A stretch of 64,000 bases of DNA. It comes from Arthrobacter sp. Leaf137 (lineage in GTDB: Bacteria; Actinomycetota; Actinomycetes; Actinomycetales; Micrococcaceae). The notes below the pieces were generated by a model, which worked only from the letters and a program-made list of their open reading frames with translations, was not told the origin of the DNA and did no database searches. Below are positions 1-64,000 of this stretch, piece by piece. The position numbers and the translations under genes are program-made. Position 1 is the first letter of the stretch; the number at the start of each line of letters is the position of its first letter. The stretch is taken from positions 124,001 through 188,000 of the forward strand of contig NZ_LMOI01000022.1 in NCBI RefSeq assembly GCF_001423525.1, given 5' to 3'.

Positions 1-19
1 GGGGCACACTGGACTGGAA

Positions 20-39
20 CCACACCACACCACACCACA
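20..39 (+). repeat. CCACA pentanucleotide tandem repeat
   Basis: Four exact tandem copies of CCACA end two bases before the purine-rich ribosome binding site (AAAGGAAG, about 43-50) of the small membrane protein starting at 55. It is a short simple-sequence tract in the presumed 5' untranslated region. Four copies is few for slippage, so any regulatory role is speculative. Confidence 0.6.
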
Positions 40-54
40 GCGAAAGGAAGCCAG

Positions 55-312
55 ATGGGCAAGAACAAGACCCGCGTCGCCAGGAAGAAAAAGACCTGGA
101 AGGAGATGTCGCCGTCCTCCAAGGCCGGCACGATCATCGTGGCCATCGTCCAGCTCTCGTTACTGGTTGCGGCGCAGCGGGATATCTCGAAGCGGCCGGC
201 GGCACTGATCAACGGACCAAAGGGCGCCTGGCGTGCGGCATCCTTCATCAATTTCGTCGGACCCATGGGCTACTTCATCTTCGGACGAAAGCGGTCCGCT
301 CCGCGCACGTAA
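55..312 (+). CDS. Small PLD-nuclease N-terminal-like (PLDc_N) membrane protein
   Basis: An 85-residue protein with a very basic N-terminus (Lys/Arg-rich, residues 2-16), one clear hydrophobic segment (about 25-40) and a second moderately hydrophobic segment (about 62-77) ending in YFIFGRK. The closing pattern NFVGPMGYFIFGRK resembles the short PLDc_N domain found alone or ahead of cardiolipin synthases. No phospholipase HKD motif is present, so no enzymatic role is implied. A strong AAAGGAAG site precedes the ATG. It is followed at once by a perfect hairpin, so it looks monocistronic. Likely a cytoplasmic-membrane protein of unknown role. Confidence 0.7.
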   Translation: MGKNKTRVARKKKTWKEMSPSSKAGTIIVAIVQLSLLVAAQRDISKRPAALINGPKGAWRAASFINFVGPMGYFIFGRKRSAPRT

Positions 313-330
313 GTCTTCCGGGCTAACCGT

Positions 331-364
331 CAGGAGCCGTCCGGCGAAAGCCGGACGGCTCCTG
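331..364 (+). terminator. Perfect 15-bp hairpin with GAAA loop
   Basis: Arms 331-345 and 350-364 are exact reverse complements, closed by a GAAA (GNRA-type) tetraloop. It lies 19 bases after the stop of the small membrane protein. There is no T-tract on the plus strand, so it fits an actinobacterial L-shaped terminator or an mRNA-stabilising 3' hairpin. Confidence 0.65.
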
Positions 365-422
365 ACCGGGCGGCCAAGCGGCTTTGAGCAGGCGTCCAGT
401 TAGACCCTGTAAATTTGAAGTT

Positions 423-2654
423 ATGACCCCCGCCTCCACTGCTGCCATGACCCGCGCCCTCGGCATCTCGAAGGAGATCGAGGACGCGGCATGGTTTGTC
501 CTGGGCCCGGGGCTGCAGGGCAAACCATCGGCCCTGGACGGGCGGACACTGACCTGGACCTCCGAGGCCGCAGCGGAACTGCTGGACCGCCTGGAACGGG
601 GCACGCCGGATCCCAAAGCGCCCATGATGACCAATCTCCGGCAGAACCTCGACGGCGCGTCCCGCGAAGCCAAGCAGCTGGCCGCCGAGCTCCTGTTCCT
701 GCAGTCCCTGCCGCTTGCGCATGAGGTGAAGTCGCTCAAGGTCAAGCGGGCCCGCGTCGCAGAGGCCGCCTCCTGGCTTGAGCCGCCGCTGGAACTGCCT
801 GAAGAGCTGTACCAGGGCATGACGGACCACGGCGTGATCCGGGACCGCACGGCCGAGTTCAACTGGACTATTTGGGACCACCTCCGGTGGCTGTGCCGCT
901 TCGTGCAGCATGTGGACGAGCAACCGCCCACCACCATCACGGCGGCCCTGCTGGACCCGTTGAAGTTCCACGCCCTGGCCGCCGGCACGCCGGGGGACCA
1001 GCCCGCCATCCGCCGCAGCATCGAGTTTCTGGCGTGGCCCAGCTACTTCGAACCCGTGGTGGCGGACGTGGAGCGGCAGGAAATCCGGGATGCCTTCGCC
1101 TCACTGGTGGGCGGCGCCAAGGGGGATTCGGAAGACGACATCACCGCGGACATCCACCGCATCCGCCTGCACCTCGATGAGCAGGCCGGCCAGCGTATCG
1201 ACTGGTACGCCCGCCAGCTCGTCAGCCAGTGGCGCAAGGTGGGCGACCCCGGCCGCCGCGCGTGGCTGCTCCGGACCCATCACGACAACGCGGAGCTGCT
1301 CACCGCCTGGCGGGGCGAGGAAAAGGTGACGCTCGACGTCGAACACCTCCGCCTGCTGGAACCCGGCGTCACCGCCGGACTGGTCCAGCACGCCGTCGAC
1401 GAGGACTACAAGCACCTTGGCTACGTGGAGCGCGAGGACACCAAGACCGCCGTCTTTGCCTTCCTCACCGTCATGAAGCCCGGCGACCTGGTCCTGTACC
1501 AGCACGCCGGCACGGTCCGGCTGGGCGGCGTGCTGGGCGAACCCGAGTACAACGATGACAACCGGCGGCTGCGCCGGAAGGTGCGCTGGTTCGACGAGGG
1601 CCATGCCACCACCAGCCTGCCCCGGCACGTCCAGCGGCAGCTGGCCACCCCCGGCATCGTGGTGGACGCAACCCGCGTGGTGCAGGCGCTTCAGGCCCTC
1701 CTGCCGGCCGAAGCGGAGGCGGAGCCCGACGCCGAAACGGAAGCCGCCGCCGTCGTGGAACCTGCGCAGGAGGGCTTCCGCCCGCTGACGCCGGAGTTCG
1801 CAGGGTCCCTGCACATGGACCTCGAACCCCTGCAGGAAATAGCGGACCTGCTGGAGGAGAACCGCCAGCTGGTCCTGTACGGCCCGCCCGGCACCGGCAA
1901 GACCTATCTGGCCAAGCACCTCGCCGCGGAGCTGGCGGACGACACCACTGACGAACGCGTCAAGCTGGTCCAGTTCCACCCTTCCTACGCCTACGAGGAC
2001 TTTTTTGAGGGGTACCGGCCGGACAAGACGGACGAAGGCCAGGTCTCCTTCAAGCTTGTTGCCGGTCCGCTGCGCCGCCTCGCCGAGGAAGCCGCCAAGC
2101 CCGGCAACGAGAAAAAGCCGTACTTCCTGATCATCGACGAAATGAACCGCGCCAACCTGGCCAAGGTGTTCGGGGAGCTCTACTTCCTGCTCGAATACCG
2201 CGACGACCGGATCTACCTGCAGTACAGCCCCAACGAGCCGTTCACGCTGCCGGACAACCTGTACATCATCGGCACCATGAACACTGCGGACCGGTCCATC
2301 GCCATGATGGATGCGGCCATCCGCCGGCGCTTCTCGTTCATCGAGCTGCATCCGCAAACCGAGCCGGTCAAGGGCTCGCTGCTGCGCTTCCTGGAGGCCC
2401 GCGGGCTGGACACCACGCCGGCGCTGCTGCTGGATGCACTCAACGATGCCATCGACGAATGGGACCGGGACCTGATGATCGGCCCGTCCTACTTCATGAA
2501 GCCCGCGGCGCAGACACCGGCCGGGCTGCGGCGGATCTGGAAGTACGAACTCATGCCGCTGCTGGAGGAGCACTATCACGGCCAGCTGACCCGCGCGCAG
2601 CTGGAGGAACGGTTCGGGCTGGAGCAACTGCTGGGACGCCTTGCGCTCCGCTGA
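423..2654 (+). CDS. mcrB: McrB-type AAA+ GTPase subunit of a modified-DNA restriction system
   Basis: McrB binds modified DNA and uses nucleotide hydrolysis to drive cleavage by McrC. About 743 residues from the ATG at 423; a TTG at 384 would add 13 residues, and neither has a strong ribosome site. The C-terminal motor carries Walker A GPPGTGKT (about 487-494), Walker B FLIIDEMNR (about 568-576), the McrB signature MNTADRS (about 619-625) and an arginine-rich AIRRRF. Residues about 275-390 contain GDLVLYQ and RKVRW elements that look like a PUA/EVE-type modified-base reader, followed by an Ala/Glu-rich linker. The stop overlaps the mcrC start by 14 bases. Family assignment is firm; which base it reads is unknown. 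Confidence 0.88.
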   Translation: MTPASTAAMTRALGISKEIEDAAWFVLGPGLQGKPSALDGRTLTWTSEAAAELLDRLERGTPDPKAPMMTNLRQNLDGASREAKQLAAELLFLQSLPLAHEVKSLKVKRARVAEAASWLEPPLELPEELYQGMTDHGVIRDRTAEFNWTIWDHLRWLCRFVQHVDEQPPTTITAALLDPLKFHALAAGTPGDQPAIRRSIEFLAWPSYFEPVVADVERQEIRDAFASLVGGAKGDSEDDITADIHRIRLHLDEQAGQRIDWYARQLVSQWRKVGDPGRRAWLLRTHHDNAELLTAWRGEEKVTLDVEHLRLLEPGVTAGLVQHAVDEDYKHLGYVEREDTKTAVFAFLTVMKPGDLVLYQHAGTVRLGGVLGEPEYNDDNRRLRRKVRWFDEGHATTSLPRHVQRQLATPGIVVDATRVVQALQALLPAEAEAEPDAETEAAAVVEPAQEGFRPLTPEFAGSLHMDLEPLQEIADLLEENRQLVLYGPPGTGKTYLAKHLAAELADDTTDERVKLVQFHPSYAYEDFFEGYRPDKTDEGQVSFKLVAGPLRRLAEEAAKPGNEKKPYFLIIDEMNRANLAKVFGELYFLLEYRDDRIYLQYSPNEPFTLPDNLYIIGTMNTADRSIAMMDAAIRRRFSFIELHPQTEPVKGSLLRFLEARGLDTTPALLLDALNDAIDEWDRDLMIGPSYFMKPAAQTPAGLRRIWKYELMPLLEEHYHGQLTRAQLEERFGLEQLLGRLALR

Positions 2655-3927
2655 CCCCGCCAGGGCCTTTACCCCGGCGGGCACCGCCGGCGCGCGCGGC
2701 CCCGGAAATGCAGCGCGGCACCTGGTGTTGGACGAGCTGTCCCGCGGGATTGTGGAGCGGCTGGATCCTGCCAGTGCCTCATTCCTCAATTCGAGCGGCT
2801 TGGCCACGGCCTCGCCCATGGGAATGGGGCTGTACCGCATCGAGCCGGTGGGCAAAGTGGGCTCGGTGCGCACGGCCTCCGTCCAGCTGGACGTCAGGCC
2901 CAAGGACCGGTTGGGCCTTGGCCGGTTGCTGTTCCTCCTGAGTTACGCGGGGGAGCAGGGCTTCCGGCCGGACTCGGTAGCCGCCTTCGAGGAGCGGGAG
3001 CTGTGGAGTGCGCTTGCCGAGTCCTTGGCGCAGCTGGCCGAACGGGCGCTGGGACGTGGCGTCCTGCAGGGCTACCGCACCGTGGACGAATCCCTCCGCA
3101 CGGTCAAGGGACGCATCCGCATCTCTGACCAGATTTCCCGCCGGCCGGGCATGCTGGTCCCGCTGGAGGTCTCCTACGACGAATTCACCGAGGACATTGC
3201 CGAGAACCGGATCCTGCGGGCGGCCCTGGAACGCATGGGCCAGGTGCCGCGGGTCCGGCCCGAGGTGCTGAGCCGGCTGCGCCTGCTGAAGGGAAAGCTC
3301 GACGGCGTCACCCGGCTCCCGTCGGGCGCGCCGCTGCCGCCGTGGAAGCCCAGCAGGATGAACCTCCGGTACCACGCGGTGCTTCGGCTGGCCGAGCTCA
3401 TCCTGCGCAACGCGTCGGCAGAGGCGGGGCCGGGACGGCAGCAGACGGCCGCGTTCGTGGTGGACATGGCAAGGGTTTTCGAGGACTTCGTGGGCACCGC
3501 CCTGCGGGAGGCGATGGCCACGTACCGCGGGGAACTGCGGCTCCGGTACAACGCGCTGCTGAGTGAAGCCGTACGGGACTCCGACCGCCTCACCGTGCAG
3601 CCGGACGCCGTGCACATGCTCGGTGGCCGTCCCGTGGTGGCCTACAACGCCAAGTACAGGGCCGCCACGGACTCCGGCGCCTCCCTCACTGCCGACCACT
3701 TCCAGATGCTGGCCCACTGCACGGCGTTGGCGGTGCCAACAGCATGGCTGGTCTACGCCGGCTCCGGTGACATCAAGCTCCGCAGGATCCTGAACACGGA
3801 TATCGACATCGTGGAGTTTCCGCTGGACCTCTCCCTGCCGCCCGCAGAGATCCTGGCCGCGGTCCAGGACCTGGCCCGGCAGTCCTGGGGCGAAGTGGTC
3901 CGGCAGGCGCGTGCCGGCGGGCCCTAA
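2641..3927 (+). CDS. mcrC: McrC-type nuclease subunit, catalytic motif altered
   Basis: A 428-residue partner of McrB, started at the TTG inside the mcrB 3' end; a GTG near 2724 is an alternative that removes a low-complexity N-terminus. In E. coli McrC the cleavage centre is a PD-D/ExK motif. Here the first Asp is visible as QPDAV (Asp322) and the Lys as Lys338, but the middle acidic position is Asn336 (YNAKY rather than the usual DAKY). That could weaken or abolish cleavage, or another acid may substitute. The TAA at 3925-3927 interlocks with the TAG of the opposing kinase gene at 3924-3926. Family call is solid; activity is uncertain. Confidence 0.85.
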   Translation: MRSADPARAFTPAGTAGARGPGNAARHLVLDELSRGIVERLDPASASFLNSSGLATASPMGMGLYRIEPVGKVGSVRTASVQLDVRPKDRLGLGRLLFLLSYAGEQGFRPDSVAAFEERELWSALAESLAQLAERALGRGVLQGYRTVDESLRTVKGRIRISDQISRRPGMLVPLEVSYDEFTEDIAENRILRAALERMGQVPRVRPEVLSRLRLLKGKLDGVTRLPSGAPLPPWKPSRMNLRYHAVLRLAELILRNASAEAGPGRQQTAAFVVDMARVFEDFVGTALREAMATYRGELRLRYNALLSEAVRDSDRLTVQPDAVHMLGGRPVVAYNAKYRAATDSGASLTADHFQMLAHCTALAVPTAWLVYAGSGDIKLRRILNTDIDIVEFPLDLSLPPAEILAAVQDLARQSWGEVVRQARAGGP

Positions 3928-5579
3928 ACTGGCACGCGGAACGTGAACGTGGTGCCCTTGCCCAGCGTGCTGTCCACCGCGATGCTGCCGCCGTGGGCTT
4001 CGACGATGGCCTTGCTGATGGGCAGGCCCAGCCCCACGCCGGGGATGGCGGTCCGGCGGACGCTGCTGGTGCGGAAGAACTTGGCGAATACTTCGGAGGC
4101 GTCCTCGGGGGTCATCCCCATGCCGGTGTCCGTAACGCGGCATTCGACATGGCCATCCTCCCGGGCCAGGCTGACCAGGACGTTGCCGCCGTCGGGGGAG
4201 TACTTGATGGCGTTGGACACCAGGTTGTCCAGGACCTGGGAAATCCTGGCTCCGTCCACGTGCGCCTCGAGCTGATCCGGCGTCTCGGCCGCCAGCACCA
4301 CGCCGGAGGCCGTGGCCCTCGGCACAGCGGAGGACACGCTGGCCCGCACCAGTTCTGCAACGTCCACGGTGTGCGGGGTGACGATGAGCTGCCCGTTGCG
4401 GCTGGAGAGCAGGTCTGACACCAGGGTCAGCAGGCGCTCGGAGTTGCGGCGGATGATTTCGAGCATCTCCGCCTGGGATTCCTCGGGCTCGTCGGCCAGC
4501 AGGATTTCCACATACCCGAGGATGGACGTCAGCGGTGTGCGGAACTCGTGGGAAACGCTGGAGACGAAGTCGTCCTTCGCAGCCAGGGCGTTCACCAGGT
4601 CCGTCACGTCGCTGAAGGCGATGACCGAGCCGGCGAACTTCCCGTCGCTGTCCTTCATGGCTCTGGCAGTGGTGACGAAGGCGCGCTGGTCTCTGCCGTC
4701 GCCCAGCCACACCAGGTAGTCCGTGAAGGTTTCGCCCAGCACGGCGCGGCGGACGGGGCGGTCCTCCACCGGGATGAGGGTCTTCCTGTCCGGACCGAAC
4801 ACCAGCAGCTGGGACTCGTTGGGGTCCGGGTTGTCCTTGGGGCTGGCCAGCAGGTGGTTGGCCCGCTGCTTCTTGTTCATCAGGACATCGTGACCGTCCG
4901 CGTCCACCGCCAGCACGCCCAGGTGGACGGTATCCAGGACGGTGTTCAGCAGGGACTCCTGCCGCTGGCTGGTGCGGAGGTTGGCCTGGAGCTGGGCGTC
5001 CTTCTCCTCGAGTTCGCGTTGCTGGCGCATCATGCTGAGCGTGAGGACGCTGACCGAGATCCCGATGCCGAGCATCATGACCGGCAGCAGCAGGGACCGG
5101 GTGAGGTCCTGGGCCGTGACATTCCCCTTCAGGAGCAGCGGAACCCAGATGATGGCCAGCGGTGCCAGGAAGGACAACCACAGGGCGGCCTTGGGATAGT
5201 ACCCGGAGGCACACAGCCAGATGACCGGGAAGACAGCCAGCAGGCTGATGCCGGTGAGGCTGTCCTGCCCGCCCTCCCGGCCCACCGCGATGGACACGAA
5301 GTCCAGCAGGGGAATGATCAGGAAGCTCGTGAAGGGAAGCCGCTCCCACGGAACGACGTAGCACAGACCCATCAGGACGAGCTGCGAAATGACGAACGAA
5401 GCGAAGAGCGGATTGCCCATTGTTCCGGGGAAGAAGGCCCACACCAGGAACATCGTCAGCAGCGTGGTGATGAACAGCGGCATCTGGCTCATGGCCACCC
5501 GATCCCGCAGTCTGTACTCGTGGAACTGGCGCCGGAAAAAGCGCAGCCCTCCCGACGACCATGCCACCGGGTTAGCCAT
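3924..5579 (-). CDS. Membrane sensor histidine kinase with PAS domain
   Basis: 551 residues. The N-terminal third (about 30-180) is a run of hydrophobic segments, probably six or seven helices, followed by a coiled-coil-like stretch and a PAS-like domain (about 195-320). The HisKA box SHEFRTPL places the phospho-acceptor at His344. The ATPase domain has an N-box DNLVSNAIKYS, DTGMGM and GVGLGL. It is divergent from the OmpR-type regulator at 5674 with 94 bases between starts, so they are very likely a cognate pair. The ligand cannot be told. Its 3' end overlaps mcrC by four bases tail to tail. Confidence 0.9.
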   Translation of the reverse strand: MANPVAWSSGGLRFFRRQFHEYRLRDRVAMSQMPLFITTLLTMFLVWAFFPGTMGNPLFASFVISQLVLMGLCYVVPWERLPFTSFLIIPLLDFVSIAVGREGGQDSLTGISLLAVFPVIWLCASGYYPKAALWLSFLAPLAIIWVPLLLKGNVTAQDLTRSLLLPVMMLGIGISVSVLTLSMMRQQRELEEKDAQLQANLRTSQRQESLLNTVLDTVHLGVLAVDADGHDVLMNKKQRANHLLASPKDNPDPNESQLLVFGPDRKTLIPVEDRPVRRAVLGETFTDYLVWLGDGRDQRAFVTTARAMKDSDGKFAGSVIAFSDVTDLVNALAAKDDFVSSVSHEFRTPLTSILGYVEILLADEPEESQAEMLEIIRRNSERLLTLVSDLLSSRNGQLIVTPHTVDVAELVRASVSSAVPRATASGVVLAAETPDQLEAHVDGARISQVLDNLVSNAIKYSPDGGNVLVSLAREDGHVECRVTDTGMGMTPEDASEVFAKFFRTSSVRRTAIPGVGLGLPISKAIVEAHGGSIAVDSTLGKGTTFTFRVPV

Positions 5580-5640
5580 TGACCTGGGACATTCGGGCGG
5601 GCGCGTGCGAGACCATACCAGCAGGATATCCGCAGCCAGC

Positions 5641-5646
5641 TATACT
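5641..5646 (+). promoter_or_regulatory. Candidate -10 box for the response regulator
   Basis: TATACT lies 28 bases upstream of the response-regulator ATG, the expected place for a -10 element with a short leader. No good -35 hexamer is visible 16-18 bases upstream. Position and sequence are the only support. Confidence 0.3.
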
Positions 5647-5673
5647 TCTGACGTTGGCTGCTGAGGGGGCTCT

Positions 5674-6438
5674 ATGAGTGATGCACGTGTGGGACTTGTC
5701 ATCGAGGATGACCAGGACATCCGGGAACTGGTTCGCACGGTGCTGACCCAAGCCGGATTTGATGTAACAGTAGCCAGCAGTGGCGCAGAAGGCGTCCTGG
5801 TGGCCAAAACCATCAGCCCTGATGTCATCACCCTGGACCTGGGCTTGCCGGACATCGACGGATTCGAGGTTTCCCGGCAGATCCGCGAATTTTCCGATGC
5901 CTACATCGTGATGCTCACGGCGCGCACGGAAGAACTGGACACCCTCATCGGGCTGGAATCCGGCGCGGACGACTACCTCACCAAGCCTTTCCGGCCGCGC
6001 GAGCTCCGGGCCCGGGTGGCGGCCATGATGCGGCGCCCTCGATCCGCCTCCGAACCCGCAGACACTCCCGCCGAGATCCCGGCAGAGGCCGGCGGCCACC
6101 CGGAGCGGGGCAACTACAGCCACAACGGGCTCGAGCTCAGCTACGCCTCCCGGACCGTGCTGGTGGACGGCACGGAAATGAATCTGACCCGTACGGAATT
6201 CGAACTCCTGCACGCGCTCCTGGAAGCCGGGCGGACTGTCCGGACCAAGTCGGACCTGGTGCGCCGGCTGCGGGACGAAGACTACGACGTCGGGAGTTAC
6301 ATCAGCGAGGCGGACGAGCGGTCCGTCGAGGTGCACATGGGCAACCTGCGGAAAAAGCTGGGCGACTCGCCGCAGCAGCCGCGCTGGCTGCAGACCGTCC
6401 GCGGCGTGGGTTACAGGCTGGCGCCCATCGCGCACTGA
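5674..6438 (+). CDS. OmpR/PhoB-family response regulator
   Basis: 254 residues. Receiver domain (about 5-118) with acidic pair Asp12/Asp13, phospho-acceptor Asp55 in LDLGLPD, Thr82 and Lys104 (TKPF), all canonical. A Pro/Glu-rich linker (about 125-145) leads to a C-terminal winged-helix DNA-binding domain ending RGVGYRLAP, typical of OmpR/PhoB. A GAGGGGG site precedes the ATG. It is probably the partner of the divergent membrane kinase at 3924-5579. The last 28 bases overlap the 3' end of the opposing Hpt-like gene. Target genes are not evident. Confidence 0.92.
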   Translation: MSDARVGLVIEDDQDIRELVRTVLTQAGFDVTVASSGAEGVLVAKTISPDVITLDLGLPDIDGFEVSRQIREFSDAYIVMLTARTEELDTLIGLESGADDYLTKPFRPRELRARVAAMMRRPRSASEPADTPAEIPAEAGGHPERGNYSHNGLELSYASRTVLVDGTEMNLTRTEFELLHALLEAGRTVRTKSDLVRRLRDEDYDVGSYISEADERSVEVHMGNLRKKLGDSPQQPRWLQTVRGVGYRLAPIAH

Positions 6439-6821
6439 GCCTGCAGCCGGTGCGTGGTCTGGCGGCCGCACTGGTTGATGTTGCGAAGGAACGCGACGGC
6501 CAGTTGGGGAAGTACGACGGCGGCGTCCGCGGCGTGTGCCCCGGCGCGGATTTCGCTTTCCAGATTCGTGGCCAATCCCGCAAGCCGTTCCGCGCCCACC
6601 ATCTGGCTGGAGGTTTTCAGGCTCAGGACAGCGTCCACGGAACCGTCCAGGTCGCCTGTGGTCAGGGCCAGCCGGAGCTTGCTGAGCCGCCGGGGCAGGC
6701 ACTCGATGAAGTTCCCCACAAACACCTTGCTGTAGCCCTCGTCTTCTTCAAGTTCTTCCCGGAGACGGTCCACCACTGACTGGTCCACCAGCGGCAGGGG
6801 AGCGTCATCCGAGGGGCTCAC
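6411..6821 (-). CDS. Hpt-like four-helix protein lacking the phospho-acceptor His
   Basis: About 136 residues from a GTG at 6821, chosen because AAAGGA lies just upstream; an upstream in-frame extension is low complexity. The segment LSLKTSSQMVGAERLA aligns with the Hpt helix normally reading HxLKGSS, but the His position is Leu (codon CTG) and the Gly is Thr. A true phosphotransfer role through that residue is therefore unlikely. It lies tail-to-tail with the response regulator gene, overlapping by 28 bases, so it may be a binding partner or decoy for that two-component pair. The function is inferred from fold resemblance and location only. Confidence 0.7.
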   Translation of the reverse strand: MSPSDDAPLPLVDQSVVDRLREELEEDEGYSKVFVGNFIECLPRRLSKLRLALTTGDLDGSVDAVLSLKTSSQMVGAERLAGLATNLESEIRAGAHAADAAVVLPQLAVAFLRNINQCGRQTTHRLQAQCAMGASL

Positions 6822-7140
6822 GGGGTTCCTTTCAGCTGACGTTCCAGTCCGGCAGCGCATCATCGGGTTGGGGCGGGCGTGCAGTTTCAGGTTAGGACCG
6901 GGGCCCGGGGGCGGCACCGTTTCGGGGAAGAATTGTGGGTTTCTTGATGACGCTGCGGCTTCCACCCCCAGTACTTGAGCCAGTGCTTTCCGCACTCATA
7001 CCCTGCGCCCGTGGCCGCCCGGCAGCACACATTGCGTTCAGTCCGGCGTCCGCGCCCTGGCCCGCAGTGACAGTGGCCGGTACCGGGTTCAAGGCCGCGA
7101 CCACCGGCCAGCAACACTTTCCTCCGGTCTGAAGTTTGAC
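6822..7140. other. Intergenic spacer without convincing gene
   Basis: 319 bases between the Hpt-like start and the vsr stop. Short open frames exist on both strands, but none has a plausible ribosome site together with protein-like composition. The part next to 6821 should hold the promoter of the Hpt-like gene. I see no hairpin terminator or repeat. Confidence 0.5.
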
Positions 7141-7575
7141 TCAGGTCCGCTGCTGGGTTTCAAGGAACCGCACCAGCTGTGATTCGAGTGCGGAGCTGTC
7201 CTTGAGTTCGCACTCCCAGATGGTGAGGACCTCCCACCCGGCGTCCTCGAGCTTGCGGCGCTGCGCGGCGTCGCGTTCCCTGGTGCGGGTGCGCTTCTCG
7301 GCCCAGAAGCCCGCGTTGGCCTGGGGGGCATGCTGGCCAACGCGGCAGTGGTGGAAGTGCCAGAAACAGCCGTTGACGAAGATGACTTTGTGGCGGCTGG
7401 CGAACACAAGGTCCGGGTTGCCTGGCAGCTTGCCCCCGCGTGCGGCGCCATGGAGCCGGTAACGGTAGCCCTTCGCGTGCAGGAGCCTGCGCACCAGGAG
7501 TTCGGGCTTGGTGTTCTTGCCCCGGATGCGGGACATGTTCCAGCTGCGTTGCTCGGGAGTGAGCCTGTCCGCCAT
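7141..7575 (-). CDS. vsr: Very short patch repair endonuclease (Vsr)
   Basis: Vsr nicks DNA 5' of T in T:G mismatches created by deamination of 5-methylcytosine. The 144-residue protein has the full family pattern: MSRIRGKNTKPE (14-25), catalytic Asp55 in GNPDLVF, and the CFWHFHHC block (70-77) with the intercalating aromatic pair and metal/active-site His residues. Length is normal. Vsr genes usually sit beside a cytosine-5 methyltransferase, but none is visible in this window; the only modification-related neighbours are mcrBC 3-7 kb to the left. The assignment is firm. Confidence 0.93.
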   Translation of the reverse strand: MADRLTPEQRSWNMSRIRGKNTKPELLVRRLLHAKGYRYRLHGAARGGKLPGNPDLVFASRHKVIFVNGCFWHFHHCRVGQHAPQANAGFWAEKRTRTRERDAAQRRKLEDAGWEVLTIWECELKDSSALESQLVRFLETQQRT

Positions 7576-7594
7576 GCTTCCAGTCTAGGAGCGC

Positions 7595-8029
7595 TTAGAT
7601 CTCCCGTTCGGGCTGCTCTCCGAAGTTAAAGTGCCGGCCGCTGACGGAGCTGGGATCGATCTCCACATAGAAGTCCTTGAGCGTGGGAACCCACGTCTTC
7701 AGTCCCAGCGCCTCAACCGGTTCCAGCTCCGCCGAGTTGCTCAGCACGCGTGCACTGCCGCGAAGGACCACGGACCACGCCTGGTCCGAGAGGATGCCGT
7801 CCGTTTCGAAGAGCACTTTGGAGTTGATGGTCAGCTGCGCCAGTTTATTGCCCGGGGCGGTCCTCAGGTAGATCTTCCGGTCCGCAGTGACGTAGTTGAC
7901 CGGGAAAATGTCCGGTTCACCCGCAACGGAAACCACCAGCCTGCCGTGCTTGGTGCCCTCCAGGAGTTCCCAGGACTGCTCGTCGGTGAGTTCGAGAACG
8001 GGTTGCCCATCTGCGTGTTCAAACATCAT
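7595..8029 (-). CDS. PPOX-family flavin-binding protein
   Basis: 144 residues of the pyridoxamine 5'-phosphate oxidase-like split-barrel fold: HGRLVVSVAGEPDIFPVNYV near the N-terminus, then IYLRTAPGNKL and WSVVLRGSARVL strands. Such small actinobacterial proteins bind FMN or F420 and act as reductases of undefined substrate. It starts at ATG 8029 (or 8026). It lies 54 bases downstream of bsaP on the same strand and could be read from the biotin operon. The substrate is unknown. Confidence 0.82.
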   Translation of the reverse strand: MMFEHADGQPVLELTDEQSWELLEGTKHGRLVVSVAGEPDIFPVNYVTADRKIYLRTAPGNKLAQLTINSKVLFETDGILSDQAWSVVLRGSARVLSNSAELEPVEALGLKTWVPTLKDFYVEIDPSSVSGRHFNFGEQPEREI

Positions 8030-8039
8030 GCAGCCATTC

Positions 8040-8056
8040 TTCTACTGCTTGTAGAA
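8040..8056. promoter_or_regulatory. TTCTAC-N5-GTAGAA inverted repeat
   Basis: A perfect 6-bp inverted repeat lies 10 bases upstream of the PPOX gene start and 27 bases after the bsaP stop. It could be an operator for the PPOX gene or a weak processing hairpin. Support is the palindrome and its place only. Confidence 0.3.
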
Positions 8057-8083
8057 AAGCGCTAGGGGGTGGTAGCTGAATTT

Positions 8084-8395
8084 TCACGGCTCACTGGCAG
8101 GGTAGGTGGTGACCCCATGCCGCGAGCAGGCAGCCCACCAGCCCAGCGGGGTGACCTGGACCTTCAGGCGGCGCGCGCAATGGCCGCAGAACCGCGGCGG
8201 TTCCAGGTGCAGCCTCGACGCGCACCGCAGGTGGGCGGACGACGGCGGAAGCGACCCGCCGTCGTCCGCGTCCTTTCTGCGGTGGCTGGCGTCGCCCGGG
8301 CTGCCTTCGCGGGCGTTCTCTTCGCGGGGCTGGCCGCAGTGGCCGCAGTACGGGCCCGCAGCATTGGGGGAGGCACCCGCCGGGAACGGGCTCAC
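8084..8395 (-). CDS. bsaP: Biotin synthase auxiliary protein BsaP
   Basis: A 103-residue Cys-rich protein whose GTG start overlaps the bioB TGA by four bases (GTGA), a classic coupling arrangement. Six cysteines: Cys17 and Cys20 (YCGHCG), Cys58, Cys70 and Cys73 (RFCGHC) and Cys90 (WWAACSRHG). This pattern and location match BsaP, a small actinobacterial protein reported in mycobacteria as needed for BioB function, probably through its iron-sulfur chemistry. The middle (about 25-55) is a charged, Gly/Ser-rich low-complexity insert. It is easily missed because a longer, unreal frame runs through it into bioB. Confidence 0.85.
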
Positions 8396-9405
8396 AGGGT
8401 CTTCTGCAGTTCCCTGATGGGCATGTTGAGGTCCACCAGGAGGTTGAGGTCGGCGGTGGCGGGGCGGCCCAAGGTGGTGAGGTAGTTGCCCACGATGACC
8501 GCGTTGATGCCGCCCAGGAGCCCTTCGCGGGTGCCGAGGTCGCCAAGCGTGAGCTCGCGTCCGCCGGCGTAGCGGAGGACCGTTTTGGGCATGGCCAGGC
8601 GGAAGGCGGCGATGGCCCGGAGGGCATCCTTGCCGTCCATGATGCCCTGGTTTTCGAGCGGTGTTCCCGGCCGGGGGTTGAGGAAGTTCAGCGGCACTTC
8701 GTGCGGTTCCAGCGCAGCAAGCTGGGCGGCGAGTTCTGCCCGCTGCCCGAGTGATTCGCCCATTCCCAGGAGCGCCCCGCAGCACAGTTCCATGCCGGCA
8801 GCCTTCACCATGGCGCACGTCCCGAGCCGTTCCTCATAGGTGTGCGTGGTGACCACCTGCGGGAAGAAGCTGCGGGCGGTTTCGAGGTTGTGGTTGTAGC
8901 GGTGGACGCCCCAGCCGGCGAGCTGGTCCACCTGCCGTTGGGTGAGCATGCCCAGGGAACACGCAATGTTGATGTCCACTTCCTCGTTGATCCGGTCGAT
9001 GGCGAACTTGACCTGGTTCATCAGCTTGATGTCCGGGCCCCGCACGGCTGCCACAATGCAGAACTCCGTAGCACCGGTTGCCGCAGTTTCCTTGGCGGCT
9101 TTGACCAGTTCCGGGATGTCCAGCCAGACGCCGCGGACGGGGCTGTCAAAGAGTCCGGACTGGCTGCAGAAGTGGCAGTCTTCGGGGCAGCCACCCGTCT
9201 TAATGGAGACGATGCCTTCAACCTCCACGTCCTCGCCGCAATGCCGGAGGCGGACCCGGTGCGCCAGCTCCAAAGCCTGGGGGAGTGCTTCGTCCGGGAG
9301 GGTGAGGACCTCCACCAGCTGGTCTTCGGTGAGGCCCATGCCCCGCTCCAGGACCTGGGCGCGGGCCGTCTCCAGGATGGGCCAATTGTGGACGGTGGCA
9401 GTCAT
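8392..9405 (-). CDS. bioB: Biotin synthase
   Basis: Radical-SAM enzyme that inserts sulfur into dethiobiotin to make biotin, the last step of the pathway. The 337-residue protein is the expected length. The radical-SAM cluster motif CPEDCHFC gives Cys73, Cys77 and Cys80; the downstream YNHNLET and [11 protein letters not shown] blocks are typical of BioB. It is transcribed away from the NCS1 permease at 9621 and is followed, overlapping, by bsaP. No bioA, bioD or bioF gene is in the window, so earlier steps must be elsewhere or biotin precursors are imported. Confidence 0.95.
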
Positions 9406-9504
9406 GGGTGGTCCTTTGTCTCGCGGAACGTACCTTTCCGACGCTAGTTCCAGGGGCGCCGGCCGTTTTTGTGGGGTGGCAACAAGTAGCCGGGCCGCCC
9501 ATTG

Positions 9505-9521
9505 TTGACTGCTGAAGTCAA
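9505..9521. promoter_or_regulatory. TTGACT-N5-AGTCAA palindrome between bioB and permease
   Basis: A perfect 17-base palindrome with 6-bp arms lies 100 bases from the bioB start and 99 bases from the permease start, almost exactly midway in the divergent spacer. It could be a shared operator, for example for a TetR-type biotin regulator, but I know no match to a named consensus. TTGACT could alternatively be a -35 box. Confidence 0.35.
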
Positions 9522-9620
9522 GGCTTTACACCGCGGAAACAGGAACGTGATGGGACTGTCTTTTCGGGTGGATAGCGTCTCTCGCAGACCTCGAACTCCG
9601 AACGAAAGCGACACACGCCC

Positions 9621-11348
9621 ATGAGCCACGACTCAGAATCCACGCAACTGCTGGAGCCTGCCGCACCGCCCGGCGCCGCCGTCGTCGGCGGATCCACGGC
9701 GACTCCGACGGCGGGAAACGCCGCCGCGCTGAACGCCACCAAGGAAAGCCTGGAGGACTACACGCTGCGGTTCGCACCGCGGTCCTACCGCAAGTGGAGC
9801 GCAGGCGTGGTGGCCACGAGCGCGCTGGGCGGCATCGCCTACCTGGCGGACTTCTCCATCGGCGCGAACATCGGGATTTCCTATGGCACGGTGAACGCGA
9901 TCTTCGGCATCCTGGTGGCCGCCGTCATCATCTTCGCCACCGGCTTCCCGCTGGCCTATTACGCGGCCCGCTACAACATCGACCTGGACCTGATCACCCG
10001 CGGCTCCGGCTTCGGCTACTACGGATCCGTGGTCACCAACGTCATCTTTGCCACGTTCACGTTCATCTTCTTCGCGCTGGAGGGCTCCATCATGGCCCAG
10101 GGGCTGGAGCTGGGCCTGGGGATTCCGCAGTGGCTGGGGTACGCGGCGTCCACCGTGATCATCATTCCGCTGGTGATCTACGGGATGAACACCCTGGCCA
10201 AGCTGCACGTGTGGACCACCCCGCTCTGGCTGCTCCTGATGGTGGTTCCGGTGGGATACCTGCTGGTTTCGCATCCGGAGAGCATCGACAGCTTCTTTGC
10301 ATACACCGGCGAGTCCGGCGACGGCGGTCCGAACCTGGCCTCCGTGATGCTGGCCGCCGGCGTGTGCCTGTCCCTGATGGCGCAGATCGCCGAGCAGATC
10401 GACTACCTCCGGTTCATGCCGCCGCGCACCGATGCCAACCGGAGCGCCTGGTGGAGGGCCGTGATCCTGGCCGGACCCGGCTGGGTCATTTTCGGGGCCA
10501 TCAAACAGATCGTGGGCCTCTTCATCGCCATCTACCTCATCGCCACGCTGGACCCCGCGGCGTCTGCCACGGCCAACGAGCCCGTGCACCAGTTCCTGGG
10601 CGTGTACCAGGAGATGATGCCGGCATGGCTGGCGATGACCCTGGCCGTGGTGCTGGTGGTCATTTCGCAGATCAAAATCAACGTCACCAACGCCTACTCC
10701 GGCTCGCTGGCGTGGACCAACAGCTTTACCCGCATCACCAAGACCTACCCCGGCCGGATGGTGTTCGTAGTGGTGAACCTGCTCATCGCCCTGGTTCTGA
10801 TGGAAGCCAACATGTTCGACTTCCTCAACACCATTCTCGGCTTCTACGCCAACTGCGCCATGGCCTGGGTGGTCACGGTTGCCTCCGATATCGCCATCAA
10901 CAAGTACCTGCTCAAGATCTCCCCGAAGGTGCCCGAGTTCCGCCGCGGCATGCTCTACGCCGTGAACCCGGTGGGGTTTGTATCGATGCTGGTGTCCGCG
11001 GGCGTTTCCATCGCTGTGTTCTTCGGTGCATTTGGGTCCGGCATCCAGCCGTATTCGCCGATCTTCGCTGTCGGCCTGGCGCTGGTGCTGCCGCCGGCGC
11101 TCGCGGTCCTGACCCGCGGCCGGTACTACCTCCGCCGCACGGACGACGGCATCGACCTGCCCATGTTCGACGCCGACGGCAACCCCAGCGACGCGAAACT
11201 CACCTGCCACGTGACGGGGCTGGAGTTCGAGCGTCCGGACATGGTGCGTTCGGCACAGGACGCGCCCGACGGCGGCCCGCAGTACGTTTCCTCGCTCGCC
11301 TTGTCCACGGACAAGACCGGGGAGTTGGTGCTTCCGGCGCAGAAGTAG
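9621..11348 (+). CDS. NCS1-family permease (cytosine/purine/allantoin type)
   Basis: 575 residues with about twelve hydrophobic segments between residues 55 and 500. The N-terminus (1-45) is a hydrophilic Ala/Thr/Pro-rich tail. NCS1 features include SIGANIGISYG, ITRGSGFGYYGS and INVTNAYSGSLAWTN. The family carries nucleobases, hydantoins, allantoin or vitamins such as thiamine/pyridoxine precursors with H+ or Na+. An unusual cytoplasmic C-terminal tail (about 505-575) contains a CHVTG segment. The divergent partner is bioB, which raises the possibility of vitamin-related transport, but this is inference only. Substrate unknown. Confidence 0.82.
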   Translation: MSHDSESTQLLEPAAPPGAAVVGGSTATPTAGNAAALNATKESLEDYTLRFAPRSYRKWSAGVVATSALGGIAYLADFSIGANIGISYGTVNAIFGILVAAVIIFATGFPLAYYAARYNIDLDLITRGSGFGYYGSVVTNVIFATFTFIFFALEGSIMAQGLELGLGIPQWLGYAASTVIIIPLVIYGMNTLAKLHVWTTPLWLLLMVVPVGYLLVSHPESIDSFFAYTGESGDGGPNLASVMLAAGVCLSLMAQIAEQIDYLRFMPPRTDANRSAWWRAVILAGPGWVIFGAIKQIVGLFIAIYLIATLDPAASATANEPVHQFLGVYQEMMPAWLAMTLAVVLVVISQIKINVTNAYSGSLAWTNSFTRITKTYPGRMVFVVVNLLIALVLMEANMFDFLNTILGFYANCAMAWVVTVASDIAINKYLLKISPKVPEFRRGMLYAVNPVGFVSMLVSAGVSIAVFFGAFGSGIQPYSPIFAVGLALVLPPALAVLTRGRYYLRRTDDGIDLPMFDADGNPSDAKLTCHVTGLEFERPDMVRSAQDAPDGGPQYVSSLALSTDKTGELVLPAQK

Positions 11349-11387
11349 CCGTTCTGGAGCTCTGTGGCTGGAGCTGTTGCAGTGGGG

Positions 11388-11416
11388 GAAGCCGGTGCCT
11401 GGGGGCGCCGGCTTTC
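11388..11416 (+). terminator. GC hairpin after the permease gene
   Basis: Arms AAGCCGG (11389-11395) and CCGGCTT (11408-11414), followed by TTCTCC, 40 bases past the permease stop. A reasonable intrinsic terminator, though the T-run is short. Confidence 0.5.
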
Positions 11417-11564
11417 TCCATGTGACTTCCGCGCGGCCCGGAGCGGTGGTAAAACCGGAGTCGGAAGCCTGTGGATAACTCTTATCGCCAAGATGTGACC
11501 TGGGCTACCCTTGAATCACTGTCCGGAGCAAGCCGTCTTGAAACTACTGGGGGAACAGCGGCCC

Positions 11565-12224
11565 ATGACCTCGCGCAACGTTCGTACGACCTTTGGCCCT
11601 CGGTCCGGCGCGGCTGTTCTTGCGGTTGCCGGAACGCTTCTGATGGCTGGCTGCTCCGGCGGAGCCCCTGCCGATCCGGGGACCGGTTCGCCAACGCCAT
11701 CCCAGTCGGCGTCTCCCAGCGTCCCGCCCACTCCTACTCCCACTCCCAGCGCCGTCTACAAGCCCGCCGACGCATCCGGGCCCGCCCAGAACGTCCCTGT
11801 TCCGGTGCTTCCGGAAGTGGCGAAAACGGAGACGAAGGAAGGTGCAGAAGCTTTCACAAAATACTGGTTCGAGGTCTTGGACTATTCGTATCAAACAGGT
11901 GATGTCTCCAACCTGCAGAAGATGACTTCCCCGAACTGTGATTACTGCTCGAAGTTGACCGATTCTGTAACGACGAACTATCAAGGTGGCCGCTGGCTTG
12001 CAGGTGGAAAATTCACTACGCCGGCCGTCTCGACAACGTTCGAAAAAGCGTCGGATGGCAACTTCCAAGTCATTTTGCAGGTGCTTCAGACTCCGATCAA
12101 TTACTACGAATCTGCTGGCAAAGAGTTCCGAAGTGCTAGCAAGGGCTCCAACACAGGGAACGTTCTACTAGTGACTTTTGAAGGCGGCGCCTGGCACGCG
12201 AACGATCTGCACCCCATTCGCTGA
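11565..12224 (+). CDS. DUF6318-family lipoprotein
   Basis: 219 residues from ATG 11565, chosen because the signal peptide then has normal length. Lipobox LMAGC gives lipidated Cys30; a Pro/Ser/Thr-rich spacer follows (about 33-65). The folded part begins near AFTKYWFEVLDYSYQTGD and contains a close Cys pair (NCDYC) that could form a disulfide. This pattern fits DUF6318, common in Arthrobacter relatives and without known function. The 3' half is visibly less GC-rich than its neighbours. The stop overlaps the ATG of the next gene by one base (TGATG), so the two are translated together. Confidence 0.75.
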   Translation: MTSRNVRTTFGPRSGAAVLAVAGTLLMAGCSGGAPADPGTGSPTPSQSASPSVPPTPTPTPSAVYKPADASGPAQNVPVPVLPEVAKTETKEGAEAFTKYWFEVLDYSYQTGDVSNLQKMTSPNCDYCSKLTDSVTTNYQGGRWLAGGKFTTPAVSTTFEKASDGNFQVILQVLQTPINYYESAGKEFRSASKGSNTGNVLLVTFEGGAWHANDLHPIR

Positions 12225-13147
12225 TGAGTGGAGTTCGGCGGTTGCCCTTCACGACCCTGTTGCTTTTTGTGATCTTCTCAATGCTCGTGCCTGCATCGCC
12301 AGGGGTCGCCGATGACGGAGTGGAAGCGGATTTTGGGGAAGTAGGTATTGACGTTGACGGTTGGACTTTGGATCCCGGTACGGGGACCTTGGTTCCACCA
12401 GGGCAAAGTGCCGTCAGTTCAGATCCCAACGAGTACAAATACGAACTTCAGTGCCACCTCGGCGGGGGAGATTTCGACACGCCGTGCCTGGCCCGCCAGT
12501 TGGAATGCAAGAACGGCCCGGACGGCGAAGAAGGCATCCCTGTCATGTGGCTTTCCCGTCCCCGTGGCGTTCCGGGAGCCGTGTGGGCGCCACATTCCGG
12601 CCCTACCTGCCTTTACGACGCCAGGCCTGAGGACCTGCTGCCACGGATCGCGGCGGACATCCAGCGGGAGTTCCAAAACCTGCCAGTGAGCGCCGGATCG
12701 GTCACCGCCCAGCCGAGTCCCCACACGCTCCGCGGGGCTGAAACCAACTTCTACGCGGAGTCCGTGGAGCAGCAGTTCGACATCACCATGTTCGGCCAGC
12801 AAGTCCACGTGGTCGCCACCCCGGTGCAATACACGTGGAACTACGGCGACGGCACTGTGTTCGGCCCGCAACCCTCAATGGGCGGACCGCTGCCGCAGGA
12901 CCGGTGGGGTGAGAAGACCCGGACCAGCCACGTCTACGGGGCCACCGGTGATTTCCAGGTAGTGCTGACTACGTCGTTCCAGGGAACTTACTCCGTCAAT
13001 AACGGCCCCGCCCTGCCGATTCCCGGCCAAGGTCAGTTCAGCGCCCCGCCGCAGACCATCAGCGTCTGGCGGTCCCTCACCCGGAACTACGCGGACGACT
13101 GCAACACCAACTCACAAGGACAAGGCTGCCCCGGCACGGCCCGCTGA
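12224..13147 (+). CDS. Secreted PKD-domain-like protein
   Basis: 307 residues with a signal peptide (hydrophobic about 10-24, cleavage near PGVAD). The mature part has paired cysteines (CHLGGGDFDTPC) and, in the C-terminal half, YTWNYGDGTVFGP and TSHVYGATGDFQVVLTT. Those two segments are the typical WDFGDG and HTY...GxYTV signatures of a PKD beta-sandwich. It is translationally coupled to the DUF6318 lipoprotein gene, so the pair probably works together at the cell surface. No enzyme motif is seen and the role is unknown. Confidence 0.72.
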   Translation: MSGVRRLPFTTLLLFVIFSMLVPASPGVADDGVEADFGEVGIDVDGWTLDPGTGTLVPPGQSAVSSDPNEYKYELQCHLGGGDFDTPCLARQLECKNGPDGEEGIPVMWLSRPRGVPGAVWAPHSGPTCLYDARPEDLLPRIAADIQREFQNLPVSAGSVTAQPSPHTLRGAETNFYAESVEQQFDITMFGQQVHVVATPVQYTWNYGDGTVFGPQPSMGGPLPQDRWGEKTRTSHVYGATGDFQVVLTTSFQGTYSVNNGPALPIPGQGQFSAPPQTISVWRSLTRNYADDCNTNSQGQGCPGTAR

Positions 13148-13291
13148 ACCACAGTCCAGGCAGTGCCGAAATCGCCCCGTTCCGCAGCGGCGGGGGACAG
13201 TTGTCCTGTGATTCACCTCGCATCCGGAATAGTTGCATGCGCTTCTTAGTTGGCAGAAGTAGTAAGCCTTCAGCCCCCGAAAGGAACGCGC

Positions 13292-14371
13292 ATGCTGTTT
13301 TCCACCCTCACTCTCGGTGAACTTGAGCTCCCCAACCGTCTGGTCATGGCGCCACTGACGCGCGTCCGCTCCGGCGAGGCAGGCGTCCCCGGGCCGCTCG
13401 TCGTCGAGCATTACCGCCAGCGCGCCTCGCTCGGCCTGATCGTCAGCGAAGGAACCCACCCGAGCGCCGGTGCACGCTCGTACGCCGGTCAGCCCGGGAT
13501 CTTCACCCCCGAGCAGGTCGCAGGCTGGAAGAAAGTCACGGACGCAGTTCACGCCGAGGGCGGCCGGATGTTCGCCCAGATCATGCACGGCGGGCGCGTC
13601 TCGCACCAGGACATCACGGGTGGGGCGGAAATCGTAGCGCCGAGCGCCGTTGCCGTGGAAGGAACTGTCCACACGCCGGCAGGCAAGCAGCCTTACCCGG
13701 TGCCACGTGCCCTGGACACTGACGAACTGCCTATGGTCATCCAGGAATTCGTCAACGCCTCGCTGAACGCCATTGAGGCCGGATTCGACGGCGTTGAGCT
13801 GCACTCCGCCAACGGCTACCTCCTGCATGAGTTCCTGGCCCCGAACTCCAACGTCCGCACTGACAGCTACGGCGGTTCACCCGAAAACCGCGCCCGCTTC
13901 GTCATCGAGACTGTGAACGCCGTTGTGGCAGCTGTCGGTGCCAACCGCGTGGGCATCCGCATTTCGCCCGAGCACAACGTCCAGGGCATCGCCGAGACGG
14001 ACGCGGCAGATGTCCGCGCCACCTACGAAGTGCTCGTGGACAGCATCGCCCCGCTCAACCTCGCCTACCTCAGCGTCCTCCACCACGAGCCCACCGGCCA
14101 GCTGGTCCAGGACCTCCGTGCACGATTCGGCGGCCCCTTCCTGGTGAACACCGGCTTCGGCGTGGTGACCACGCGGGAAGAGGCGGTAAGCCTCGTGGCC
14201 GACGGCCATGCAGACGCAGTGGTGGTGGGACGGCCCGCCATCGCCAACCCGGACCTCGCGCGGCGCTGGAAGGAAAGCCTGCCGCTCAACGAGCCGGACG
14301 CCAGCACGTTCTACAGCACTGGTGCAGAAGGCTACACGGACTACCCCGTGTACCAGGACAGCAACTCGTAG
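13292..14371 (+). CDS. Old yellow enzyme-family alkene reductase
   Basis: 359-residue FMN-dependent NAD(P)H oxidoreductase of the OYE family, which reduces activated C=C bonds and nitro/nitrate ester compounds. Start ATG 13292 follows a good AAAGGA site. Key features: MAPLTR (19-24), MHGGRVSH (98-105), substrate-binding His171/Asn174 and Tyr176 in HSANGYLLHEF, then RTDSYGGS, and a C-terminal phosphate-binding VVVGRPAIANPDL. These place it with NemA/xenobiotic reductase-type members. It is followed by a strong terminator and is probably a single-gene unit. The physiological substrate is unknown. Confidence 0.92.
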   Translation: MLFSTLTLGELELPNRLVMAPLTRVRSGEAGVPGPLVVEHYRQRASLGLIVSEGTHPSAGARSYAGQPGIFTPEQVAGWKKVTDAVHAEGGRMFAQIMHGGRVSHQDITGGAEIVAPSAVAVEGTVHTPAGKQPYPVPRALDTDELPMVIQEFVNASLNAIEAGFDGVELHSANGYLLHEFLAPNSNVRTDSYGGSPENRARFVIETVNAVVAAVGANRVGIRISPEHNVQGIAETDAADVRATYEVLVDSIAPLNLAYLSVLHHEPTGQLVQDLRARFGGPFLVNTGFGVVTTREEAVSLVADGHADAVVVGRPAIANPDLARRWKESLPLNEPDASTFYSTGAEGYTDYPVYQDSNS

Positions 14372-14393
14372 CAGCAGAACGGCCACATGCGAT

Positions 14394-14425
14394 GAGGGCG
14401 GCACCCACAATTGGGTGCCGCCCTC
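14394..14425 (+). terminator. 14-bp perfect hairpin after alkene reductase
   Basis: Arms 14394-14407 and 14412-14425 are exact complements around a CAAT loop, followed by TTCTGCTG, 22 bases after the stop codon. It is strong enough to serve as terminator and could work in both directions. Confidence 0.75.
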
Positions 14426-14608
14426 TTCTGCTGCTGCACGGTGTGCTGTCCCGGCAGCGAAAAACCGGAAGCCATCCGACGACCCCCGGCCTACTCGGAT
14501 TTTTGGCCCGCCGGACCCCTGTGGAAGCCGGCGGTGATCAGATGCTACTCCAACGATTTGACTTTTACCAGACCTTCTTCGGCCTCGAAACAAGTGCAGC
14601 TTCCCGGG

Positions 14609-14905
14609 CTACAGAAGAGCCTCGCGGCCCGTTCCTTCCGTCATTACGAGCCTGTCGTCCTGGATGGAGACAAGCACGCTTTTAGGCTTTCCGCTCACCT
14701 TCGTGATCGCTTTCAGCCCGCGGTTGGTCACTTCGACGCCGACTTGGGATCCCTTCGCCGGCAGCTCCACGGAGACCTCAGAGGCAATGCCGAGGATGGG
14801 ATTGGTGGATACATCCACGTCACGCCACACCTGTTTGCCGTTGACCGTCAGGGTGATGTTGGCCTCCTCGAACCCTTCCTGAAACACAATCAGCAGTTCT
14901 TTCAT
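14609..14905 (-). CDS. Conserved-looking small hypothetical protein
   Basis: 98 residues from ATG 14905, preceded by GAGGAAGAGG; an upstream ATG at 14950 would add 15 residues. The protein has alternating beta-strand-like segments (ELLIVFQEGFEEANITLTVNG; SVELPAKGSQ; KSVLVSIQDD) and no Cys. It begins with a charged/hydrophobic pattern but no signal peptide or membrane segment. The start has a good ribosome site and the composition is protein-like, so I judge it real. I do not recognise the family. It is divergent from tex. Confidence 0.55.
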   Translation of the reverse strand: MKELLIVFQEGFEEANITLTVNGKQVWRDVDVSTNPILGIASEVSVELPAKGSQVGVEVTNRGLKAITKVSGKPKSVLVSIQDDRLVMTEGTGREALL

Positions 14906-15090
14906 GGCGGCCTCTTCCTCGAGCATTGATGGCCTAAGACGGCATATCAACTACAGCACTTCGCAGACGGGAGTGGAATACCCTTACCGGCCGCGCGGCC
15001 CGGCGCATGCCCCCGGACGCGCAATCTGAGGAAGCGCGCTGGCTCCTGCCGCCGGTGGAGCGCAACTGGCGGGTAAGGCAAGATGTTCTG

Positions 15091-17583
<2,493 letters not shown>

Positions 17584-17664
17584 GGGGGGCCTCACGGGGC
17601 TGCCGGACCGGGCCGGTGGAACGGTGGGGTTTCGGGCGGGGCAGCTTTCTGCAAGGGTGGGGCC

Positions 17665-18015
17665 ATGACCTTTTTCCTGGAGTACACGATCCCTGCCGCA
17701 TCCAGCGACGCCGAGTTTGAGTTTCCCCACGATGAGATCAATTCCGGCACCACTATTCCGCTGGCCCAGACCGGCGCCGGAGTGGTCCATTCCTCGGAAC
17801 TTCCCGCACGCACCAGCATCGTGGGAGCCACGGTCCCCGAGGCGAAACTTGAGGCTGAGCAACTGATCTCGCACAGCCGCGCCTCGGAAGCCGCCCTGTA
17901 CTTTGATCCCTCTGAGTCGCTCGGGACTGGCGTTGGCACGCTCGTTGCCACCTTCACCGACAGCAAGGGCTGGCAGGACACCCCCGGGGAGGATCCGCAG
18001 GGCCGTACCTTTTAG
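17665..18015 (+). CDS. Small hypothetical protein
   Basis: 116 residues starting MTFFLEYTIPAASS. It is acidic, with no Cys, signal peptide or membrane segment. The region from PARTSIVGATVPEAKLEAEQLI to the end reads like an alpha/beta domain. It begins 81 bases after tex and may be read from the tex promoter. I do not recognise a family, and the ribosome site (AAGGGTGGGG) is moderate. Confidence 0.55.
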   Translation: MTFFLEYTIPAASSDAEFEFPHDEINSGTTIPLAQTGAGVVHSSELPARTSIVGATVPEAKLEAEQLISHSRASEAALYFDPSESLGTGVGTLVATFTDSKGWQDTPGEDPQGRTF

Positions 18016-18019
18016 CGGA

Positions 18020-18866
18020 TCATCCCGGACGCCGGCTCCCCAGCAGGCGCGGCTTGCCGAACCTTGTCTGCACCCCGGGTGAGTAGAGGACGGACTCCGG
18101 CGGTCCTTCGGCCGTGATCCCCGCAGACTCAACCAGCCCGTCCGCGAGCGTATGGACATCTGCCTCAAAAAGGGGCCAGGGGCTGTGCGTATTGGGAATG
18201 AAGGCGGTCCGGCCGAAGAAGCGGCCCATGCATGCCGAACCGCGCCGTCAGGAAGACGGACAACGGGTCTGCCGCCGCCGCGCCGAGGCGGGGAACAACC
18301 GTAAAATCGCTGCCGGCCCCTGTGCCGCCGAAGCGGCGTACCGAGTAGCCCACCGGGGCGGCCCCGCCGTCCGATACCGTGGTTCCGGCCGCCGACCAGG
18401 TCTTCTGCAGCCCACCAACCCCCAAAGGGAAGGCCGGCCAGCGCCGGATCTTTGACCAGACGTAAGGAATGCCCACTGCCCGGGTGGCCATCACCACCGG
18501 CAGTCGGTTGGCGTCCAGGCTCAGGAACACCACGCCGCGCGTCCCGTCGGGCGCACGTGAATAGAGTCGGACGTTGACCTCGTTGAAGCTCCCCAGGTAC
18601 GGGATGCCGGGCCCGCGCCCCAGCCCGGCATGTTCCATCCGGAATCCGATCAGCCCCACCCAGGAACTGCCGTCAAAGACGTCCGGCCGGACGCCCGCCG
18701 GCATGAACCGCGCCGCCACGGACACATCGATGCGCCAGTGCAGGAAAACGGCGTCCAGCCAGCGCTGGGAGGAGAGCACCGGGGCGGGCAGCCCCGGCGG
18801 GTTGGGCCACTGGTCATCCGCAGGCCGCACTGTAAGCGGACCACCGCCCGGAGGTGGAACAGTCAT
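18020..18866 (-). pseudogene. DUF2071 (YqjF-like) gene with a one-base frameshift
   Basis: The first 213 or so codons from ATG 18866 encode a DUF2071 protein (LDAVFLHWRIDVSVAARFMPAG..., LTARFGMHG). The frame then shifts at about 18225-18227, in a GGG run on the coding strand. The continuing frame gives RFFGRTAFIPNTH, WPLFEADV and ESVLYSPGVQTRFG, exactly the expected C-terminus, ending at 18020. Removing one G restores one protein of about 281 residues. Without repair the product ends near 18165 with about 20 wrong residues. Either a recent natural frameshift or a sequencing error. Confidence 0.8.
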
Positions 18867-18939
18867 GGCTGAAGCCTAAACTGCGCAGGGGCACAGAACA
18901 CCGCCGACTCGAACTCCGCACCGGTCTCCACCCAGCCGC

Positions 18940-19800
18940 TTAGGGGTGCCGTACCCCGTTCCCGGCTAAAACATCCCGGTATCCTTCCCGGAAGCTGGGA
19001 AGCGCAAAGGTGAAGCCGGTACCGCGGAGAAGCTTGTTGGAGCACCGCTTGTTGCCGCCGCGTGCCGGTCCGGCGTCACCCACGGCTGGTTCGGGCAGCT
19101 TCATTTCCGCGGCCAGGAACCGGAGCACCGAGCCCAGGTCCGCGGCCTCGTTGTCCACTCCGATATAGACGGGCGCGGCGGTGCTTTCCATCGTGGCGAG
19201 ATGCACCAGTGCGGCCGCGGCGTCGTCGCGGTGGATGCGGTTCGTGTACCGGACATCCTGCGGGACCACCGCTGAGCCGGTCCGCACCTGGTCGATCAGC
19301 CTCGTCCGGCCGGGCCCGTAGATACCGCCAAGCCGCAGGGACACCGCCGCGGTACCGGAACCCGCAAGCCTGGATTGCAGCAGGTCCTCAGCCTCCACCA
19401 AAACCCGGCCGGAGAAACCGCCCGGTTCCGGCGGCGTCCCTTCGTCCACCCAGCCGCCGCCGGCGTCGCCGTACACAGCGGTGGACGAGACAAAAAGCAC
19501 CCGGCGGGGGATCACGCCGTCGCGCTCCAAAGCATCCAGCACGTGGGCCACGCCGTCCACATAGGCGGCGCGGTACGCGTCTTCCCTGGGTGCATCCGCC
19601 GCCAGGGCAATCACGACGACGGACGTGTCCGCCGGGACCGGCGGCAGCTGGGCGGAGCTCAGGTCAGCCGCCACGCCTTCGATGGCCGCCGGAAGTTTGG
19701 AAGGGGAGCGGCGCCAGCCGACAACCCGGTGGCCCAGGCCGGCGAACCGAAGCCCGGCCTCCGTGCCCAGGTCGCCGCAGCCTGCCAGAAGGATCGTCAT
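18940..19800 (-). CDS. NAD-dependent epimerase/dehydratase-family (extended SDR) protein
   Basis: 286 residues. It begins with a Rossmann glycine motif (LLAGCGDLG, 5-12) and keeps the SDR-like VSSTAVYGD with a YG pair, SLRLGGIYGPGR, and NRIHRDDAAAALVHL. It resembles the YeeZ-like branch of atypical SDRs. The substrate is unknown. The gene lies three bases downstream of the 19804-20724 gene, so the two form an operon. No membrane segment. Confidence 0.85.
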   Translation of the reverse strand: MTILLAGCGDLGTEAGLRFAGLGHRVVGWRRSPSKLPAAIEGVAADLSSAQLPPVPADTSVVVIALAADAPREDAYRAAYVDGVAHVLDALERDGVIPRRVLFVSSTAVYGDAGGGWVDEGTPPEPGGFSGRVLVEAEDLLQSRLAGSGTAAVSLRLGGIYGPGRTRLIDQVRTGSAVVPQDVRYTNRIHRDDAAAALVHLATMESTAAPVYIGVDNEAADLGSVLRFLAAEMKLPEPAVGDAGPARGGNKRCSNKLLRGTGFTFALPSFREGYRDVLAGNGVRHP

Positions 19801-19803
19801 GGG

Positions 19804-20724
19804 TTACGGTGCCTCCACCGGAAAGAAGACGCGCGGGTCCTGCAAGAGGGCCGGGTAGGCGAACGCGGAGCGGTCGATGATCTCGTTGACAGTGAAATGC
19901 CTTCCGAACCGGCCGTCGTCCAGGGTGATGGGCCGGCCTGTCACCTGGCCCACGGCGAACTTGGCGCCCTTCTCGAACGGAACGGCAACCGGCGTCTTTC
20001 CCGGCAGGGTGGAGAAGGCTTCCTCCTGCGCGAGCCGCTTGCGGGTGGGCTTCTTGGCCTGCGGCTTGGGTGCGGCCTTCCGCGACTGCTTTGAGGGCCG
20101 CCGGGACTTCTCCTCGAGGTACACGGGGCTGTAGTCGTCGTCCGAGCCCGGTGCGCCCGCCGCGGCAGCGTTGCCCCTTCCCACGGGCGGCAGCGCCACC
20201 GTGTCCAGCGTCTGGGGATCGACGTCGGCATGCGGGTTCCGGAGGATCCACAGGATGTCCCCCTCGGGCTCCTGCGGGAGGAACTCATGCCGGGGTTCGG
20301 GCCAGATGTAGTCCATCTCCGGAATCGCATCGGAGAAGAGGGGACTGTAAAACTTGGAGTCCTTGTGGACCAGCTTGGACCGGTGGCTGAGGTGGAAATC
20401 CGGATCGCCGAGCCACGGCGGCAGCAGGATCTTCGACGCGTAGTCCGGGTGGGCGGCCTGCGGGGCGAACTCGGCGATGTTGGCGCGCGTGTTGTCCGGG
20501 TGGCCGCGTTCCATCCACTCGTTCACCATGGCCAGGCCGTACATGGTGAGGGCCGGGACGTAGCCCATCCACATCCGGATCGCGGGGTGGGTCTGCCACC
20601 CGTATCCGGGAAGGACCAGCGCACGGAGTGTCTGCAGGGCCTCCACCCGCTGCTTGCCCAGCCGGGCGGTGTCCAGTGCAGCGGCGCTCTGCCGGAAATC
20701 AGGGTACGGGAGGAAGGTTTGCAT
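19804..20724 (-). CDS. MSMEG_6728-type conserved protein
   Basis: 306 residues from ATG 20724; upstream in-frame codons look non-coding. The N-terminal half is well ordered: MQTFLPYPDF, LDTARLGKQRVEALQ, GYGWQTHPAIRMWMGY, then LPPWLGDPDFHLSHRSKL. This matches the actinobacterial MSMEG_6728 family, whose function I do not know. A low-complexity Lys/Arg/Pro-rich linker (about 190-245) is followed by a compact C-terminal segment (LPGKTPVAVPFEKGAKFAVGQ). Conserved Arg/Lys/His residues suggest nucleic-acid contact, but this is speculative. In operon with the SDR gene. Confidence 0.75.
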   Translation of the reverse strand: MQTFLPYPDFRQSAAALDTARLGKQRVEALQTLRALVLPGYGWQTHPAIRMWMGYVPALTMYGLAMVNEWMERGHPDNTRANIAEFAPQAAHPDYASKILLPPWLGDPDFHLSHRSKLVHKDSKFYSPLFSDAIPEMDYIWPEPRHEFLPQEPEGDILWILRNPHADVDPQTLDTVALPPVGRGNAAAAGAPGSDDDYSPVYLEEKSRRPSKQSRKAAPKPQAKKPTRKRLAQEEAFSTLPGKTPVAVPFEKGAKFAVGQVTGRPITLDDGRFGRHFTVNEIIDRSAFAYPALLQDPRVFFPVEAP

Positions 20725-20880
20725 CCATTCAGTCTGACGGCAGGTTGCTGATGTGCCAATTGCAGTGCCGGGCGCCACAGGAAGGCCTGCCGGATGTCCA
20801 GATAGTGGACGGTTGCTTACTGGCGGAAGGTCGAACCACTAAGATCACCGCAACCCATCCCGCGTTTTGGAAGCTACCTC

Positions 20881-21462
20881 ATGACATTTACAGCTGAAAA
20901 CCCCGCCTCCCGCCCCGCGCAGCCCCGGTACGGACTGATGCTCGGTCCCGAAGCCAACGGCATCCTGGTCCTCGATGAGTTCACCATCGACCCCGCCGCT
21001 GCCCGCTACGAACAGCACGGTTTCCGGGCCGGCATGGCTACCGTTGCCAGGACCATGCGCCGCATTGCGGCCCTACGCTTGGTGATCGCCCTCGTGGCCA
21101 TCGGCAACCTCCCGCTGTTCCTGCTCTCGAGCGGATGGTGGATCTACGCCGTCTCGCTGGCCCTCGTCATCGGTGTGCACACGGCAGTGACGCTGTTGAA
21201 CCGCCACGAGCCGCGCCTGAAGCAGCGCTCCGCACTGGAACTCCACCTGCACCGGGAACGCAGCGCCAATTACCGCAAGGTGCGCGACGCCGTGAAGTAC
21301 GTGGTCGACACCCCGGCACGCATGAACGAGCACCTCTACCTGGAACTGCTCGCCGTCAAGCGCGTTGCACTGAACCTGGCCCACGGCACTGTGGCCCTGC
21401 TGGACACCTCTGACGACTCGGCCTGGAAGGTGCGCATCGTCCGGGAGATTCCCGCCAGCTGA
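20881..21462 (+). CDS. Hypothetical membrane protein, two helices
   Basis: 193 residues with two adjacent hydrophobic segments (about 62-84 and 87-103) flanked by soluble regions. The C-terminal half is rich in charged residues (KQRSALELHLHRERSANYRKVRDAVKYV), consistent with a helical cytoplasmic domain. No family recognised. It is divergent from the MSMEG_6728-type gene and convergent with the Rpf-like gene, with a shared strong hairpin between. Confidence 0.6.
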   Translation: MTFTAENPASRPAQPRYGLMLGPEANGILVLDEFTIDPAAARYEQHGFRAGMATVARTMRRIAALRLVIALVAIGNLPLFLLSSGWWIYAVSLALVIGVHTAVTLLNRHEPRLKQRSALELHLHRERSANYRKVRDAVKYVVDTPARMNEHLYLELLAVKRVALNLAHGTVALLDTSDDSAWKVRIVREIPAS

Positions 21463-21506
21463 AGCTGCAGCACCCGGACTTGGCATCCGAGGCACAAAAT
21501 TAAAGA

Positions 21507-21551
21507 GAACGACGCCGGCACATCCCTTGTGGGGGCGTGCCGGCGTCGTTC
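21507..21551. terminator. Strong hairpin between convergent genes
   Basis: Arms 21507-21521 and 21537-21551 are 15-bp perfect complements. On the minus strand the hairpin is followed by TCTTTAATTTT, so it is a good intrinsic terminator for the Rpf/LysM gene. On the plus strand it also lies 45 bases after the membrane-protein stop and may serve both. Confidence 0.8.
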
Positions 21552-21596
21552 TATGGTCAACGGAATTTGTCTATCGCCGACCGGTTTTGGAGCCCG

Positions 21597-22250
21597 CTAG
21601 GCGGGGAGCTGGAGCACCTGTCCTTCGAACACCAGGTTGGGGTCCGAGATGGTGTCCAGGTTGGCGTCGGCAAGGTGCTGCCAACCGCCTGCAACGCCAA
21701 GCTTATCGGCGACGATGCTCAGGGTGTCGCCGGCTTCGAGGGTGTAGGTCTCCCCGCTGAGGGCTACGGAGGTAGCGTGCCGGGCGGGTGCCTGGGCGGC
21801 GGGCGCAGCTGCCACGGGAGCGGCTTCGACGGCCGCGGCCTGGACGGGTGCCGCCTGGACCGGCGCCTGCTGCACAGGTGCCTGCTGCACCGGGGCGCCC
21901 CCGCCGCCGTTCAGGCCGAGCTGGGATGAGCAGGAAGGCCAGGCGCCCCAGCCCTGGGAGGCCTGGACGCGCTCGGCCACGGCGATCTGCTGTTCGCGGC
22001 TGGCGTCTGCCGGCGAACCGGAACCGCCATAGGCCTGCCAGGTGCTGGACGTGAACTGGAGGCCGCCGGAGAAGCCGTTGCCCGTGTTGGTGGACCAGTT
22101 GCCGCCGCTCTCACACTGGGCCAGCGAGTCCCACGTTGACGTGGGGGCGGCCGCGTTGGCGGCGCCGGTGGACAGGGCGATGCCCGCCACGGAGATGGCC
22201 GCCACGGTGGCTCCACGGCGCGCAACAGTACGGAAAGAAGATTTATTCAT
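21597..22250 (-). CDS. Rpf-like transglycosylase with LysM domain
   Basis: 217 residues from ATG 22250 (AGGAG upstream). Signal peptide to about residue 34 (GIALSTGAANA). The Rpf catalytic domain (about 35-110) has WDSLAQCESGGNWSTNTGN with the catalytic Glu and the conserved Cys pair, and GGLQFTSSTW. An Ala/Pro/Val/Gln repeat linker (about 113-150) leads to a C-terminal LysM peptidoglycan-binding domain (YTLEAGDTLSIVADKLG). It cleaves peptidoglycan and promotes growth resumption in actinobacteria; secreted to the wall. A 5' region of more than 150 bases precedes it. Confidence 0.93.
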   Translation of the reverse strand: MNKSSFRTVARRGATVAAISVAGIALSTGAANAAAPTSTWDSLAQCESGGNWSTNTGNGFSGGLQFTSSTWQAYGGSGSPADASREQQIAVAERVQASQGWGAWPSCSSQLGLNGGGGAPVQQAPVQQAPVQAAPVQAAAVEAAPVAAAPAAQAPARHATSVALSGETYTLEAGDTLSIVADKLGVAGGWQHLADANLDTISDPNLVFEGQVLQLPA

Positions 22251-22582
22251 GGTGGTGATGCTCCTGAAGGCCACCCGCGCTGGCTCCGTCCCCGAAGATC
22301 GTCGCGCTACTGCCCGCCCCTGACAAATAGAGGTCAACGTCGGTGGCTGCCGCTGGGCAGTTCTGGTGAAGGCAGCACCTGGCATTCATGCGCCCGCCGG
22401 ACGGGCATGCATTTCACGCTAAAACATAGGCTCGGCGTTATCAAATCGAGATAGGTGCTGCACTTCGCAGTGCGGGCAAGGGCAGTTGAAGGGGCCACCG
22501 ACGGAGACGGCGGCCTCCGCCCAGGTGCACGGCTCCGGGGCCCGGGCAGGCGGGAACCCTCGTGGGGGATTATCCTGACCGG
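22251..22582. other. Divergent spacer with the long rpf 5' region
   Basis: 332 bases between the Rpf-like gene and the adenine deaminase gene. On the minus strand TTGATA, 17 bases, TAGCGT (about 22442 down to 22414) is a possible promoter, giving a leader of over 150 bases. A GCATGCCCG/CGGGC hairpin lies near 22389-22410. rpf genes of other actinobacteria often have riboswitch leaders, but I could not match the conserved c-di-AMP sequence blocks. Confidence 0.35.
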
Positions 22583-23644
22583 ATGGAAAACTTTGAGGGT
22601 GAGCCCGCTGCGCCCGAAACCGAAGTGTCAGAATCCAACGCCGCTGTCCCGGCCCGGCTCCTGCCGGTAGCTGAACTGCACCTGCACATCGAAGGCACCC
22701 TGCAGCCTGAATTGATCTTTGCCCTCGCGGAACGCAACGGCATCACCCTCCCGTACGCAGACCTTGACGAACTGCGCCAGCGGTACGAATTCACCGACCT
22801 CCAGTCCTTCCTGGACCTGTACTACGCCAACATGGCCGTGCTGCAGACCGAAGAGGACTTCGCGGCCATGACCCACGCCTACCTGGAACGCGCGGCGGCC
22901 GCCGGCGTCCGGCATGCCGAGATCATGCTCGACCCGCAGGCCCACCTGTCCCGTGGCATCTCCCTGGAGACCTGCGTCAACGGCGTGGCGTCCGTGCTGG
23001 CCACCTCGATGGAGGACTTTGGGATGTCCACCATCCTGATCGCCGCCTTCCTGCGCGACCTCCCCGAAGAGTCGGCCCTCGAAGTCCTGGACGCCCTGCT
23101 GGCCATGGACGCACCGATCGGTGCCATCGGCCTGGACTCCGCGGAGGTGGGCAACCCGCCCGCAAAATTCGAGCGCCTCTATGCCAAGGCCCGCGAAGCA
23201 GGCCTGCGGCTGACGGCCCACGCAGGCGAGGAAGGGCCGGCGTCGTATGTTGTGGAAGCCCTGGACGTCCTGGGCGTGGAACGCATCGACCACGGCATCC
23301 GCTGCATGGACGACACCGACCTGGTGGAGCGCCTGGTGGACGAGCGGATCCCGCTCACGGTCTGCCCCCTGTCCAACGTCCGGCTCCGCACCGTGGACAC
23401 CTTGGCTGACCACCCGCTGCCGGCCATGCTGGCCGCCGGACTCAATGTGTCCGTGAACTCTGACGACCCCGCCTACTTCGGCGGCTACGTGGATGACAAC
23501 TTTGCCCAGCTGGAGGCCGTGTTCGAGCTGTCTGAATTCGACAAAGCAAGGCTCGCGGCAAACTCCATCCACTCGTCGTTTGCGTCCGAAGAACGCAAGG
23601 CAGAGCTGCTGGAGGAACTGAACAGCGGGGAACTGGCACACTGA
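22583..23644 (+). CDS. Adenosine/adenine deaminase-family amidohydrolase (adenine deaminase type)
   Basis: 353 residues. Zinc ligands and catalytic motifs: HLHIEG (His33, His35), TAHAGEEG, RIDHG and NSDDPAYFGGY. In this family true adenosine deaminases read HLDG and TDDP; HIEG with SDDPAYFGGY is typical of bacterial adenine deaminases. I therefore favour adenine to hypoxanthine, a purine salvage step, over adenosine deamination. ATG 22583 is used; a GTG at 22562 is possible. The first 27 residues are a disordered acidic extension. Monocistronic. Confidence 0.85.
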   Translation: MENFEGEPAAPETEVSESNAAVPARLLPVAELHLHIEGTLQPELIFALAERNGITLPYADLDELRQRYEFTDLQSFLDLYYANMAVLQTEEDFAAMTHAYLERAAAAGVRHAEIMLDPQAHLSRGISLETCVNGVASVLATSMEDFGMSTILIAAFLRDLPEESALEVLDALLAMDAPIGAIGLDSAEVGNPPAKFERLYAKAREAGLRLTAHAGEEGPASYVVEALDVLGVERIDHGIRCMDDTDLVERLVDERIPLTVCPLSNVRLRTVDTLADHPLPAMLAAGLNVSVNSDDPAYFGGYVDDNFAQLEAVFELSEFDKARLAANSIHSSFASEERKAELLEELNSGELAH

Positions 23645-23902
23645 CCCGAGCCTTGCGCGTCCCGGCCGCCCAATCTCCGGCTAAACTTGGTCCCGCAGGC
23701 GGGTCAGGGACGTGCAGGAGAAATCCCGCACCAGCGCAAGAAATGGTCGAGCAGCCGGCCTTACCCGAGACCGCCGCCTCAGTTGTTGTGACCTGCGCTT
23801 CATAGTCGGTCACGACACGCAGAGTTAACCAATTAAAGTCGCGCGATTTAACGGGCACTTGGCAAGATGCTCTCATCGGATCGCTCACACACTAGGGGAA
23901 TC

Positions 23903-24835
23903 ATGGCCAAGTCCACCGCAGAAAACACCTTCCTTCGACTCAAGACCGTGCTGGATGTCCTGACCGAAGGCGTGTGGTCCGGTGATGCGCTGAATGCGGG
24001 CCAGGTCCTGGCGGAATCCACGGCACGCGTGCCGTTCAACGAGCACGAGGTCGAGCTGCTCAGCGGCGGAATTCCCCGCGGGCACAAGACCCTCACCTCG
24101 GCCACCGCCAAGCTGGTCAAGGCCGGCTGGCTGGTCAAGGGCCGCTCCGGCTGGACCATCACCGAGGACGGCATGCGCGCCACTGTCGCCTACCCGGATG
24201 CTGTCTCCTTCGCTTCCGCGCTCGACGCCGGCACTCCCGTTCCGGCCGACACCCCGGTTCCGGCAGCTCCCGCCGGATTCGTCCGTCCGGTGTCCGCCGC
24301 TGCCGCCACCCTTGAGGTGCCGGCCAAGGACGACGCCAAGAGCGCCACCAAGAAGTCTCCAGCGAAGAAGGCGCCGGCCAAAAAGGCTGCCGCTGTTGTG
24401 GAGAAGGCCGCCAAGGCGATCGAAGACGCCGTCGAGCCCGTGGTGAAGGCCGTGCGCAAGAAGGCACCGGCGAAAGCGGAAGCCGCCACACCTGTCGCAG
24501 CCGAGCCGTTCGAAGGTCCGGACGTGGAGACGCACCCGCAGCCCGAGGCCGTGGCTGTTGCCGGCGACTTCAACACCATCCTGGGTGCCCCCGAGAACTG
24601 GGCGCCGCAGTACGACGAGGCCCAGATGGAGTTCGACTTCCTGGACCAGCTGTGGAAGAAAAGCGCCGAACTGCCGGCCGGCCACTACACCTTCAAGATC
24701 GCGCTCAACCGCTCGTGGACCGAAAACTACGGCGCATTCGGGACGTTCGATGGCCCCAACCACGAGCTGCACCACTCCGGCGGCACCGTAACCATCCGCT
24801 ACAACCACTCCACGCGCGACATCACCATCAACTAA
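23903..24835 (+). CDS. Winged-helix / Lys-Ala-Pro linker / X25 carbohydrate-domain fusion
   Basis: 310 residues from ATG 23903 (AGGGGA site). Three parts: (1) residues about 5-95, a helical domain ending GHKTLTSATAKLVKAGWLVKGRSGWTITEDG, strongly like the winged-helix N-terminal domain of Mrr restriction proteins; (2) about 145-190, Lys/Ala/Pro repeats (KKSPAKKAPAKKAA) like histone H1 tails; (3) about 208-310, an X25-type beta-sandwich (VAVAGDFNTILGAPENWAPQ, AGHYTFKIALN) seen in pullulanases. No signal peptide and no hydrolase residues, so it looks cytoplasmic, perhaps linking DNA with glycogen-like polymer. Function unknown. Confidence 0.72.
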   Translation: MAKSTAENTFLRLKTVLDVLTEGVWSGDALNAGQVLAESTARVPFNEHEVELLSGGIPRGHKTLTSATAKLVKAGWLVKGRSGWTITEDGMRATVAYPDAVSFASALDAGTPVPADTPVPAAPAGFVRPVSAAAATLEVPAKDDAKSATKKSPAKKAPAKKAAAVVEKAAKAIEDAVEPVVKAVRKKAPAKAEAATPVAAEPFEGPDVETHPQPEAVAVAGDFNTILGAPENWAPQYDEAQMEFDFLDQLWKKSAELPAGHYTFKIALNRSWTENYGAFGTFDGPNHELHHSGGTVTIRYNHSTRDITIN

Positions 24836-24843
24836 GCGCCCAT

Positions 24844-24917
24844 CCTCCCCAACTGGGTAGCAGCAGATGTCGTTTTGAGCCCTCCTAACGACATCAACTG
24901 CTACCCAGTTGGGGAGG
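24844..24917. repeat. Palindromic repeat, copy 1
   Basis: Left arm 24844-24874 and right arm 24887-24917, 31 bases each with two mismatches, around a 12-base loop. Its core (GTAGCAG..GATGTCGTTTTGAGCCCTC..AACGACATC) is shared with the element at 29008-29063. It lies just after the X25-fusion gene and before acyP, so it may end the former's transcript. It looks like a dispersed REP-type element of the genome. Confidence 0.8.
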
Positions 24918-24940
24918 GCGGATGCCGAGGAGGCCTACCC

Positions 24941-25255
24941 ATGGCACGCCACGCAGAACCAACCGCTGACGGGCCGTCGGCTCACCAGGTTCGCTTGAGC
25001 GCCCGCGTGTTCGGGGTGGTGCAGGGTGTCGGCTTCCGGTACCGGACCATGGGTGAGGCTGAGGAGCTGGGCCTGACCGGTGAGGTGAAAAACCTCGACG
25101 ACGGTTCGGTGGCCCTGGTTGCCGAAGGTGCCGGCGACCAGGTGGGGAAGCTCCTGGACTGGCTGAACTCGGACCGCGCCCCCGGCCGGGTGGAGCGGGT
25201 GGACCATTCCATGTCCGACGCCCAGGGATCATTTAGGGACTTCCGGGCACGCTGA
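24941..25255 (+). CDS. acyP: Acylphosphatase
   Basis: 104 residues from ATG 24941, preceded by GAGGAGG. The catalytic loop VQGVGFR (27-33) supplies Arg33 for phosphate, and Asn51 in VKNLDDG is the second catalytic residue; both are present. It hydrolyses acyl phosphates such as acetyl phosphate in the cytosol. About 14 extra N-terminal residues precede the domain. Its last 23 bases overlap the end of the opposing RecB-like helicase gene. Confidence 0.92.
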   Translation: MARHAEPTADGPSAHQVRLSARVFGVVQGVGFRYRTMGEAEELGLTGEVKNLDDGSVALVAEGAGDQVGKLLDWLNSDRAPGRVERVDHSMSDAQGSFRDFRAR

Positions 25256-28200
25256 GCCCGATAAAGGCACCCAGTTCCTCCAGGGCCGCCGGCTTATGCG
25301 GCATGTAGTTCGTGAGCTCGGGGGAGCGGACGATGACCGCCCGCCACTGGCCACGTGACACGGCCACGTTGACCCGGTTCCGGTTCAGGAGGAATTCGGC
25401 GCCCCGTGGAGCTTCCGCCACCGCAGAGCAGGCCATCGATACCAGCACCGCCGGTGCTTCCTGGCCTTGGAACTTATCCACCGTTCCCACACGGACGTCC
25501 GGCAGGCCGGCGTCGGCCAATTCCTTGCGGATCAGGTGGACCTGGGCGTTATACGCGGCCACCACCAGCAGGTCCTGCTGCTCAAGCGGCCGGGCTGCTA
25601 ATTCCGGCCCGGCCGTCCATTTCAGGCCCAGGTGCCGGTGTGCCTGCCGAACCACCTCCGCCGCTTCCTCTGCCGAGCTTGTCGAATTGCCGGTGTGCTG
25701 CACGACCACGGTCTCCACGCCCGGCGGCACGGTTTCCAGCTCACGCAGGGACGCGGCCGGTGCTGACTGGAGCCTACTTTCGTAGCTGAGCCTCGACACC
25801 GCAGCGCACAGTACCGGATGCATCCGCCAACTGTCAGCCAGGAAATATCCCAGCCGTGCCGGCAGGGTGGCGTGACCGGCGGCCAGCCAGCCGAGGGCGG
25901 ATTCATCCACCGGCTCCGGATGGGCACCCTGCGTCACCTGGGGGAGTTGCTGGGGATCCCCCAGCAGGAGGAGCCGCTTCGCTGCCCGGGAAACGGCCAG
26001 CGTGTTGGCCAGGGAGAACTGTCCGGCCTCATCGATCACCAGCAGGTCCAGGGAACCGGCCGGGACTTCCTTGCCGGTCATGGTCCAGGCCGTTCCCCCT
26101 ACCAGGCAGCCGCCGGCAGACTCCAGCAGCCGTGCGACATCGCCGTCGGCCGTAGCTTTCCACGGCACCTCGTGGGGCGCAGAGAGCTTCTTCGCCACCA
26201 GCGACGGGTCCACCCCGCCCTTATCGATGGCCCGGCAAAGCAGGTTCTCCACCACGTTATGCGATTGGGCCACCACGCCCACCTTCCAGCCTTCGCCGAC
26301 GAGCTGGCCGATCACGTGCGCGCCAACGTAGGTTTTGCCCGTGCCGGGCGGCCCCTGGACGGCCAGGTAGGAACGGTCCAGGTCCCGCAGCGAAACAGCG
26401 ATGGCGCCTGCATAATCGGCAGCGCCATCGACCCCGTGCTGAACCTCGGCCGGGCCGGGCAGCGTGCGGAACCGCGGCGGCAGTTTGCGAAGGATGTCCA
26501 GGCCCGGTTGGGAGGGCAGTGAGGGAACCGCGGACCCCACGGCCTTCGCAAGTTCCGCCAGCGCGGCCTCAATACTCACCGTCGCCAGCGGCTGGTCCTC
26601 GGTCAGGGCCATCGGGAAATGCGGGTACGCCGCCACCTTGGCGGACTCGCGTTCGGCGATGGTGATGAGGGTGTAGACCGGGTTATCCGGTGCAGCCTGC
26701 AGGTCGCTGATACGCGTCCCGAAGTTGTACGCCCGGGCTCCCGGCGCTGCATCCGGCGCCGCCATGCCCTCCGGCGGCGGGGCGTCATAGAGACGGCACC
26801 AGGTGGAATCCGTACGGAAGTCGGAACCTTCGGTCATAGTGCCGCGTAGTTTCAGCACACGGGTCCGCATCCGCTCCCGCGGCTTCGCCAGTGCCCAGTC
26901 GGAGGACACCTCGGCGGACTCCACCACGAACACATTGCGCTGATCGGACCAGCTCTCCAGGGAAGCCTCCACCCGGTCAAAGTGCTGCCACCAGAACTGT
27001 TTGCGTTCACGGCGGTGGTATCCTGTGGCCGCCGCAACCATCGCGATGGCCCGTTCATCGTCCGTCCAGGGGCGGTTGTCCGGGAGGCCGGCAAGGTACT
27101 CGTGAAGCCGGCCCTCCTCAGGGGATTCGCCCCGCGCGTCCCGGCGTCCCGTGGTGGCATCGCCGGATCCAGGGACTCCGGATCCGGTGCCCTCCCGTGC
27201 TTCCGCCGGAAGTTCGGAACCAGCTTGGGGCTGGATGTCCAGCAGCCAGTCACGCAGGCGCAGCGTGGACAGGCAGTCGTACTGGTTGTAATCGGAAATG
27301 GAGGCAAGGACGGCGTCTGCCTCGGCCTGGTGCCCGGCGTCGCGGGCGGCGCAGTAGGCCGCGTAGGCCACCACGGACGCCCCGGCATCCTTGACGTCCC
27401 CGGAGCGCAGGTTGTCGCCCATGTACAGCGGCTCGAGCTTTTTGATGGAGTAGGACGCCTCGGAGATGCGCAGCGAGTGCTTCACCGTGGCGTAGAGGTC
27501 CACCAGGAGCCCTTTCCGCAACCAGTCGTCCACGGTGTCTTCGCCCGCCTGGTGGGCCAGGGACAGGTTACGCAGCGCCGTCTTCTCGTAGGCGGCGTAG
27601 TGGTAGACGTGCATGTCCGGATACTGCCTGCGACGGTTCTCCACGTACTCGAGGAAATCCAGGAAGGCTTTCCGTTCCCCGGACCGGGAATGGGCCCAGA
27701 AGGGCCGGAACACCGGATCGCCCCCAGCGTCGGCGACGGGTGCCTCGATCACGCCGAACAGGTACTCGATGCCCCAGACTCCTGTTGCCGGGTCCTGCCA
27801 GAGCGGATCGCCCTCAAAGTCGAAGAAGATGTCCCCGGCACTCGGGGCCGGCAATGTGCCGACGGTGTGTTCCGGCAGGACGCTGTAGGAAACAGTGTGT
27901 GGCTCGCCGTCTTTACTGAACGTACGGGACCCGGCGGCAGCATCGAGCCCCAGCTGCATCCTGGCTTGGGCACGCAGCCGGGCCACTGAGTTTTTCGCTG
28001 CAGCAGCCGGCATGGCAGCGAGTTCGTCGATGCTGGTGATGCCGGCCGCGTGGAGTTTCCTGCGCTGGACCACCGACATTCCCGCGACCATGAGGAGGTC
28101 GCGGTGCAGGCTGACCTGTTCTGCACAGTAGTCGCACCGGCCGCAGTGGACGATCCCCGGCTGCTGCCACTGGACAGCCCCGCCGCCCTCGCGGTGTTCC

Positions 28201-28877
28201 GCGGTGAGCTGGCGGAAGCGCCGGCGCCTTTCGTGGAAAACGGGGAGCAGGTCCGGCAGGGAATGGCTGCTGCGCAACCAGTCCTCACCCACGCGGGTGC
28301 CCAGCACGAGGGTCACGACGGGGGAGGGGTCCAGCCCCATCCCGAGGAGCTGGTCACCGTAGGCCGCCAGCTGCAGCAGGGCGCCCACCTTGGCGTGCCG
28401 GGCGAGCTTGGTGTCCCAGACCTCATACCGGCCCGGCAACCCTGTTCCGGCGGCCTCGTTGACCAGGAAGTCCGCATAGCCGAGGAACTCGCCATCGAAG
28501 AAGGTGGCCTGGAAGACGACGTCGGCTCCGGAGCGCAGCGCGAGCTCGGTTTCGGCGTGCTTTGCCTGGAGTTCCCCGCGGACGGTGTTGCCGCGTTCCA
28601 GTGAGTAGACGCCCGCCCCGCGGCTGGCATCCCATGTTCCGTATTTGGCCACGAGGCTGGCCAGGACGGTCTGCTCGTGCCGGTCGCCCAGCTCGCCGGC
28701 CCGGACCCGCATCTCGTCCGGAGGGAATGCGGCCTTGGGGGACCGGCCCAGTTTCTCGTCCAGAACGCGGAGCGTGCGGTATTCACATTCGCTGGCCGCC
28801 ACGAGGTCGCTCGCGGAGAACACGAGGTCCGGCGCAGCACCGGGACCGGCACTGGCATCGGCTTCGAGCAGGAACAC
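25233..28877 (-). CDS. TM0106-type RecB-like nuclease fused to superfamily 1 helicase
   Basis: 1214 residues. The N-terminal third is RecB-type (SECEYRTLR near 33 and HCGRCDYC near 245, the four-Cys iron-sulfur layout; nuclease core GYADFL...YEVWDTKLAR). The middle (IFFDFEGDPLWQ, residue about 350) looks like the RNase H-fold TM0106 region. The C-terminal third is a Dna2/Upf1-like helicase: GPPGTGKTYVGAH (about 841), VIDEAGQF (about 945), GDPQQLPQV, and VDKFQGQEAPAVLVSMACS. Likely a DNA repair or foreign-nucleic-acid processing enzyme; its physiological role is not established. Stands alone, convergent with acyP. Confidence 0.85.
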   Translation of the reverse strand: MFLLEADASAGPGAAPDLVFSASDLVAASECEYRTLRVLDEKLGRSPKAAFPPDEMRVRAGELGDRHEQTVLASLVAKYGTWDASRGAGVYSLERGNTVRGELQAKHAETELALRSGADVVFQATFFDGEFLGYADFLVNEAAGTGLPGRYEVWDTKLARHAKVGALLQLAAYGDQLLGMGLDPSPVVTLVLGTRVGEDWLRSSHSLPDLLPVFHERRRRFRQLTAEHREGGGAVQWQQPGIVHCGRCDYCAEQVSLHRDLLMVAGMSVVQRRKLHAAGITSIDELAAMPAAAAKNSVARLRAQARMQLGLDAAAGSRTFSKDGEPHTVSYSVLPEHTVGTLPAPSAGDIFFDFEGDPLWQDPATGVWGIEYLFGVIEAPVADAGGDPVFRPFWAHSRSGERKAFLDFLEYVENRRRQYPDMHVYHYAAYEKTALRNLSLAHQAGEDTVDDWLRKGLLVDLYATVKHSLRISEASYSIKKLEPLYMGDNLRSGDVKDAGASVVAYAAYCAARDAGHQAEADAVLASISDYNQYDCLSTLRLRDWLLDIQPQAGSELPAEAREGTGSGVPGSGDATTGRRDARGESPEEGRLHEYLAGLPDNRPWTDDERAIAMVAAATGYHRRERKQFWWQHFDRVEASLESWSDQRNVFVVESAEVSSDWALAKPRERMRTRVLKLRGTMTEGSDFRTDSTWCRLYDAPPPEGMAAPDAAPGARAYNFGTRISDLQAAPDNPVYTLITIAERESAKVAAYPHFPMALTEDQPLATVSIEAALAELAKAVGSAVPSLPSQPGLDILRKLPPRFRTLPGPAEVQHGVDGAADYAGAIAVSLRDLDRSYLAVQGPPGTGKTYVGAHVIGQLVGEGWKVGVVAQSHNVVENLLCRAIDKGGVDPSLVAKKLSAPHEVPWKATADGDVARLLESAGGCLVGGTAWTMTGKEVPAGSLDLLVIDEAGQFSLANTLAVSRAAKRLLLLGDPQQLPQVTQGAHPEPVDESALGWLAAGHATLPARLGYFLADSWRMHPVLCAAVSRLSYESRLQSAPAASLRELETVPPGVETVVVQHTGNSTSSAEEAAEVVRQAHRHLGLKWTAGPELAARPLEQQDLLVVAAYNAQVHLIRKELADAGLPDVRVGTVDKFQGQEAPAVLVSMACSAVAEAPRGAEFLLNRNRVNVAVSRGQWRAVIVRSPELTNYMPHKPAALEELGAFIGLSVPGSP

Positions 28878-29007
28878 GGGGCCTCCCCATTGGACAGCCG
28901 GGCCGGGGGACGGTTCCCCTGACCTTGGTTTACAGCTGCTTCAAACGTAGCAAGAGGGGCCGACAACCAGGGCGGGAGCAGCAGCCCTGCAGCGCTTATC
29001 CTCGAAT

Positions 29008-29063
29008 CTAGGTAGCAGTTGATGTCGTTTTGAGCCCTCAAAACGACATCAACTGCTACCTAG
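29008..29063. repeat. Palindromic repeat, copy 2 (perfect)
   Basis: Arms 29008-29031 and 29040-29063 are 24-base perfect reverse complements around the loop GAGCCCTC. It shares its core and loop with the copy at 24844-24917 and has the same plus-strand orientation. It lies 12 bases past the terC stop codon, so it probably also acts as that gene's terminator. Confidence 0.88.
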
Positions 29064-29075
29064 TTGGGCAGCGCG

Positions 29076-30275
29076 TCAGCCGTTGGCGTCCGCCCGTACC
29101 TGGGCTTTGTCGTGCTCGTCGTGGGCCTTGCGGATCAGGGCCAGGAACTCGGTTTCGTTCCGGACCAGGCGCTTGTACTTCTCCGGGAGCTTGCGGATCT
29201 GGTCCTCCTCGCGGACCATCTTGGCGAAGATCTTGTCCCGCTCCGCCATATCCGTTTCGTAGTTCAGGTCCACGTACTCAGTGGCATGCCGCCGGGCTCC
29301 GGAAACGGCGTTCTTGGCCTTGCCCTTGGGGCTGAAGATCGAGGCCAGGATGGTGAGCACCAGCACGCCGAGGATCACGCTGAGCGACAACCCGGTGCTG
29401 ACCTCCACCACGTTGACGTGCTCGCCGTCGTTGATGAACGGCAGGGTGTTTTCGTGCAGGGCGTGCAGGATGAGCTTGACGCCGATGAAGCCCAGGATCA
29501 CTGCCAGGCCGTAGGACAGGAAGATCAGCCGGTCCAGCAGGCCATCAATGAGGAAGAACAGCTGCCGCAGGCCCATCAGCGAGAACGCGGTGGCGGTGAA
29601 GACGATGAACACGTTCTGGGTCAGGCCGAAGATCGCCGGGATGGAGTCCAGGGCGAACAGGATGTCCGTGCCGCCGATGGCTACCATCACCAGCAGCATG
29701 GGGGTCAGCACCCTCTTGCCGTTCTCCATGGTGAAGAGCTTGTCGCCGTCGTAACGCTCCGACGCCGGCAGGAACTTTTTGGCGAGCCGGACCACGAAAC
29801 CTTCGGAGTCGTCGTCGTGGTCGTCAGGCTTGAGCAGGTTGCCGGCGGTGATCAGCAGGATCAGCCCGAAGATATAGAAGACCCACGCGAAGCTGTTGAT
29901 CAGTGCTGCGCCCAGGAAGATGAAGGCCGTGCGGGCAATCAGGGAGAAGACGATGCCGAACAGCAGCACCTTCTGCTGGTCCGCGCGGGGCACCTTGAAG
30001 CTGGACATGACGATCAGGAACACGAAGAGGTTGTCCACGGACAGGGCCTTTTCCGTGACGTAGCCGGCGAAGTACTCGGTACCCATGGTGGGTCCGCCGA
30101 AGAGCAGCACCCCCAGCCCGAACAGCAGTGCGATGCCCACGTAAATCGCCGACCAGATGGACGATTCCTTCAGCGTGGGGGTATGCGCCTTGCGGACGTG
30201 GAAGAAGAAATCGAAGGCCAGCAGCCCCACGATTCCCGCGATGGTCAGGGTCCAGACATAAAAAGGAACTTCCAC
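29076..30275 (-). CDS. TerC-family integral membrane protein
   Basis: 399 residues with roughly nine membrane segments. TerC hallmarks: EKALSVDNLFVFLIVMSSF with the acidic membrane Asp, and GGTDILFALDSIPAIFG, the paired motif thought to bind metal ions. A long charged C-terminal cytoplasmic tail (about 325-399) follows. TerC proteins are linked to tellurite resistance and, more recently, to manganese export or metalation of secreted enzymes. It starts 37 bases after recQ on the same strand and may be co-transcribed. Metal role is inferred from the family. Confidence 0.9.
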   Translation of the reverse strand: MEVPFYVWTLTIAGIVGLLAFDFFFHVRKAHTPTLKESSIWSAIYVGIALLFGLGVLLFGGPTMGTEYFAGYVTEKALSVDNLFVFLIVMSSFKVPRADQQKVLLFGIVFSLIARTAFIFLGAALINSFAWVFYIFGLILLITAGNLLKPDDHDDDSEGFVVRLAKKFLPASERYDGDKLFTMENGKRVLTPMLLVMVAIGGTDILFALDSIPAIFGLTQNVFIVFTATAFSLMGLRQLFFLIDGLLDRLIFLSYGLAVILGFIGVKLILHALHENTLPFINDGEHVNVVEVSTGLSLSVILGVLVLTILASIFSPKGKAKNAVSGARRHATEYVDLNYETDMAERDKIFAKMVREEDQIRKLPEKYKRLVRNETEFLALIRKAHDEHDKAQVRADANG

Positions 30276-30312
30276 GCGGCGGCCTTTCGTTGGAACGTGT
30301 CCCTGAAGCTTA

Positions 30313-32028
30313 CTAAGCAGGCTTCAGGAGTTTATGCTCCAGCACGGCCGAACGCGACAGGGTTTTGTAGCCCTCCTGCTCGAACAGCACGGTGATCACG
30401 TCGTCCTCGTGCCGCATCACCAGGCCGGGGCCCCACTCCTTATGGACCACTGCGGACTGGAGCGGGAACGGATCGTCGGCCGCCGCGGGACCCGGCCCGC
30501 CGCCGTCGTACTCCTTTTTCCCCTTCCTGCCGCCCTCGTTTCCGGAGCCGGGCCCGGCTGGCTTGCCGGGATGGCGTGCGGCCTCGGCGCAGGCGTCGCA
30601 GTTGTTGCAGGGCGTCGCCAGGTCTTCGCCGAAATAGTTCAGCAGGAACTGGCGCCGGCATCCGTCCGTTTCGGCGTAGGCGCGCATCATGGTCAGGCGG
30701 GACTGCTCCACGCGCTGCCGGGCCTCGGCACGTTCGACGGCGGCCGCCGCCAACGCAGGCAGCTTGGCTTTGGCGGCGAGGCGTATCCCGCGCTTGCCCG
30801 TGGTGACCGAACCCGCCTCCTCGAGCTGGTTCACCAAACCCGTGACCCGGCGGGCCGGGAACCCGCTCAGCTCCGCCAGCGACGACTTGGGCACAGGCCC
30901 GCCGGCATCCTTGAGGACCCTCAGCACCTTGAGCAGCTTCTCCGGATCCGGGGTGCTGGTGCTGAAGAACTTCCGCAGGCCCAGATCCTCGGAACGGTAG
31001 TGCAGCACCGCGGTGGCAGGTTTACCGTCCCGGCCGCCACGGCCGATCTCCTGGTAGTACGCGTCCAGGGACTCCGGGATGTCGGCGTGCACCACGAAAC
31101 GGACGGTGGGTTTGTCGATGCCCATGCCGAAAGCGGTGGTGGCCACCACCACGTCCAGCCCGTCCGCCAGGAAGAGTTCGTGGATGCGCTCCCGTTCCGC
31201 GGCGGCCAAACCGGCGTGATAGGCCTCCGCCCGGAGGCTTTCGGCGGCGAGCTTGGCGGCGTACTTTTCGGTGTCCTTGCGGGTGGCGGTGTACACCAGG
31301 CCCTGCCCGTCGCGGGCCAGCCCTGCCACCTGGTGAAGGACGGCGCTGCGCTTGTCCTTGTCCCCATGATGGCGGACCACGTCAAGGTTGATGTTGGGCC
31401 GGTCAAAGCCGTGGACCAGCACCAGCGGGTCCTTCATGCCGAGCCGCTCCACGATTTCGTCACGCACCGGGGGAGAAGCGGTGGCGGTCAGTGCAGCCGC
31501 TGGCGGGTTGCCCAGCCGTTCGCGGACGGCGCCCAGGCCCAGGTAGTCGGGCCGGAAGTCGTGGCCCCAGGAGGAGACACAGTGGGCCTCGTCCACCACG
31601 AACAGCGAGACCCCCAGGCGGGCCAGGCGCTCCACCGTCGTGTCCTTGGCGAGTTGCTCCGGCGCCAGGTAGAGGAATGCTGCCGTCCCGGACTCGGCGG
31701 CCTGCCAGGCGGCCTCCACTTCGGCGTCGCTGTGGGAGGAGTTGATGGCGACGGCGGCATCCGGGCCGAGGTCGGCGGCCAGGCCGTCCAACTGGTCCTC
31801 CTGCAGGGCGATCAGCGGTGAGACCACGACGGCGGGACGTCCCGTTGCGCTGTGCAGGTACTGGGCCGCCACCTGGTAGATAGCGGATTTGCCGTAGCCG
31901 GTGGGCATGACGGCCAGGACATCGCGGCCGTCAACGAGCGCGGTCATTCCGGCAAGCTGGCCGTCCCGAAGCTCCGGGAGAGAAAATGTGGATGCCGCGA
32001 GGGCGGCGAGGGCGAGGTGGTCCGGCAT
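30313..32028 (-). CDS. recQ: RecQ-family ATP-dependent DNA helicase
   Basis: 571 residues. Walker A PTGYGKS (42-48), DEAHC box with VSSWGHDFRPDY, and the C-terminal zinc-binding cysteines (CRRQFLLNYFGEDLATPCNNCDAC) identify RecQ. The HRDC domain is absent; instead a Gly/Lys-rich linker leads to a small C-terminal domain with WGPGLVMRHEDDVITVLFE, seen in many actinobacterial RecQs. It unwinds recombination intermediates. terC lies directly downstream. Confidence 0.93.
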   Translation of the reverse strand: MPDHLALAALAASTFSLPELRDGQLAGMTALVDGRDVLAVMPTGYGKSAIYQVAAQYLHSATGRPAVVVSPLIALQEDQLDGLAADLGPDAAVAINSSHSDAEVEAAWQAAESGTAAFLYLAPEQLAKDTTVERLARLGVSLFVVDEAHCVSSWGHDFRPDYLGLGAVRERLGNPPAAALTATASPPVRDEIVERLGMKDPLVLVHGFDRPNINLDVVRHHGDKDKRSAVLHQVAGLARDGQGLVYTATRKDTEKYAAKLAAESLRAEAYHAGLAAAERERIHELFLADGLDVVVATTAFGMGIDKPTVRFVVHADIPESLDAYYQEIGRGGRDGKPATAVLHYRSEDLGLRKFFSTSTPDPEKLLKVLRVLKDAGGPVPKSSLAELSGFPARRVTGLVNQLEEAGSVTTGKRGIRLAAKAKLPALAAAAVERAEARQRVEQSRLTMMRAYAETDGCRRQFLLNYFGEDLATPCNNCDACAEAARHPGKPAGPGSGNEGGRKGKKEYDGGGPGPAAADDPFPLQSAVVHKEWGPGLVMRHEDDVITVLFEQEGYKTLSRSAVLEHKLLKPA

Positions 32029-32216
32029 GGTACGTCTCCGCGTTGAGGTGCCAGGCCGCTTGCTTCAGCCGTACAACCCACCTTAACGCCGGCCCGGTGC
32101 TGCCGCTGGCCGTGCCCTTGACTTCCGCGGATGGCTGAACAACTGTGGAAAGAGCGGGAAGTGCCGAAGCAACCGGTGGTTTCCCGGACCCGGCGAGGAC
32201 GCAAGGAGAACGCATC

Positions 32217-34544
32217 GTGGTGCGCGAGAACCCCAAGGTTGAAGAGCCCGACGAATCCCGGATCGAGGTCACCGGGCATCCCAAGGCCTGGGCTGCCGGT
32301 GTTCCGGGTGTTTACCACTCGATGAAGCCGGCGCTGGAGCACATGGGTGTGGACCGGTCCCGGAAGACGCTGCTGGCGCTGAACCAGAAGGACGGGTTCG
32401 ACTGCATGAGCTGCGCCTGGCCGGACCCGGGCCACCGCAAGATGTTCGAGTTTTGCGAAAACGGGGCCAAGGCCGTCACCTGGGAAGCTACCCCGGTGGT
32501 GGTTGGCAGCGGTTTCTGGGCCGAGCACCCCGTGAGCGAGCTGCGGCAGCGGTCCGAGTACTGGCTGGGAATGCAGGGCCGCCTGACCGAGCCGGTGTAC
32601 AAACCGGCGGGGGAGGACCACTACCGCCCGGTCAGCTGGGAGCAGGCGTTCGGGATCCTGGCGGACAAGCTGAAGTCACTGCCCGATCCCAACCAGGCCA
32701 CCTTCTACACCAGCGGCCGGACCTCCAACGAGGCCGCCTTCCTGTACCAGCTCTTCATCAGGGCTTACGGCACCAACAACCTTCCCGACTGTTCCAACAT
32801 GTGCCACGAGTCCTCGGGCTGGGGCATGGGCCAGACCATCGGCGTGGGCAAGGCAACGGTCTCCTACAACGACTTCGAAAAAGCCGACCTGATCATCATC
32901 ATGGGCCAGAATCCGGGGACCAACCATCCGCGCATGCTCACCGCGCTGGAGGAGGCCAAGGAGGCCGGCTGCAAGATCGTGGCCGTCAATCCACTGCCCG
33001 AAGCAGGCCTGATGCGGTACAAGAACCCGCAAAAGGTGAAGGGCATCATCGGGCACGGCACGGACCTGGCGGACCAGTTCCTGCAGGTGCGGATCGGCGG
33101 GGACATGGCGCTGCTGCAGGCGGTCTCCAAACGGGTGCTCGACGCCGAGGCCGCCAACCCGGGCAAAGTCCTGGACCACGCATTCCTCGAGGAGCACTGC
33201 GAAGGGCTCGAGGAGCTCCGGTCGCACCTGGCGCAGCTGGACGAGGGTGCCGTCCTCGCGGCCACCGGCCTGCGCACCGAGGAGATCGACGAACTCGCCG
33301 CCCGCTACCTCGCAGCGGACCGCGTGATCATCACCTGGGCCATGGGCATCACGCAGCAGAAGAAGGGCGTGGCCACCATCAAGGAGATCATCAACCTGCT
33401 CCTGCTGCGCGGCAACATCGGCAAACCGGGCGCCGGAGCGTCCCCCATCCGCGGCCACAGCAACGTCCAGGGCGACCGCACCATGGGCATCTGGGAGCAG
33501 ATGCCGCCCGCGTTCCTTGACGCGCTGGGCCAGGAGTTCGCGTTCGAGCCGCCGCGCGAGCACGGCCTGGACGCCGTCCAGACCGTCCGCGGAATGCGCG
33601 ACGGCGGGATCAAGGTTTTCGTGGGCCTCGGCGGCAACTTCGTGGGAGCCATTTCGGACACCGCGGTGGCCGAGGAAGCCATGGAGAAGACCGAGCTTTC
33701 GGTCCAGATCTCCACCAAGCTCAACCACTCCCACGCGGTCACCGGCGCCGAGGCGCTGATCCTCCCCACGATGGGCCGGACCGAAATCGACCGGCAGGAA
33801 ACCGGCCCGCAGTTCGTCTCGGTGGAGGACACGGTCTGCGCAGTGCACGCCTCCCACGGCACCGTGGAACCGGTGGCCCAGGGCCTGCTGTCCGAGGTGG
33901 CTATCATCTGCCGTCTGGCCGCCGCCGTGGTGCAGGACCGCAGCTCCGCGGACTGGGCAGGGTTCGAGAAAAACTACGACCTCATCCGCGACCACATCTC
34001 CCGTGTGGTCAACGGCTGCGAGGACTACAACCGCAAGATCCGGCAGGACGGCGGCTTCATCCTGCCCAACGGCCCGCGCGATTCCCGGACCTTCAACACC
34101 CCCACCGGCAAGGCCATGCTCACGGTCAACGAGCTCGAACACGTGGACCGGCCCGAGGGCACGCTGATCCTGCAGAGCATGCGCTCGCACGACCAGTTCA
34201 ACACCACCATCTACGGCAACAACGACCGCTACCGGGGCATCAAGAAGGGCCGCGAAGTGGTGTTCGTGAACCCGGTGGACCTTGCCGAGCTGGGCTTCGG
34301 GGACGGCCAGCGGGTGGACATCCACGGTGTGTACACGGACAACGTGGAGCGGGTACTCCGGAACTACCGGATTGTCTCCTACCCCTCCGCCAGGGGCTGC
34401 GCAGCCGCCTACTACCCGGAGGCCAACGTCCTGGTGCCGCTGGACAGCGTGGCAGAGGGCAGCCAGACGCCGGCATCAAAGGCCGTCATCGTGCGCCTTG
34501 AGCCCGTGGCGGTGCTGGAAGAGGAACCCACCGCCGGGGGCTGA
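32217..34544 (+). CDS. FdhF/YdeP-family molybdopterin oxidoreductase
   Basis: 775 residues from GTG 32217, chosen for the AAGGAG site 8 bases upstream; a longer frame from 32145 is possible. The family signature DGFDCMSCAWPDPGH, then CENGAKAVTWE, TSGRTSNEAAF, CHESSGWGMGQTIGVGK and a C-terminal molybdopterin-dinucleotide domain are clear. It is related to formate dehydrogenase H but lacks Sec/Cys context for formate oxidation, and YdeP relatives are linked to acid resistance. No fdhD or electron partner is adjacent. The substrate is unknown. Confidence 0.88.
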   Translation: MVRENPKVEEPDESRIEVTGHPKAWAAGVPGVYHSMKPALEHMGVDRSRKTLLALNQKDGFDCMSCAWPDPGHRKMFEFCENGAKAVTWEATPVVVGSGFWAEHPVSELRQRSEYWLGMQGRLTEPVYKPAGEDHYRPVSWEQAFGILADKLKSLPDPNQATFYTSGRTSNEAAFLYQLFIRAYGTNNLPDCSNMCHESSGWGMGQTIGVGKATVSYNDFEKADLIIIMGQNPGTNHPRMLTALEEAKEAGCKIVAVNPLPEAGLMRYKNPQKVKGIIGHGTDLADQFLQVRIGGDMALLQAVSKRVLDAEAANPGKVLDHAFLEEHCEGLEELRSHLAQLDEGAVLAATGLRTEEIDELAARYLAADRVIITWAMGITQQKKGVATIKEIINLLLLRGNIGKPGAGASPIRGHSNVQGDRTMGIWEQMPPAFLDALGQEFAFEPPREHGLDAVQTVRGMRDGGIKVFVGLGGNFVGAISDTAVAEEAMEKTELSVQISTKLNHSHAVTGAEALILPTMGRTEIDRQETGPQFVSVEDTVCAVHASHGTVEPVAQGLLSEVAIICRLAAAVVQDRSSADWAGFEKNYDLIRDHISRVVNGCEDYNRKIRQDGGFILPNGPRDSRTFNTPTGKAMLTVNELEHVDRPEGTLILQSMRSHDQFNTTIYGNNDRYRGIKKGREVVFVNPVDLAELGFGDGQRVDIHGVYTDNVERVLRNYRIVSYPSARGCAAAYYPEANVLVPLDSVAEGSQTPASKAVIVRLEPVAVLEEEPTAGG

Positions 34545-34587
34545 CGTGCCGGGCGCAACAGGCCCCGGCCCGCACTGCCGGCCCTGA

Positions 34588-34625
34588 CCCGCACAAGCGG
34601 TGCGTGCCAACACCTGTTGTGCGGG
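34588..34625. terminator. Hairpin between FdhF/YdeP gene and DUF6457 gene
   Basis: Arms CCCGCACAA (34588-34596) and TTGTGCGGG (34617-34625), 9 bp, with a 20-base loop that has its own GC-rich pairing. It lies between two convergent genes and could end both transcripts. Confidence 0.45.
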
Positions 34626-34643
34626 CCGGTCCCGGTTCTGCGG

Positions 34644-34973
34644 CTACTGGGCTGTGTCGGCCCAGCCCTTGCTGGCCGGGCCGCCGTCGTGACCGTCCTC
34701 GCACAGCTGGAACGCCACCCTTGCGGCCTTATCAACGGCCGCTGCCGCTGCCTCCTTGTTGCCCGCGCTGCCGGTGCCGGCATGCAGCCCGGCGGCGTAA
34801 CCCACCATGAATGTGGTGACCGGCGCGGCGGCATGGATCACCGAATCAGCGGATTTCCGGGCCAGGTCCAGGAGCAGCTCCTGGTCAACCTTGAGATCGA
34901 GGATCTGCAGTGCCTGTGCCAGCCGGTGGCTCCACTGGTCCAGGACCTGAGCCTCGTCGTCGTTGACTGCCAT
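34644..34973 (-). CDS. DUF6457-family protein
   Basis: 109 residues from ATG 34973 with AAGGAG upstream. Helical, with LDQWSHRLAQALQIL, LLLDLARKSADSVIHAAAPVTTFMVGYAAGL and a C-terminal charged tail. It resembles the DUF6457 family, often encoded next to molybdenum-cofactor or formate-dehydrogenase-related genes. Here it lies opposite the FdhF/YdeP gene and 13 bases downstream of the aldo/keto reductase, so it is probably read in the reductase operon. Function unknown. Confidence 0.7.
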   Translation of the reverse strand: MAVNDDEAQVLDQWSHRLAQALQILDLKVDQELLLDLARKSADSVIHAAAPVTTFMVGYAAGLHAGTGSAGNKEAAAAAVDKAARVAFQLCEDGHDGGPASKGWADTAQ

Positions 34974-34986
34974 GGTTCTCCTTGCG

Positions 34987-35961
<975 letters not shown>

Positions 35962-36313
35962 TCGGTTCTCCTCAGCGGTAGAACGTGCTCCGCACCCACC
36001 ATGACGGGGGTGCAAAAGCCCTTGGGTGCAGCGTACGCCCCACAGGCAAGTCCCCTGAAGTGTGCTGTCCCAAACATGGGGTCCGCACCCCTAGACCAGT
36101 CCAGCGGGCCTGCCTAGACTGGGCGGACCCCCACCCAGGAACCCGCAGCGACCGGCACTTCCGGCAGGCAAAGAACGTCCGGCACGAACGTTCCGGCACG
36201 GCCAATACCATCCGGGAGCGCACGATTTCGGTCCGCCGGGTCCCGCCTGCGGGGCGCATCACCTATCCAACCATCAGCCGCCGTACCCGGCAGGCCTGAC
36301 AACAGGAGAACAG
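35962..36313. other. Divergent spacer between AKR and formaldehyde dehydrogenase
   Basis: 352 bases without a plausible gene. CCAGTC (36096-36101) and GACTGG (36117-36122) form an inverted pair, and CTAGACCAGT / CTAGACTGGG a partial direct repeat about 25 bases apart. CCGGCACGAACGTTCCGGCACG near 36180-36201 is a direct repeat of TCCGGCAC spaced by about 10. These may be operator sites; no known consensus is matched. Confidence 0.35.
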
Positions 36314-37525
36314 ATGACAGGGAACAAAGCCGTTGCCTACAAGGAACCCGGCAAGGTCGAGGTAATCGATGTTGACTATCCCACCTTTGAACTGAAAGAC
36401 GGCCCGGGCGTCAACCCGGCCAACGTTGGCCGCGCGGTCAACCACGGGGTGATCCTCAAGACCGTGGCCACCAACATCTGCGGCTCGGACCAGCACATGG
36501 TGCGCGGCCGCACCACAGCACCGCCGGACCTGGTGCTGGGCCACGAAATCACCGGTGAAGTAGTGGAGGTGGGCCGCGACGTCGAGTTCATCAAGGTAGG
36601 CGATATCTGCTCAGTGCCGTTCAACATCGCCTGCGGGCGGTGCCGGAACTGCAAGGAGCGGAAGACCGGCATTTGCCTGAATGTGAACCCGGACCGCCCC
36701 GGCAGTGCCTACGGCTACGTGGACATGGGCGGCTGGGTGGGCGGCCAGGCGAACTACGTCCTGGTGCCCTACGCGGACTGGAACCTGCTCAAGTTCCCGG
36801 ATCGGGACCAGGCCCTGGAGAAGATGCTGGACCTGACCATGCTTTCGGACATCTTTCCCACGGGATTCCACGGGGCCGTGACCGCCGGGGTGGGGGTCGG
36901 CTCCACGGTGTACGTGGCGGGCGCAGGGCCTGTTGGCCTCGCAGCGGCAACCAGCGCGCACCTGCTGGGCGCCGCCGTCGTGATTGTGGGCGACATGAAC
37001 GCTGACCGCCTGGCCCAGGCCAGGAGCTTCGGCTGCGAGACGGTGGACCTGAGCAAGGGCGGCCCGGCCGAGCAGATCGAACAGATCCTGGGTGTCCCGG
37101 AGGTGGACTGCGGCGTGGACGCTGTGGGCTTCGAGGCGCGCGGGCACGGCAGCAACGCCTCGGAAGCGCCGGCCACCGTGCTGAATTCGCTGATGGAGAT
37201 CACCGCTGCCGGCGGCGCCCTGGGCATCCCGGGGCTCTATGTCACCGGTGACCCGGGCGGCATCGACGAGGCCGCCAAGAAGGGCGCACTGAGCCTGAGC
37301 CTTGGTACCGGCTGGGCCAAGTCGCTGAGCTTCACCACCGGGCAGTGTCCGGTCATGAAGTACAACCGGCAGCTGATGATGGCCATCCTGCACGACAGGG
37401 TGAGCATCGCCAAGAACGTCAACGCCAAGGCCATCCCGCTGGAAGAGGCGCCTAAGGGCTACGCGGAGTTCGACGCCGGCGCGGCCACCAAGTACGTCCT
37501 GAACCCGAACGGCTACCTCAGCTAG
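36314..37525 (+). CDS. fdhA: Glutathione-independent formaldehyde dehydrogenase
   Basis: 403-residue zinc-dependent medium-chain dehydrogenase. Catalytic zinc ligands Cys56 (NICGSD) and His77 (GHE), structural zinc Cys107, Cys110, Cys113 and Cys121, and the NAD site GAGPVGLAAA. The insertion DMGGWVGGQANYVLVPYADWN and the pattern around ATNICGSDQHMV match the Pseudomonas putida-type enzyme that oxidises formaldehyde to formate without glutathione or mycothiol. ATG 36314 follows GGAG. A 15-bp hairpin ends the gene. Formate product links it loosely to the FdhF/YdeP gene nearby. Confidence 0.92.
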   Translation: MTGNKAVAYKEPGKVEVIDVDYPTFELKDGPGVNPANVGRAVNHGVILKTVATNICGSDQHMVRGRTTAPPDLVLGHEITGEVVEVGRDVEFIKVGDICSVPFNIACGRCRNCKERKTGICLNVNPDRPGSAYGYVDMGGWVGGQANYVLVPYADWNLLKFPDRDQALEKMLDLTMLSDIFPTGFHGAVTAGVGVGSTVYVAGAGPVGLAAATSAHLLGAAVVIVGDMNADRLAQARSFGCETVDLSKGGPAEQIEQILGVPEVDCGVDAVGFEARGHGSNASEAPATVLNSLMEITAAGGALGIPGLYVTGDPGGIDEAAKKGALSLSLGTGWAKSLSFTTGQCPVMKYNRQLMMAILHDRVSIAKNVNAKAIPLEEAPKGYAEFDAGAATKYVLNPNGYLS

Positions 37526-37541
37526 GAAGGAGTTTCCCGAA

Positions 37542-37577
37542 CGGCGGGAGGCCGGCTCACGGGCCGGCCTCCCGCCG
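37542..37577 (+). terminator. 15-bp perfect hairpin after fdhA
   Basis: Arms 37542-37556 and 37563-37577 are exact complements with a TCACGG loop. Located 17 bases past the fdhA stop. No T-tract; GC-rich as is usual in this genome. Confidence 0.72.
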
Positions 37578-37649
37578 CGTGCGGAAATAAGGCCTGGCTT
37601 TTGCGGGTTACGCTTCACAGGTCTTAAACTGCAATGAAGGAGATTTCCC

Positions 37650-38003
37650 TTGAGTGACATCACCGTCCGCCACAACCCCGAGCGCGAACGCTTCGAAATC
37701 CTCGTGGCCGGCCACGTCATCGGCAAGGCCGTGTACAAGGAGTACGACGGCGGGGCCTCGCCGCAGCGGATTTTCTACCACACCGTGATCAACGAGGAAT
37801 ACGGTGGCCAGGGCCTTGCCGGCAGGCTCGCCACGGTGGCGCTGGATGAGACGGCCGACGCAGGGATCGGCATCGTTCCGGTGTGCCCGTTCATCAAGAA
37901 GTTCATCGGCAAGCACCCGGAATACGTCGGCAGCGCCGTTGCTGTTAGTCCGGCCCACCTGGAATTCCTGGACAGCGCCCTGTCCGCCCGGACCCGGGGC
38001 TGA
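37650..38003 (+). CDS. GNAT/YidJ-type N-acetyltransferase
   Basis: 117 residues from TTG 37650, chosen because GAAGGAG lies seven bases upstream and no other start fits. Acetyl-CoA loop VINEEYGGQGLAGRLA (Q/RxxGxG/A) and the following ALDETADAGIGIVPVCPF pattern match the small YjdJ/YidJ-type GNAT group (often EYxGQGLAxxL). No substrate can be named. It begins 125 bases after fdhA and past a terminator. Confidence 0.82.
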   Translation: MSDITVRHNPERERFEILVAGHVIGKAVYKEYDGGASPQRIFYHTVINEEYGGQGLAGRLATVALDETADAGIGIVPVCPFIKKFIGKHPEYVGSAVAVSPAHLEFLDSALSARTRG

Positions 38004-38160
38004 CGGTCCGCCCCCCTGTTTTCGACGCAGGACGCCGTCCTCGACGCGCTGGTTCGTTGACGCACCCCGTATCTGCGGTGCGCCTGCGAACATTCGCCTC
38101 GGGGACGGTTTTGCGTGCCGCGAATCGCACGGGCCCCCTCCGTTGAAGCAGACTGTTACC

Positions 38161-39522
38161 GTGAGCAACAACCCCCGGACCGCCCTGGCCGTGGCAGGCC
38201 TAAGCCTGGGCACGGCATTGAACCCGCTGAACTCCTCGATGATCGCCGTGGCGCTGGTGGTGCTGCGGGCCGACTTCGGATTGGACGTCGCCGCCGTCAC
38301 CTGGGTGGTCACATCCTTCTACCTCGCCTCGGCCGCGGGTCAACCGGTTATGGGCAGGCTGGCCGACCGGTTCGGCCCGCGCCGGATGTTCATGCTGGGC
38401 ATGGCCCTGGTGGCCGTCACCTGTGCGGTGGCGCCGCTGGCACCCAACTTCGCGCTGCTGTGCGTGGCCCGGGCCGTGATGGCGCTCGGTACCGCCACCG
38501 CCTATCCGAGCGCCGTGGTGATGGTGGGGGCCATCGCGCAGCGGGCGAAGGTGGAGCCGGCCCGCCCGCTGGGCCGGCTGCAGATGGCGAACACGTCCGC
38601 CGCGGCCGTGGGTCCCGTCATCGGCGGCCTGCTGGTGAGCCTGGTGGGCTGGGAGGCGCTGTTCCTGATCAACGTGCCGCTGGCGTTGGCTGCACTGCTG
38701 ATCGTGAAACAGGCGGCCCCGCCGGACGAGGCCCGGGAACGTGGCAGCCTGGCCGAACTGCTCCGCGACTCGGACATCCCGGGCATCCTGGCGTTCGTCG
38801 GTGCCCTGCTGCTGGTGATGATGGCTGCCCTGAACGTGGCCCCCGGCTACCGCTGGTGGATGCTGGCGGCCGGCACCGGCATTGCTGCCCTGTTCGCGTG
38901 GCGGGAACTGCGGTTTGCCCGGCCGTTCCTGGACCTGCGGCTGCTGGGCCGCAACAGGCCGCTGGTCCTGGTCTACCTGGCCTTCGCCGTGTTCAGCAGC
39001 GTCTATTACTTCGTCTTCTTTGGTCTGCCCCAGCTGCTGCAGGAATCCGGCGGGTACGATCCCGGCGTGGTGGGCCTGCTGATGCTCCCGCTGGCCGCCA
39101 TGTCAGTGGTGGCAACCCCGTGGGCCGTGAAGGCCATGGGTCGGTTTGGCGTCCGGCGGGTGCTGCTGGCCGGCGTCCTGCTCCTGACCGTGGCGGCTGC
39201 CCTGATGTGGCTGCTGACCGGAACCCTGGCCATCCCGCTGGTGGTGGTGATGACCGCTCTGATGGGCATCCCGTACGGCACCGTCAGCATCGCCACCAAC
39301 CAGGGCATGTTCGTTTCCACCCGGCCGCAGGACCGTGGTGTGGCCGCCGGCATCTACCAGACCTGCAGGTACGTGGGCGCGATTACCGCCACGGTGATGA
39401 TCGGCGTCTTCGCCTCAGGAGGGGTGCACCAGGACAGCTGGGCCCGGATGGTGGTGGCCATGCTGGTGCTGTGCGCCGCCACCTTCGGCGTGAGCCTGTT
39501 CTGGCGGCAGCGGAGCGCATAG
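38161..39522 (+). CDS. MFS transporter (14-helix-like drug/H+ antiporter type)
   Basis: 453 residues from GTG 38161. About twelve to fourteen hydrophobic segments. NPLNSSMIAVAL is reminiscent of the EmrB/QacA-type motif C variation, and RLADRFGPRRMF is the MFS loop 2-3 motif A. An efflux role is the usual family guess; the substrate is unknown. It is nine bases upstream of a dienelactone hydrolase gene, so the two are probably co-transcribed. Confidence 0.85.
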   Translation: MSNNPRTALAVAGLSLGTALNPLNSSMIAVALVVLRADFGLDVAAVTWVVTSFYLASAAGQPVMGRLADRFGPRRMFMLGMALVAVTCAVAPLAPNFALLCVARAVMALGTATAYPSAVVMVGAIAQRAKVEPARPLGRLQMANTSAAAVGPVIGGLLVSLVGWEALFLINVPLALAALLIVKQAAPPDEARERGSLAELLRDSDIPGILAFVGALLLVMMAALNVAPGYRWWMLAAGTGIAALFAWRELRFARPFLDLRLLGRNRPLVLVYLAFAVFSSVYYFVFFGLPQLLQESGGYDPGVVGLLMLPLAAMSVVATPWAVKAMGRFGVRRVLLAGVLLLTVAAALMWLLTGTLAIPLVVVMTALMGIPYGTVSIATNQGMFVSTRPQDRGVAAGIYQTCRYVGAITATVMIGVFASGGVHQDSWARMVVAMLVLCAATFGVSLFWRQRSA

Positions 39523-39531
39523 CCTGTCCTG

Positions 39532-40296
39532 ATGGGACACATGATGACCATCGGGAACGCCGAAACCTCCGTCCAGGCCTACGTCAGCGAACCGGCCGCC
39601 GGCCGTTTCCAGGAAAAGCCGAAGGGTGGGCTGCTGCTGATCTCCGAGATCTGGGGGATGGTGGACCACATCAAGGACGTGGCGGACAGGTTCGCCGCTG
39701 AGGGCTACCTGGTGCTGGCCCCTGACCTGCTGACGGACATCGGCATGACGCCGGACGTGGCCGCGGAAGTCCTCACCGGCCTCGCCGATCCGGATCCGGA
39801 GCAACGCAGCAAGATCCAGCCGAGGCTCCGCGAGATCACCTCCCCGCTGCACTCGCCAGAGTTCGCGGACAAGGCGGTGGCTGCCCTCCGGGCCTGCTTC
39901 GACCACCTCGAGGGGGTGCCCGCACTGGCCGGACGGGTGGCGGTGGCGGGCTTCTGTTTCGGCGGAACCTACAGCTTCACCCTCGCCACCAAGGAGCCGC
40001 GCCTGCGTGCCGCCGTGCCGTTCTACGGCACGTGTGACTTCAGCGAGGAGGAACTCGGCCGGATCAATTGCCCCGTCCTGGCCTTCTACGGCGAGGAAGA
40101 CAAGGCACTGGTGGACAAGCTGCCGCTGGTCAAGGCCAGGATGTTCGGTGCCGGGGTGGACTTCGAAGCGGTGGTGTACCCGGGGACGGGCCATGCTTTC
40201 TTCAACGACAGCACCCCTATCCGGTACGACGCCGATGCCGCCACCGACTCCTGGAAACGCACCCTGGCGTTCCTGGAGCAGAGCCTTAACCAGTAG
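39532..40296 (+). CDS. Dienelactone hydrolase-family protein
   Basis: 254-residue alpha/beta hydrolase. Nucleophile Cys142 in GFCFGG, the conserved Glu in SEIWG (Glu39), catalytic Asp in YGEEDKALVD and His in GTGHAFF. A Cys nucleophile is typical of dienelactone hydrolases rather than esterases. It starts at ATG 39532 (or 39541/39544). It follows the MFS gene by nine bases. The classical substrate is carboxymethylenebutenolide from chlorocatechol breakdown, but no other pathway gene is present. Confidence 0.9.
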   Translation: MGHMMTIGNAETSVQAYVSEPAAGRFQEKPKGGLLLISEIWGMVDHIKDVADRFAAEGYLVLAPDLLTDIGMTPDVAAEVLTGLADPDPEQRSKIQPRLREITSPLHSPEFADKAVAALRACFDHLEGVPALAGRVAVAGFCFGGTYSFTLATKEPRLRAAVPFYGTCDFSEEELGRINCPVLAFYGEEDKALVDKLPLVKARMFGAGVDFEAVVYPGTGHAFFNDSTPIRYDADAATDSWKRTLAFLEQSLNQ

Positions 40297-40319
40297 GGGT
40301 TTCCCCGGCCGTTTGAGCT

Positions 40320-40340
40320 GCGCCGTTTCAGTTGCGGCGC
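40320..40340. terminator. Short hairpin between convergent genes
   Basis: GCGCCG (40320-40325) pairs with CGGCGC (40335-40340) over a 9-base loop, in the 46-base gap between the dienelactone hydrolase stop and the glucosidase stop. A weak shared terminator. Confidence 0.35.
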
Positions 40341-40342
40341 CC

Positions 40343-41977
40343 TTAGTCGCGGCGGAGCCACACCGCGTTGTCCGGCTGCAGCCAGCCGGCCTCCGCCAGC
40401 GGGAAGGCGCTGAAGAGTACGACGCCGGCGGGCAGCTTCACCGGGCTGCTCCCCATGGCGACGGCCACAAGGAAGCCGGGGCTGCGTTCGCAGAGCAGGA
40501 GGTTCCCGTCCTGCAGGTGCCAAGTGCCGCCGTCGTCCGCTGTGAAGGTGCCGTCCTCCCACAACTGGCGGCGCACAGCGATCGCCCGCGTGGCCAGCGC
40601 GAGCATCGAGCCCGGGTCCCGCTGCTGCAGCTCGATGGCGTGGCGTCCCCAGTCCTCCGGAACGGGAAGCCAGGGGTCTGCGGGACGCTGCGGATCCCGG
40701 GACGGCAGCGAAAAGCCGTGGGCACGCGCCGGGTCCGTGGTCCAGGGGAGGGGGACCCGCGTGCCGTCGCGGGTGATGCCGCCGCGCGCCCACATCGGGT
40801 CAACGCGGGCTTCAGCGGGGACGTCCACCTCGGGGAGCCCGAGTTCCTGGCCCTGGTACAGGTAGGCCGAACCCGGCAGGCCGAGCAGCGCCACCAGCGC
40901 CGCGCGTGCCCGGCGTCCGCCAGCCACACCGCCGCCGAAGCGGGTGGCGGAACGGACGATGTCGTGGTTTTCAAGGGCCCAGGTGGGGGCCGCACCGTGC
41001 AGCTTCCGGGCTTCCTCAAGTTCGTTGCCCGCGGCCGCCCACGCCGCCGGGTCCCAGCCCAGCTTCACGAACGCGAAAGCGAAGGCCTGGTGCATTTCGT
41101 CGCTGCGCGTGTACCGGGCTGCGCGGGCAGGCTCGAGGTTCACCTCGCCCACCAGCAGGCGGTGCGGCTGGTACTTTTCCGCCAGCCGCCGCCACCGCCG
41201 GTACACCACGTGCACATCCTCCTGGTCCGAGACCAGCGGGTTGGCGCGCAGCCCGTCCACCACTGCATGCGCGGAGGGGGCGTCCGGCAGGCCATCGGCT
41301 TTGAACAGTCCGTGCGCGACGTCGATCCGGAGGCCGTCCACGCCCTTGTCGAACCAGAAACGCAGGACGTTTTCGAAGTAGTCGCCCACCGCCGGGTTCC
41401 GCCAGTTCCAGTCCGGCTGGCCGGCCGAGAACAGGTGCAGGTACCACTCCGTGTCGGTGTCGGAGCCCGGGTTGGCCCGGGTCCAGGCCCGGCCGCCGAA
41501 GACGCTCTGCCAGTTGTTGGGCGGCAGGTCGCTGGGCGAATCCGGGGACGAGCTGCGGCCCTCGACGAAGTGGAACATCTCCCGCTCCTGGCTTCCCGGC
41601 CCGGCGGCGAGGGCCTGCTGGAACAGCGGGTGCTCGGAGGAGCAGTGGTTGGGGACCACGTCGAGCAGCACTCTCAGGCCCAGGGCGTGGGCCTGATCGA
41701 GCAGTGCATCGAAGTCCGCCATCGTGCCGAACAGCGGGTCCACGCCGCAGTAGTCGCTGACGTCGTAGCCCTGGTCCACCTGCGGGGACGGCTGGAAGGG
41801 GGTCAGCCAGATCCCGTCCACGCCCAGCGCGGCAATGTAGGGCAGCTTGCCGAGCAGCCCGGGGAGGTCACCGACGCCGTCGCCGTTCCCGTCCGCGAAG
41901 GAGCGCGGGTACACCTGGTAGATGACGGCGGACTGCCACCACTGCGCTGACGGGCTTTCGGGGTGGGCAAGGCTCAC
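40343..41977 (-). CDS. GH13 alpha-glucosidase / oligo-1,6-glucosidase-type enzyme
   Basis: About 544 residues. GTG 41977 is preferred because GGAAGG lies just upstream; ATG 41995 would add six residues. GH13 barrel motifs: VLLDVVPNHCSSEH, GLRIDVAHG (nucleophile Asp), VGEVN (acid Glu) and LENHD (transition-state Asp). A long loop between barrel strands 3 and 4 and the C-terminal beta domain are typical of alpha-glucosidases/trehalose-isomaltulose type enzymes. Probably intracellular (no signal peptide). No transport genes adjacent. Confidence 0.9.
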   Translation of the reverse strand: MSLAHPESPSAQWWQSAVIYQVYPRSFADGNGDGVGDLPGLLGKLPYIAALGVDGIWLTPFQPSPQVDQGYDVSDYCGVDPLFGTMADFDALLDQAHALGLRVLLDVVPNHCSSEHPLFQQALAAGPGSQEREMFHFVEGRSSSPDSPSDLPPNNWQSVFGGRAWTRANPGSDTDTEWYLHLFSAGQPDWNWRNPAVGDYFENVLRFWFDKGVDGLRIDVAHGLFKADGLPDAPSAHAVVDGLRANPLVSDQEDVHVVYRRWRRLAEKYQPHRLLVGEVNLEPARAARYTRSDEMHQAFAFAFVKLGWDPAAWAAAGNELEEARKLHGAAPTWALENHDIVRSATRFGGGVAGGRRARAALVALLGLPGSAYLYQGQELGLPEVDVPAEARVDPMWARGGITRDGTRVPLPWTTDPARAHGFSLPSRDPQRPADPWLPVPEDWGRHAIELQQRDPGSMLALATRAIAVRRQLWEDGTFTADDGGTWHLQDGNLLLCERSPGFLVAVAMGSSPVKLPAGVVLFSAFPLAEAGWLQPDNAVWLRRD

Positions 41978-42026
41978 AGCCGGGCCGCCTTCCATGATCG
42001 GATGTTGGGGACGAGGGGAGGTGCCG

Positions 42027-42974
42027 CTACAGCCAGGCCGTGACGAACCCGCCCCGCGACTGGTCGCCGGGCTGCGCGGACGACGACGGCTCCGCACCGG
42101 CGTCGCGCGCGTTGCCTGATGCGGGCCGGGCCGAGGTGCTTTCGGCCAGCGAGATGACCCTGCCGTACGCCGTGCACAGGTCCTGCACCGAGTGCTGGGC
42201 GCAGCGCCAGCCGGCGGCTTCCAGGACGGACACCGGGTCCGGGGGATCCGCGCGGGCCAGCAGCTCGCTCATGGGCAGGCCTGTCCTAAGGCTGAACTCC
42301 TGCAGCTGGGCATCGAGGTCGTCGGTTTTCGGCAGCGGCACGGCGCGCTCGATAACGGCCCGCGAACCCGGGGCCGAAAGCGCTGCCACCTCGCCCAGGA
42401 CAGCCTGTTGCCCCGCGGCGTCGAGGTACGGCAGGAGGCCTTCCAGGACCCAGGTGGTGGACCGTCCGGGGTCGAATCCGGCGGACACGAGGTGGCGGCG
42501 CCACGGTTGCGAAAGGTCGGCGTGGAGGATGGTGCGGTCCGGGCCCGGTGTGGCGGCGAGCCCGGCAAGGACGCTGTCCTTGAAGTCCAGGACGTTGGCG
42601 CTGTCGATCTCGAAAATCCGGGCATCCGCCGGCCACTCCAGGCGGAATGCCCTGGTGTCGAGTCCGGCTCCCAGGATCACTGTCTGCGCCGTGGCACCGT
42701 CCAGGACGAAGTCGTCGATGAACCGCGTCCGCATGCCGATGTAGATGGATGCCAGCAGCAGCGGCTGCTGCAGGGGAGTGGCATCGGCGGGGCGGGCGGG
42801 CCACTGTACTGGCATGTCCACATGCGATCGGGCCGCCAGCACCAGGTCCGCCGCAAACGGATCCCACACCAGCCGGTCAGGCCGGGACGACTCAACGGCC
42901 CTGCCTGCCGCCACAGCGAGGGCCGTCAACGGGAGGCCGCGGTCCTGGAATCCCGAGCCCTCTGCATCCGCCAC
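42027..42974 (-). CDS. Class I SAM-dependent methyltransferase (leucine carboxyl methyltransferase-like)
   Basis: 315 residues from GTG 42974 (GAAAGGG seven bases upstream; ATG 43004 lacks a site). Family pattern: PLTALAVAAGRAVES near the N-terminus, SAM-binding VILGAGLDTRAFRLEWP, then IFEIDSANVLDFKD, and WVLEGLLPYLD. These place it in the TIGR00027 / O-methyltransferase group common in actinobacteria. The acceptor is unknown. The C-terminal 40 residues are Ser/Ala/Gly-rich. It is 50 bases upstream of the GH13 gene but separately started. Confidence 0.85.
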   Translation of the reverse strand: MADAEGSGFQDRGLPLTALAVAAGRAVESSRPDRLVWDPFAADLVLAARSHVDMPVQWPARPADATPLQQPLLLASIYIGMRTRFIDDFVLDGATAQTVILGAGLDTRAFRLEWPADARIFEIDSANVLDFKDSVLAGLAATPGPDRTILHADLSQPWRRHLVSAGFDPGRSTTWVLEGLLPYLDAAGQQAVLGEVAALSAPGSRAVIERAVPLPKTDDLDAQLQEFSLRTGLPMSELLARADPPDPVSVLEAAGWRCAQHSVQDLCTAYGRVISLAESTSARPASGNARDAGAEPSSSAQPGDQSRGGFVTAWL

Positions 42975-43134
42975 GGTGTGCCCTTTCGTCGGTGGTGGCA
43001 CCATCGTTGCACGCAGGCACCGCGGCGGATGTGCCGGGGCGCCCCTGTCATCTCACAGCGGAAAACCCCGATCCGTACGAGCCGGCGAACGGGCACCCAC
43101 GCCGCGCGCCGCCGTCGTACGCACGAGCCGCTGG

Positions 43135-43887
43135 TTACGTGTACATGAGCGAGCCCGGCGTGGTGAGCTTCTCGCCGGTCTCCAGCCAGGTCTTCAGGCC
43201 GGAGAGGATCATCGGCCAGCCGCCGTAGAGCTGGTCGTTGGCGCCTTCGCGGAGGTCGCTGTGCGTGACGGTGAGGTGGCAGGAATCGCCCACCGGCTCG
43301 ATCTCCCAGGTGACCTTGGAGGTTCCCTCGGCCTTGACGTCGTCGCCCCACAGCGCGCGCATGGTCTGCACCAGCCGGCGGGGCGGATCCACCTCCAGGT
43401 TTTCGCCTTCGCCCAGGATCTGGCCGGCCTTGGGGTTGCCCATCTCGAAGCGGCCGCCGGGGGTCCAGTCAGACTCCAGGGTGTTGCCGAACTGGTATTT
43501 GCTGCGGATGTCGCTGTCGGTAATGGCCTCCCAGAGCTTCTCCGGGGTGGTCTTGATGTAAATCTCGAAGATCTTTTCCATGGGACTTTCCAATCTGGAT
43601 TTGAGGTCGCTGAGGGCAGCGGCCCATGGTTCTGCGTACTTGCTGACCCATCGGTCGTGGACCAGGCGGATGGGAACGGGGTTCAGGAAATGCAGCTTTT
43701 CCCGCCCGCGACGACGGGTGGCCACCAGGCCTGCGTCCTCGAGGATGCGGAGGTGCTTGGCGATCCCGAACCGGGTCATGCTGAACCTCGCCTCAAGCGC
43801 ACTGAGGCTCTGGCCGTCCTCGCGGAACAGCTCATCGAGCAGGTCCCTGCGGGTGGGGTCGGAGAGTGCTTTGAACACGTCGTCCAT
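43135..43887 (-). CDS. ArsR-type regulator fused to SRPBCC domain
   Basis: 250 residues from ATG 43887. Residues 1-100: winged-helix ArsR type (ALSDPTRRDLLDELF, SMTRFGIAKHLRILEDAGLV, RRRGREKLHFLNP), lacking the paired Cys of metal-sensing members. Residues about 105-250: SRPBCC/Aha1-type lipid-binding fold (FEIYIKTTPEKLWEAITD, WTPGGRFEMGN). Such fusions usually sense a small hydrophobic ligand. A perfect 26-base palindrome overlies its own promoter, so autoregulation is very likely. The transcript may be leaderless. Confidence 0.88.
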   Translation of the reverse strand: MDDVFKALSDPTRRDLLDELFREDGQSLSALEARFSMTRFGIAKHLRILEDAGLVATRRRGREKLHFLNPVPIRLVHDRWVSKYAEPWAAALSDLKSRLESPMEKIFEIYIKTTPEKLWEAITDSDIRSKYQFGNTLESDWTPGGRFEMGNPKAGQILGEGENLEVDPPRRLVQTMRALWGDDVKAEGTSKVTWEIEPVGDSCHLTVTHSDLREGANDQLYGGWPMILSGLKTWLETGEKLTTPGSLMYT

Positions 43888-43894
43888 ACACACA

Positions 43895-43924
43895 ATGATA
43901 GGTGACCATATAGTCACCTATCAA
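43895..43924 (-). promoter_or_regulatory. Leaderless promoter of the ArsR-SRPBCC gene
   Basis: On the minus strand TTGATA (43924-43919), 18 bases, then TATCAT (43900-43895). Seven bases later is the ATG, placing the predicted first transcribed base at or next to the start codon. The spacer is almost wholly made of the operator palindrome. Confidence 0.6.
43897..43922. promoter_or_regulatory. GATAGGTGAC palindrome, likely ArsR-type operator
   Basis: GATAGGTGAC (43897-43906) and its exact reverse complement (43913-43922) flank CATATA. It covers the region between the -35 and -10 boxes of the ArsR-SRPBCC gene, 10 bases from its ATG. The length and placement fit a dimeric winged-helix repressor. 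Confidence 0.75.
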
Positions 43925-43970
43925 GGGATTTATGAGATCCACGTCGAACCGGGCGCAGCCTCAGCACGCG

Positions 43971-44378
43971 TTAGGGGCCCAGCGGCAGGAAGAGCAGCGC
44001 CAGCACCGCCGGGACCGTGGCGGCCAGGGTGCCGGGGACGCTGTCCCAGCGCTGCGGGTAGTGGCCCTGCAGGTCGGCAAGCAGCATCGCGGGTGCAGTG
44101 AGTGCCATGTTGAGGCAGCAGTACACCACCAGGGTGTAGCCCACCACGGGTTCGCCGATGTTCACGGCCACCAGCCCGGCTGCCACGCCCAGGGCGATTA
44201 CCAGGTTCCTGTACCCGGTGGGGATGGCCCACATCATCACGGCGGCCACGTTCTCCGGCGGTGTGCTCAGGAACTTCTGCGCCCATTTGCTCCGCCGTAG
44301 CAGGAAGCTCTCCACCGGAAAGACTCCCACGTAGATGACCACCGCCAGCACCGCGAAAACCTGGGACATGATGTTCAT
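43971..44378 (-). CDS. DUF1304 membrane protein
   Basis: 135 residues from ATG 44378 with four hydrophobic segments (about 5-25, 45-65, 72-92, 108-130) and no signal peptide. The pattern MSQVFAVLAVVIYVGVFPVES and VAAVMMWAIPTGYRNLVIALG is typical of DUF1304. The family has no assigned function. Neighbours: divergent LuxR-type regulator at 44466, which may control it. Confidence 0.85.
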   Translation of the reverse strand: MNIMSQVFAVLAVVIYVGVFPVESFLLRRSKWAQKFLSTPPENVAAVMMWAIPTGYRNLVIALGVAAGLVAVNIGEPVVGYTLVVYCCLNMALTAPAMLLADLQGHYPQRWDSVPGTLAATVPAVLALLFLPLGP

Positions 44379-44465
44379 GCCGGAAGGGTAGGCCCGCCCG
44401 GAAGCCGCAGGCCATCCCCGGAACAGGGGATACCCTGCTGCACCGGCGGGCCCGATACTGGACGT

Positions 44466-45509
44466 ATGTGGGAGGAGCGCGCAGAGCGTGCCAGGCGGGA
44501 CATCGCCACCCTGGCCACGGACGGACTGGACCTGGCCGCCCTCTACACCGCCGCCCTGGTGCTGGTGCGCAAAGCGGTGCCGTTCGACCAAGCCTGCTGG
44601 GCCGGCGTCGACCCCGAAACGATGGTGATGAACGCGGTCACCAACTGGCGGCCGTGGCCAGTCACCGATGAGTACGCAGCCAGGTTCGCCCAGTCCGAAT
44701 ACCAGGGGACCGAACCGAACACCTTCGCGCAGCTCATGCTCCGGCCGCACCCGGTGGCACGGATCTCGGATGCGCCGCGCAGCGAGGTGGCAGCCAGCAT
44801 CCGGATCAACGAGCTGCTCCGTCCGCTGGGGCTGGTGCACGAGCTGCGCGGGGCGTTCCGCGTGGACCAGTCGTGCTGGGGTGTGGGCAGCCTCTTCCGG
44901 CAAGGTGCCGGGGATTTCAGCGACAGGGAGGTGGAGTTCCTTGCGGCGGTGACGGCTGCGCTGGCGGCCGCCACCCGCATTGCTGCCCGCTCGCAGCACC
45001 GTCTGTGGCACCAGCCTGACGGGCCGGTGATCGTCCTGGCCGGCGAACGCGGTGAGCTGCGCGCCGCCACCCCGGCCGCGGCAGCCTGGCTTCAGGCATT
45101 GGAGGAAGCCGCCCCGGGCCAGTTCAGCATGGTGCTGTATGCGCTGGTGGCGCAGGCGAGGGCCGCACCGGGCGGGACGGCCAGGACCAGGATGCGCGAC
45201 GTCGATTCCGGTTGGGTGATCCTGCAGGCCAGCCGGCTCATCACGGGCGACGATCCCCAACAGATGGTGGTCACCGTGGAACCGGCCACCACCCGCCAGC
45301 TGCTGGCCCTGCTCCTGTCCGCGTACGGGCTCACCCCGCGGGAACAGGAAGTCTGCCTGGAACTCATGGCGGGCAGCGCCGGCGCCGACATTGCCAGGCA
45401 TCTGTTCATCTCACCGCACACGGTCCACGATCACCTGAAGTCCATCTTCGACAAAGTGGGTGTGAACAGCCGCGGGGAACTTGTCGCCAGGTTGACGGCC
45501 ACTGGGTAG
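44466..45509 (+). CDS. LuxR-family transcriptional regulator
   Basis: 347 residues. The C-terminal 65 (about 283-345) form a LuxR/NarL helix-turn-helix: LTPREQEVCLELMAGSAGADIARHLFISPHTVHDHLKSIF. The N-terminal 200 residues resemble a GAF-type sensing domain (ALVLVRKAVPFDQACWAGVD, VHELRGAFRV). No receiver domain. Divergent from the DUF1304 gene, 87 bases between starts. A small-molecule or redox sensor is the family guess. Confidence 0.85.
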   Translation: MWEERAERARRDIATLATDGLDLAALYTAALVLVRKAVPFDQACWAGVDPETMVMNAVTNWRPWPVTDEYAARFAQSEYQGTEPNTFAQLMLRPHPVARISDAPRSEVAASIRINELLRPLGLVHELRGAFRVDQSCWGVGSLFRQGAGDFSDREVEFLAAVTAALAAATRIAARSQHRLWHQPDGPVIVLAGERGELRAATPAAAAWLQALEEAAPGQFSMVLYALVAQARAAPGGTARTRMRDVDSGWVILQASRLITGDDPQQMVVTVEPATTRQLLALLLSAYGLTPREQEVCLELMAGSAGADIARHLFISPHTVHDHLKSIFDKVGVNSRGELVARLTATG

Positions 45510-45518
45510 CCTTGGCCC

Positions 45519-45854
45519 ATGCAGAAGATATCGGTGGAAGCCCTGGCCCGCCAGCAGCTCGAAGCGGCACTCGCATCTTCCAACGGCCGCGCCGCGGACA
45601 CCGTCTACGGCGGGCACGAAAAGACCCTTCGCCAGTCCGTGATGGCGCTGAAGGCCGGAACGCGGCTCAGCGAACACCAGAACCCCGGCGACGCCACGGT
45701 GTTCGTGATCCGCGGCTGCGTCCGGCTGGTGGCCGGAGGGGATTCCTGGCAGGGCAAGGCGGGGGACCTGCTGATCGTCCCGCCGGGCCTGCACAGCCTG
45801 GAGGCGGAGGAGGACTCGGCGTTCCTGTTCACGGTGGCCAAGTACCGCGGCTGA
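45519..45854 (+). CDS. Cupin-domain protein
   Basis: 111 residues with a single cupin fold: LSEHQNPGDATVFVIRGCVRLV (first motif with His) and GDLLIVPPGLHSLEAEEDS (second motif with His). Length is that of small cupins that bind metal or small molecules. It begins nine bases after the LuxR regulator and is likely in the same transcript. Role unknown. Confidence 0.85.
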   Translation: MQKISVEALARQQLEAALASSNGRAADTVYGGHEKTLRQSVMALKAGTRLSEHQNPGDATVFVIRGCVRLVAGGDSWQGKAGDLLIVPPGLHSLEAEEDSAFLFTVAKYRG

Positions 45855-45858
45855 GGGG

Positions 45859-47157
45859 TTAGGCAGGATCCTCCACCTTGTCGGGCGCTGGCTCCACGGT
45901 AGTGTTCCGGGAGTCGCCGGCCGGGGACGGGTGGATCTGGCGGACCGGGCGCGGCTCCAGCCAGGTGCGTTCCCGGGGTCCCGGCGGATAGGCGTGCTTC
46001 TTGCCCGCGATGGTGATCACCAGTGCGGCCAGCACAGGCAGCGCGGCAGCCACGGGCACCAGCATAGGGCCGCCGGCCACCAGCGCGCCGGAACCGTACA
46101 GGGCGCCCACGGTGATGCCCAGCTGGATGGTCAGCACAGTGAGGCCATTGGCCGCTTCGCTGTACTCGCCGCCGGCGCGGAGGATGGCGGACTGGTTGTA
46201 GATGCCGATGGCCCCCAGTCCGGCTCCCCAGACGGTCATCAGGACCAGGGCCAGCGGAAGGTTGCCTACCGCCAGAGGCAGCAATGCCATCGAGACGGCG
46301 ATCGCCGCCGTCGTGATCATCAGTGATCGCCGCGGCCGCGAGTCCACGGTGAGTCCCGCGACCCAGATACCCAGCAGGCCTGAGGCGCCGAGAACGGTAA
46401 GCGCCAGGCTGGTGGCGTACTCCGGCAGGGCGGCTTCACGGATGAACGGGGCAATGTAGGTGAACAGCGCGAAGTGGGCCAGTACCAGCAGCGGCCAGGC
46501 CGTGGCCACCGCCTTGACGCCGGGTTCGGCGATGGCGCGCCGGATGGACGGCCGGACGGTATCGGAAATCCGCTGCACCCGCGGCAGCATGAAGAACGCC
46601 AGGGCGGTCAGGAGCAGGCCGAATCCTGCAAGGACCAGGAACGCCGCCCGCCAGCCGAGCAGTCCGCCCAGGGCCGTACCCACCGGCGCGCCAATGGCCA
46701 GGCCCAGGCTGTTGCCGCTGAAGACGATGGCCAGCGCCTTGCCCACCTGGTTCGCCGGAACCACCCGGGTCACGAACGGCGCCATGGTGGTCCACAGCAG
46801 CCCGTGCGCCAGCCCGCCCACCATCCGGGCGATCATCGCTGTGGTGAAATCCGGGGAAAGCCCCACCCAGGCGTTGCTGGCCGCGAACGTCAGGACCAGC
46901 CCCACCAGCAGGGTGTGCCGGGGAATCCGCGCCAGCAGCCGGGCGACCGGAACCACGGTCACCACGATGACGGCGGCATAGGCTGCGGCGAGGTACCCGG
47001 CAACGGGTTCGGTCACGTTCAGGCCGGCGCTGATCTGCGGCAGCAGGCCCGAGGGGAGGAGTTCCGTGGTGATGGCGGTGAAGGCAATGGTTGCCAGGAC
47101 CAGGAGGGCGGCGTAGGGAAAACGGGCAGGGGCGGGCGCGGAAGTCGCGGAGGACAT
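45859..47157 (-). CDS. MFS transporter (AraJ/YdhP type)
   Basis: 432 residues from ATG 47157. About twelve hydrophobic segments; TELLPSGLLPQIS and GLAHGLLWTTMAPFVTRVV are typical of the arabinose-efflux/YdhP-like group. A disordered C-terminal tail of about 45 residues follows the last helix. Probably exports a small sugar-like or drug molecule. It ends four bases after the cupin stop, convergent. A longer frame upstream is not supported. Confidence 0.82.
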   Translation of the reverse strand: MSSATSAPAPARFPYAALLVLATIAFTAITTELLPSGLLPQISAGLNVTEPVAGYLAAAYAAVIVVTVVPVARLLARIPRHTLLVGLVLTFAASNAWVGLSPDFTTAMIARMVGGLAHGLLWTTMAPFVTRVVPANQVGKALAIVFSGNSLGLAIGAPVGTALGGLLGWRAAFLVLAGFGLLLTALAFFMLPRVQRISDTVRPSIRRAIAEPGVKAVATAWPLLVLAHFALFTYIAPFIREAALPEYATSLALTVLGASGLLGIWVAGLTVDSRPRRSLMITTAAIAVSMALLPLAVGNLPLALVLMTVWGAGLGAIGIYNQSAILRAGGEYSEAANGLTVLTIQLGITVGALYGSGALVAGGPMLVPVAAALPVLAALVITIAGKKHAYPPGPRERTWLEPRPVRQIHPSPAGDSRNTTVEPAPDKVEDPA

Positions 47158-47444
47158 GGGGGAGCGGATCCATTCAAGGGGGAGGGTTGGAACGCGGCTC
47201 GCTGGCCGGACAATTCCTGCCTTAAATTTACAGGATCCGGGGTCCTGAAATCGACATGGTGACGGCTGCGGCGGGGCGTCCGAAGGGTGGTCACGGCAGC
47301 TGCCCAAGGGTGGCCAGACAGTACGTTGGTAGGACTGCAGGTCAGCGGCGCGACGTGGACCGCAGACCGTGATTCGAGGGAAGGCAACATGAGCATTTGT
47401 GGAACGGTTCGCCAGGCTCTGCGTGTAGAACTGGCGGACGTGGC

Positions 47445-48377
47445 ATGAGCTCCCGGTTGCGGGTGAGCCTGCCCAGCCGGGAACTGATGGAGGCACTTGA
47501 ACCGGCCAACGGCGTCGAGATTGTCCTTTGGGACCTCACCGGCCCCGCTCCCGAAGGCCGGCTGGACCTGCTGGTGCCTCCCTACATGGGCAGCGCCGGT
47601 GCGCTGGCAGCGCTGGAGGGCGCGGACGTGGGCCTGGTGCAGAGCCAGTCCATCGGGTACGACGGCGTCGCGGACGTGCTGCCCGCCGGCGTCGCCTTCG
47701 CCAATGCCGCGGGAGTCCACGAGACGTCGACGGCGGAGCTCGCCTTGGGCATGATGATCGCCGCGCAGCGCGGGATCCCGGAGTTCGCCCGCCACCAGGC
47801 CACGGGCTATTGGGACCGGGGCCAGCGTCCCAGCCTGGCCGACCGGCGGGTGCTGCTGGTGGGCTACGGCGGCGTAGGCAAAGCCATCGAGGCACGGCTG
47901 CTGCCGTTCGAAACCGAGGTGACACGCCTGGCCAGCCGTGCCCGCCGGGATGCCGCGGGAACCATCCACGGTATCGATGCCCTGTTCGGCCAGCTGCCGC
48001 TCCACGACATTGTTGTGGTGAGCGTGCCGCTGAGTGAGGACACCCGCCAGCTGGTGGACGCGAAGTTCCTGGCTGCGATGCCGGATGGTGCCCTGCTGGT
48101 GAATGTGGCCCGCGGACAGGTTGCGGATACCGAAGCGCTCCTGGCCGAGACTGCCTCAGGCAGGCTCCGCGCCGCGCTGGATGTCACGGACCCGGAACCG
48201 CTGCCGGCAGGCCACCCGCTGTGGACCACCCCCGGCGTGCTCATCACCCCGCACGTGGGCGGTGCAAGCTCGGCGATGTTCCCTCGAATGGTCAAGCTGG
48301 TGCGCCAGCAGATCGGCCTCCTCCTCGAGGGCAAGGACCCGGTCAACGTGGTGCTGGGTGGACCGGCCAGCGGCTAG
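47445..48377 (+). CDS. D-isomer-specific 2-hydroxyacid dehydrogenase
   Basis: 310 residues from ATG 47445. NAD-binding VGYGGVGKAIEARL, catalytic Arg in LVNVARGQVADT, Glu in DVTDPEPLP, and His in TPHVGGASS, in the order and spacing of the family. The N-terminal substrate domain starts with a short SSRLRVSLPS strand. Which acid is used (glyoxylate, hydroxypyruvate, phosphoglycerate-like) cannot be told. Divergent from the MFS gene at 47157. Confidence 0.9.
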   Translation: MSSRLRVSLPSRELMEALEPANGVEIVLWDLTGPAPEGRLDLLVPPYMGSAGALAALEGADVGLVQSQSIGYDGVADVLPAGVAFANAAGVHETSTAELALGMMIAAQRGIPEFARHQATGYWDRGQRPSLADRRVLLVGYGGVGKAIEARLLPFETEVTRLASRARRDAAGTIHGIDALFGQLPLHDIVVVSVPLSEDTRQLVDAKFLAAMPDGALLVNVARGQVADTEALLAETASGRLRAALDVTDPEPLPAGHPLWTTPGVLITPHVGGASSAMFPRMVKLVRQQIGLLLEGKDPVNVVLGGPASG

Positions 48378-48460
48378 GTGGCGGCGACGCCACTGCGGCT
48401 ACCCGCAGTGGCATCGTGGCGGCCTGTTCAGGGCTGCTTCCGGACTCCTATGCTGGGTCC

Positions 48461-48931
48461 ATGTCTACGTATGAGGTCCGCCGCAGCTCGGTCATCCCTG
48501 CCGCCCCGGAAGATATCTTCCCCCTGGTCAACAGCTTTCGTGAGTGGGGAGCGTGGTCCCCGTGGGAGAAAGTGGACCCCGGCATGAGCCGCCGCTACTA
48601 CGGCCCCGCATCGGGTACGGGAGCGGGGTATGAGTGGAGCGGCAACCGGAAGGCCGGCAGCGGCACCATGGAGATCGTCGAGTCGGTGCCCTCCAGCACC
48701 GTCGGCATCCGCCTCCAGTTCACTAAGCCGTTCAAGGCCCTGAACCCCACCACCTTCACGTTCACGCCTGTCCCCGGCGGCACCGAGGTCACGTGGAAGA
48801 TGACCGGCGAAAACAAGGGCGCCGCGAAGATCTTCGCCTTCTTCATCAACATGGACAAGATGGTGGGCTCGGACTTTGAACGCGGCCTCACCTCGCTGGC
48901 GTCGGCAGTGGCGGCAAAAAAGAACAGCTGA
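48461..48931 (+). CDS. SRPBCC-family (polyketide cyclase-like) protein
   Basis: 156 residues from ATG 48461. Single START-like fold: VRRSSVIPAAPEDIFPLV, WGAWSPWEKVDPGM, GYEWSGNRKAGSGTMEIVE and a long C-terminal helix (SDFERGLTSLASAV). It could bind or transport a hydrophobic ligand; no catalytic residues are identifiable. It lies 83 bases after the dehydrogenase. The next gene begins nine bases on. Confidence 0.85.
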   Translation: MSTYEVRRSSVIPAAPEDIFPLVNSFREWGAWSPWEKVDPGMSRRYYGPASGTGAGYEWSGNRKAGSGTMEIVESVPSSTVGIRLQFTKPFKALNPTTFTFTPVPGGTEVTWKMTGENKGAAKIFAFFINMDKMVGSDFERGLTSLASAVAAKKNS

Positions 48932-48939
48932 GGCCACCC

Positions 48940-49284
48940 GTGGGAAGCGTTGTCGACGCGCTCGCGGAACTGCCCGAGCCCAGCCGGAGCTGCCTTCAGC
49001 ACATCGTGGCGGTGGCCCGTTCCGTGGCGCCGGAGGCCACCGAAGGCATGAGCTACGGCATGCCCGCGCTCAAGCTCGACGGCAAACCGCTGGTGGGGGT
49101 GGTGGCCGGCGCCAGGCATCTGTCCATCTTCCCGTTTTCGCCGGCGGTGGTGGAGGCTGTGGCCGGCCGCCTGGACGGTTACTCGCTGTCCAAGGGCACC
49201 ATCCGCTTCACCGCCGAGCAGCCACTTCCGGACAAGGTAGTTGAAGAGATCGTCCGACGCCGGATGGCTGAGATCCGGCCCTGA
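48940..49284 (+). CDS. DUF1801-family (YdhG-like) protein
   Basis: 114 residues from GTG 48940. EGMSYGMPALKLDGKPLVGVVAGARHLSIFP is the typical DUF1801 core, a small fold related to the iron-chaperone frataxin-like YdhG proteins. It begins nine bases after the SRPBCC gene, so the two are probably co-translated. The function in actinobacteria is unknown. Confidence 0.85.
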   Translation: MGSVVDALAELPEPSRSCLQHIVAVARSVAPEATEGMSYGMPALKLDGKPLVGVVAGARHLSIFPFSPAVVEAVAGRLDGYSLSKGTIRFTAEQPLPDKVVEEIVRRRMAEIRP

Positions 49285-49360
49285 ACCCGCTCAACTGGTC
49301 CTCAGTTGTTCATCCCCGAACGCCCTTACCGTGGCGCTGCGGGGCGCCTACGCTGGCCCC

Positions 49361-49684
49361 ATGGCTGATACTTTTGCGTCCCTCGTGGACACGTTCAAGA
49401 ATGTGGGAGTCGCCAAGGCCTACGGCACGCCGGTGAGCGTGGGAGGCCAGGAGATCGTGCCGGTGGCGCTGGTTTCCTTCGGTTTCGGCGGCGGCAGTGA
49501 GCCCGGCGATGGCGCGTCCGGCGGTGGCGGCGGAGGAATGGTGATGCCGGTGGGCGTCTACACCACCGTCGATGGCCGGACGGTCTTCCGGCCCAACACC
49601 CTCGCCCTGCTCGCATGCCTGGTGCCGCTGGTCGCCGTGGCCGGGACCGCGCTGCGACGCGCCATTGCCGCTGCACGGAAGTAG
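49361..49684 (+). CDS. GerW/YtfJ-like small protein
   Basis: 107 residues from ATG 49361. VAKAYGTPVSVGGQEIVPVALVSFGFGGGSE, a Gly-rich stretch (GASGGGGGGMVMPVG), and VDGRTVFRPN are typical of the GerW/YtfJ family, named from Bacillus spores but common in non-sporing actinobacteria. A hydrophobic C-terminal segment (LALLACLVPLVAVAG) may anchor it to the membrane. Its role here is unknown. Confidence 0.8.
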   Translation: MADTFASLVDTFKNVGVAKAYGTPVSVGGQEIVPVALVSFGFGGGSEPGDGASGGGGGGMVMPVGVYTTVDGRTVFRPNTLALLACLVPLVAVAGTALRRAIAAARK

Positions 49685-49999
49685 TGCCGCAGCCCGCCGT
49701 CGTACCCTTCCGCGGCTCGTCTGGCCGCGTGCCGGCGTCGCTGGTTCCATGGCATCCGCGCACGGAATATTCCCCTATATCGCTCCGGCCAAAGCAGTTC
49801 CATAATGGCCTCATAGGCTTCGGGGACCCTCCCCGCCAATGCGACCTGTGATGGCCGGGGCGCAGGAGAGTCCCAGGTGGCAGCCCCGGTGTCGGCGCAG
49901 CGGGCGGTCACGCGGCCCGCCAGATCTCCGGCAGGGACCTCGCGGACCGTTACAGGGGGAGAGCACCGCCATCGCAAGATTGCACCAAGGAGATTTGTC
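49685..49999. other. Intergenic stretch without evident gene
   Basis: 315 bases between the GerW-like gene and the VOC gene. The part ahead of 49987 holds the ribosome site (AAGGAG) and presumably the promoter of the VOC gene. AT-rich spots near 49769-49785 (AATATTCCCCTATAT) stand out. I see no repeat or RNA motif. Confidence 0.45.
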
Positions 50000-50386
50000 A
50001 TGCTCAAGGATTCGCAGGTCATGGCAGTACTGCCCGCCAAGGACATCGACCGGGCAAAGGAGTTCTACCGCGACAAGCTGGGACTCGAGCCCAGCCAGAC
50101 CATTGAAGGGGATAACCTCATCTACCAGTGCGGCAACGGCACAGCGTTCCTGCTCTACCAGACTGACAATGCCGGCACGGCGAAGAATACCCAGATGGGA
50201 TGGGGAGTGGCGGACGTCGAAAAGGAAGTGGAGGAACTGCGCGGCCGCGGCGTGGTCTTCGAGGACTACGACATGCCCGGGCTCAAGACCGAGAACGGCA
50301 TCGCCACCATGGAAGGCATGGGCCAGGGGGCCTGGTTCCTCGACAGTGAGGGCAACATCCTCAACATCTCGTCGATGCCGATGTAG
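50000..50386 (+). CDS. VOC-family (glyoxalase/bleomycin-resistance-like) protein
   Basis: 128 residues from ATG 50000, seven bases after AAGGAG. AVLPAKDIDRAKEFYRDKLGLE and the repeat module WFLDSEGNILNISS are the paired beta-alpha-beta-beta-beta units of the VOC fold. A metal-binding His/Glu set is incomplete, so it may be a binding rather than catalytic member. Stands alone. Confidence 0.88.
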   Translation: MLKDSQVMAVLPAKDIDRAKEFYRDKLGLEPSQTIEGDNLIYQCGNGTAFLLYQTDNAGTAKNTQMGWGVADVEKEVEELRGRGVVFEDYDMPGLKTENGIATMEGMGQGAWFLDSEGNILNISSMPM

Positions 50387-50518
50387 CCGCGGGCCCAACA
50401 CACAGCAACGGACGACGCCGGCCGCCGCCTCCCGCGGCATCCCCACCCGGGGTGCCGGGCGGGCGGAAGGCCGGTGCCGCCGTCGTACGACTTCTTCCGG
50501 CCGATCTTTTCCTGCGGG

Positions 50519-51016
50519 TCAGCCGTTGAGGATCTGTTCGCGCAGGATGTCCGCGTGGCCGCAGTGCTGCGCGATCTCCCGGATCATGTGCAGGTACACC
50601 CAGCGAAGGGGCAGCGGGCCGCGGCGGTTGCCCCGGACCTCGTCGTCGAGGTCAAGCCCGGATGCCGACTGCCGGGATGCCTCGCACGCCTGGCGGTAGG
50701 CATTCCGGATGCTGGCGATGGTGTCCTGCCCGCCGAGGATGAAGGATTCGTCCGGGGTGGCCGGAATGCCGATCTCGGCCCGGGACCGCCCCGTGATGGC
50801 TTCGTCGAACCAGACCTTTTCGACGAATGCCGCGTGCTTGACCAGCCCCAGCAGGGTGGTCCTGGACCGCACCAGGGACCGGCGGGCCTGCTCCTCCGTC
50901 AGGCCATCCAGGCAGGCTTCCAACATGGCGCGGTGCTGGTCCAGGAACGCCTCGAACTGCGCACGGGCGGGCTGGTTGATGACGTCGTCGGGCGTCAGGG
51001 AGGAGACTGCAGGCAT
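50519..51016 (-). CDS. DinB-family protein (DUF664-like)
   Basis: 165 residues from ATG 51016. Four-helix DinB/DUF664 pattern: ARAQFEAFLDQHRAMLEACLDGLTEEQAR, LLGLVKHAAFVEKVWFDEAI and LRWVYLHMIREIAQHCGHADILREQI, giving the three-His metal site. Many actinobacterial members are mycothiol-dependent S-transferases. No partner gene adjacent; transcribed in the same direction as the MFS/MarR pair but separate. Confidence 0.88.
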   Translation of the reverse strand: MPAVSSLTPDDVINQPARAQFEAFLDQHRAMLEACLDGLTEEQARRSLVRSRTTLLGLVKHAAFVEKVWFDEAITGRSRAEIGIPATPDESFILGGQDTIASIRNAYRQACEASRQSASGLDLDDEVRGNRRGPLPLRWVYLHMIREIAQHCGHADILREQILNG

Positions 51017-51145
51017 GGCTGCAGTATGCCACGCCCCATGCGGGCCCGGTACGTTCGGAAAGGAAAGCCGATGGCTGGGAAACCGGGGGACGGTGCCGGC
51101 GGTGGAGATCTCCGTGGACATCGTGCGCAAGGCGTGACCGGGTGG

Positions 51146-52405
51146 TCAGACTGCGGCTTCGCGCTTGCCGCTGAAAGCGATGCGGACCGCCCGGCGGAGG
51201 CTGAGCTTGCTCCGGCGGCTGACCACAATCACGGCGGCCAGCCCGGTCAGCAGGACCACCAGGCCGCCCACCGCCACGGACCAGCGGGCGCCGAATTCGC
51301 TGCCCACCCAGCCGATCAGCGGCGAGCCCAAGGCCGTGCCGCCCTGCAGGATGGCCAGGTAGAGGGCCAGCACCCGGCCGCGGAACTTTGGCTCCACGGA
51401 GAGCTGGATGCTGGTGTTGCAGCTGTTCAGGAACGTGATCGACGCCAGGCCCACGGGAATCAGCACGGCAGTGTAGAGCCAGAACGACGGCGCCACGCTG
51501 GCTACCAGCGTGAAGATCCCCAGGCCCAGGGCGCCGCCCAGCAGGAACCGCAGCCGCGGCCGCGCGCGCCGGGCGGCCAGCAGTGCGCCGGCCAGGGTGC
51601 CGACGGCCATGATGGAGCCCAACAGGCCGAACTCGCCCGGCCCCGCGTGGAATTCGGTGGTGGCCATGAGGGCGTTCGTGATGGGGAAATTCATGCCGAA
51701 AGCCCCGAGGATCCCCACCAGGACCATGATCAGGACGAGGTCCGGCCGCCGCTTCACGTACCGCATGCCCTCAGTAACCTGGTGTTTGCCGCGCTCTGCC
51801 CGCACGGTGGGCACAAGCTCGGAGGTACGGATGAAGAACAGGGACCAGATCACCGCCGCGTAGCTGGCGGCGTTGAGCAGGAACACCGGCCCGGTGCCCA
51901 CCCAGGCGATCAGGACGCCGGCGACGGCCGGACCTGTGAGGCGGGCGGTGTTGAAGGATGCCGAGTTCAGGGCCACGGCGTTGGAGATGTTGTCCTGGCC
52001 CACCAGTTCCGAGACAAAGGACTGCCGCGCCGGGGCATCGATGGCGCTGGCAATGCCCAGGCACAAGGCGGCGAGGTAGGCATGCCACAGCTGGGCCGTG
52101 CCGGTGACTACCAGCAAACCGATGGCCAGGCCGGTGATGCCCATGGCCAGCTGGGTCCACAGCAGGATGACGCGTTTGCGGTAGCGGTCTGCCAGGACTC
52201 CGCCGTAGGGGCCAAGCAGCAGCATTGGCAGGAACTGCAGGCCGGTGGTGATGCCGACGGCAGCGCCGTCGTGGTTGGTCAGGACGGTGAGCACCAGCCA
52301 GTCCTGGGCGATGCGCTGCATCCAGGTGCCCACGTTGGAGACCAGGGCACCGCCGGCCCAGATCCGGTAGTTGCGGTTTTCGAGGGCGCGGAACATCTGG
52401 CTCAC
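51146..52405 (-). CDS. MFS transporter (EntS/MFS_3 type)
   Basis: 419 residues with about twelve helices. NRNYRIWAGGALVSNVGTWMQRIAQDWLVL is the N-terminal signature of the EntS-like MFS_3 group, and GGVLADRYRKRVIL the loop 2-3 motif. Its ATG overlaps the stop of the MarR gene by four bases (ATGA), so it is co-translated with and regulated by that repressor. Probably a multidrug or small-molecule exporter; substrate unknown. Confidence 0.88.
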   Translation of the reverse strand: MSQMFRALENRNYRIWAGGALVSNVGTWMQRIAQDWLVLTVLTNHDGAAVGITTGLQFLPMLLLGPYGGVLADRYRKRVILLWTQLAMGITGLAIGLLVVTGTAQLWHAYLAALCLGIASAIDAPARQSFVSELVGQDNISNAVALNSASFNTARLTGPAVAGVLIAWVGTGPVFLLNAASYAAVIWSLFFIRTSELVPTVRAERGKHQVTEGMRYVKRRPDLVLIMVLVGILGAFGMNFPITNALMATTEFHAGPGEFGLLGSIMAVGTLAGALLAARRARPRLRFLLGGALGLGIFTLVASVAPSFWLYTAVLIPVGLASITFLNSCNTSIQLSVEPKFRGRVLALYLAILQGGTALGSPLIGWVGSEFGARWSVAVGGLVVLLTGLAAVIVVSRRSKLSLRRAVRIAFSGKREAAV

Positions 52406-52860
52406 TTGCCGCTCATTTCCTGCATGATGCGTGCGGCGCGGCTGAGGATGTCACGGTCTTCTGCACTGAGGCCTGCCACGCGCTGTGCCAGCCAGGCGGT
52501 GCGCTGTTCCCTGGCCTCCGCGAGGACGTCCCTGCCGGCATCGGTGATGTCGATCCGGACCTGCCGGCCGTCGTCGGGATGCTGGGTCCTGGTGACGAAG
52601 CCCTGGTCGGCGAGGGCGTTGACGATGCGGGTCATGGACGGGGCCTGCACATGCTCGCGGTCGGCGAGTTCGCGGAGGGTCCGGGCGCCGTCACCGTTCA
52701 GGACGGCGAGGACGGTGTACTGGCCGGGGGTGATGACCTCGCCGGTGGCCTCGACGCGGAGCCGGCGCGAGGTGCGCATCACGGCCGTGCGGAGGTCGAT
52801 GGCGAGGGTGTCCGGGGTGATCTGCGGAGTTTCTTTGGTCTTGGTCTCGGTGGGGGCCAT
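52402..52860 (-). CDS. MarR-family transcriptional regulator
   Basis: 152 residues from ATG 52860. Winged helix: GQYTVLAVLNGDGARTLRELADREHVQAPSMTRIVNALADQGFVTRTQHPDDGRQVRIDITDAGRD, the MarR recognition helix and wing with Asp-Arg. It leads the MFS exporter gene by a four-base overlap. Two tandem TTAGNNCTGCTAA motifs upstream are the probable operator. Likely a ligand-released repressor of the exporter. Confidence 0.92.
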   Translation of the reverse strand: MAPTETKTKETPQITPDTLAIDLRTAVMRTSRRLRVEATGEVITPGQYTVLAVLNGDGARTLRELADREHVQAPSMTRIVNALADQGFVTRTQHPDDGRQVRIDITDAGRDVLAEAREQRTAWLAQRVAGLSAEDRDILSRAARIMQEMSGK

Positions 52861-52902
52861 ATGGGCGGGTGCGCCTCCTGGAGCAATCGGCTCATTATTT
52901 GC

Positions 52903-52928
52903 TTAGCACTGCTAATTAGTTCTGCTAA
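52903..52928. promoter_or_regulatory. Tandem TTAGNNCTGCTAA operator for MarR-MFS
   Basis: Two adjacent 13-base motifs, TTAGCACTGCTAA (52903-52915) and TTAGTTCTGCTAA (52916-52928), each with TTAG/CTAA inverted ends. They sit 43-68 bases upstream of the MarR start in an AT-rich island, as expected for repressor sites over a promoter. Confidence 0.65.
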
Positions 52929-53013
52929 CTATCATCCTCCTTCTTGTTGCTGGCGGCAACCTTTTTTGGTGTGGTTCCGCTAACGTCCAGCCCGCGGCGC
53001 GGTCCTTGGCACA

Positions 53014-53532
53014 ATGGACGGCGTGACTGGGCGCAGAACTGATAAGAACCGCAACTCCGGGCTGACCTGGAAGGGGAAGCTGAACCTGGCGGTGACTGTG
53101 CTGGTTCTCCTGCTGGGACCGGTCATGATTGGCCTGGGCAGTTTCATGATCGGCGCTGACGAGGACCTGGCGCGGAGCGGCGTCCAGGCAACAGGCACCA
53201 TTGTGCATTTCGACGACGTCACCAAGGCCTCGGAGCGCAGGATGAAAGTGGAGTTCACATCCGGCGACGGCGCCAGCCACGCGACGTGGGCCACCGTGGA
53301 CCACGACCAGTACCCGATCGTGGGTGACGCCACCACTGTCATTTACGCGGAGCACGATCCGGGCCGGGCCATCGTTCCGGGCTACGAGAGCGACGGCGTA
53401 TGGGTTCGTGGCGTGGGCACGGTCCTGACCTTCATCTTCGCAAGCCTGGGACTCGTCGTCGTCCTGCTGATGCTGGGCGCCTACCTCAAGGGGCGCTCGC
53501 AGAGGGGCAAGGATGCCCTGTCTCCTGAGTAG
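53014..53532 (+). CDS. DUF3592-family membrane protein
   Basis: 172 residues. Hydrophobic segments about 24-47 and about 135-157 flank an extracytoplasmic DUF3592 domain with GVQATGTIVHFDDVTKASERRMKVEFTSGDG and DHDQYPIVGDATTVIYAEHDPGRA. Family function unknown. It is divergent from the MarR operon. Confidence 0.82.
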   Translation: MDGVTGRRTDKNRNSGLTWKGKLNLAVTVLVLLLGPVMIGLGSFMIGADEDLARSGVQATGTIVHFDDVTKASERRMKVEFTSGDGASHATWATVDHDQYPIVGDATTVIYAEHDPGRAIVPGYESDGVWVRGVGTVLTFIFASLGLVVVLLMLGAYLKGRSQRGKDALSPE

Positions 53533-53600
53533 AGGTGGTTGGCCCGGTCCGCAGCCGGGTCTGGCAGGACTTGCGGGACCGGCGTAGGCTCTGCTCCACC

Positions 53601-54179
53601 ATGACCGAGCAGCAGCCTTATGAATCAGTCCGCCGCTATCCGCACTTCGAGCTGCGCCGCTACCCGGACTACGTCGTCGCGGAGGTGGCGGTGGCGGCGG
53701 ACTTTGACCGTGCAGGGAACGTGGCCTTCCGCCGCCTCTTCAACTACATCAGCGGGAACAACAAGGGCGGTGCCAAGCTGGCCATGACGGCGCCCGTTGT
53801 CCAGGAAGCCGGGCAGTCCCAAAAACTCGCGATGACCGCGCCGGTCATCCAGGCCGGCCCGCTCACCGGAGGCGGTGGATCTGCGGAATTCGTGGTGGCT
53901 TTCGTCCTGCCGGCCGGGCTGACGGCTGACACGGCTCCGGTCCCCACCGACCCCACCGTGAAGATTCGTGCGGTGCCGGGCTCCCTGGCCGCGGTACTGC
54001 GGTTTTCCGGCCGCGGCTCCGAGGCAAACTTCGAGCGCCGTAACAACGGACTCCAGGCCGCGCTCAGCCTCGCTGGACTCACGCCCCTGGGGGCACCCCG
54101 CTTCGCCCGCTTCGATCCGCCTTTCAAGCCGTGGTTCCTGCGGCGTAACGAAGTGGTTCAGGGCGTGCGCGAGGCCTAG
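53601..54179 (+). CDS. SOUL-family heme-binding protein
   Basis: 192 residues from ATG 53601. SOUL fold: YESVRRYPHFELRRYPDYVVAEV, FNYISGNNKGGAKLAMTAPVVQEAG with a repeated LAMTAP motif, and PVFVP-like VVAFVLPAGL. Family members bind heme or are simply conserved. No heme-coordinating His is certain. No neighbour suggests a pathway. Confidence 0.87.
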   Translation: MTEQQPYESVRRYPHFELRRYPDYVVAEVAVAADFDRAGNVAFRRLFNYISGNNKGGAKLAMTAPVVQEAGQSQKLAMTAPVIQAGPLTGGGGSAEFVVAFVLPAGLTADTAPVPTDPTVKIRAVPGSLAAVLRFSGRGSEANFERRNNGLQAALSLAGLTPLGAPRFARFDPPFKPWFLRRNEVVQGVREA

Positions 54180-54212
54180 GAGCGCGCGTCCGGCACTGAC
54201 TAGGCTGGGGCC

Positions 54213-54719
54213 ATGGATTACGTGCTTCGCCAGGCCGCCCCGGATGACGCCGAGAACGTCGTGCTGATGCATACGGCCGCGCACGAGGAAAGCTACGGGC
54301 ACCTGCTGTCGCCCGGCTTCTTCGCGGAGCGGCGACGGTCCGTCCCCGAACGCGTGGCCCGCCGTCGGCCGTATCTTGACGTTCCGCACCCGCGGATCCT
54401 TGCCGAGGACGCCAACGGGGAGATTGTCGGCTTGGCCGATGCCGGGCCCCCGCGCCATGAGGACGCCCCGTTTCCCCTGGAGCTCTACTCCATATTCGTC
54501 CTGGCCAGGGCGCAGGGGACAGGGCTGGGAACAGCGCTGCTGGCCGCCGCCCTCGGCGACGCTCCGGCATATCTGTGGGTGCTTGAGGACAACAAGAAGG
54601 CACAGGCTTTCTACCGCCGCCAGGGTTTTGCGTTCGACGGCGGACGCGGCCACCTGCCGCCCGAGTGGGAGGGCGTGCCGGAGCTGCGGATGGTCCGGGA
54701 CCGGCCGGGGAACGCTTAA
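54213..54719 (+). CDS. GNAT-family N-acetyltransferase
   Basis: 168 residues. LYSIFVLARAQGTGLGTALLAAAL is the acetyl-CoA-binding Q/RxxGxG/A segment; NKKAQAFYRRQGF is the typical fourth motif. It begins 33 bases after the SOUL gene. The substrate is unknown. Its stop overlaps by four bases the end of the opposing XRE-type regulator gene. Confidence 0.87.
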   Translation: MDYVLRQAAPDDAENVVLMHTAAHEESYGHLLSPGFFAERRRSVPERVARRRPYLDVPHPRILAEDANGEIVGLADAGPPRHEDAPFPLELYSIFVLARAQGTGLGTALLAAALGDAPAYLWVLEDNKKAQAFYRRQGFAFDGGRGHLPPEWEGVPELRMVRDRPGNA

Positions 54720-54943
54720 CCGGCGTGGTCCGTCACCAGCAGGTCTCCCACCTCGCAGTCCAGCGCACTGCAGACTGCGGCGAGGGTGGAAAACCTGATG
54801 GCCTTGGCGCGGCCGTTCTTCAGGACCGAGAGGTTCACCAGGCTGACGCCCACCCGCTTGCTGAGCTCGGTGAGCGTCATGCCGCGCTGCTCCAATAGTT
54901 CATCAAGCCTGCAGTGGATGCCGGTGGTTTCCTCCGTGGGCAT
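54716..54943 (-). CDS. XRE/YozG-type small DNA-binding regulator
   Basis: 75 residues. Helix-turn-helix MTLTELSKRVGVSLVNLSVLKNGRAKAIRFSTLAAVCSALDCEVGDLL, the YozG-type pattern. ATG 54943 shares one base with the stop of the DUF2975 gene (TGATG), a pairing typical of this family. It probably represses its own operon through the long palindrome at 55594-55630. Confidence 0.9.
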   Translation of the reverse strand: MPTEETTGIHCRLDELLEQRGMTLTELSKRVGVSLVNLSVLKNGRAKAIRFSTLAAVCSALDCEVGDLLVTDHAG

Positions 54944-55581
54944 CAGACCAGGCCCTCGGTGTCTTTCTGCAGCCGGCCGCCGAACTGGAAGACGCCGGCT
55001 ATGAGGACCAGCGCGATGCCGGCCACGATTGGCAGGAGGCTGATGTTGCCTTCGAAGATGACGCTGCCGGGGGTGCGGTCCGCGTTCAGCCCGATGGCAT
55101 CCGCCAGCCGGGTCCGGGCCAGTTGGTCCAGCACCTGGCCCGCCGTGCCGGCCAGTGCCAGGGCCGCCCCGAAGGCGCCGATGATCCACACCGACCCCCG
55201 GGTGAACAGCGTGTCGCCCCGCAGCCGGAACGCCAGCAGGAACAGCAGGGCCAGCACGGCAAGGACGCCAACCTGGGTCAGTGCGGCTGCCCACGCCAAC
55301 TGCCCGGCTTCGGCGCCGGGAAGGGCGGGGATGGTGGCGTCGACGGCGGAAAAGCGGGCCTCGGCGCCGAGTTCCAGGCCGGCCACTTTTCGGGTTGGAT
55401 CAACGGGCAGCGTCAGCGTGACGGGCCCGGAAAAGATGTCCACGATGCCCATGACGGACATGACGCTTGATCCGGCGGCGATCACGGCCGCGCCGACCAT
55501 GAGCACCAGGGCATCCGTCCTGGACACCACCTGGTGCTTCCTGTTCTCCGACGGACGTCCGGTGTGCTTGGCCAGCTTCAT
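54943..55581 (-). CDS. DUF2975 membrane protein
   Basis: 212 residues with about four hydrophobic segments (about 25-47, 93-117, 128-148, 180-200). DUF2975 proteins are usually encoded with a YozG-like regulator, as here. The start follows GGGGGAAG. The function is unknown; a membrane sensor for the partner regulator is a plausible reading but only inference. Upstream is a perfect 17-base inverted repeat. Confidence 0.87.
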   Translation of the reverse strand: MKLAKHTGRPSENRKHQVVSRTDALVLMVGAAVIAAGSSVMSVMGIVDIFSGPVTLTLPVDPTRKVAGLELGAEARFSAVDATIPALPGAEAGQLAWAAALTQVGVLAVLALLFLLAFRLRGDTLFTRGSVWIIGAFGAALALAGTAGQVLDQLARTRLADAIGLNADRTPGSVIFEGNISLLPIVAGIALVLIAGVFQFGGRLQKDTEGLV

Positions 55582-55593
55582 TCTTCCCCCAAG

Positions 55594-55630
55594 AGTTATC
55601 GAATATCGTTAATAACGATATTCGATAACT
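55594..55630. promoter_or_regulatory. 37-base perfect palindrome, likely XRE operator
   Basis: AGTTATCGAATATCGTT (55594-55610) and its exact complement (55614-55630) flank AAT. It begins 12 bases upstream of the DUF2975 start in a marked AT-rich patch, and the repeated TATCG half-sites suggest two stacked dimers. Presumed operator for the XRE regulator. Confidence 0.78.
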
Positions 55631-55676
55631 TAGTGGGATGCTCAGCCCTCGGTCAAACCTCCGCGGCCGTGGGTGC

Positions 55677-56069
55677 CTATGCTGTGTGCGCGTCCCTGAC
55701 GGCGGGCGGAGTCGCACCCTGGAGCACCCAGCGGTTGCCGTCCGGATCGGCAAAGTGGGCAAACAGCACGCCGCCCATGTCCTGGACCTCGCTGATGTCT
55801 GCGCCCCGGCCCACCAGTTCGGCGCGAAGGGCGGGGAGGTCCGGCGCCACCAGTTGCAGTCCTTCCAGGCTGCCGGGCTCCATGGCGGTCATCCCCGTGC
55901 CGATGACTACTGACGTGGGTGAGCCCGGGGGAGTCAGCTGCACCACCCGCATCCCCGGGAAGTGCTCCACATCGTGGTCCAGCACGAAGCCCAGCTTTTC
56001 GGTGTAAAACTCTTTGGCCCGGTCGACGTCGGACACGGGAACCTGGACAACTTCAAGGCGCATTTCCAT
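55677..56069 (-). CDS. VOC-family protein
   Basis: 130 residues from ATG 56069. LEVVQVPVSDVDRAKEFYTEKLGFVLDHDVEH and LFAHFADPDGNRWVLQG are the VOC repeat modules (glyoxalase I-like fold). Length is normal. A metal-binding set cannot be confirmed. Not clearly in an operon; convergent with nothing, and close to the divergent HNH gene at 56345. Confidence 0.88.
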   Translation of the reverse strand: MEMRLEVVQVPVSDVDRAKEFYTEKLGFVLDHDVEHFPGMRVVQLTPPGSPTSVVIGTGMTAMEPGSLEGLQLVAPDLPALRAELVGRGADISEVQDMGGVLFAHFADPDGNRWVLQGATPPAVRDAHTA

Positions 56070-56344
56070 GCGCGCCACTCTACCTTCGCGACAGTGCTTT
56101 TGCGGGGGAATTTCATGAAGGCTACGCCCGGAAATTTGCAAATGTTAAGGCTGCCCATTCAGGTGCGACGGACTTTCCTCAAGATCGAATCAAGGCTGGC
56201 GCAATATTGCCCGAGCATTGGCTGGCAGGCCGGAATTCGTTCCGCCCCCGGAATAGGCTCAGCGACGACGAGTTTGTCGGGCTTAGCAGCAGGCCCGGCA
56301 GGTGCGGGGCCGCAATTTATTTGGGCCCTCACAAATGGGGGAAA

Positions 56345-57742
56345 ATGTCCGAGTATCCGACCCTTCTGGGGTCATTTCCGTCTGCGTCGGCACCGAAGCC
56401 GCCGCAAAAACCGCGCGCATCAACATTCATCGTTGGCGCCATTACCGCATTGTTTATGCTGCTTGGCGCTTTGAGCGGCGGCGTGGGCGGTGCGCTGATT
56501 TTCCTGGCCATTTCCGTGGCGCTCACGGGCCTTTACGTCCTGGTCACCGGTCGGCGCTCCTGGGCCTGGCTGCCTGCACGACGCAGGGCCGGCGCCGTCG
56601 CGCTCGGCACAGCATTCGCCCTCCTGGTGGCCGGCGGTCTCGCCCTGCCGCGTTCCACCTCGGCGGACCTTGAGGCGGCCGCCGCGGCGGGCACGGCGAA
56701 GGAAACGCCCCCGACGGGGGCCGCCGCACCTTCGGCGGCAGCGTCGCCGTCGTCCGTTCCCACTCCGTCGGCTACGGCGCAGGCCAGCGGCGAACCCCTC
56801 GACCCGGACACCGCTTACACCCTGGCATCCGGCGTCACGGCTGCGGCGCCGAATGCCCAGCCGGCCTACGCCACCAAGGCCCTGGACCTACTGGCCACGC
56901 TCCCCATCAAGGGCCGGGCGCCAAAAACGGGATACGACCGCGCGCTGTTCGGGCAGGCATGGGCGGATGTGGACCGCAACGGTTGCGATACCCGGAACGA
57001 CATCCTCAAGCGCGACCTGACCGGCGTCGCGTACGTCAACAGCGTCCCGTGCAAGGTGAAGTCCGGGATGCTGGCCGATCCCTACACGGGCTCGAACATC
57101 AACTTTGTCCGCGGCTCCACTACCAGCACTGCCGTGCAGATCGACCACGTGGTGGCGCTCAGCGATGCCTGGCAGAAAGGTGCCCAGCAGTTGAGCACCG
57201 AACAGCGCACGGCGTTCGCCAACGATCCACTGAACCTGCAGGCGACGGACGGTCCGACGAATATCAGGAAGGGCGACGGCGACGCCGCCACCTGGCTCCC
57301 GCCGAACAAGGGTTTCCGGTGCGAATACGTTGCCCGCCAGATTTCGGTGAAGGCTACCTACTCGCTGTGGGTGACCCAGGCCGAGCATGACGCAATGGCC
57401 CGGATCCTGGCGGACTGCACCGGGCAGCTGGCACCTACCGACCAGAAGGCGCCTGTCGTGGCTGAACCTGCGCCGGCTGCGCCCGCACCTGCTGCCGTGC
57501 AGCCTGCGCCCGTTGCACCCGCTCCTGCTGCACCTGCCGCTCCCGTAGCCCCGGCCCCGGTAGCCCCGGCTCCCGTCGCGCCCGCTCCTGTTGCACCCGC
57601 TCCTGTTGCACCTGCCCCGGCTGCTGCCTACTACCCGAACTGTGCTGCCGCCCGGGCCGCTGGAGCTGCGCCGCTGTACGCCGGGCAGGCCGGATACCGC
57701 TCAGCCCTGGACCGTGACTCTGATGGCATCGCCTGCGAATAG
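56345..57742 (+). CDS. Membrane HNH (GmrSD C-terminal-like) nuclease-fold protein with excalibur domain
   Basis: 465 residues from ATG 56345 (GGGGGA site). Hydrophobic stretches at about 27-70 and 82-100, then an Ala/Thr/Ser-rich spacer. Residues about 155-360 hold a DUF1524/HNH fold: QIDHVVALSDAWQKGAQQL, RTAFANDPLNLQATDGPTN and KGDGDAATWLPP, with the His/Asn metal-like residues. A Pro/Ala/Val repeat linker (about 375-425) ends in an excalibur calcium-binding motif (LDRDSDGIACE). Probably surface-exposed. It is followed 68 bases later by another excalibur protein. Confidence 0.82.
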   Translation: MSEYPTLLGSFPSASAPKPPQKPRASTFIVGAITALFMLLGALSGGVGGALIFLAISVALTGLYVLVTGRRSWAWLPARRRAGAVALGTAFALLVAGGLALPRSTSADLEAAAAAGTAKETPPTGAAAPSAAASPSSVPTPSATAQASGEPLDPDTAYTLASGVTAAAPNAQPAYATKALDLLATLPIKGRAPKTGYDRALFGQAWADVDRNGCDTRNDILKRDLTGVAYVNSVPCKVKSGMLADPYTGSNINFVRGSTTSTAVQIDHVVALSDAWQKGAQQLSTEQRTAFANDPLNLQATDGPTNIRKGDGDAATWLPPNKGFRCEYVARQISVKATYSLWVTQAEHDAMARILADCTGQLAPTDQKAPVVAEPAPAAPAPAAVQPAPVAPAPAAPAAPVAPAPVAPAPVAPAPVAPAPVAPAPAAAYYPNCAAARAAGAAPLYAGQAGYRSALDRDSDGIACE

Positions 57743-57810
57743 TCCCTTTTCGCTTCCCGGTTTTTGACTTTCATTCGCATCACCAACACATCGCGTTCCT
57801 AGGGGGAATC

Positions 57811-58566
57811 ATGAACAACCTGTACGCTGCTGCCCGCCCGAACGCGGGGCAGCTGAAGAAATCGCTGGCCATGGCCGTGCTGGCAGGGCTCCTGCTGACA
57901 GGCTGCGGCGGCAAGCAGGCGGCAGTGGAGCCGGCCTCGGCTGCCACTCCTGCCGCGAGCGCAACGGCCGAAGCCGCCGTGGCCGTTCCGGGCGTGGTGG
58001 GGATGACCCTGGACAAGGCAAAGAAGCAGCTCGAGGACCTCGGTTTCAAGGTCGAGGCCGTGGACAGCGTTGACGGCAAGAAGATCCTGGTGGATAAGAA
58101 CTGGCAGGTCCTGACCCAGGACCCTGCCGGCGGCGCCACACCGGCAAAGGGTTCCACGGTCCGTCTCGGGGTGAAGTCCCTCGAGAAGATTGCGGAGGAA
58201 AAGGCTGCGACCGAGAAGGCAGCCGCAGATATAGCTGCTGCCGAAGCTGCCGCGGCCGCGAAGGCTGCTGCTGACAAAGCCGCCGCCGAGCAGGCAGCCC
58301 AGGCAGCTGCTGCGCAGGCCGCAGCTGATCAGGCCGCGCGTGACCAGGCGGCCGCCGACCAGGCCGCCCGGGATGCGGCAGCGCAGCAGGCGCAGAAAGC
58401 ACCGGCGCCTGTCGCACCAGCGCCCGCTGCCCCCGCACCGGCAGCCGCCTACTACGCCAACTGCACAGCAGCGCGTGCCGCAGGAGCAGCGCCGGTGTAC
58501 GCAGGTACGCCGGGCTACGGAAAGCATCTCGACCGTGACGGCGACGGCATCGGCTGCGACAAGTAG
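57811..58566 (+). CDS. Lipoprotein with PASTA, coiled coil and excalibur domain
   Basis: 251 residues. Lipobox LLLTGC gives lipidated Cys32. PASTA-like domain (about 58-125: PGVVGMTLDKAKKQLEDLGFKV, TPAKGSTVRLGV), an Ala/Lys/Glu-rich coiled-coil-like stretch (about 130-195), a Pro/Ala linker, and an excalibur motif YYANCTAARAAGAAP...LDRDGDGIGCD. Anchored at the outer face of the membrane, with a wall-binding role likely. Its C-terminus nearly matches that of the preceding gene. Confidence 0.85.
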   Translation: MNNLYAAARPNAGQLKKSLAMAVLAGLLLTGCGGKQAAVEPASAATPAASATAEAAVAVPGVVGMTLDKAKKQLEDLGFKVEAVDSVDGKKILVDKNWQVLTQDPAGGATPAKGSTVRLGVKSLEKIAEEKAATEKAAADIAAAEAAAAAKAAADKAAAEQAAQAAAAQAAADQAARDQAAADQAARDAAAQQAQKAPAPVAPAPAAPAPAAAYYANCTAARAAGAAPVYAGTPGYGKHLDRDGDGIGCDK

Positions 58567-58590
58567 CCCTATATAGCAGCCGCCGTGGCT

Positions 58591-58622
58591 GGTTGTACGG
58601 CCCACATGCGGGCGGTGCAACC
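58591..58622 (+). terminator. Weak hairpin after the excalibur lipoprotein
   Basis: GGTTG (58591-58595) pairs with CAACC (58618-58622), and CCC/GGG pair inside with imperfect flanks. It sits 25 bases past the stop. No T-run, so a low-confidence terminator. Confidence 0.3.
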
Positions 58623-58834
58623 GGCAACGTGCGGCGCACCGCCCCGCCAGTCACATTCCGTTCCGTGCCGCGAACCGGTGGCGGACGCTGCCGGGCGCGC
58701 TAGTCTGGCTTCACCACGCGGCATCGCGTGACCTGGGAGCAGCGGGCAGGGTTGTAATGAGCTGACCGACCCGCCCGCGAGCCGAGGAAGCTGATGCAAA
58801 AGGACCAGGACACCGCCCGCCCCGAAACGCTGCA

Positions 58835-59089
58835 ATGGTAGCGCCCGTGGCCCCGCCGCAGCCGAGGCGGAAGAAAGTTCGCCACCCCCGCCTCTCAGTG
58901 GGGGAGCGGGTCCACTTTGCCGAAGGGACCACCACCGGCACGGGTACCGTGGACGCCGTCACCTCCGACTACGCGATCGTCTGGGTGTGGACGGACGAGG
59001 GCCAGGGGCGCCGGATGTTCCTGCAGGGCTATGGCAGCATCGTTTCCTCCGAGCCGAAAGAGTCGGACATGTCCGACGACGGCGCCTGA
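58835..59089 (+). CDS. Small hypothetical protein
   Basis: 84 residues. Basic N-terminus (PPQPRRKKVRHPR), then a beta-strand-like core VGERVHFAEGTTTGTGTVDAVTSDYAIVWVWTDEGQGRRMFLQG, which reads like an SH3/KOW-type small barrel. No family recognised. Composition is protein-like but the ribosome site is weak. Confidence 0.5.
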   Translation: MVAPVAPPQPRRKKVRHPRLSVGERVHFAEGTTTGTGTVDAVTSDYAIVWVWTDEGQGRRMFLQGYGSIVSSEPKESDMSDDGA

Positions 59090-59114
59090 GCAGGTGCCCC
59101 GCGGCACCGGCGCC

Positions 59115-59591
59115 TTAGCGCTCCGGTGTGTCCTCCTCCGGAAAGAAGCGCTGGACTCCGGCCGCTGCGTCCCGCAACGCCCCGCCGTCGAGCATCACGG
59201 ATGTTTCCGCCACGTCGAACTGGGTCCACTGCGCCACCAGCCGGAGGTCGCCCACCGGGGGCAGCGGCCACAGCCACAGCGTGCCTGAACCGGAGAGTTC
59301 GTCGTCACCACCGCTGCCTCCGCCGCCGTGGAGGGCGAGGACAGGAGGGTTCGGTTCCACGGCGGGTTCCATGAACCCCGGAACCGGCTGGTGAGCCGTG
59401 CTCGCCTTCGAACCGTCCGGGAATTCCACTCCGAACATGAGGTTGTTCTGTTGGGTTCCCCCGTGGCGGTGGCCCATCCCGGGCTGGAAGAAGGCGTGGT
59501 GCAGGTCGGACCAGGCGTTCTCGTCCTGGTCGCCGCGGCGGAAGAGCCAGCCAATGGTGAACAGGCATCCGGTGGAATAGCGGAACGCCAC
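59115..59591 (-). CDS. Hypothetical protein
   Basis: 158 residues from GTG 59591, chosen for GGGGGA nine bases upstream. Features: IGWLFRRGDQDENAWSDLHHAFFQPGMGH, GVEFPDGSKA and a C-terminal DVAETSVMLDGGALRDAAAGVQRFFPEE. One short hydrophobic N-terminal part is not a signal peptide. I do not recognise the family; it looks like a genuine conserved protein of this genus. Confidence 0.55.
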   Translation of the reverse strand: MAFRYSTGCLFTIGWLFRRGDQDENAWSDLHHAFFQPGMGHRHGGTQQNNLMFGVEFPDGSKASTAHQPVPGFMEPAVEPNPPVLALHGGGGSGGDDELSGSGTLWLWPLPPVGDLRLVAQWTQFDVAETSVMLDGGALRDAAAGVQRFFPEEDTPER

Positions 59592-59680
59592 TGTGGATCC
59601 CCCAATCCGTCCTGATCCGGTCAGTCTAGCTCCGCGAACCCTCCTTGATGTGCGGCGCGTCACGCGGAATGATGGCGCGC

Positions 59681-60457
59681 ATGGCTACCTTCACCGGATC
59701 CGATGACCTGCGCGGTGCCGAATTCTCCGACGTCAGCCTCCGAGGGGCACGGTTCGTCCGGAGCAGCCTGTCCGGCGTCGTGATGCGCGGCGTGGAGATT
59801 GACGGCGCGGACATCGATTCGCCCTGGCTGCTGGAAGATGACGGGTCCCTGTACGTGAACGGCGTGAACGTGGCTCCGCTGATCGATGCCGAGCTCAACC
59901 GGCGCTTCCCCGGCCGGGAGCTCCGGCACGCCGCGGATCCTGCCGGCCTCCGCGACGCCTGGGACCGGCTGCAGGAGGCATGGGCTGCCACCATGCAGCG
60001 GGTGGCCCGGATGCCACCCGGTACCGAGGACATATCGGTCGACGGCGAGTGGTCCTTCGCGCAGACGTTGCGGCATTTGGTGATGGCCACGGATAAATGG
60101 CTGCGCGGGGCGGTCCTGGGCATCGACAAGCCGTACCACCCGGCCGGCGAGCCGAACGCCGAGTACGGGACGGACGGACTGGACATGTCCGTCTTCCAGA
60201 AAACCATGCCCTCCTACGACGAGGTGCTCGAGGTCCGGGCCGGTCGGGTGGCCATGGTGCGGGACTTCATCGCCGGTACCACCGCCGAGCAGCTTCAGGC
60301 GACGCACCCGGCACCGGACGAACCGCGCTTCACCGTCACCACGCTCGACTGCCTGCACGTCATCCTGCACGAGGAATGGGAGCACCACAGGTTTGCGGTC
60401 CGTGACCTGGACGCGATCGAAGCGAAGGCACTGCATGCGGGTGAACAGGACCGCTGA
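59681..60457 (+). CDS. Pentapeptide-repeat / DinB-family fusion protein
   Basis: 258 residues from ATG 59681 (upstream ATGs at 59645 and 59672 possible). Residues about 5-45 carry pentapeptide-like steps (LRGAEFSDVSLRGARF, LSGVVMRGVEIDGAD). The rest is a DinB-type four-helix domain: WSFAQTLRHLVMATDKWLRGAV and LHVILHEEWEHHRFAVRDLDAI, giving the His metal triad. Likely a thiol-transfer or metal-binding enzyme with an extra repeat tail; no partner gene. Confidence 0.8.
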   Translation: MATFTGSDDLRGAEFSDVSLRGARFVRSSLSGVVMRGVEIDGADIDSPWLLEDDGSLYVNGVNVAPLIDAELNRRFPGRELRHAADPAGLRDAWDRLQEAWAATMQRVARMPPGTEDISVDGEWSFAQTLRHLVMATDKWLRGAVLGIDKPYHPAGEPNAEYGTDGLDMSVFQKTMPSYDEVLEVRAGRVAMVRDFIAGTTAEQLQATHPAPDEPRFTVTTLDCLHVILHEEWEHHRFAVRDLDAIEAKALHAGEQDR

Positions 60458-60518
60458 ACAGCAGGTCTAATCACCCAAACTCAGCCCCGCCCTCCGCACA
60501 CCTGCCTCCGCGCCCGGA

Positions 60519-61391
60519 TTACGCCTCGTGCTCTCTCTTGGCTGCGGGCTGGCGCCGGGAGACGAGCACCGGACCCTTGGCATGGTGGAGGATGGCATGG
60601 GCAGTGGAACCGATGCTGCCCTTGATGACTCCGTGCCCTTTGGTTCCGACGACGGTCAGGCGGGCTCCCTCGGCAGCGTGCAGGACGGCGCGGGGTACCG
60701 ACGTGTCGGTGAGCAGGTGCTTTTCCACAATGAGTCCCGGGGCAAGTTCCCGGGCCCTCGCGACGGCGGCGTCGAGGAGTGCCTCCGCCGCGGCGCCGGG
60801 ATCCACGGGGTCGCGGACCAGCCGGTAGCCCGCGGGCACCGTCCGGACGTGGGTGACGAGAAGCCGGGTTCCCGCTGCAGTGGCTGCAGTGCAGGCATCC
60901 TCGAGTGCCGCCTGCGAACCCGAGTCGTCAACGGCCACCAGCACGGGTCCGTCAGGGTTGCCACCTTGCCGGATCACGGCAACGGGACACGGCGCCGTAG
61001 CTGCCAGTTCCAGGCTCACGGAACCGACCAGCAGCCCCATGAACCCTCCCAGCCCGCGGCTTCCCACCACCAGGAGTTCCTGGTCCGCCGCGATTTTGGG
61101 AAGATGCACGGCAGGGCTGCCGGACACCAGGCTGGTACGGACGTCGACGCCGGGGGAGGCCTGCTTCGCGTGCCCAACACCCTCTTCGAGCGTGACCTCC
61201 GCAGCCCGCTGCAAACCGCTGTCCGCAATGCCGGGGACCGGGCCAAGGTTCTTCGTCAGCAAGGGCCACAGCGTGCAGTGCACCAGATGCAGCTGGACGT
61301 TGCGCAGTGACGCCTGTTGCGCCGCCCACCGCACCGCCCGTGCGGCCGGTTCCGAACCGTCATAGCCCACCACGATGGCTTTGGATTCCAC
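60519..61391 (-). CDS. Tandem universal stress protein
   Basis: 290 residues with two Usp domains. Each has the ATP-binding G-2x-G-9x-G(S/T) pattern: VVGSRGLGGFMGLLVGSVS (about 108-126) and VVGTKGHGVIKGSIGSTA (about 250-267). Starts VVGYDGSEPAARAV. Such tandem Usps in actinobacteria respond to hypoxia or stationary phase. A DosR-like inverted motif lies upstream. Monocistronic. Confidence 0.92.
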   Translation of the reverse strand: MESKAIVVGYDGSEPAARAVRWAAQQASLRNVQLHLVHCTLWPLLTKNLGPVPGIADSGLQRAAEVTLEEGVGHAKQASPGVDVRTSLVSGSPAVHLPKIAADQELLVVGSRGLGGFMGLLVGSVSLELAATAPCPVAVIRQGGNPDGPVLVAVDDSGSQAALEDACTAATAAGTRLLVTHVRTVPAGYRLVRDPVDPGAAAEALLDAAVARARELAPGLIVEKHLLTDTSVPRAVLHAAEGARLTVVGTKGHGVIKGSIGSTAHAILHHAKGPVLVSRRQPAAKREHEA

Positions 61392-61477
61392 AATGCCCCC
61401 ATTCCCAGGTGCCGGCCGCCACGTCGTCGTGGAGCCGGGGTCGTTTGCCTTATGCCGATCCTAGGGCAGGCCATGCT

Positions 61478-61500
61478 GGGGCACAGTGCCAATGTCCCCT
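61478..61500 (-). promoter_or_regulatory. DosR-like box upstream of Usp
   Basis: On the minus strand AGGGGACATTGGCACTGTGCCC (61500-61479) resembles the DosR/DevR half-site pattern GGGACNTTNGNCCC and has roughly inverted GGGGACA/TGTGCCC ends. It is about 90 bases upstream of the Usp start, which is a normal distance. The match is partial. Confidence 0.4.
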
Positions 61501-61529
61501 AAAGCGGGCCGCACCTCCGGAGACGGGAT

Positions 61530-63206
61530 CTACAGCGACCGGACCAGCTGCCGTCCTACGGTCAGGCCGGTGAAGAGGCAGCCGCCCAGGAACGTCCCCT
61601 CCAATGCGTTGTAGCCGTGGGCGCCTCCGCCGCCGAACCCGGCCGCTTCCCCTGCGGCGTAGAGGCCCGGGATAGGGGAGCCGTCCTGCCCGAGGGCCTG
61701 GCCGGCGAGGTTGGTCTGGATTCCGCCGAGGCTCTTGCGGGTCACCACGTGCAGGCGCACCGCGATGAGCGGCCCCGCGGCAGGATCGAGGATCCGGTGC
61801 GGCTTGACGGTGCGGAAGAGCCGGTCGCCCAGGAAGCGGCGGCTGTTGCGGATGCCCGCCACCTGCGCGTCCTTGGAGTAGGGGTTCCGCACTTCGGCGT
61901 CGCGTTCTTCGATCTGCCGCCGAAGGTGCCCGTGGTCCAGCAACGCCTCGGCAGTGAGCCCGTTCATGCCACGGACCAGGTCCGCCAGGTTGTCAGCGAC
62001 CACGAAATCGGCGCCGTGCTCCTTGAAGGCCTCGATGGGACCCGGTGCGCCCTTGCCCAGGCGGCTGCGGAGCAGGAGCCTGACGTCACGGCCGGTGAGG
62101 TCAGGGTTCTGTTCCGATCCGGAGAGGGCGAACTCCTTCTCGATGATCCGCTGGTTGAGGATGAACCAGGAATGGCTGTGCTGCTGGAGGTCCGGGGTGG
62201 TCCGCAACAAACGGAGGGTGCCAAGCGTGTCGTACCCGGGGAGCCCGGGCGCGGGCAGGCGGCGGCCCAAGGCATCGAACCAAAGCGACGACGGCCCTGG
62301 CAGGATCCGGATGGCGTGGTCCGGCCAGATGGGGTTCCAGTTCTGGATGCCCTCGGTGTAGTGCCACATGCGGTCGCGGTTGACCAGCCGTACCCCGGAC
62401 CCCTCCGCGATGTCCAGCATGCGCCCGTCCACGTGTTGCGGCACACCGGTCACCATTTTCTCCGGCGGCCTTCCCAGCCGTTCCGGCCACCAGCGCCGCA
62501 CCAGGCTGTGGTTGCCGCCAATGCCGCCGCTGGCGATCACCACTGCCTGGGCCCGCAGCTCGAATTCGCCCACAACGTCCCGGTTCGAGGAAACGCCGCG
62601 CGGCGAAGAGTCGGGTGCCAGGACCGAGCCGCGCACCCCGGTGACCGTGCCGCCGTCGTACGTTAATCCGTCCACCCGGTGCCGGAAATGGAAGCGGACG
62701 CTCCCCGCTGACGCCGCCGCCCGCGCCTTGTCCGCGAAAGGTTCGGAGACGCCGGTACCGGTGCCCCACGGGACGTGGAAGCGGGGCACCGAGTTGCCGT
62801 GCCCGCCCGCACGGCCGTCGCCGCGCTCGGCCCAGCCCACCAGCGGCGTGAACCGGATGCCCTGCTGATGCAGCCAGGAACGTTTCTCGCCCGCGGCAAA
62901 CTCGACATAGGCGCGGCCCCACTGCTGCGCCCACCGGTCCTCGGCGAGCGGTCCGGCCAGACGGTCCCACTGCGCCGAGCCCTGCCAGTCCTGCCAGGCC
63001 AGGTCGAAGGAGTCCCGGACGCCCAGGCGGCGCTGCATGGGGGTGTCCACCAGGAACAGGCCGCCGAGGGACCAGAAAGCCTGGCCGCCCAGGTTCGCCG
63101 CGTTCTCCTGGTCCACGATGGCCACCCGCTTGCCGGCCCGCACCAGCTCGTTGGCCGCCACCAGCCCTGCAAGCCCGCCGCCGATGATGATGACGTCAGC
63201 GTCCAT
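61530..63206 (-). CDS. FAD-binding dehydrogenase (KstD/fumarate reductase-like)
   Basis: 558 residues. FAD-binding IIGGGLAGLVAANELVRAGKRVAIVDQE (about 6-33) and the C-terminal GLYAAGEAAGFGGGGAHGYNALEGTFLGGC. The middle has VIASGGIGGNHSLVR. This is the FAD-binding dehydrogenase/3-ketosteroid 1-dehydrogenase-related group, with no signal peptide. Substrate not identifiable. It ends 138 bases past the Usp start. Confidence 0.9.
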   Translation of the reverse strand: MDADVIIIGGGLAGLVAANELVRAGKRVAIVDQENAANLGGQAFWSLGGLFLVDTPMQRRLGVRDSFDLAWQDWQGSAQWDRLAGPLAEDRWAQQWGRAYVEFAAGEKRSWLHQQGIRFTPLVGWAERGDGRAGGHGNSVPRFHVPWGTGTGVSEPFADKARAAASAGSVRFHFRHRVDGLTYDGGTVTGVRGSVLAPDSSPRGVSSNRDVVGEFELRAQAVVIASGGIGGNHSLVRRWWPERLGRPPEKMVTGVPQHVDGRMLDIAEGSGVRLVNRDRMWHYTEGIQNWNPIWPDHAIRILPGPSSLWFDALGRRLPAPGLPGYDTLGTLRLLRTTPDLQQHSHSWFILNQRIIEKEFALSGSEQNPDLTGRDVRLLLRSRLGKGAPGPIEAFKEHGADFVVADNLADLVRGMNGLTAEALLDHGHLRRQIEERDAEVRNPYSKDAQVAGIRNSRRFLGDRLFRTVKPHRILDPAAGPLIAVRLHVVTRKSLGGIQTNLAGQALGQDGSPIPGLYAAGEAAGFGGGGAHGYNALEGTFLGGCLFTGLTVGRQLVRSL

Positions 63207-63283
63207 CCGAATATCCGCCCTGGTTGAGAGATAAGTGAGAGTCCAGCATCAACCTACAGCAGCGGCGGGATAGGGTCGTGGAC

Positions 63284-63850
63284 ATGTTTGAACTGGTCTC
63301 CCCGGATGTTTCCTTCTACCGTTCCTTCCTCGAGTCGCACCGCGAATGGGCAGGCGCCCACCAGGACGGTGCCGGGCTGTTCGCGGGGGATGACGTCAGC
63401 AGCCCGGCCGGGTTCGAGGCCTGGGTGAACAAGCTGGCGAATGCCGAACAGGCGGACGGGACGGGCGGTATTGTCCCGTGCACCTACTGGTGGATCACCG
63501 AGGGCTCCCGGTATGTGGGGTCCATCGCTTTCCGCCACTACCTCACGCCGGCGCTGCTGAACTCGGGCGGGCACATCGGCTACGGCGTCCGCCCGGCCCG
63601 CCGCGGCGAGGGTGCTGCAACCTGGGCGCTGCGCGAACTGTGCACCCGCCTGGCTGAACGCGGCGAGCCGGACCGGGTCCTGCTGACCTGCGACGACGGC
63701 AATGCTGCCTCGGCACGGACCATCGAGCGGTGCGGGGGCAAGTTGGAGGACGTCCGGCCGGATGACGACGGCGGGCACTTCAGGCGGTACTGGATCGACC
63801 TGGCCCGCGGCACCCGGGAAGGCGGCGCGGGCACCCCCGGTGCCCGTTAG
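63284..63850 (+). CDS. GNAT-family N-acetyltransferase
   Basis: 188 residues from ATG 63284. VGSIAFRHYLTPALLNSGGHIGYGVRPARRGEGAATWALREL contains the strand-and-RRGEG acetyl-CoA motif; DDGNAASARTIERCGGKLED is the fourth motif. Similar to the YjaB/RimJ-like small group. It is divergent from the flavoprotein, 77 bases between starts. Substrate unknown. Confidence 0.87.
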   Translation: MFELVSPDVSFYRSFLESHREWAGAHQDGAGLFAGDDVSSPAGFEAWVNKLANAEQADGTGGIVPCTYWWITEGSRYVGSIAFRHYLTPALLNSGGHIGYGVRPARRGEGAATWALRELCTRLAERGEPDRVLLTCDDGNAASARTIERCGGKLEDVRPDDDGGHFRRYWIDLARGTREGGAGTPGAR

Positions 63851-63980
63851 CGGAAAGGTGGGGGAGCGCCGCTCACCGTTAATCTCACACCACTCACCGC
63901 AGGAATCATACGTTTACTGATCATTTGGCGCAGGATGGCCGGAGGCGTATCGAGGTGCCAAAAGGTCCGAGGGCAGGGCC

Positions 63981-64000
63981 ATGAGCCTCTGGACTGCCGG
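63981..64000 (+). CDS. Possible partial gene start at window edge
   Basis: ATG at 63981 begins MSLWTAG before the window ends. A purine-rich GAGGGCAGGG lies upstream. Too little sequence to say more; it may be a chance ATG. Confidence 0.2.

Follow-up and report, generated by a model that had tools for sequence, protein, structure and literature searches.

The DNA analysed here, a stretch of 64,000 nucleotides from Arthrobacter sp. Leaf137 (the window), raises the question of what two long and similar palindromes are, how they came to lie close to gene ends, and what they might do there. An earlier note took them for two copies of one dispersed palindromic repeat lying beside gene 3' ends, and both points have been borne out: the elements belong to the same 66-bp family and are 85% identical across 75 nt, copy 1 starting 8 nt past the stop codon that ends at 24835 and copy 2 lying about 7 nt from the terC stop at 29076 (Table 1). 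The arms of copy 1 (24844-24879 and 24882-24917, 36 nt each) are 89% complementary, and its inverted repeat reaches past the 66-bp unit, to 24844-24917. The arms of copy 2 (29008-29034 and 29037-29063, with 2 nt between) are 100% complementary, as had been noted, over 27 nt each instead of the 24 bp given then; the outer left end of this copy is decayed. The shared orientation that was also pointed out carries little meaning, each copy matching the opposite strand as well. Within the window, the core GATGTCGTTTTGAG (up to two mismatches) has four matches, every one of them inside copies 1 and 2, and 0.19 would be expected from shuffles. A palindrome scan of the 64 kb (30 pairs) found at least 25 pairs at these two copies only (26 and 27), the next best place having 22, and the same scan of five single-letter shuffles of the window gave between none and one palindrome with at least 20 pairs. 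An Rfam 15 search of positions 24700-29200 returned 10 matches, mostly microRNA-hairpin look-alikes, none of which reached the gathering score.

Table 1. Palindromic units and neighbouring genes in the window (positions are those of the window).
Feature	Position	Strand	Remark
Palindromic unit copy 1, 66 bp	24848..24913	.	Covariance-model match at own-genome C22:148847-148914
Palindromic unit copy 2, 66 bp	29003..29068	.	Matched by the covariance model at C22:153002-153069 of the own genome
Gene preceding copy 1, with X25 pullulanase-like domain	24002..24835	+	Start lies at edge of stretch examined
Acylphosphatase gene downstream of copy 1	24941..25255	+	ATG 24941 read from sequence; gene caller start 25007
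AAA helicase / RNase H-like nuclease gene	25233..28877	-	5' side toward copy 2
TerC-family gene	29076..30275	-	Stop codon about 7 nt from copy 2

The two elements are far from alone. In the genome of this strain (4.37 Mb in 24 contigs), blastn, pattern and model searches together found at least 26 copies of the family, and the possibility that just these two exist is thereby excluded. With copy 2 as query, blastn found 22 places at E<0.01 plus a weak one at E 0.5; the pattern and model searches contributed four further copies (C19:141604, C24:315635, C2:186189 and C18:543097), the last two through the covariance model. Aligned parts of the copies share 75-93% identity with copy 2, and the majority consensus of 24 of them is CCCAACTAGGTAGCAGTAGATGTCGTTTTGAGGCCTCAAAACGACATCTACTGCTACCTAGTTGGG. 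One region of contig 1 (C1:494000-513000) holds four copies in about 16 kb, and those at C1:498735 and C1:500387 differ by one base across the aligned 66-bp unit. The earlier note had proposed counting the core in relatives as well: with 22 fixed bases and up to three mismatches, the core occurs in 156 of 206 genomes of the genus, at 0-99 places each (24 in the Leaf137 genome; the highest counts are 99 in G197, 97 in G012 and 92 in G177), and a reversed control pattern had no match in any of the 206. An initial blastn search of 39 genomes matched 21 of the 25 that belong to the genus and none of the 14 that represent other families of the order. Further reach came from a covariance model based on 24 copies of the Leaf137 genome, which had matches within the taxonomic family in 27 of 120 genomes and 14 of 32 genera, per-genome counts referring to the best 42 scored candidates. 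Eighteen such places, from 11 genomes of the genus itself and four other genera, were read and proved to be palindromes of similar length, the arms of which share pieces (e.g., GTAGCAG or CGTTTTGAG) and are otherwise lineage-specific, with both arms altered together. The more distant of these matches are likely, rather than certainly, homologous to the family, because the model rewards pairing. Both window elements are thus members of a Micrococcaceae (Arthrobacter-type) family of fully palindromic, dispersed 66-bp repeats.

Records with an exact core match are labelled Arthrobacter, Pseudarthrobacter, Paenarthrobacter, Sinomonas or Micrococcaceae bins, with one labelled Synergistales, from a distant phylum (BNVH01000049.1), possibly a mislabelled or contaminated bin. 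The element is also present in three plasmid records (two of Arthrobacter and one of Paenarthrobacter). Phages and viruses were considered as carriers and discarded, as 50,697 phage records gave no match at E 1e-5 and the exact core was not found in the viral contig collection.

The position of the copies relative to genes is highly regular. All 26 copies of the Leaf137 genome lie between genes, 19 in tandem and seven in convergent gaps, with none between divergent genes. The 102 copies with an exact core located elsewhere, in 100 loci, are distributed among tandem gaps (56), convergent gaps (35), a divergent gap (one) and locus edges (nine), a single copy, that of the Synergistales-labelled record, falling inside a called gene; the 18 lineage variants lie in tandem (eight) and convergent (eight) gaps or at locus edges (two). 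Altogether, one of the 134 copies that have a called gene to either side (11 at locus edges and one in a called gene being excluded) separates a divergent pair, whereas divergent gaps make up 109 of the 414 gaps of at least 66 bp in the same 100 loci (233 tandem and 72 convergent, element gaps included); these loci were picked by exact core match and many are orthologous across species, so that the counts are not independent events, and genes were called from codon usage rather than taken from curated annotation. Loci mostly selected for carrying the element were scanned for palindromes of whatever sequence that pair at 23 or more of 30 positions; this gave 238 non-redundant places, none of them in genes, two between divergent genes and 15 at edges; 207 of the 238 form one sequence cluster. 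For the 127 tandem copies of this main cluster, the median distance from stop codon to element is 10 bp, 117 lie within 30 bp, and in 29 the gene end overlaps the element, which supplies the stop codon. Where tandem gaps leave at least 60 spare bases (n=60), the element is in the upstream half in 55. In the independently annotated plasmid pAD51, a copy lies 8 nt past the aceA stop. The C content of the first 16 nt past the stop is 47% at 84 element-bearing gene ends and 37% at 350 others. Many extragenic copies, behind genes and seldom between divergent ones, make the family REP-like in a broad sense.

This regularity goes together with fast turnover. At the site of copy 1, G184 and G187 have the element, and G007, G006 and G011 have recognisable relatives of it; such relatives are decayed in G001, G017 and G003, and none is recognisable in G009. 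At the site of copy 2, it is missing from all eight aligned genomes (G011, G007, G006, G017, G004, G015, G013 and G016), and no element lies beside terC in G001 and G003; in G009, G184, G187 and G170, a copy follows this same terC gene. Another example is the purU gene end; a match was obtained in 100 genomes, and 30 of them were read. In nine of these, the palindrome is at the stop codon and the gene's own CAACTAG, CAACTAA or CAACTGA coincides with the element start; in G001, the palindrome stands behind a repeated GGTCTTCAACT; and the remaining genomes have palindromes at other offsets (five), probable remnants (two), another hairpin (two) or none in the stretch read (11). Given these varied positions, the purU gene end has probably taken up palindromes more than once, although later small indels could also shift offsets.

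Turnover was followed further by comparing 24 of 25 slots of the Leaf137 genome with up to three sister species, G184, G187 and G170 (95, 94 and 94% identical to it over the purU stretch); a slot with no ortholog (L055) was left out, as was purU, treated on its own. The 60 comparisons, which for G170 cover 13 of its 24 located slots, comprise 30 with the same family, 13 with another palindrome type, two with a short GC hairpin, 11 with neither and four not comparable, the classes being assigned by reading (match score alone would rank lower L044 in G187, with a one-base indel, and L085 in G184, which has diverged). Hence, among 56 comparable sister slots, 15 have other hairpins and 11 have no element or clear hairpin, and these last genes therefore manage without one. 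The 13 other palindromes include six from two repeat families, three like a second type of the Leaf137 genome and four of a GCGCCA type (in two slots). The second family, with core TTGAGCTTGTCGAAA, has 62 matches in G187, 37 in G170, seven in the Leaf137 genome and five in G184, and the third, CTATCACTTTTGGnnCC, has 30 in G170, 15 in G187 and none in the other two, an intact palindrome giving two matches in these counts. Within loci L284-L318, the second family fills slots held by the 66-bp element in the Leaf137 genome (e.g., L291 and L305 in G187, and L311 in G170), and the third (core CTATCACTTTTGG) is seen behind stop codons at L286 and L294 in G187 and L314 in G170. The Leaf137 genome itself has related palindromes with a different outer arm at C19:173358 (L022) and C18:384222 (L088); they keep the same inner core with an outer arm of the GCTCCGTA type, and resemble the version carried by G084 and G108, which belong to a different genus of the taxonomic family. 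What stands behind a gene is therefore exchangeable, the place being taken in sister species by palindromes of other families or by a plain GC hairpin.

Regarding function, either strand of copies 1 and 2 is predicted to form very stable RNA hairpins (-45.8 to -68.2 kcal/mol, z -9.3 to -10.9). Intrinsic terminators combine a GC-rich stem with a T-run; here the stem is strong and the T-run missing, none following either window palindrome, and a T-run terminator scan listed neither. Selection at the RNA level was sought as a preference for G-U mismatches on the transcribed strand of the 127 tandem copies, with no sign of it: G-U and A-C mismatches number 83 and 94, and 28 elements lean towards G-U and 46 towards A-C (p 0.047, opposite to the direction that RNA selection would give). 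A function as RNA is compatible with this result, because so long a stem tolerates single mismatches. The arms covary: 36 cells are changed on both sides vs 21.6 in shuffles, a value reached in none of 500, these shuffles ignoring relatedness, so that shared descent may supply part of the excess. In 186 copies, covariation extends to 13 of 17 variable positions, positions 1, 2, 6 and 28 varying independently, and symmetry may possibly be maintained at the DNA level. The position of the elements, their fit to convergent gaps and their replacement by other hairpins suggest a role in termination or 3'-end formation. The idea that they are terminators or mRNA stabilisers, put forward in the earlier note, may hold, being consistent with position and hairpin strength, with the lack of a T-run and of a G-U preference counting against it.

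The usual explanation of REP elements is their RAYT transposase; REPINs with RAYT are short palindromic repeats forming populations within a genome. The 66-bp family shares this population habit; what it does not share is the enzyme. The domain characteristic of RAYT, Y1 transposase (PF01797), exceeds its cut-off in one of 198 genus genomes and reaches E<=0.001 in two, and was not found in the Leaf137 genome, with five of 14 control genomes positive, as reported by the tool. The sole genus genome with Y1 over cut-off, G164 (L319 and L321), has 19 elements, which is not unusual. The earlier note had named a REP-associated tyrosine transposase as something to look for; since it is nearly absent, the usual REP explanation fails, and identity with RAYT-borne REPINs is rejected on this ground. 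Other marks of a mobile element were sought as well. Around 201 copies, flanking direct repeats of 2-8 bp, such as a MITE served in trans by a DDE transposase would leave as target-site duplications, were not in excess over permuted flanks (a test that could miss short or degraded duplications), and the stem does not extend into the flanks above permuted ones. As for a mobilising gene that recurs beside the element, the 792 proteins predicted in the 100 loci form clusters of at most six members, and the clusters read, among the top 25, are ordinary-looking genes. As regards an autonomous relative with the same terminal repeats, the blastn places in the Leaf137 genome look like whole palindromes, and in this genome no arm was seen next to a transposase. 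Active copying, rather than another route, would be the way in which the family spreads.

Several known systems resemble the family in part. ERIC/RU-type and MITE-like repeats are long, palindromic and intergenic and have no transposase of their own; the 66-bp family differs from them in sequence and length, with no detectable target duplication. Hairpin terminators free of a T-run ('I-shaped') have been proposed for actinobacteria, and the element is like them in placing a strong hairpin directly past the stop codon; unlike ordinary terminators, it shares its sequence across unrelated genes. The closest pattern among the comparisons made, as far as the available text goes, is that of the GTAG and CGTC REPs, which lie close past stop codons, in tandem and convergent but not divergent gaps, with GTAG ends supplying stop codons; they are 20-40 bp long and bear their tag, unpaired, at one end, and the CGTC type has no dedicated transposase either (PMC3733652, Di Nocera et al., 2013). 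The 66-bp element likewise stands behind stops in tandem and convergent gaps and supplies stop codons; in contrast, it is a full palindrome in which GTAG or GTCG is paired inside each arm, with no unpaired tag. The label 'REP-type' used in the earlier note is therefore apt for a dispersed repeat that lies beside gene 3' ends and resembles REPs, and inapt for one from a genus nearly devoid of RAYT: the element is a REP-like dispersed palindrome and not a REP in the strict sense, lacking both the short tagged form and RAYT. The words 'arthrobacter' and 'actinobacter' do not occur in the text of PMC3733652, and one table row of the RepRanger paper names Arthrobacter livingstonensis (PMC12306157). 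No paper apparently describing the family was found among the matches listed (titles and abstract starts), the queries being terms other than the consensus itself, and sequence words from a different palindrome family retrieved no papers. The repeat family is genuine, strongly regular in its position and quick to turn over, and is unrecognised in the literature searched.

The reading that we favour, and judge somewhat more probable than all others together, is that of a RAYT-less REP-like repeat serving in both directions as a 3'-end hairpin or terminator. Whole new units would arrive at many non-homologous places by some mechanism, and copies would persist almost only directly past stop codons; once transcribed, the hairpin there, some 30 pairs long, would most likely terminate or protect the upstream transcript. 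Its palindromic symmetry would let one element serve both strands between convergent genes, and its position behind a gene would be interchangeable among palindrome families or with an ordinary GC hairpin. A bolder form of this reading, which we offer only tentatively, is that several unrelated long-palindrome families compete as 'mobile terminators' in Arthrobacter-type bacteria, RAYT-free and duplication-free copying placing whole hairpins of about 40-66 bp behind stops. It may equally tentatively be supposed, as part of the same joint reading, that a hairpin sometimes lands where a sister species has another terminator hairpin, close relatives then differing in their 3'-end family.

The favoured reading has to be weighed against a purely selfish miniature element that has no host function, inserts broadly and survives only directly behind stops since elsewhere it damages genes or promoters. 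Such an element would leave no copies in genes (0 of 26) and next to none between divergent genes (1 of 134), and it agrees with the swing in copy number per species (0-99), the 11 of 56 empty sister slots and the lack of an RNA-level bias. However, avoidance of harm need not demand closeness, and 55 of 60 copies in roomy tandem gaps keep to the upstream half, at a median of 10 bp past the stop; nor does it account for unrelated hairpins in 15 of 56 sister slots, and we consider it rather unlikely. Less probable still is that the palindrome works as DNA, as a protein-binding site or cruciform, with symmetry kept at that level, for instance by template switching between arms: the equally common G-U and A-C mismatches on the transcribed strand, the covariation of most variable positions and the paired changes in both arms seen at the same slot in sister species speak for it, but a DNA role alone gives no reason for a location after stop codons, and four positions (1, 2, 6 and 28) vary independently between the arms. 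For a classical REP or REPIN moved by a RAYT tyrosine transposase, there is the GTAG-like position and stop-codon overlap and the GTAG or GTCG of each arm; yet GTAG is paired within the stem and often replaced by GTCG, and with Y1 exceeding its cut-off in just one of the 198 genus genomes and not found in that of Leaf137, this is very improbable. Ordinary terminators, descended vertically and merely similar, would fit those slots that are common to several species (copy 1 and purU), but sister-species slots are empty or differently filled and copies at unrelated genes are 75-93% identical; because copies at non-homologous genes are so similar, this reading is in effect refuted.

That a genus practically without RAYT holds REP-like populations, with as many as about 100 copies in one genome, and that close species have different palindrome families at the same gene ends raises two testable questions, namely in which other ways short palindromes spread and how readily bacteria swap their transcription-end hairpins. 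At one locus (L050), about 20 bp upstream of a copy, the flank and the first bases of the element (GGCTGACCCGCCCAAGTAGG) are repeated in tandem; the repeat resembles the one behind purU in G001 and is possibly a trace of the insertion process.
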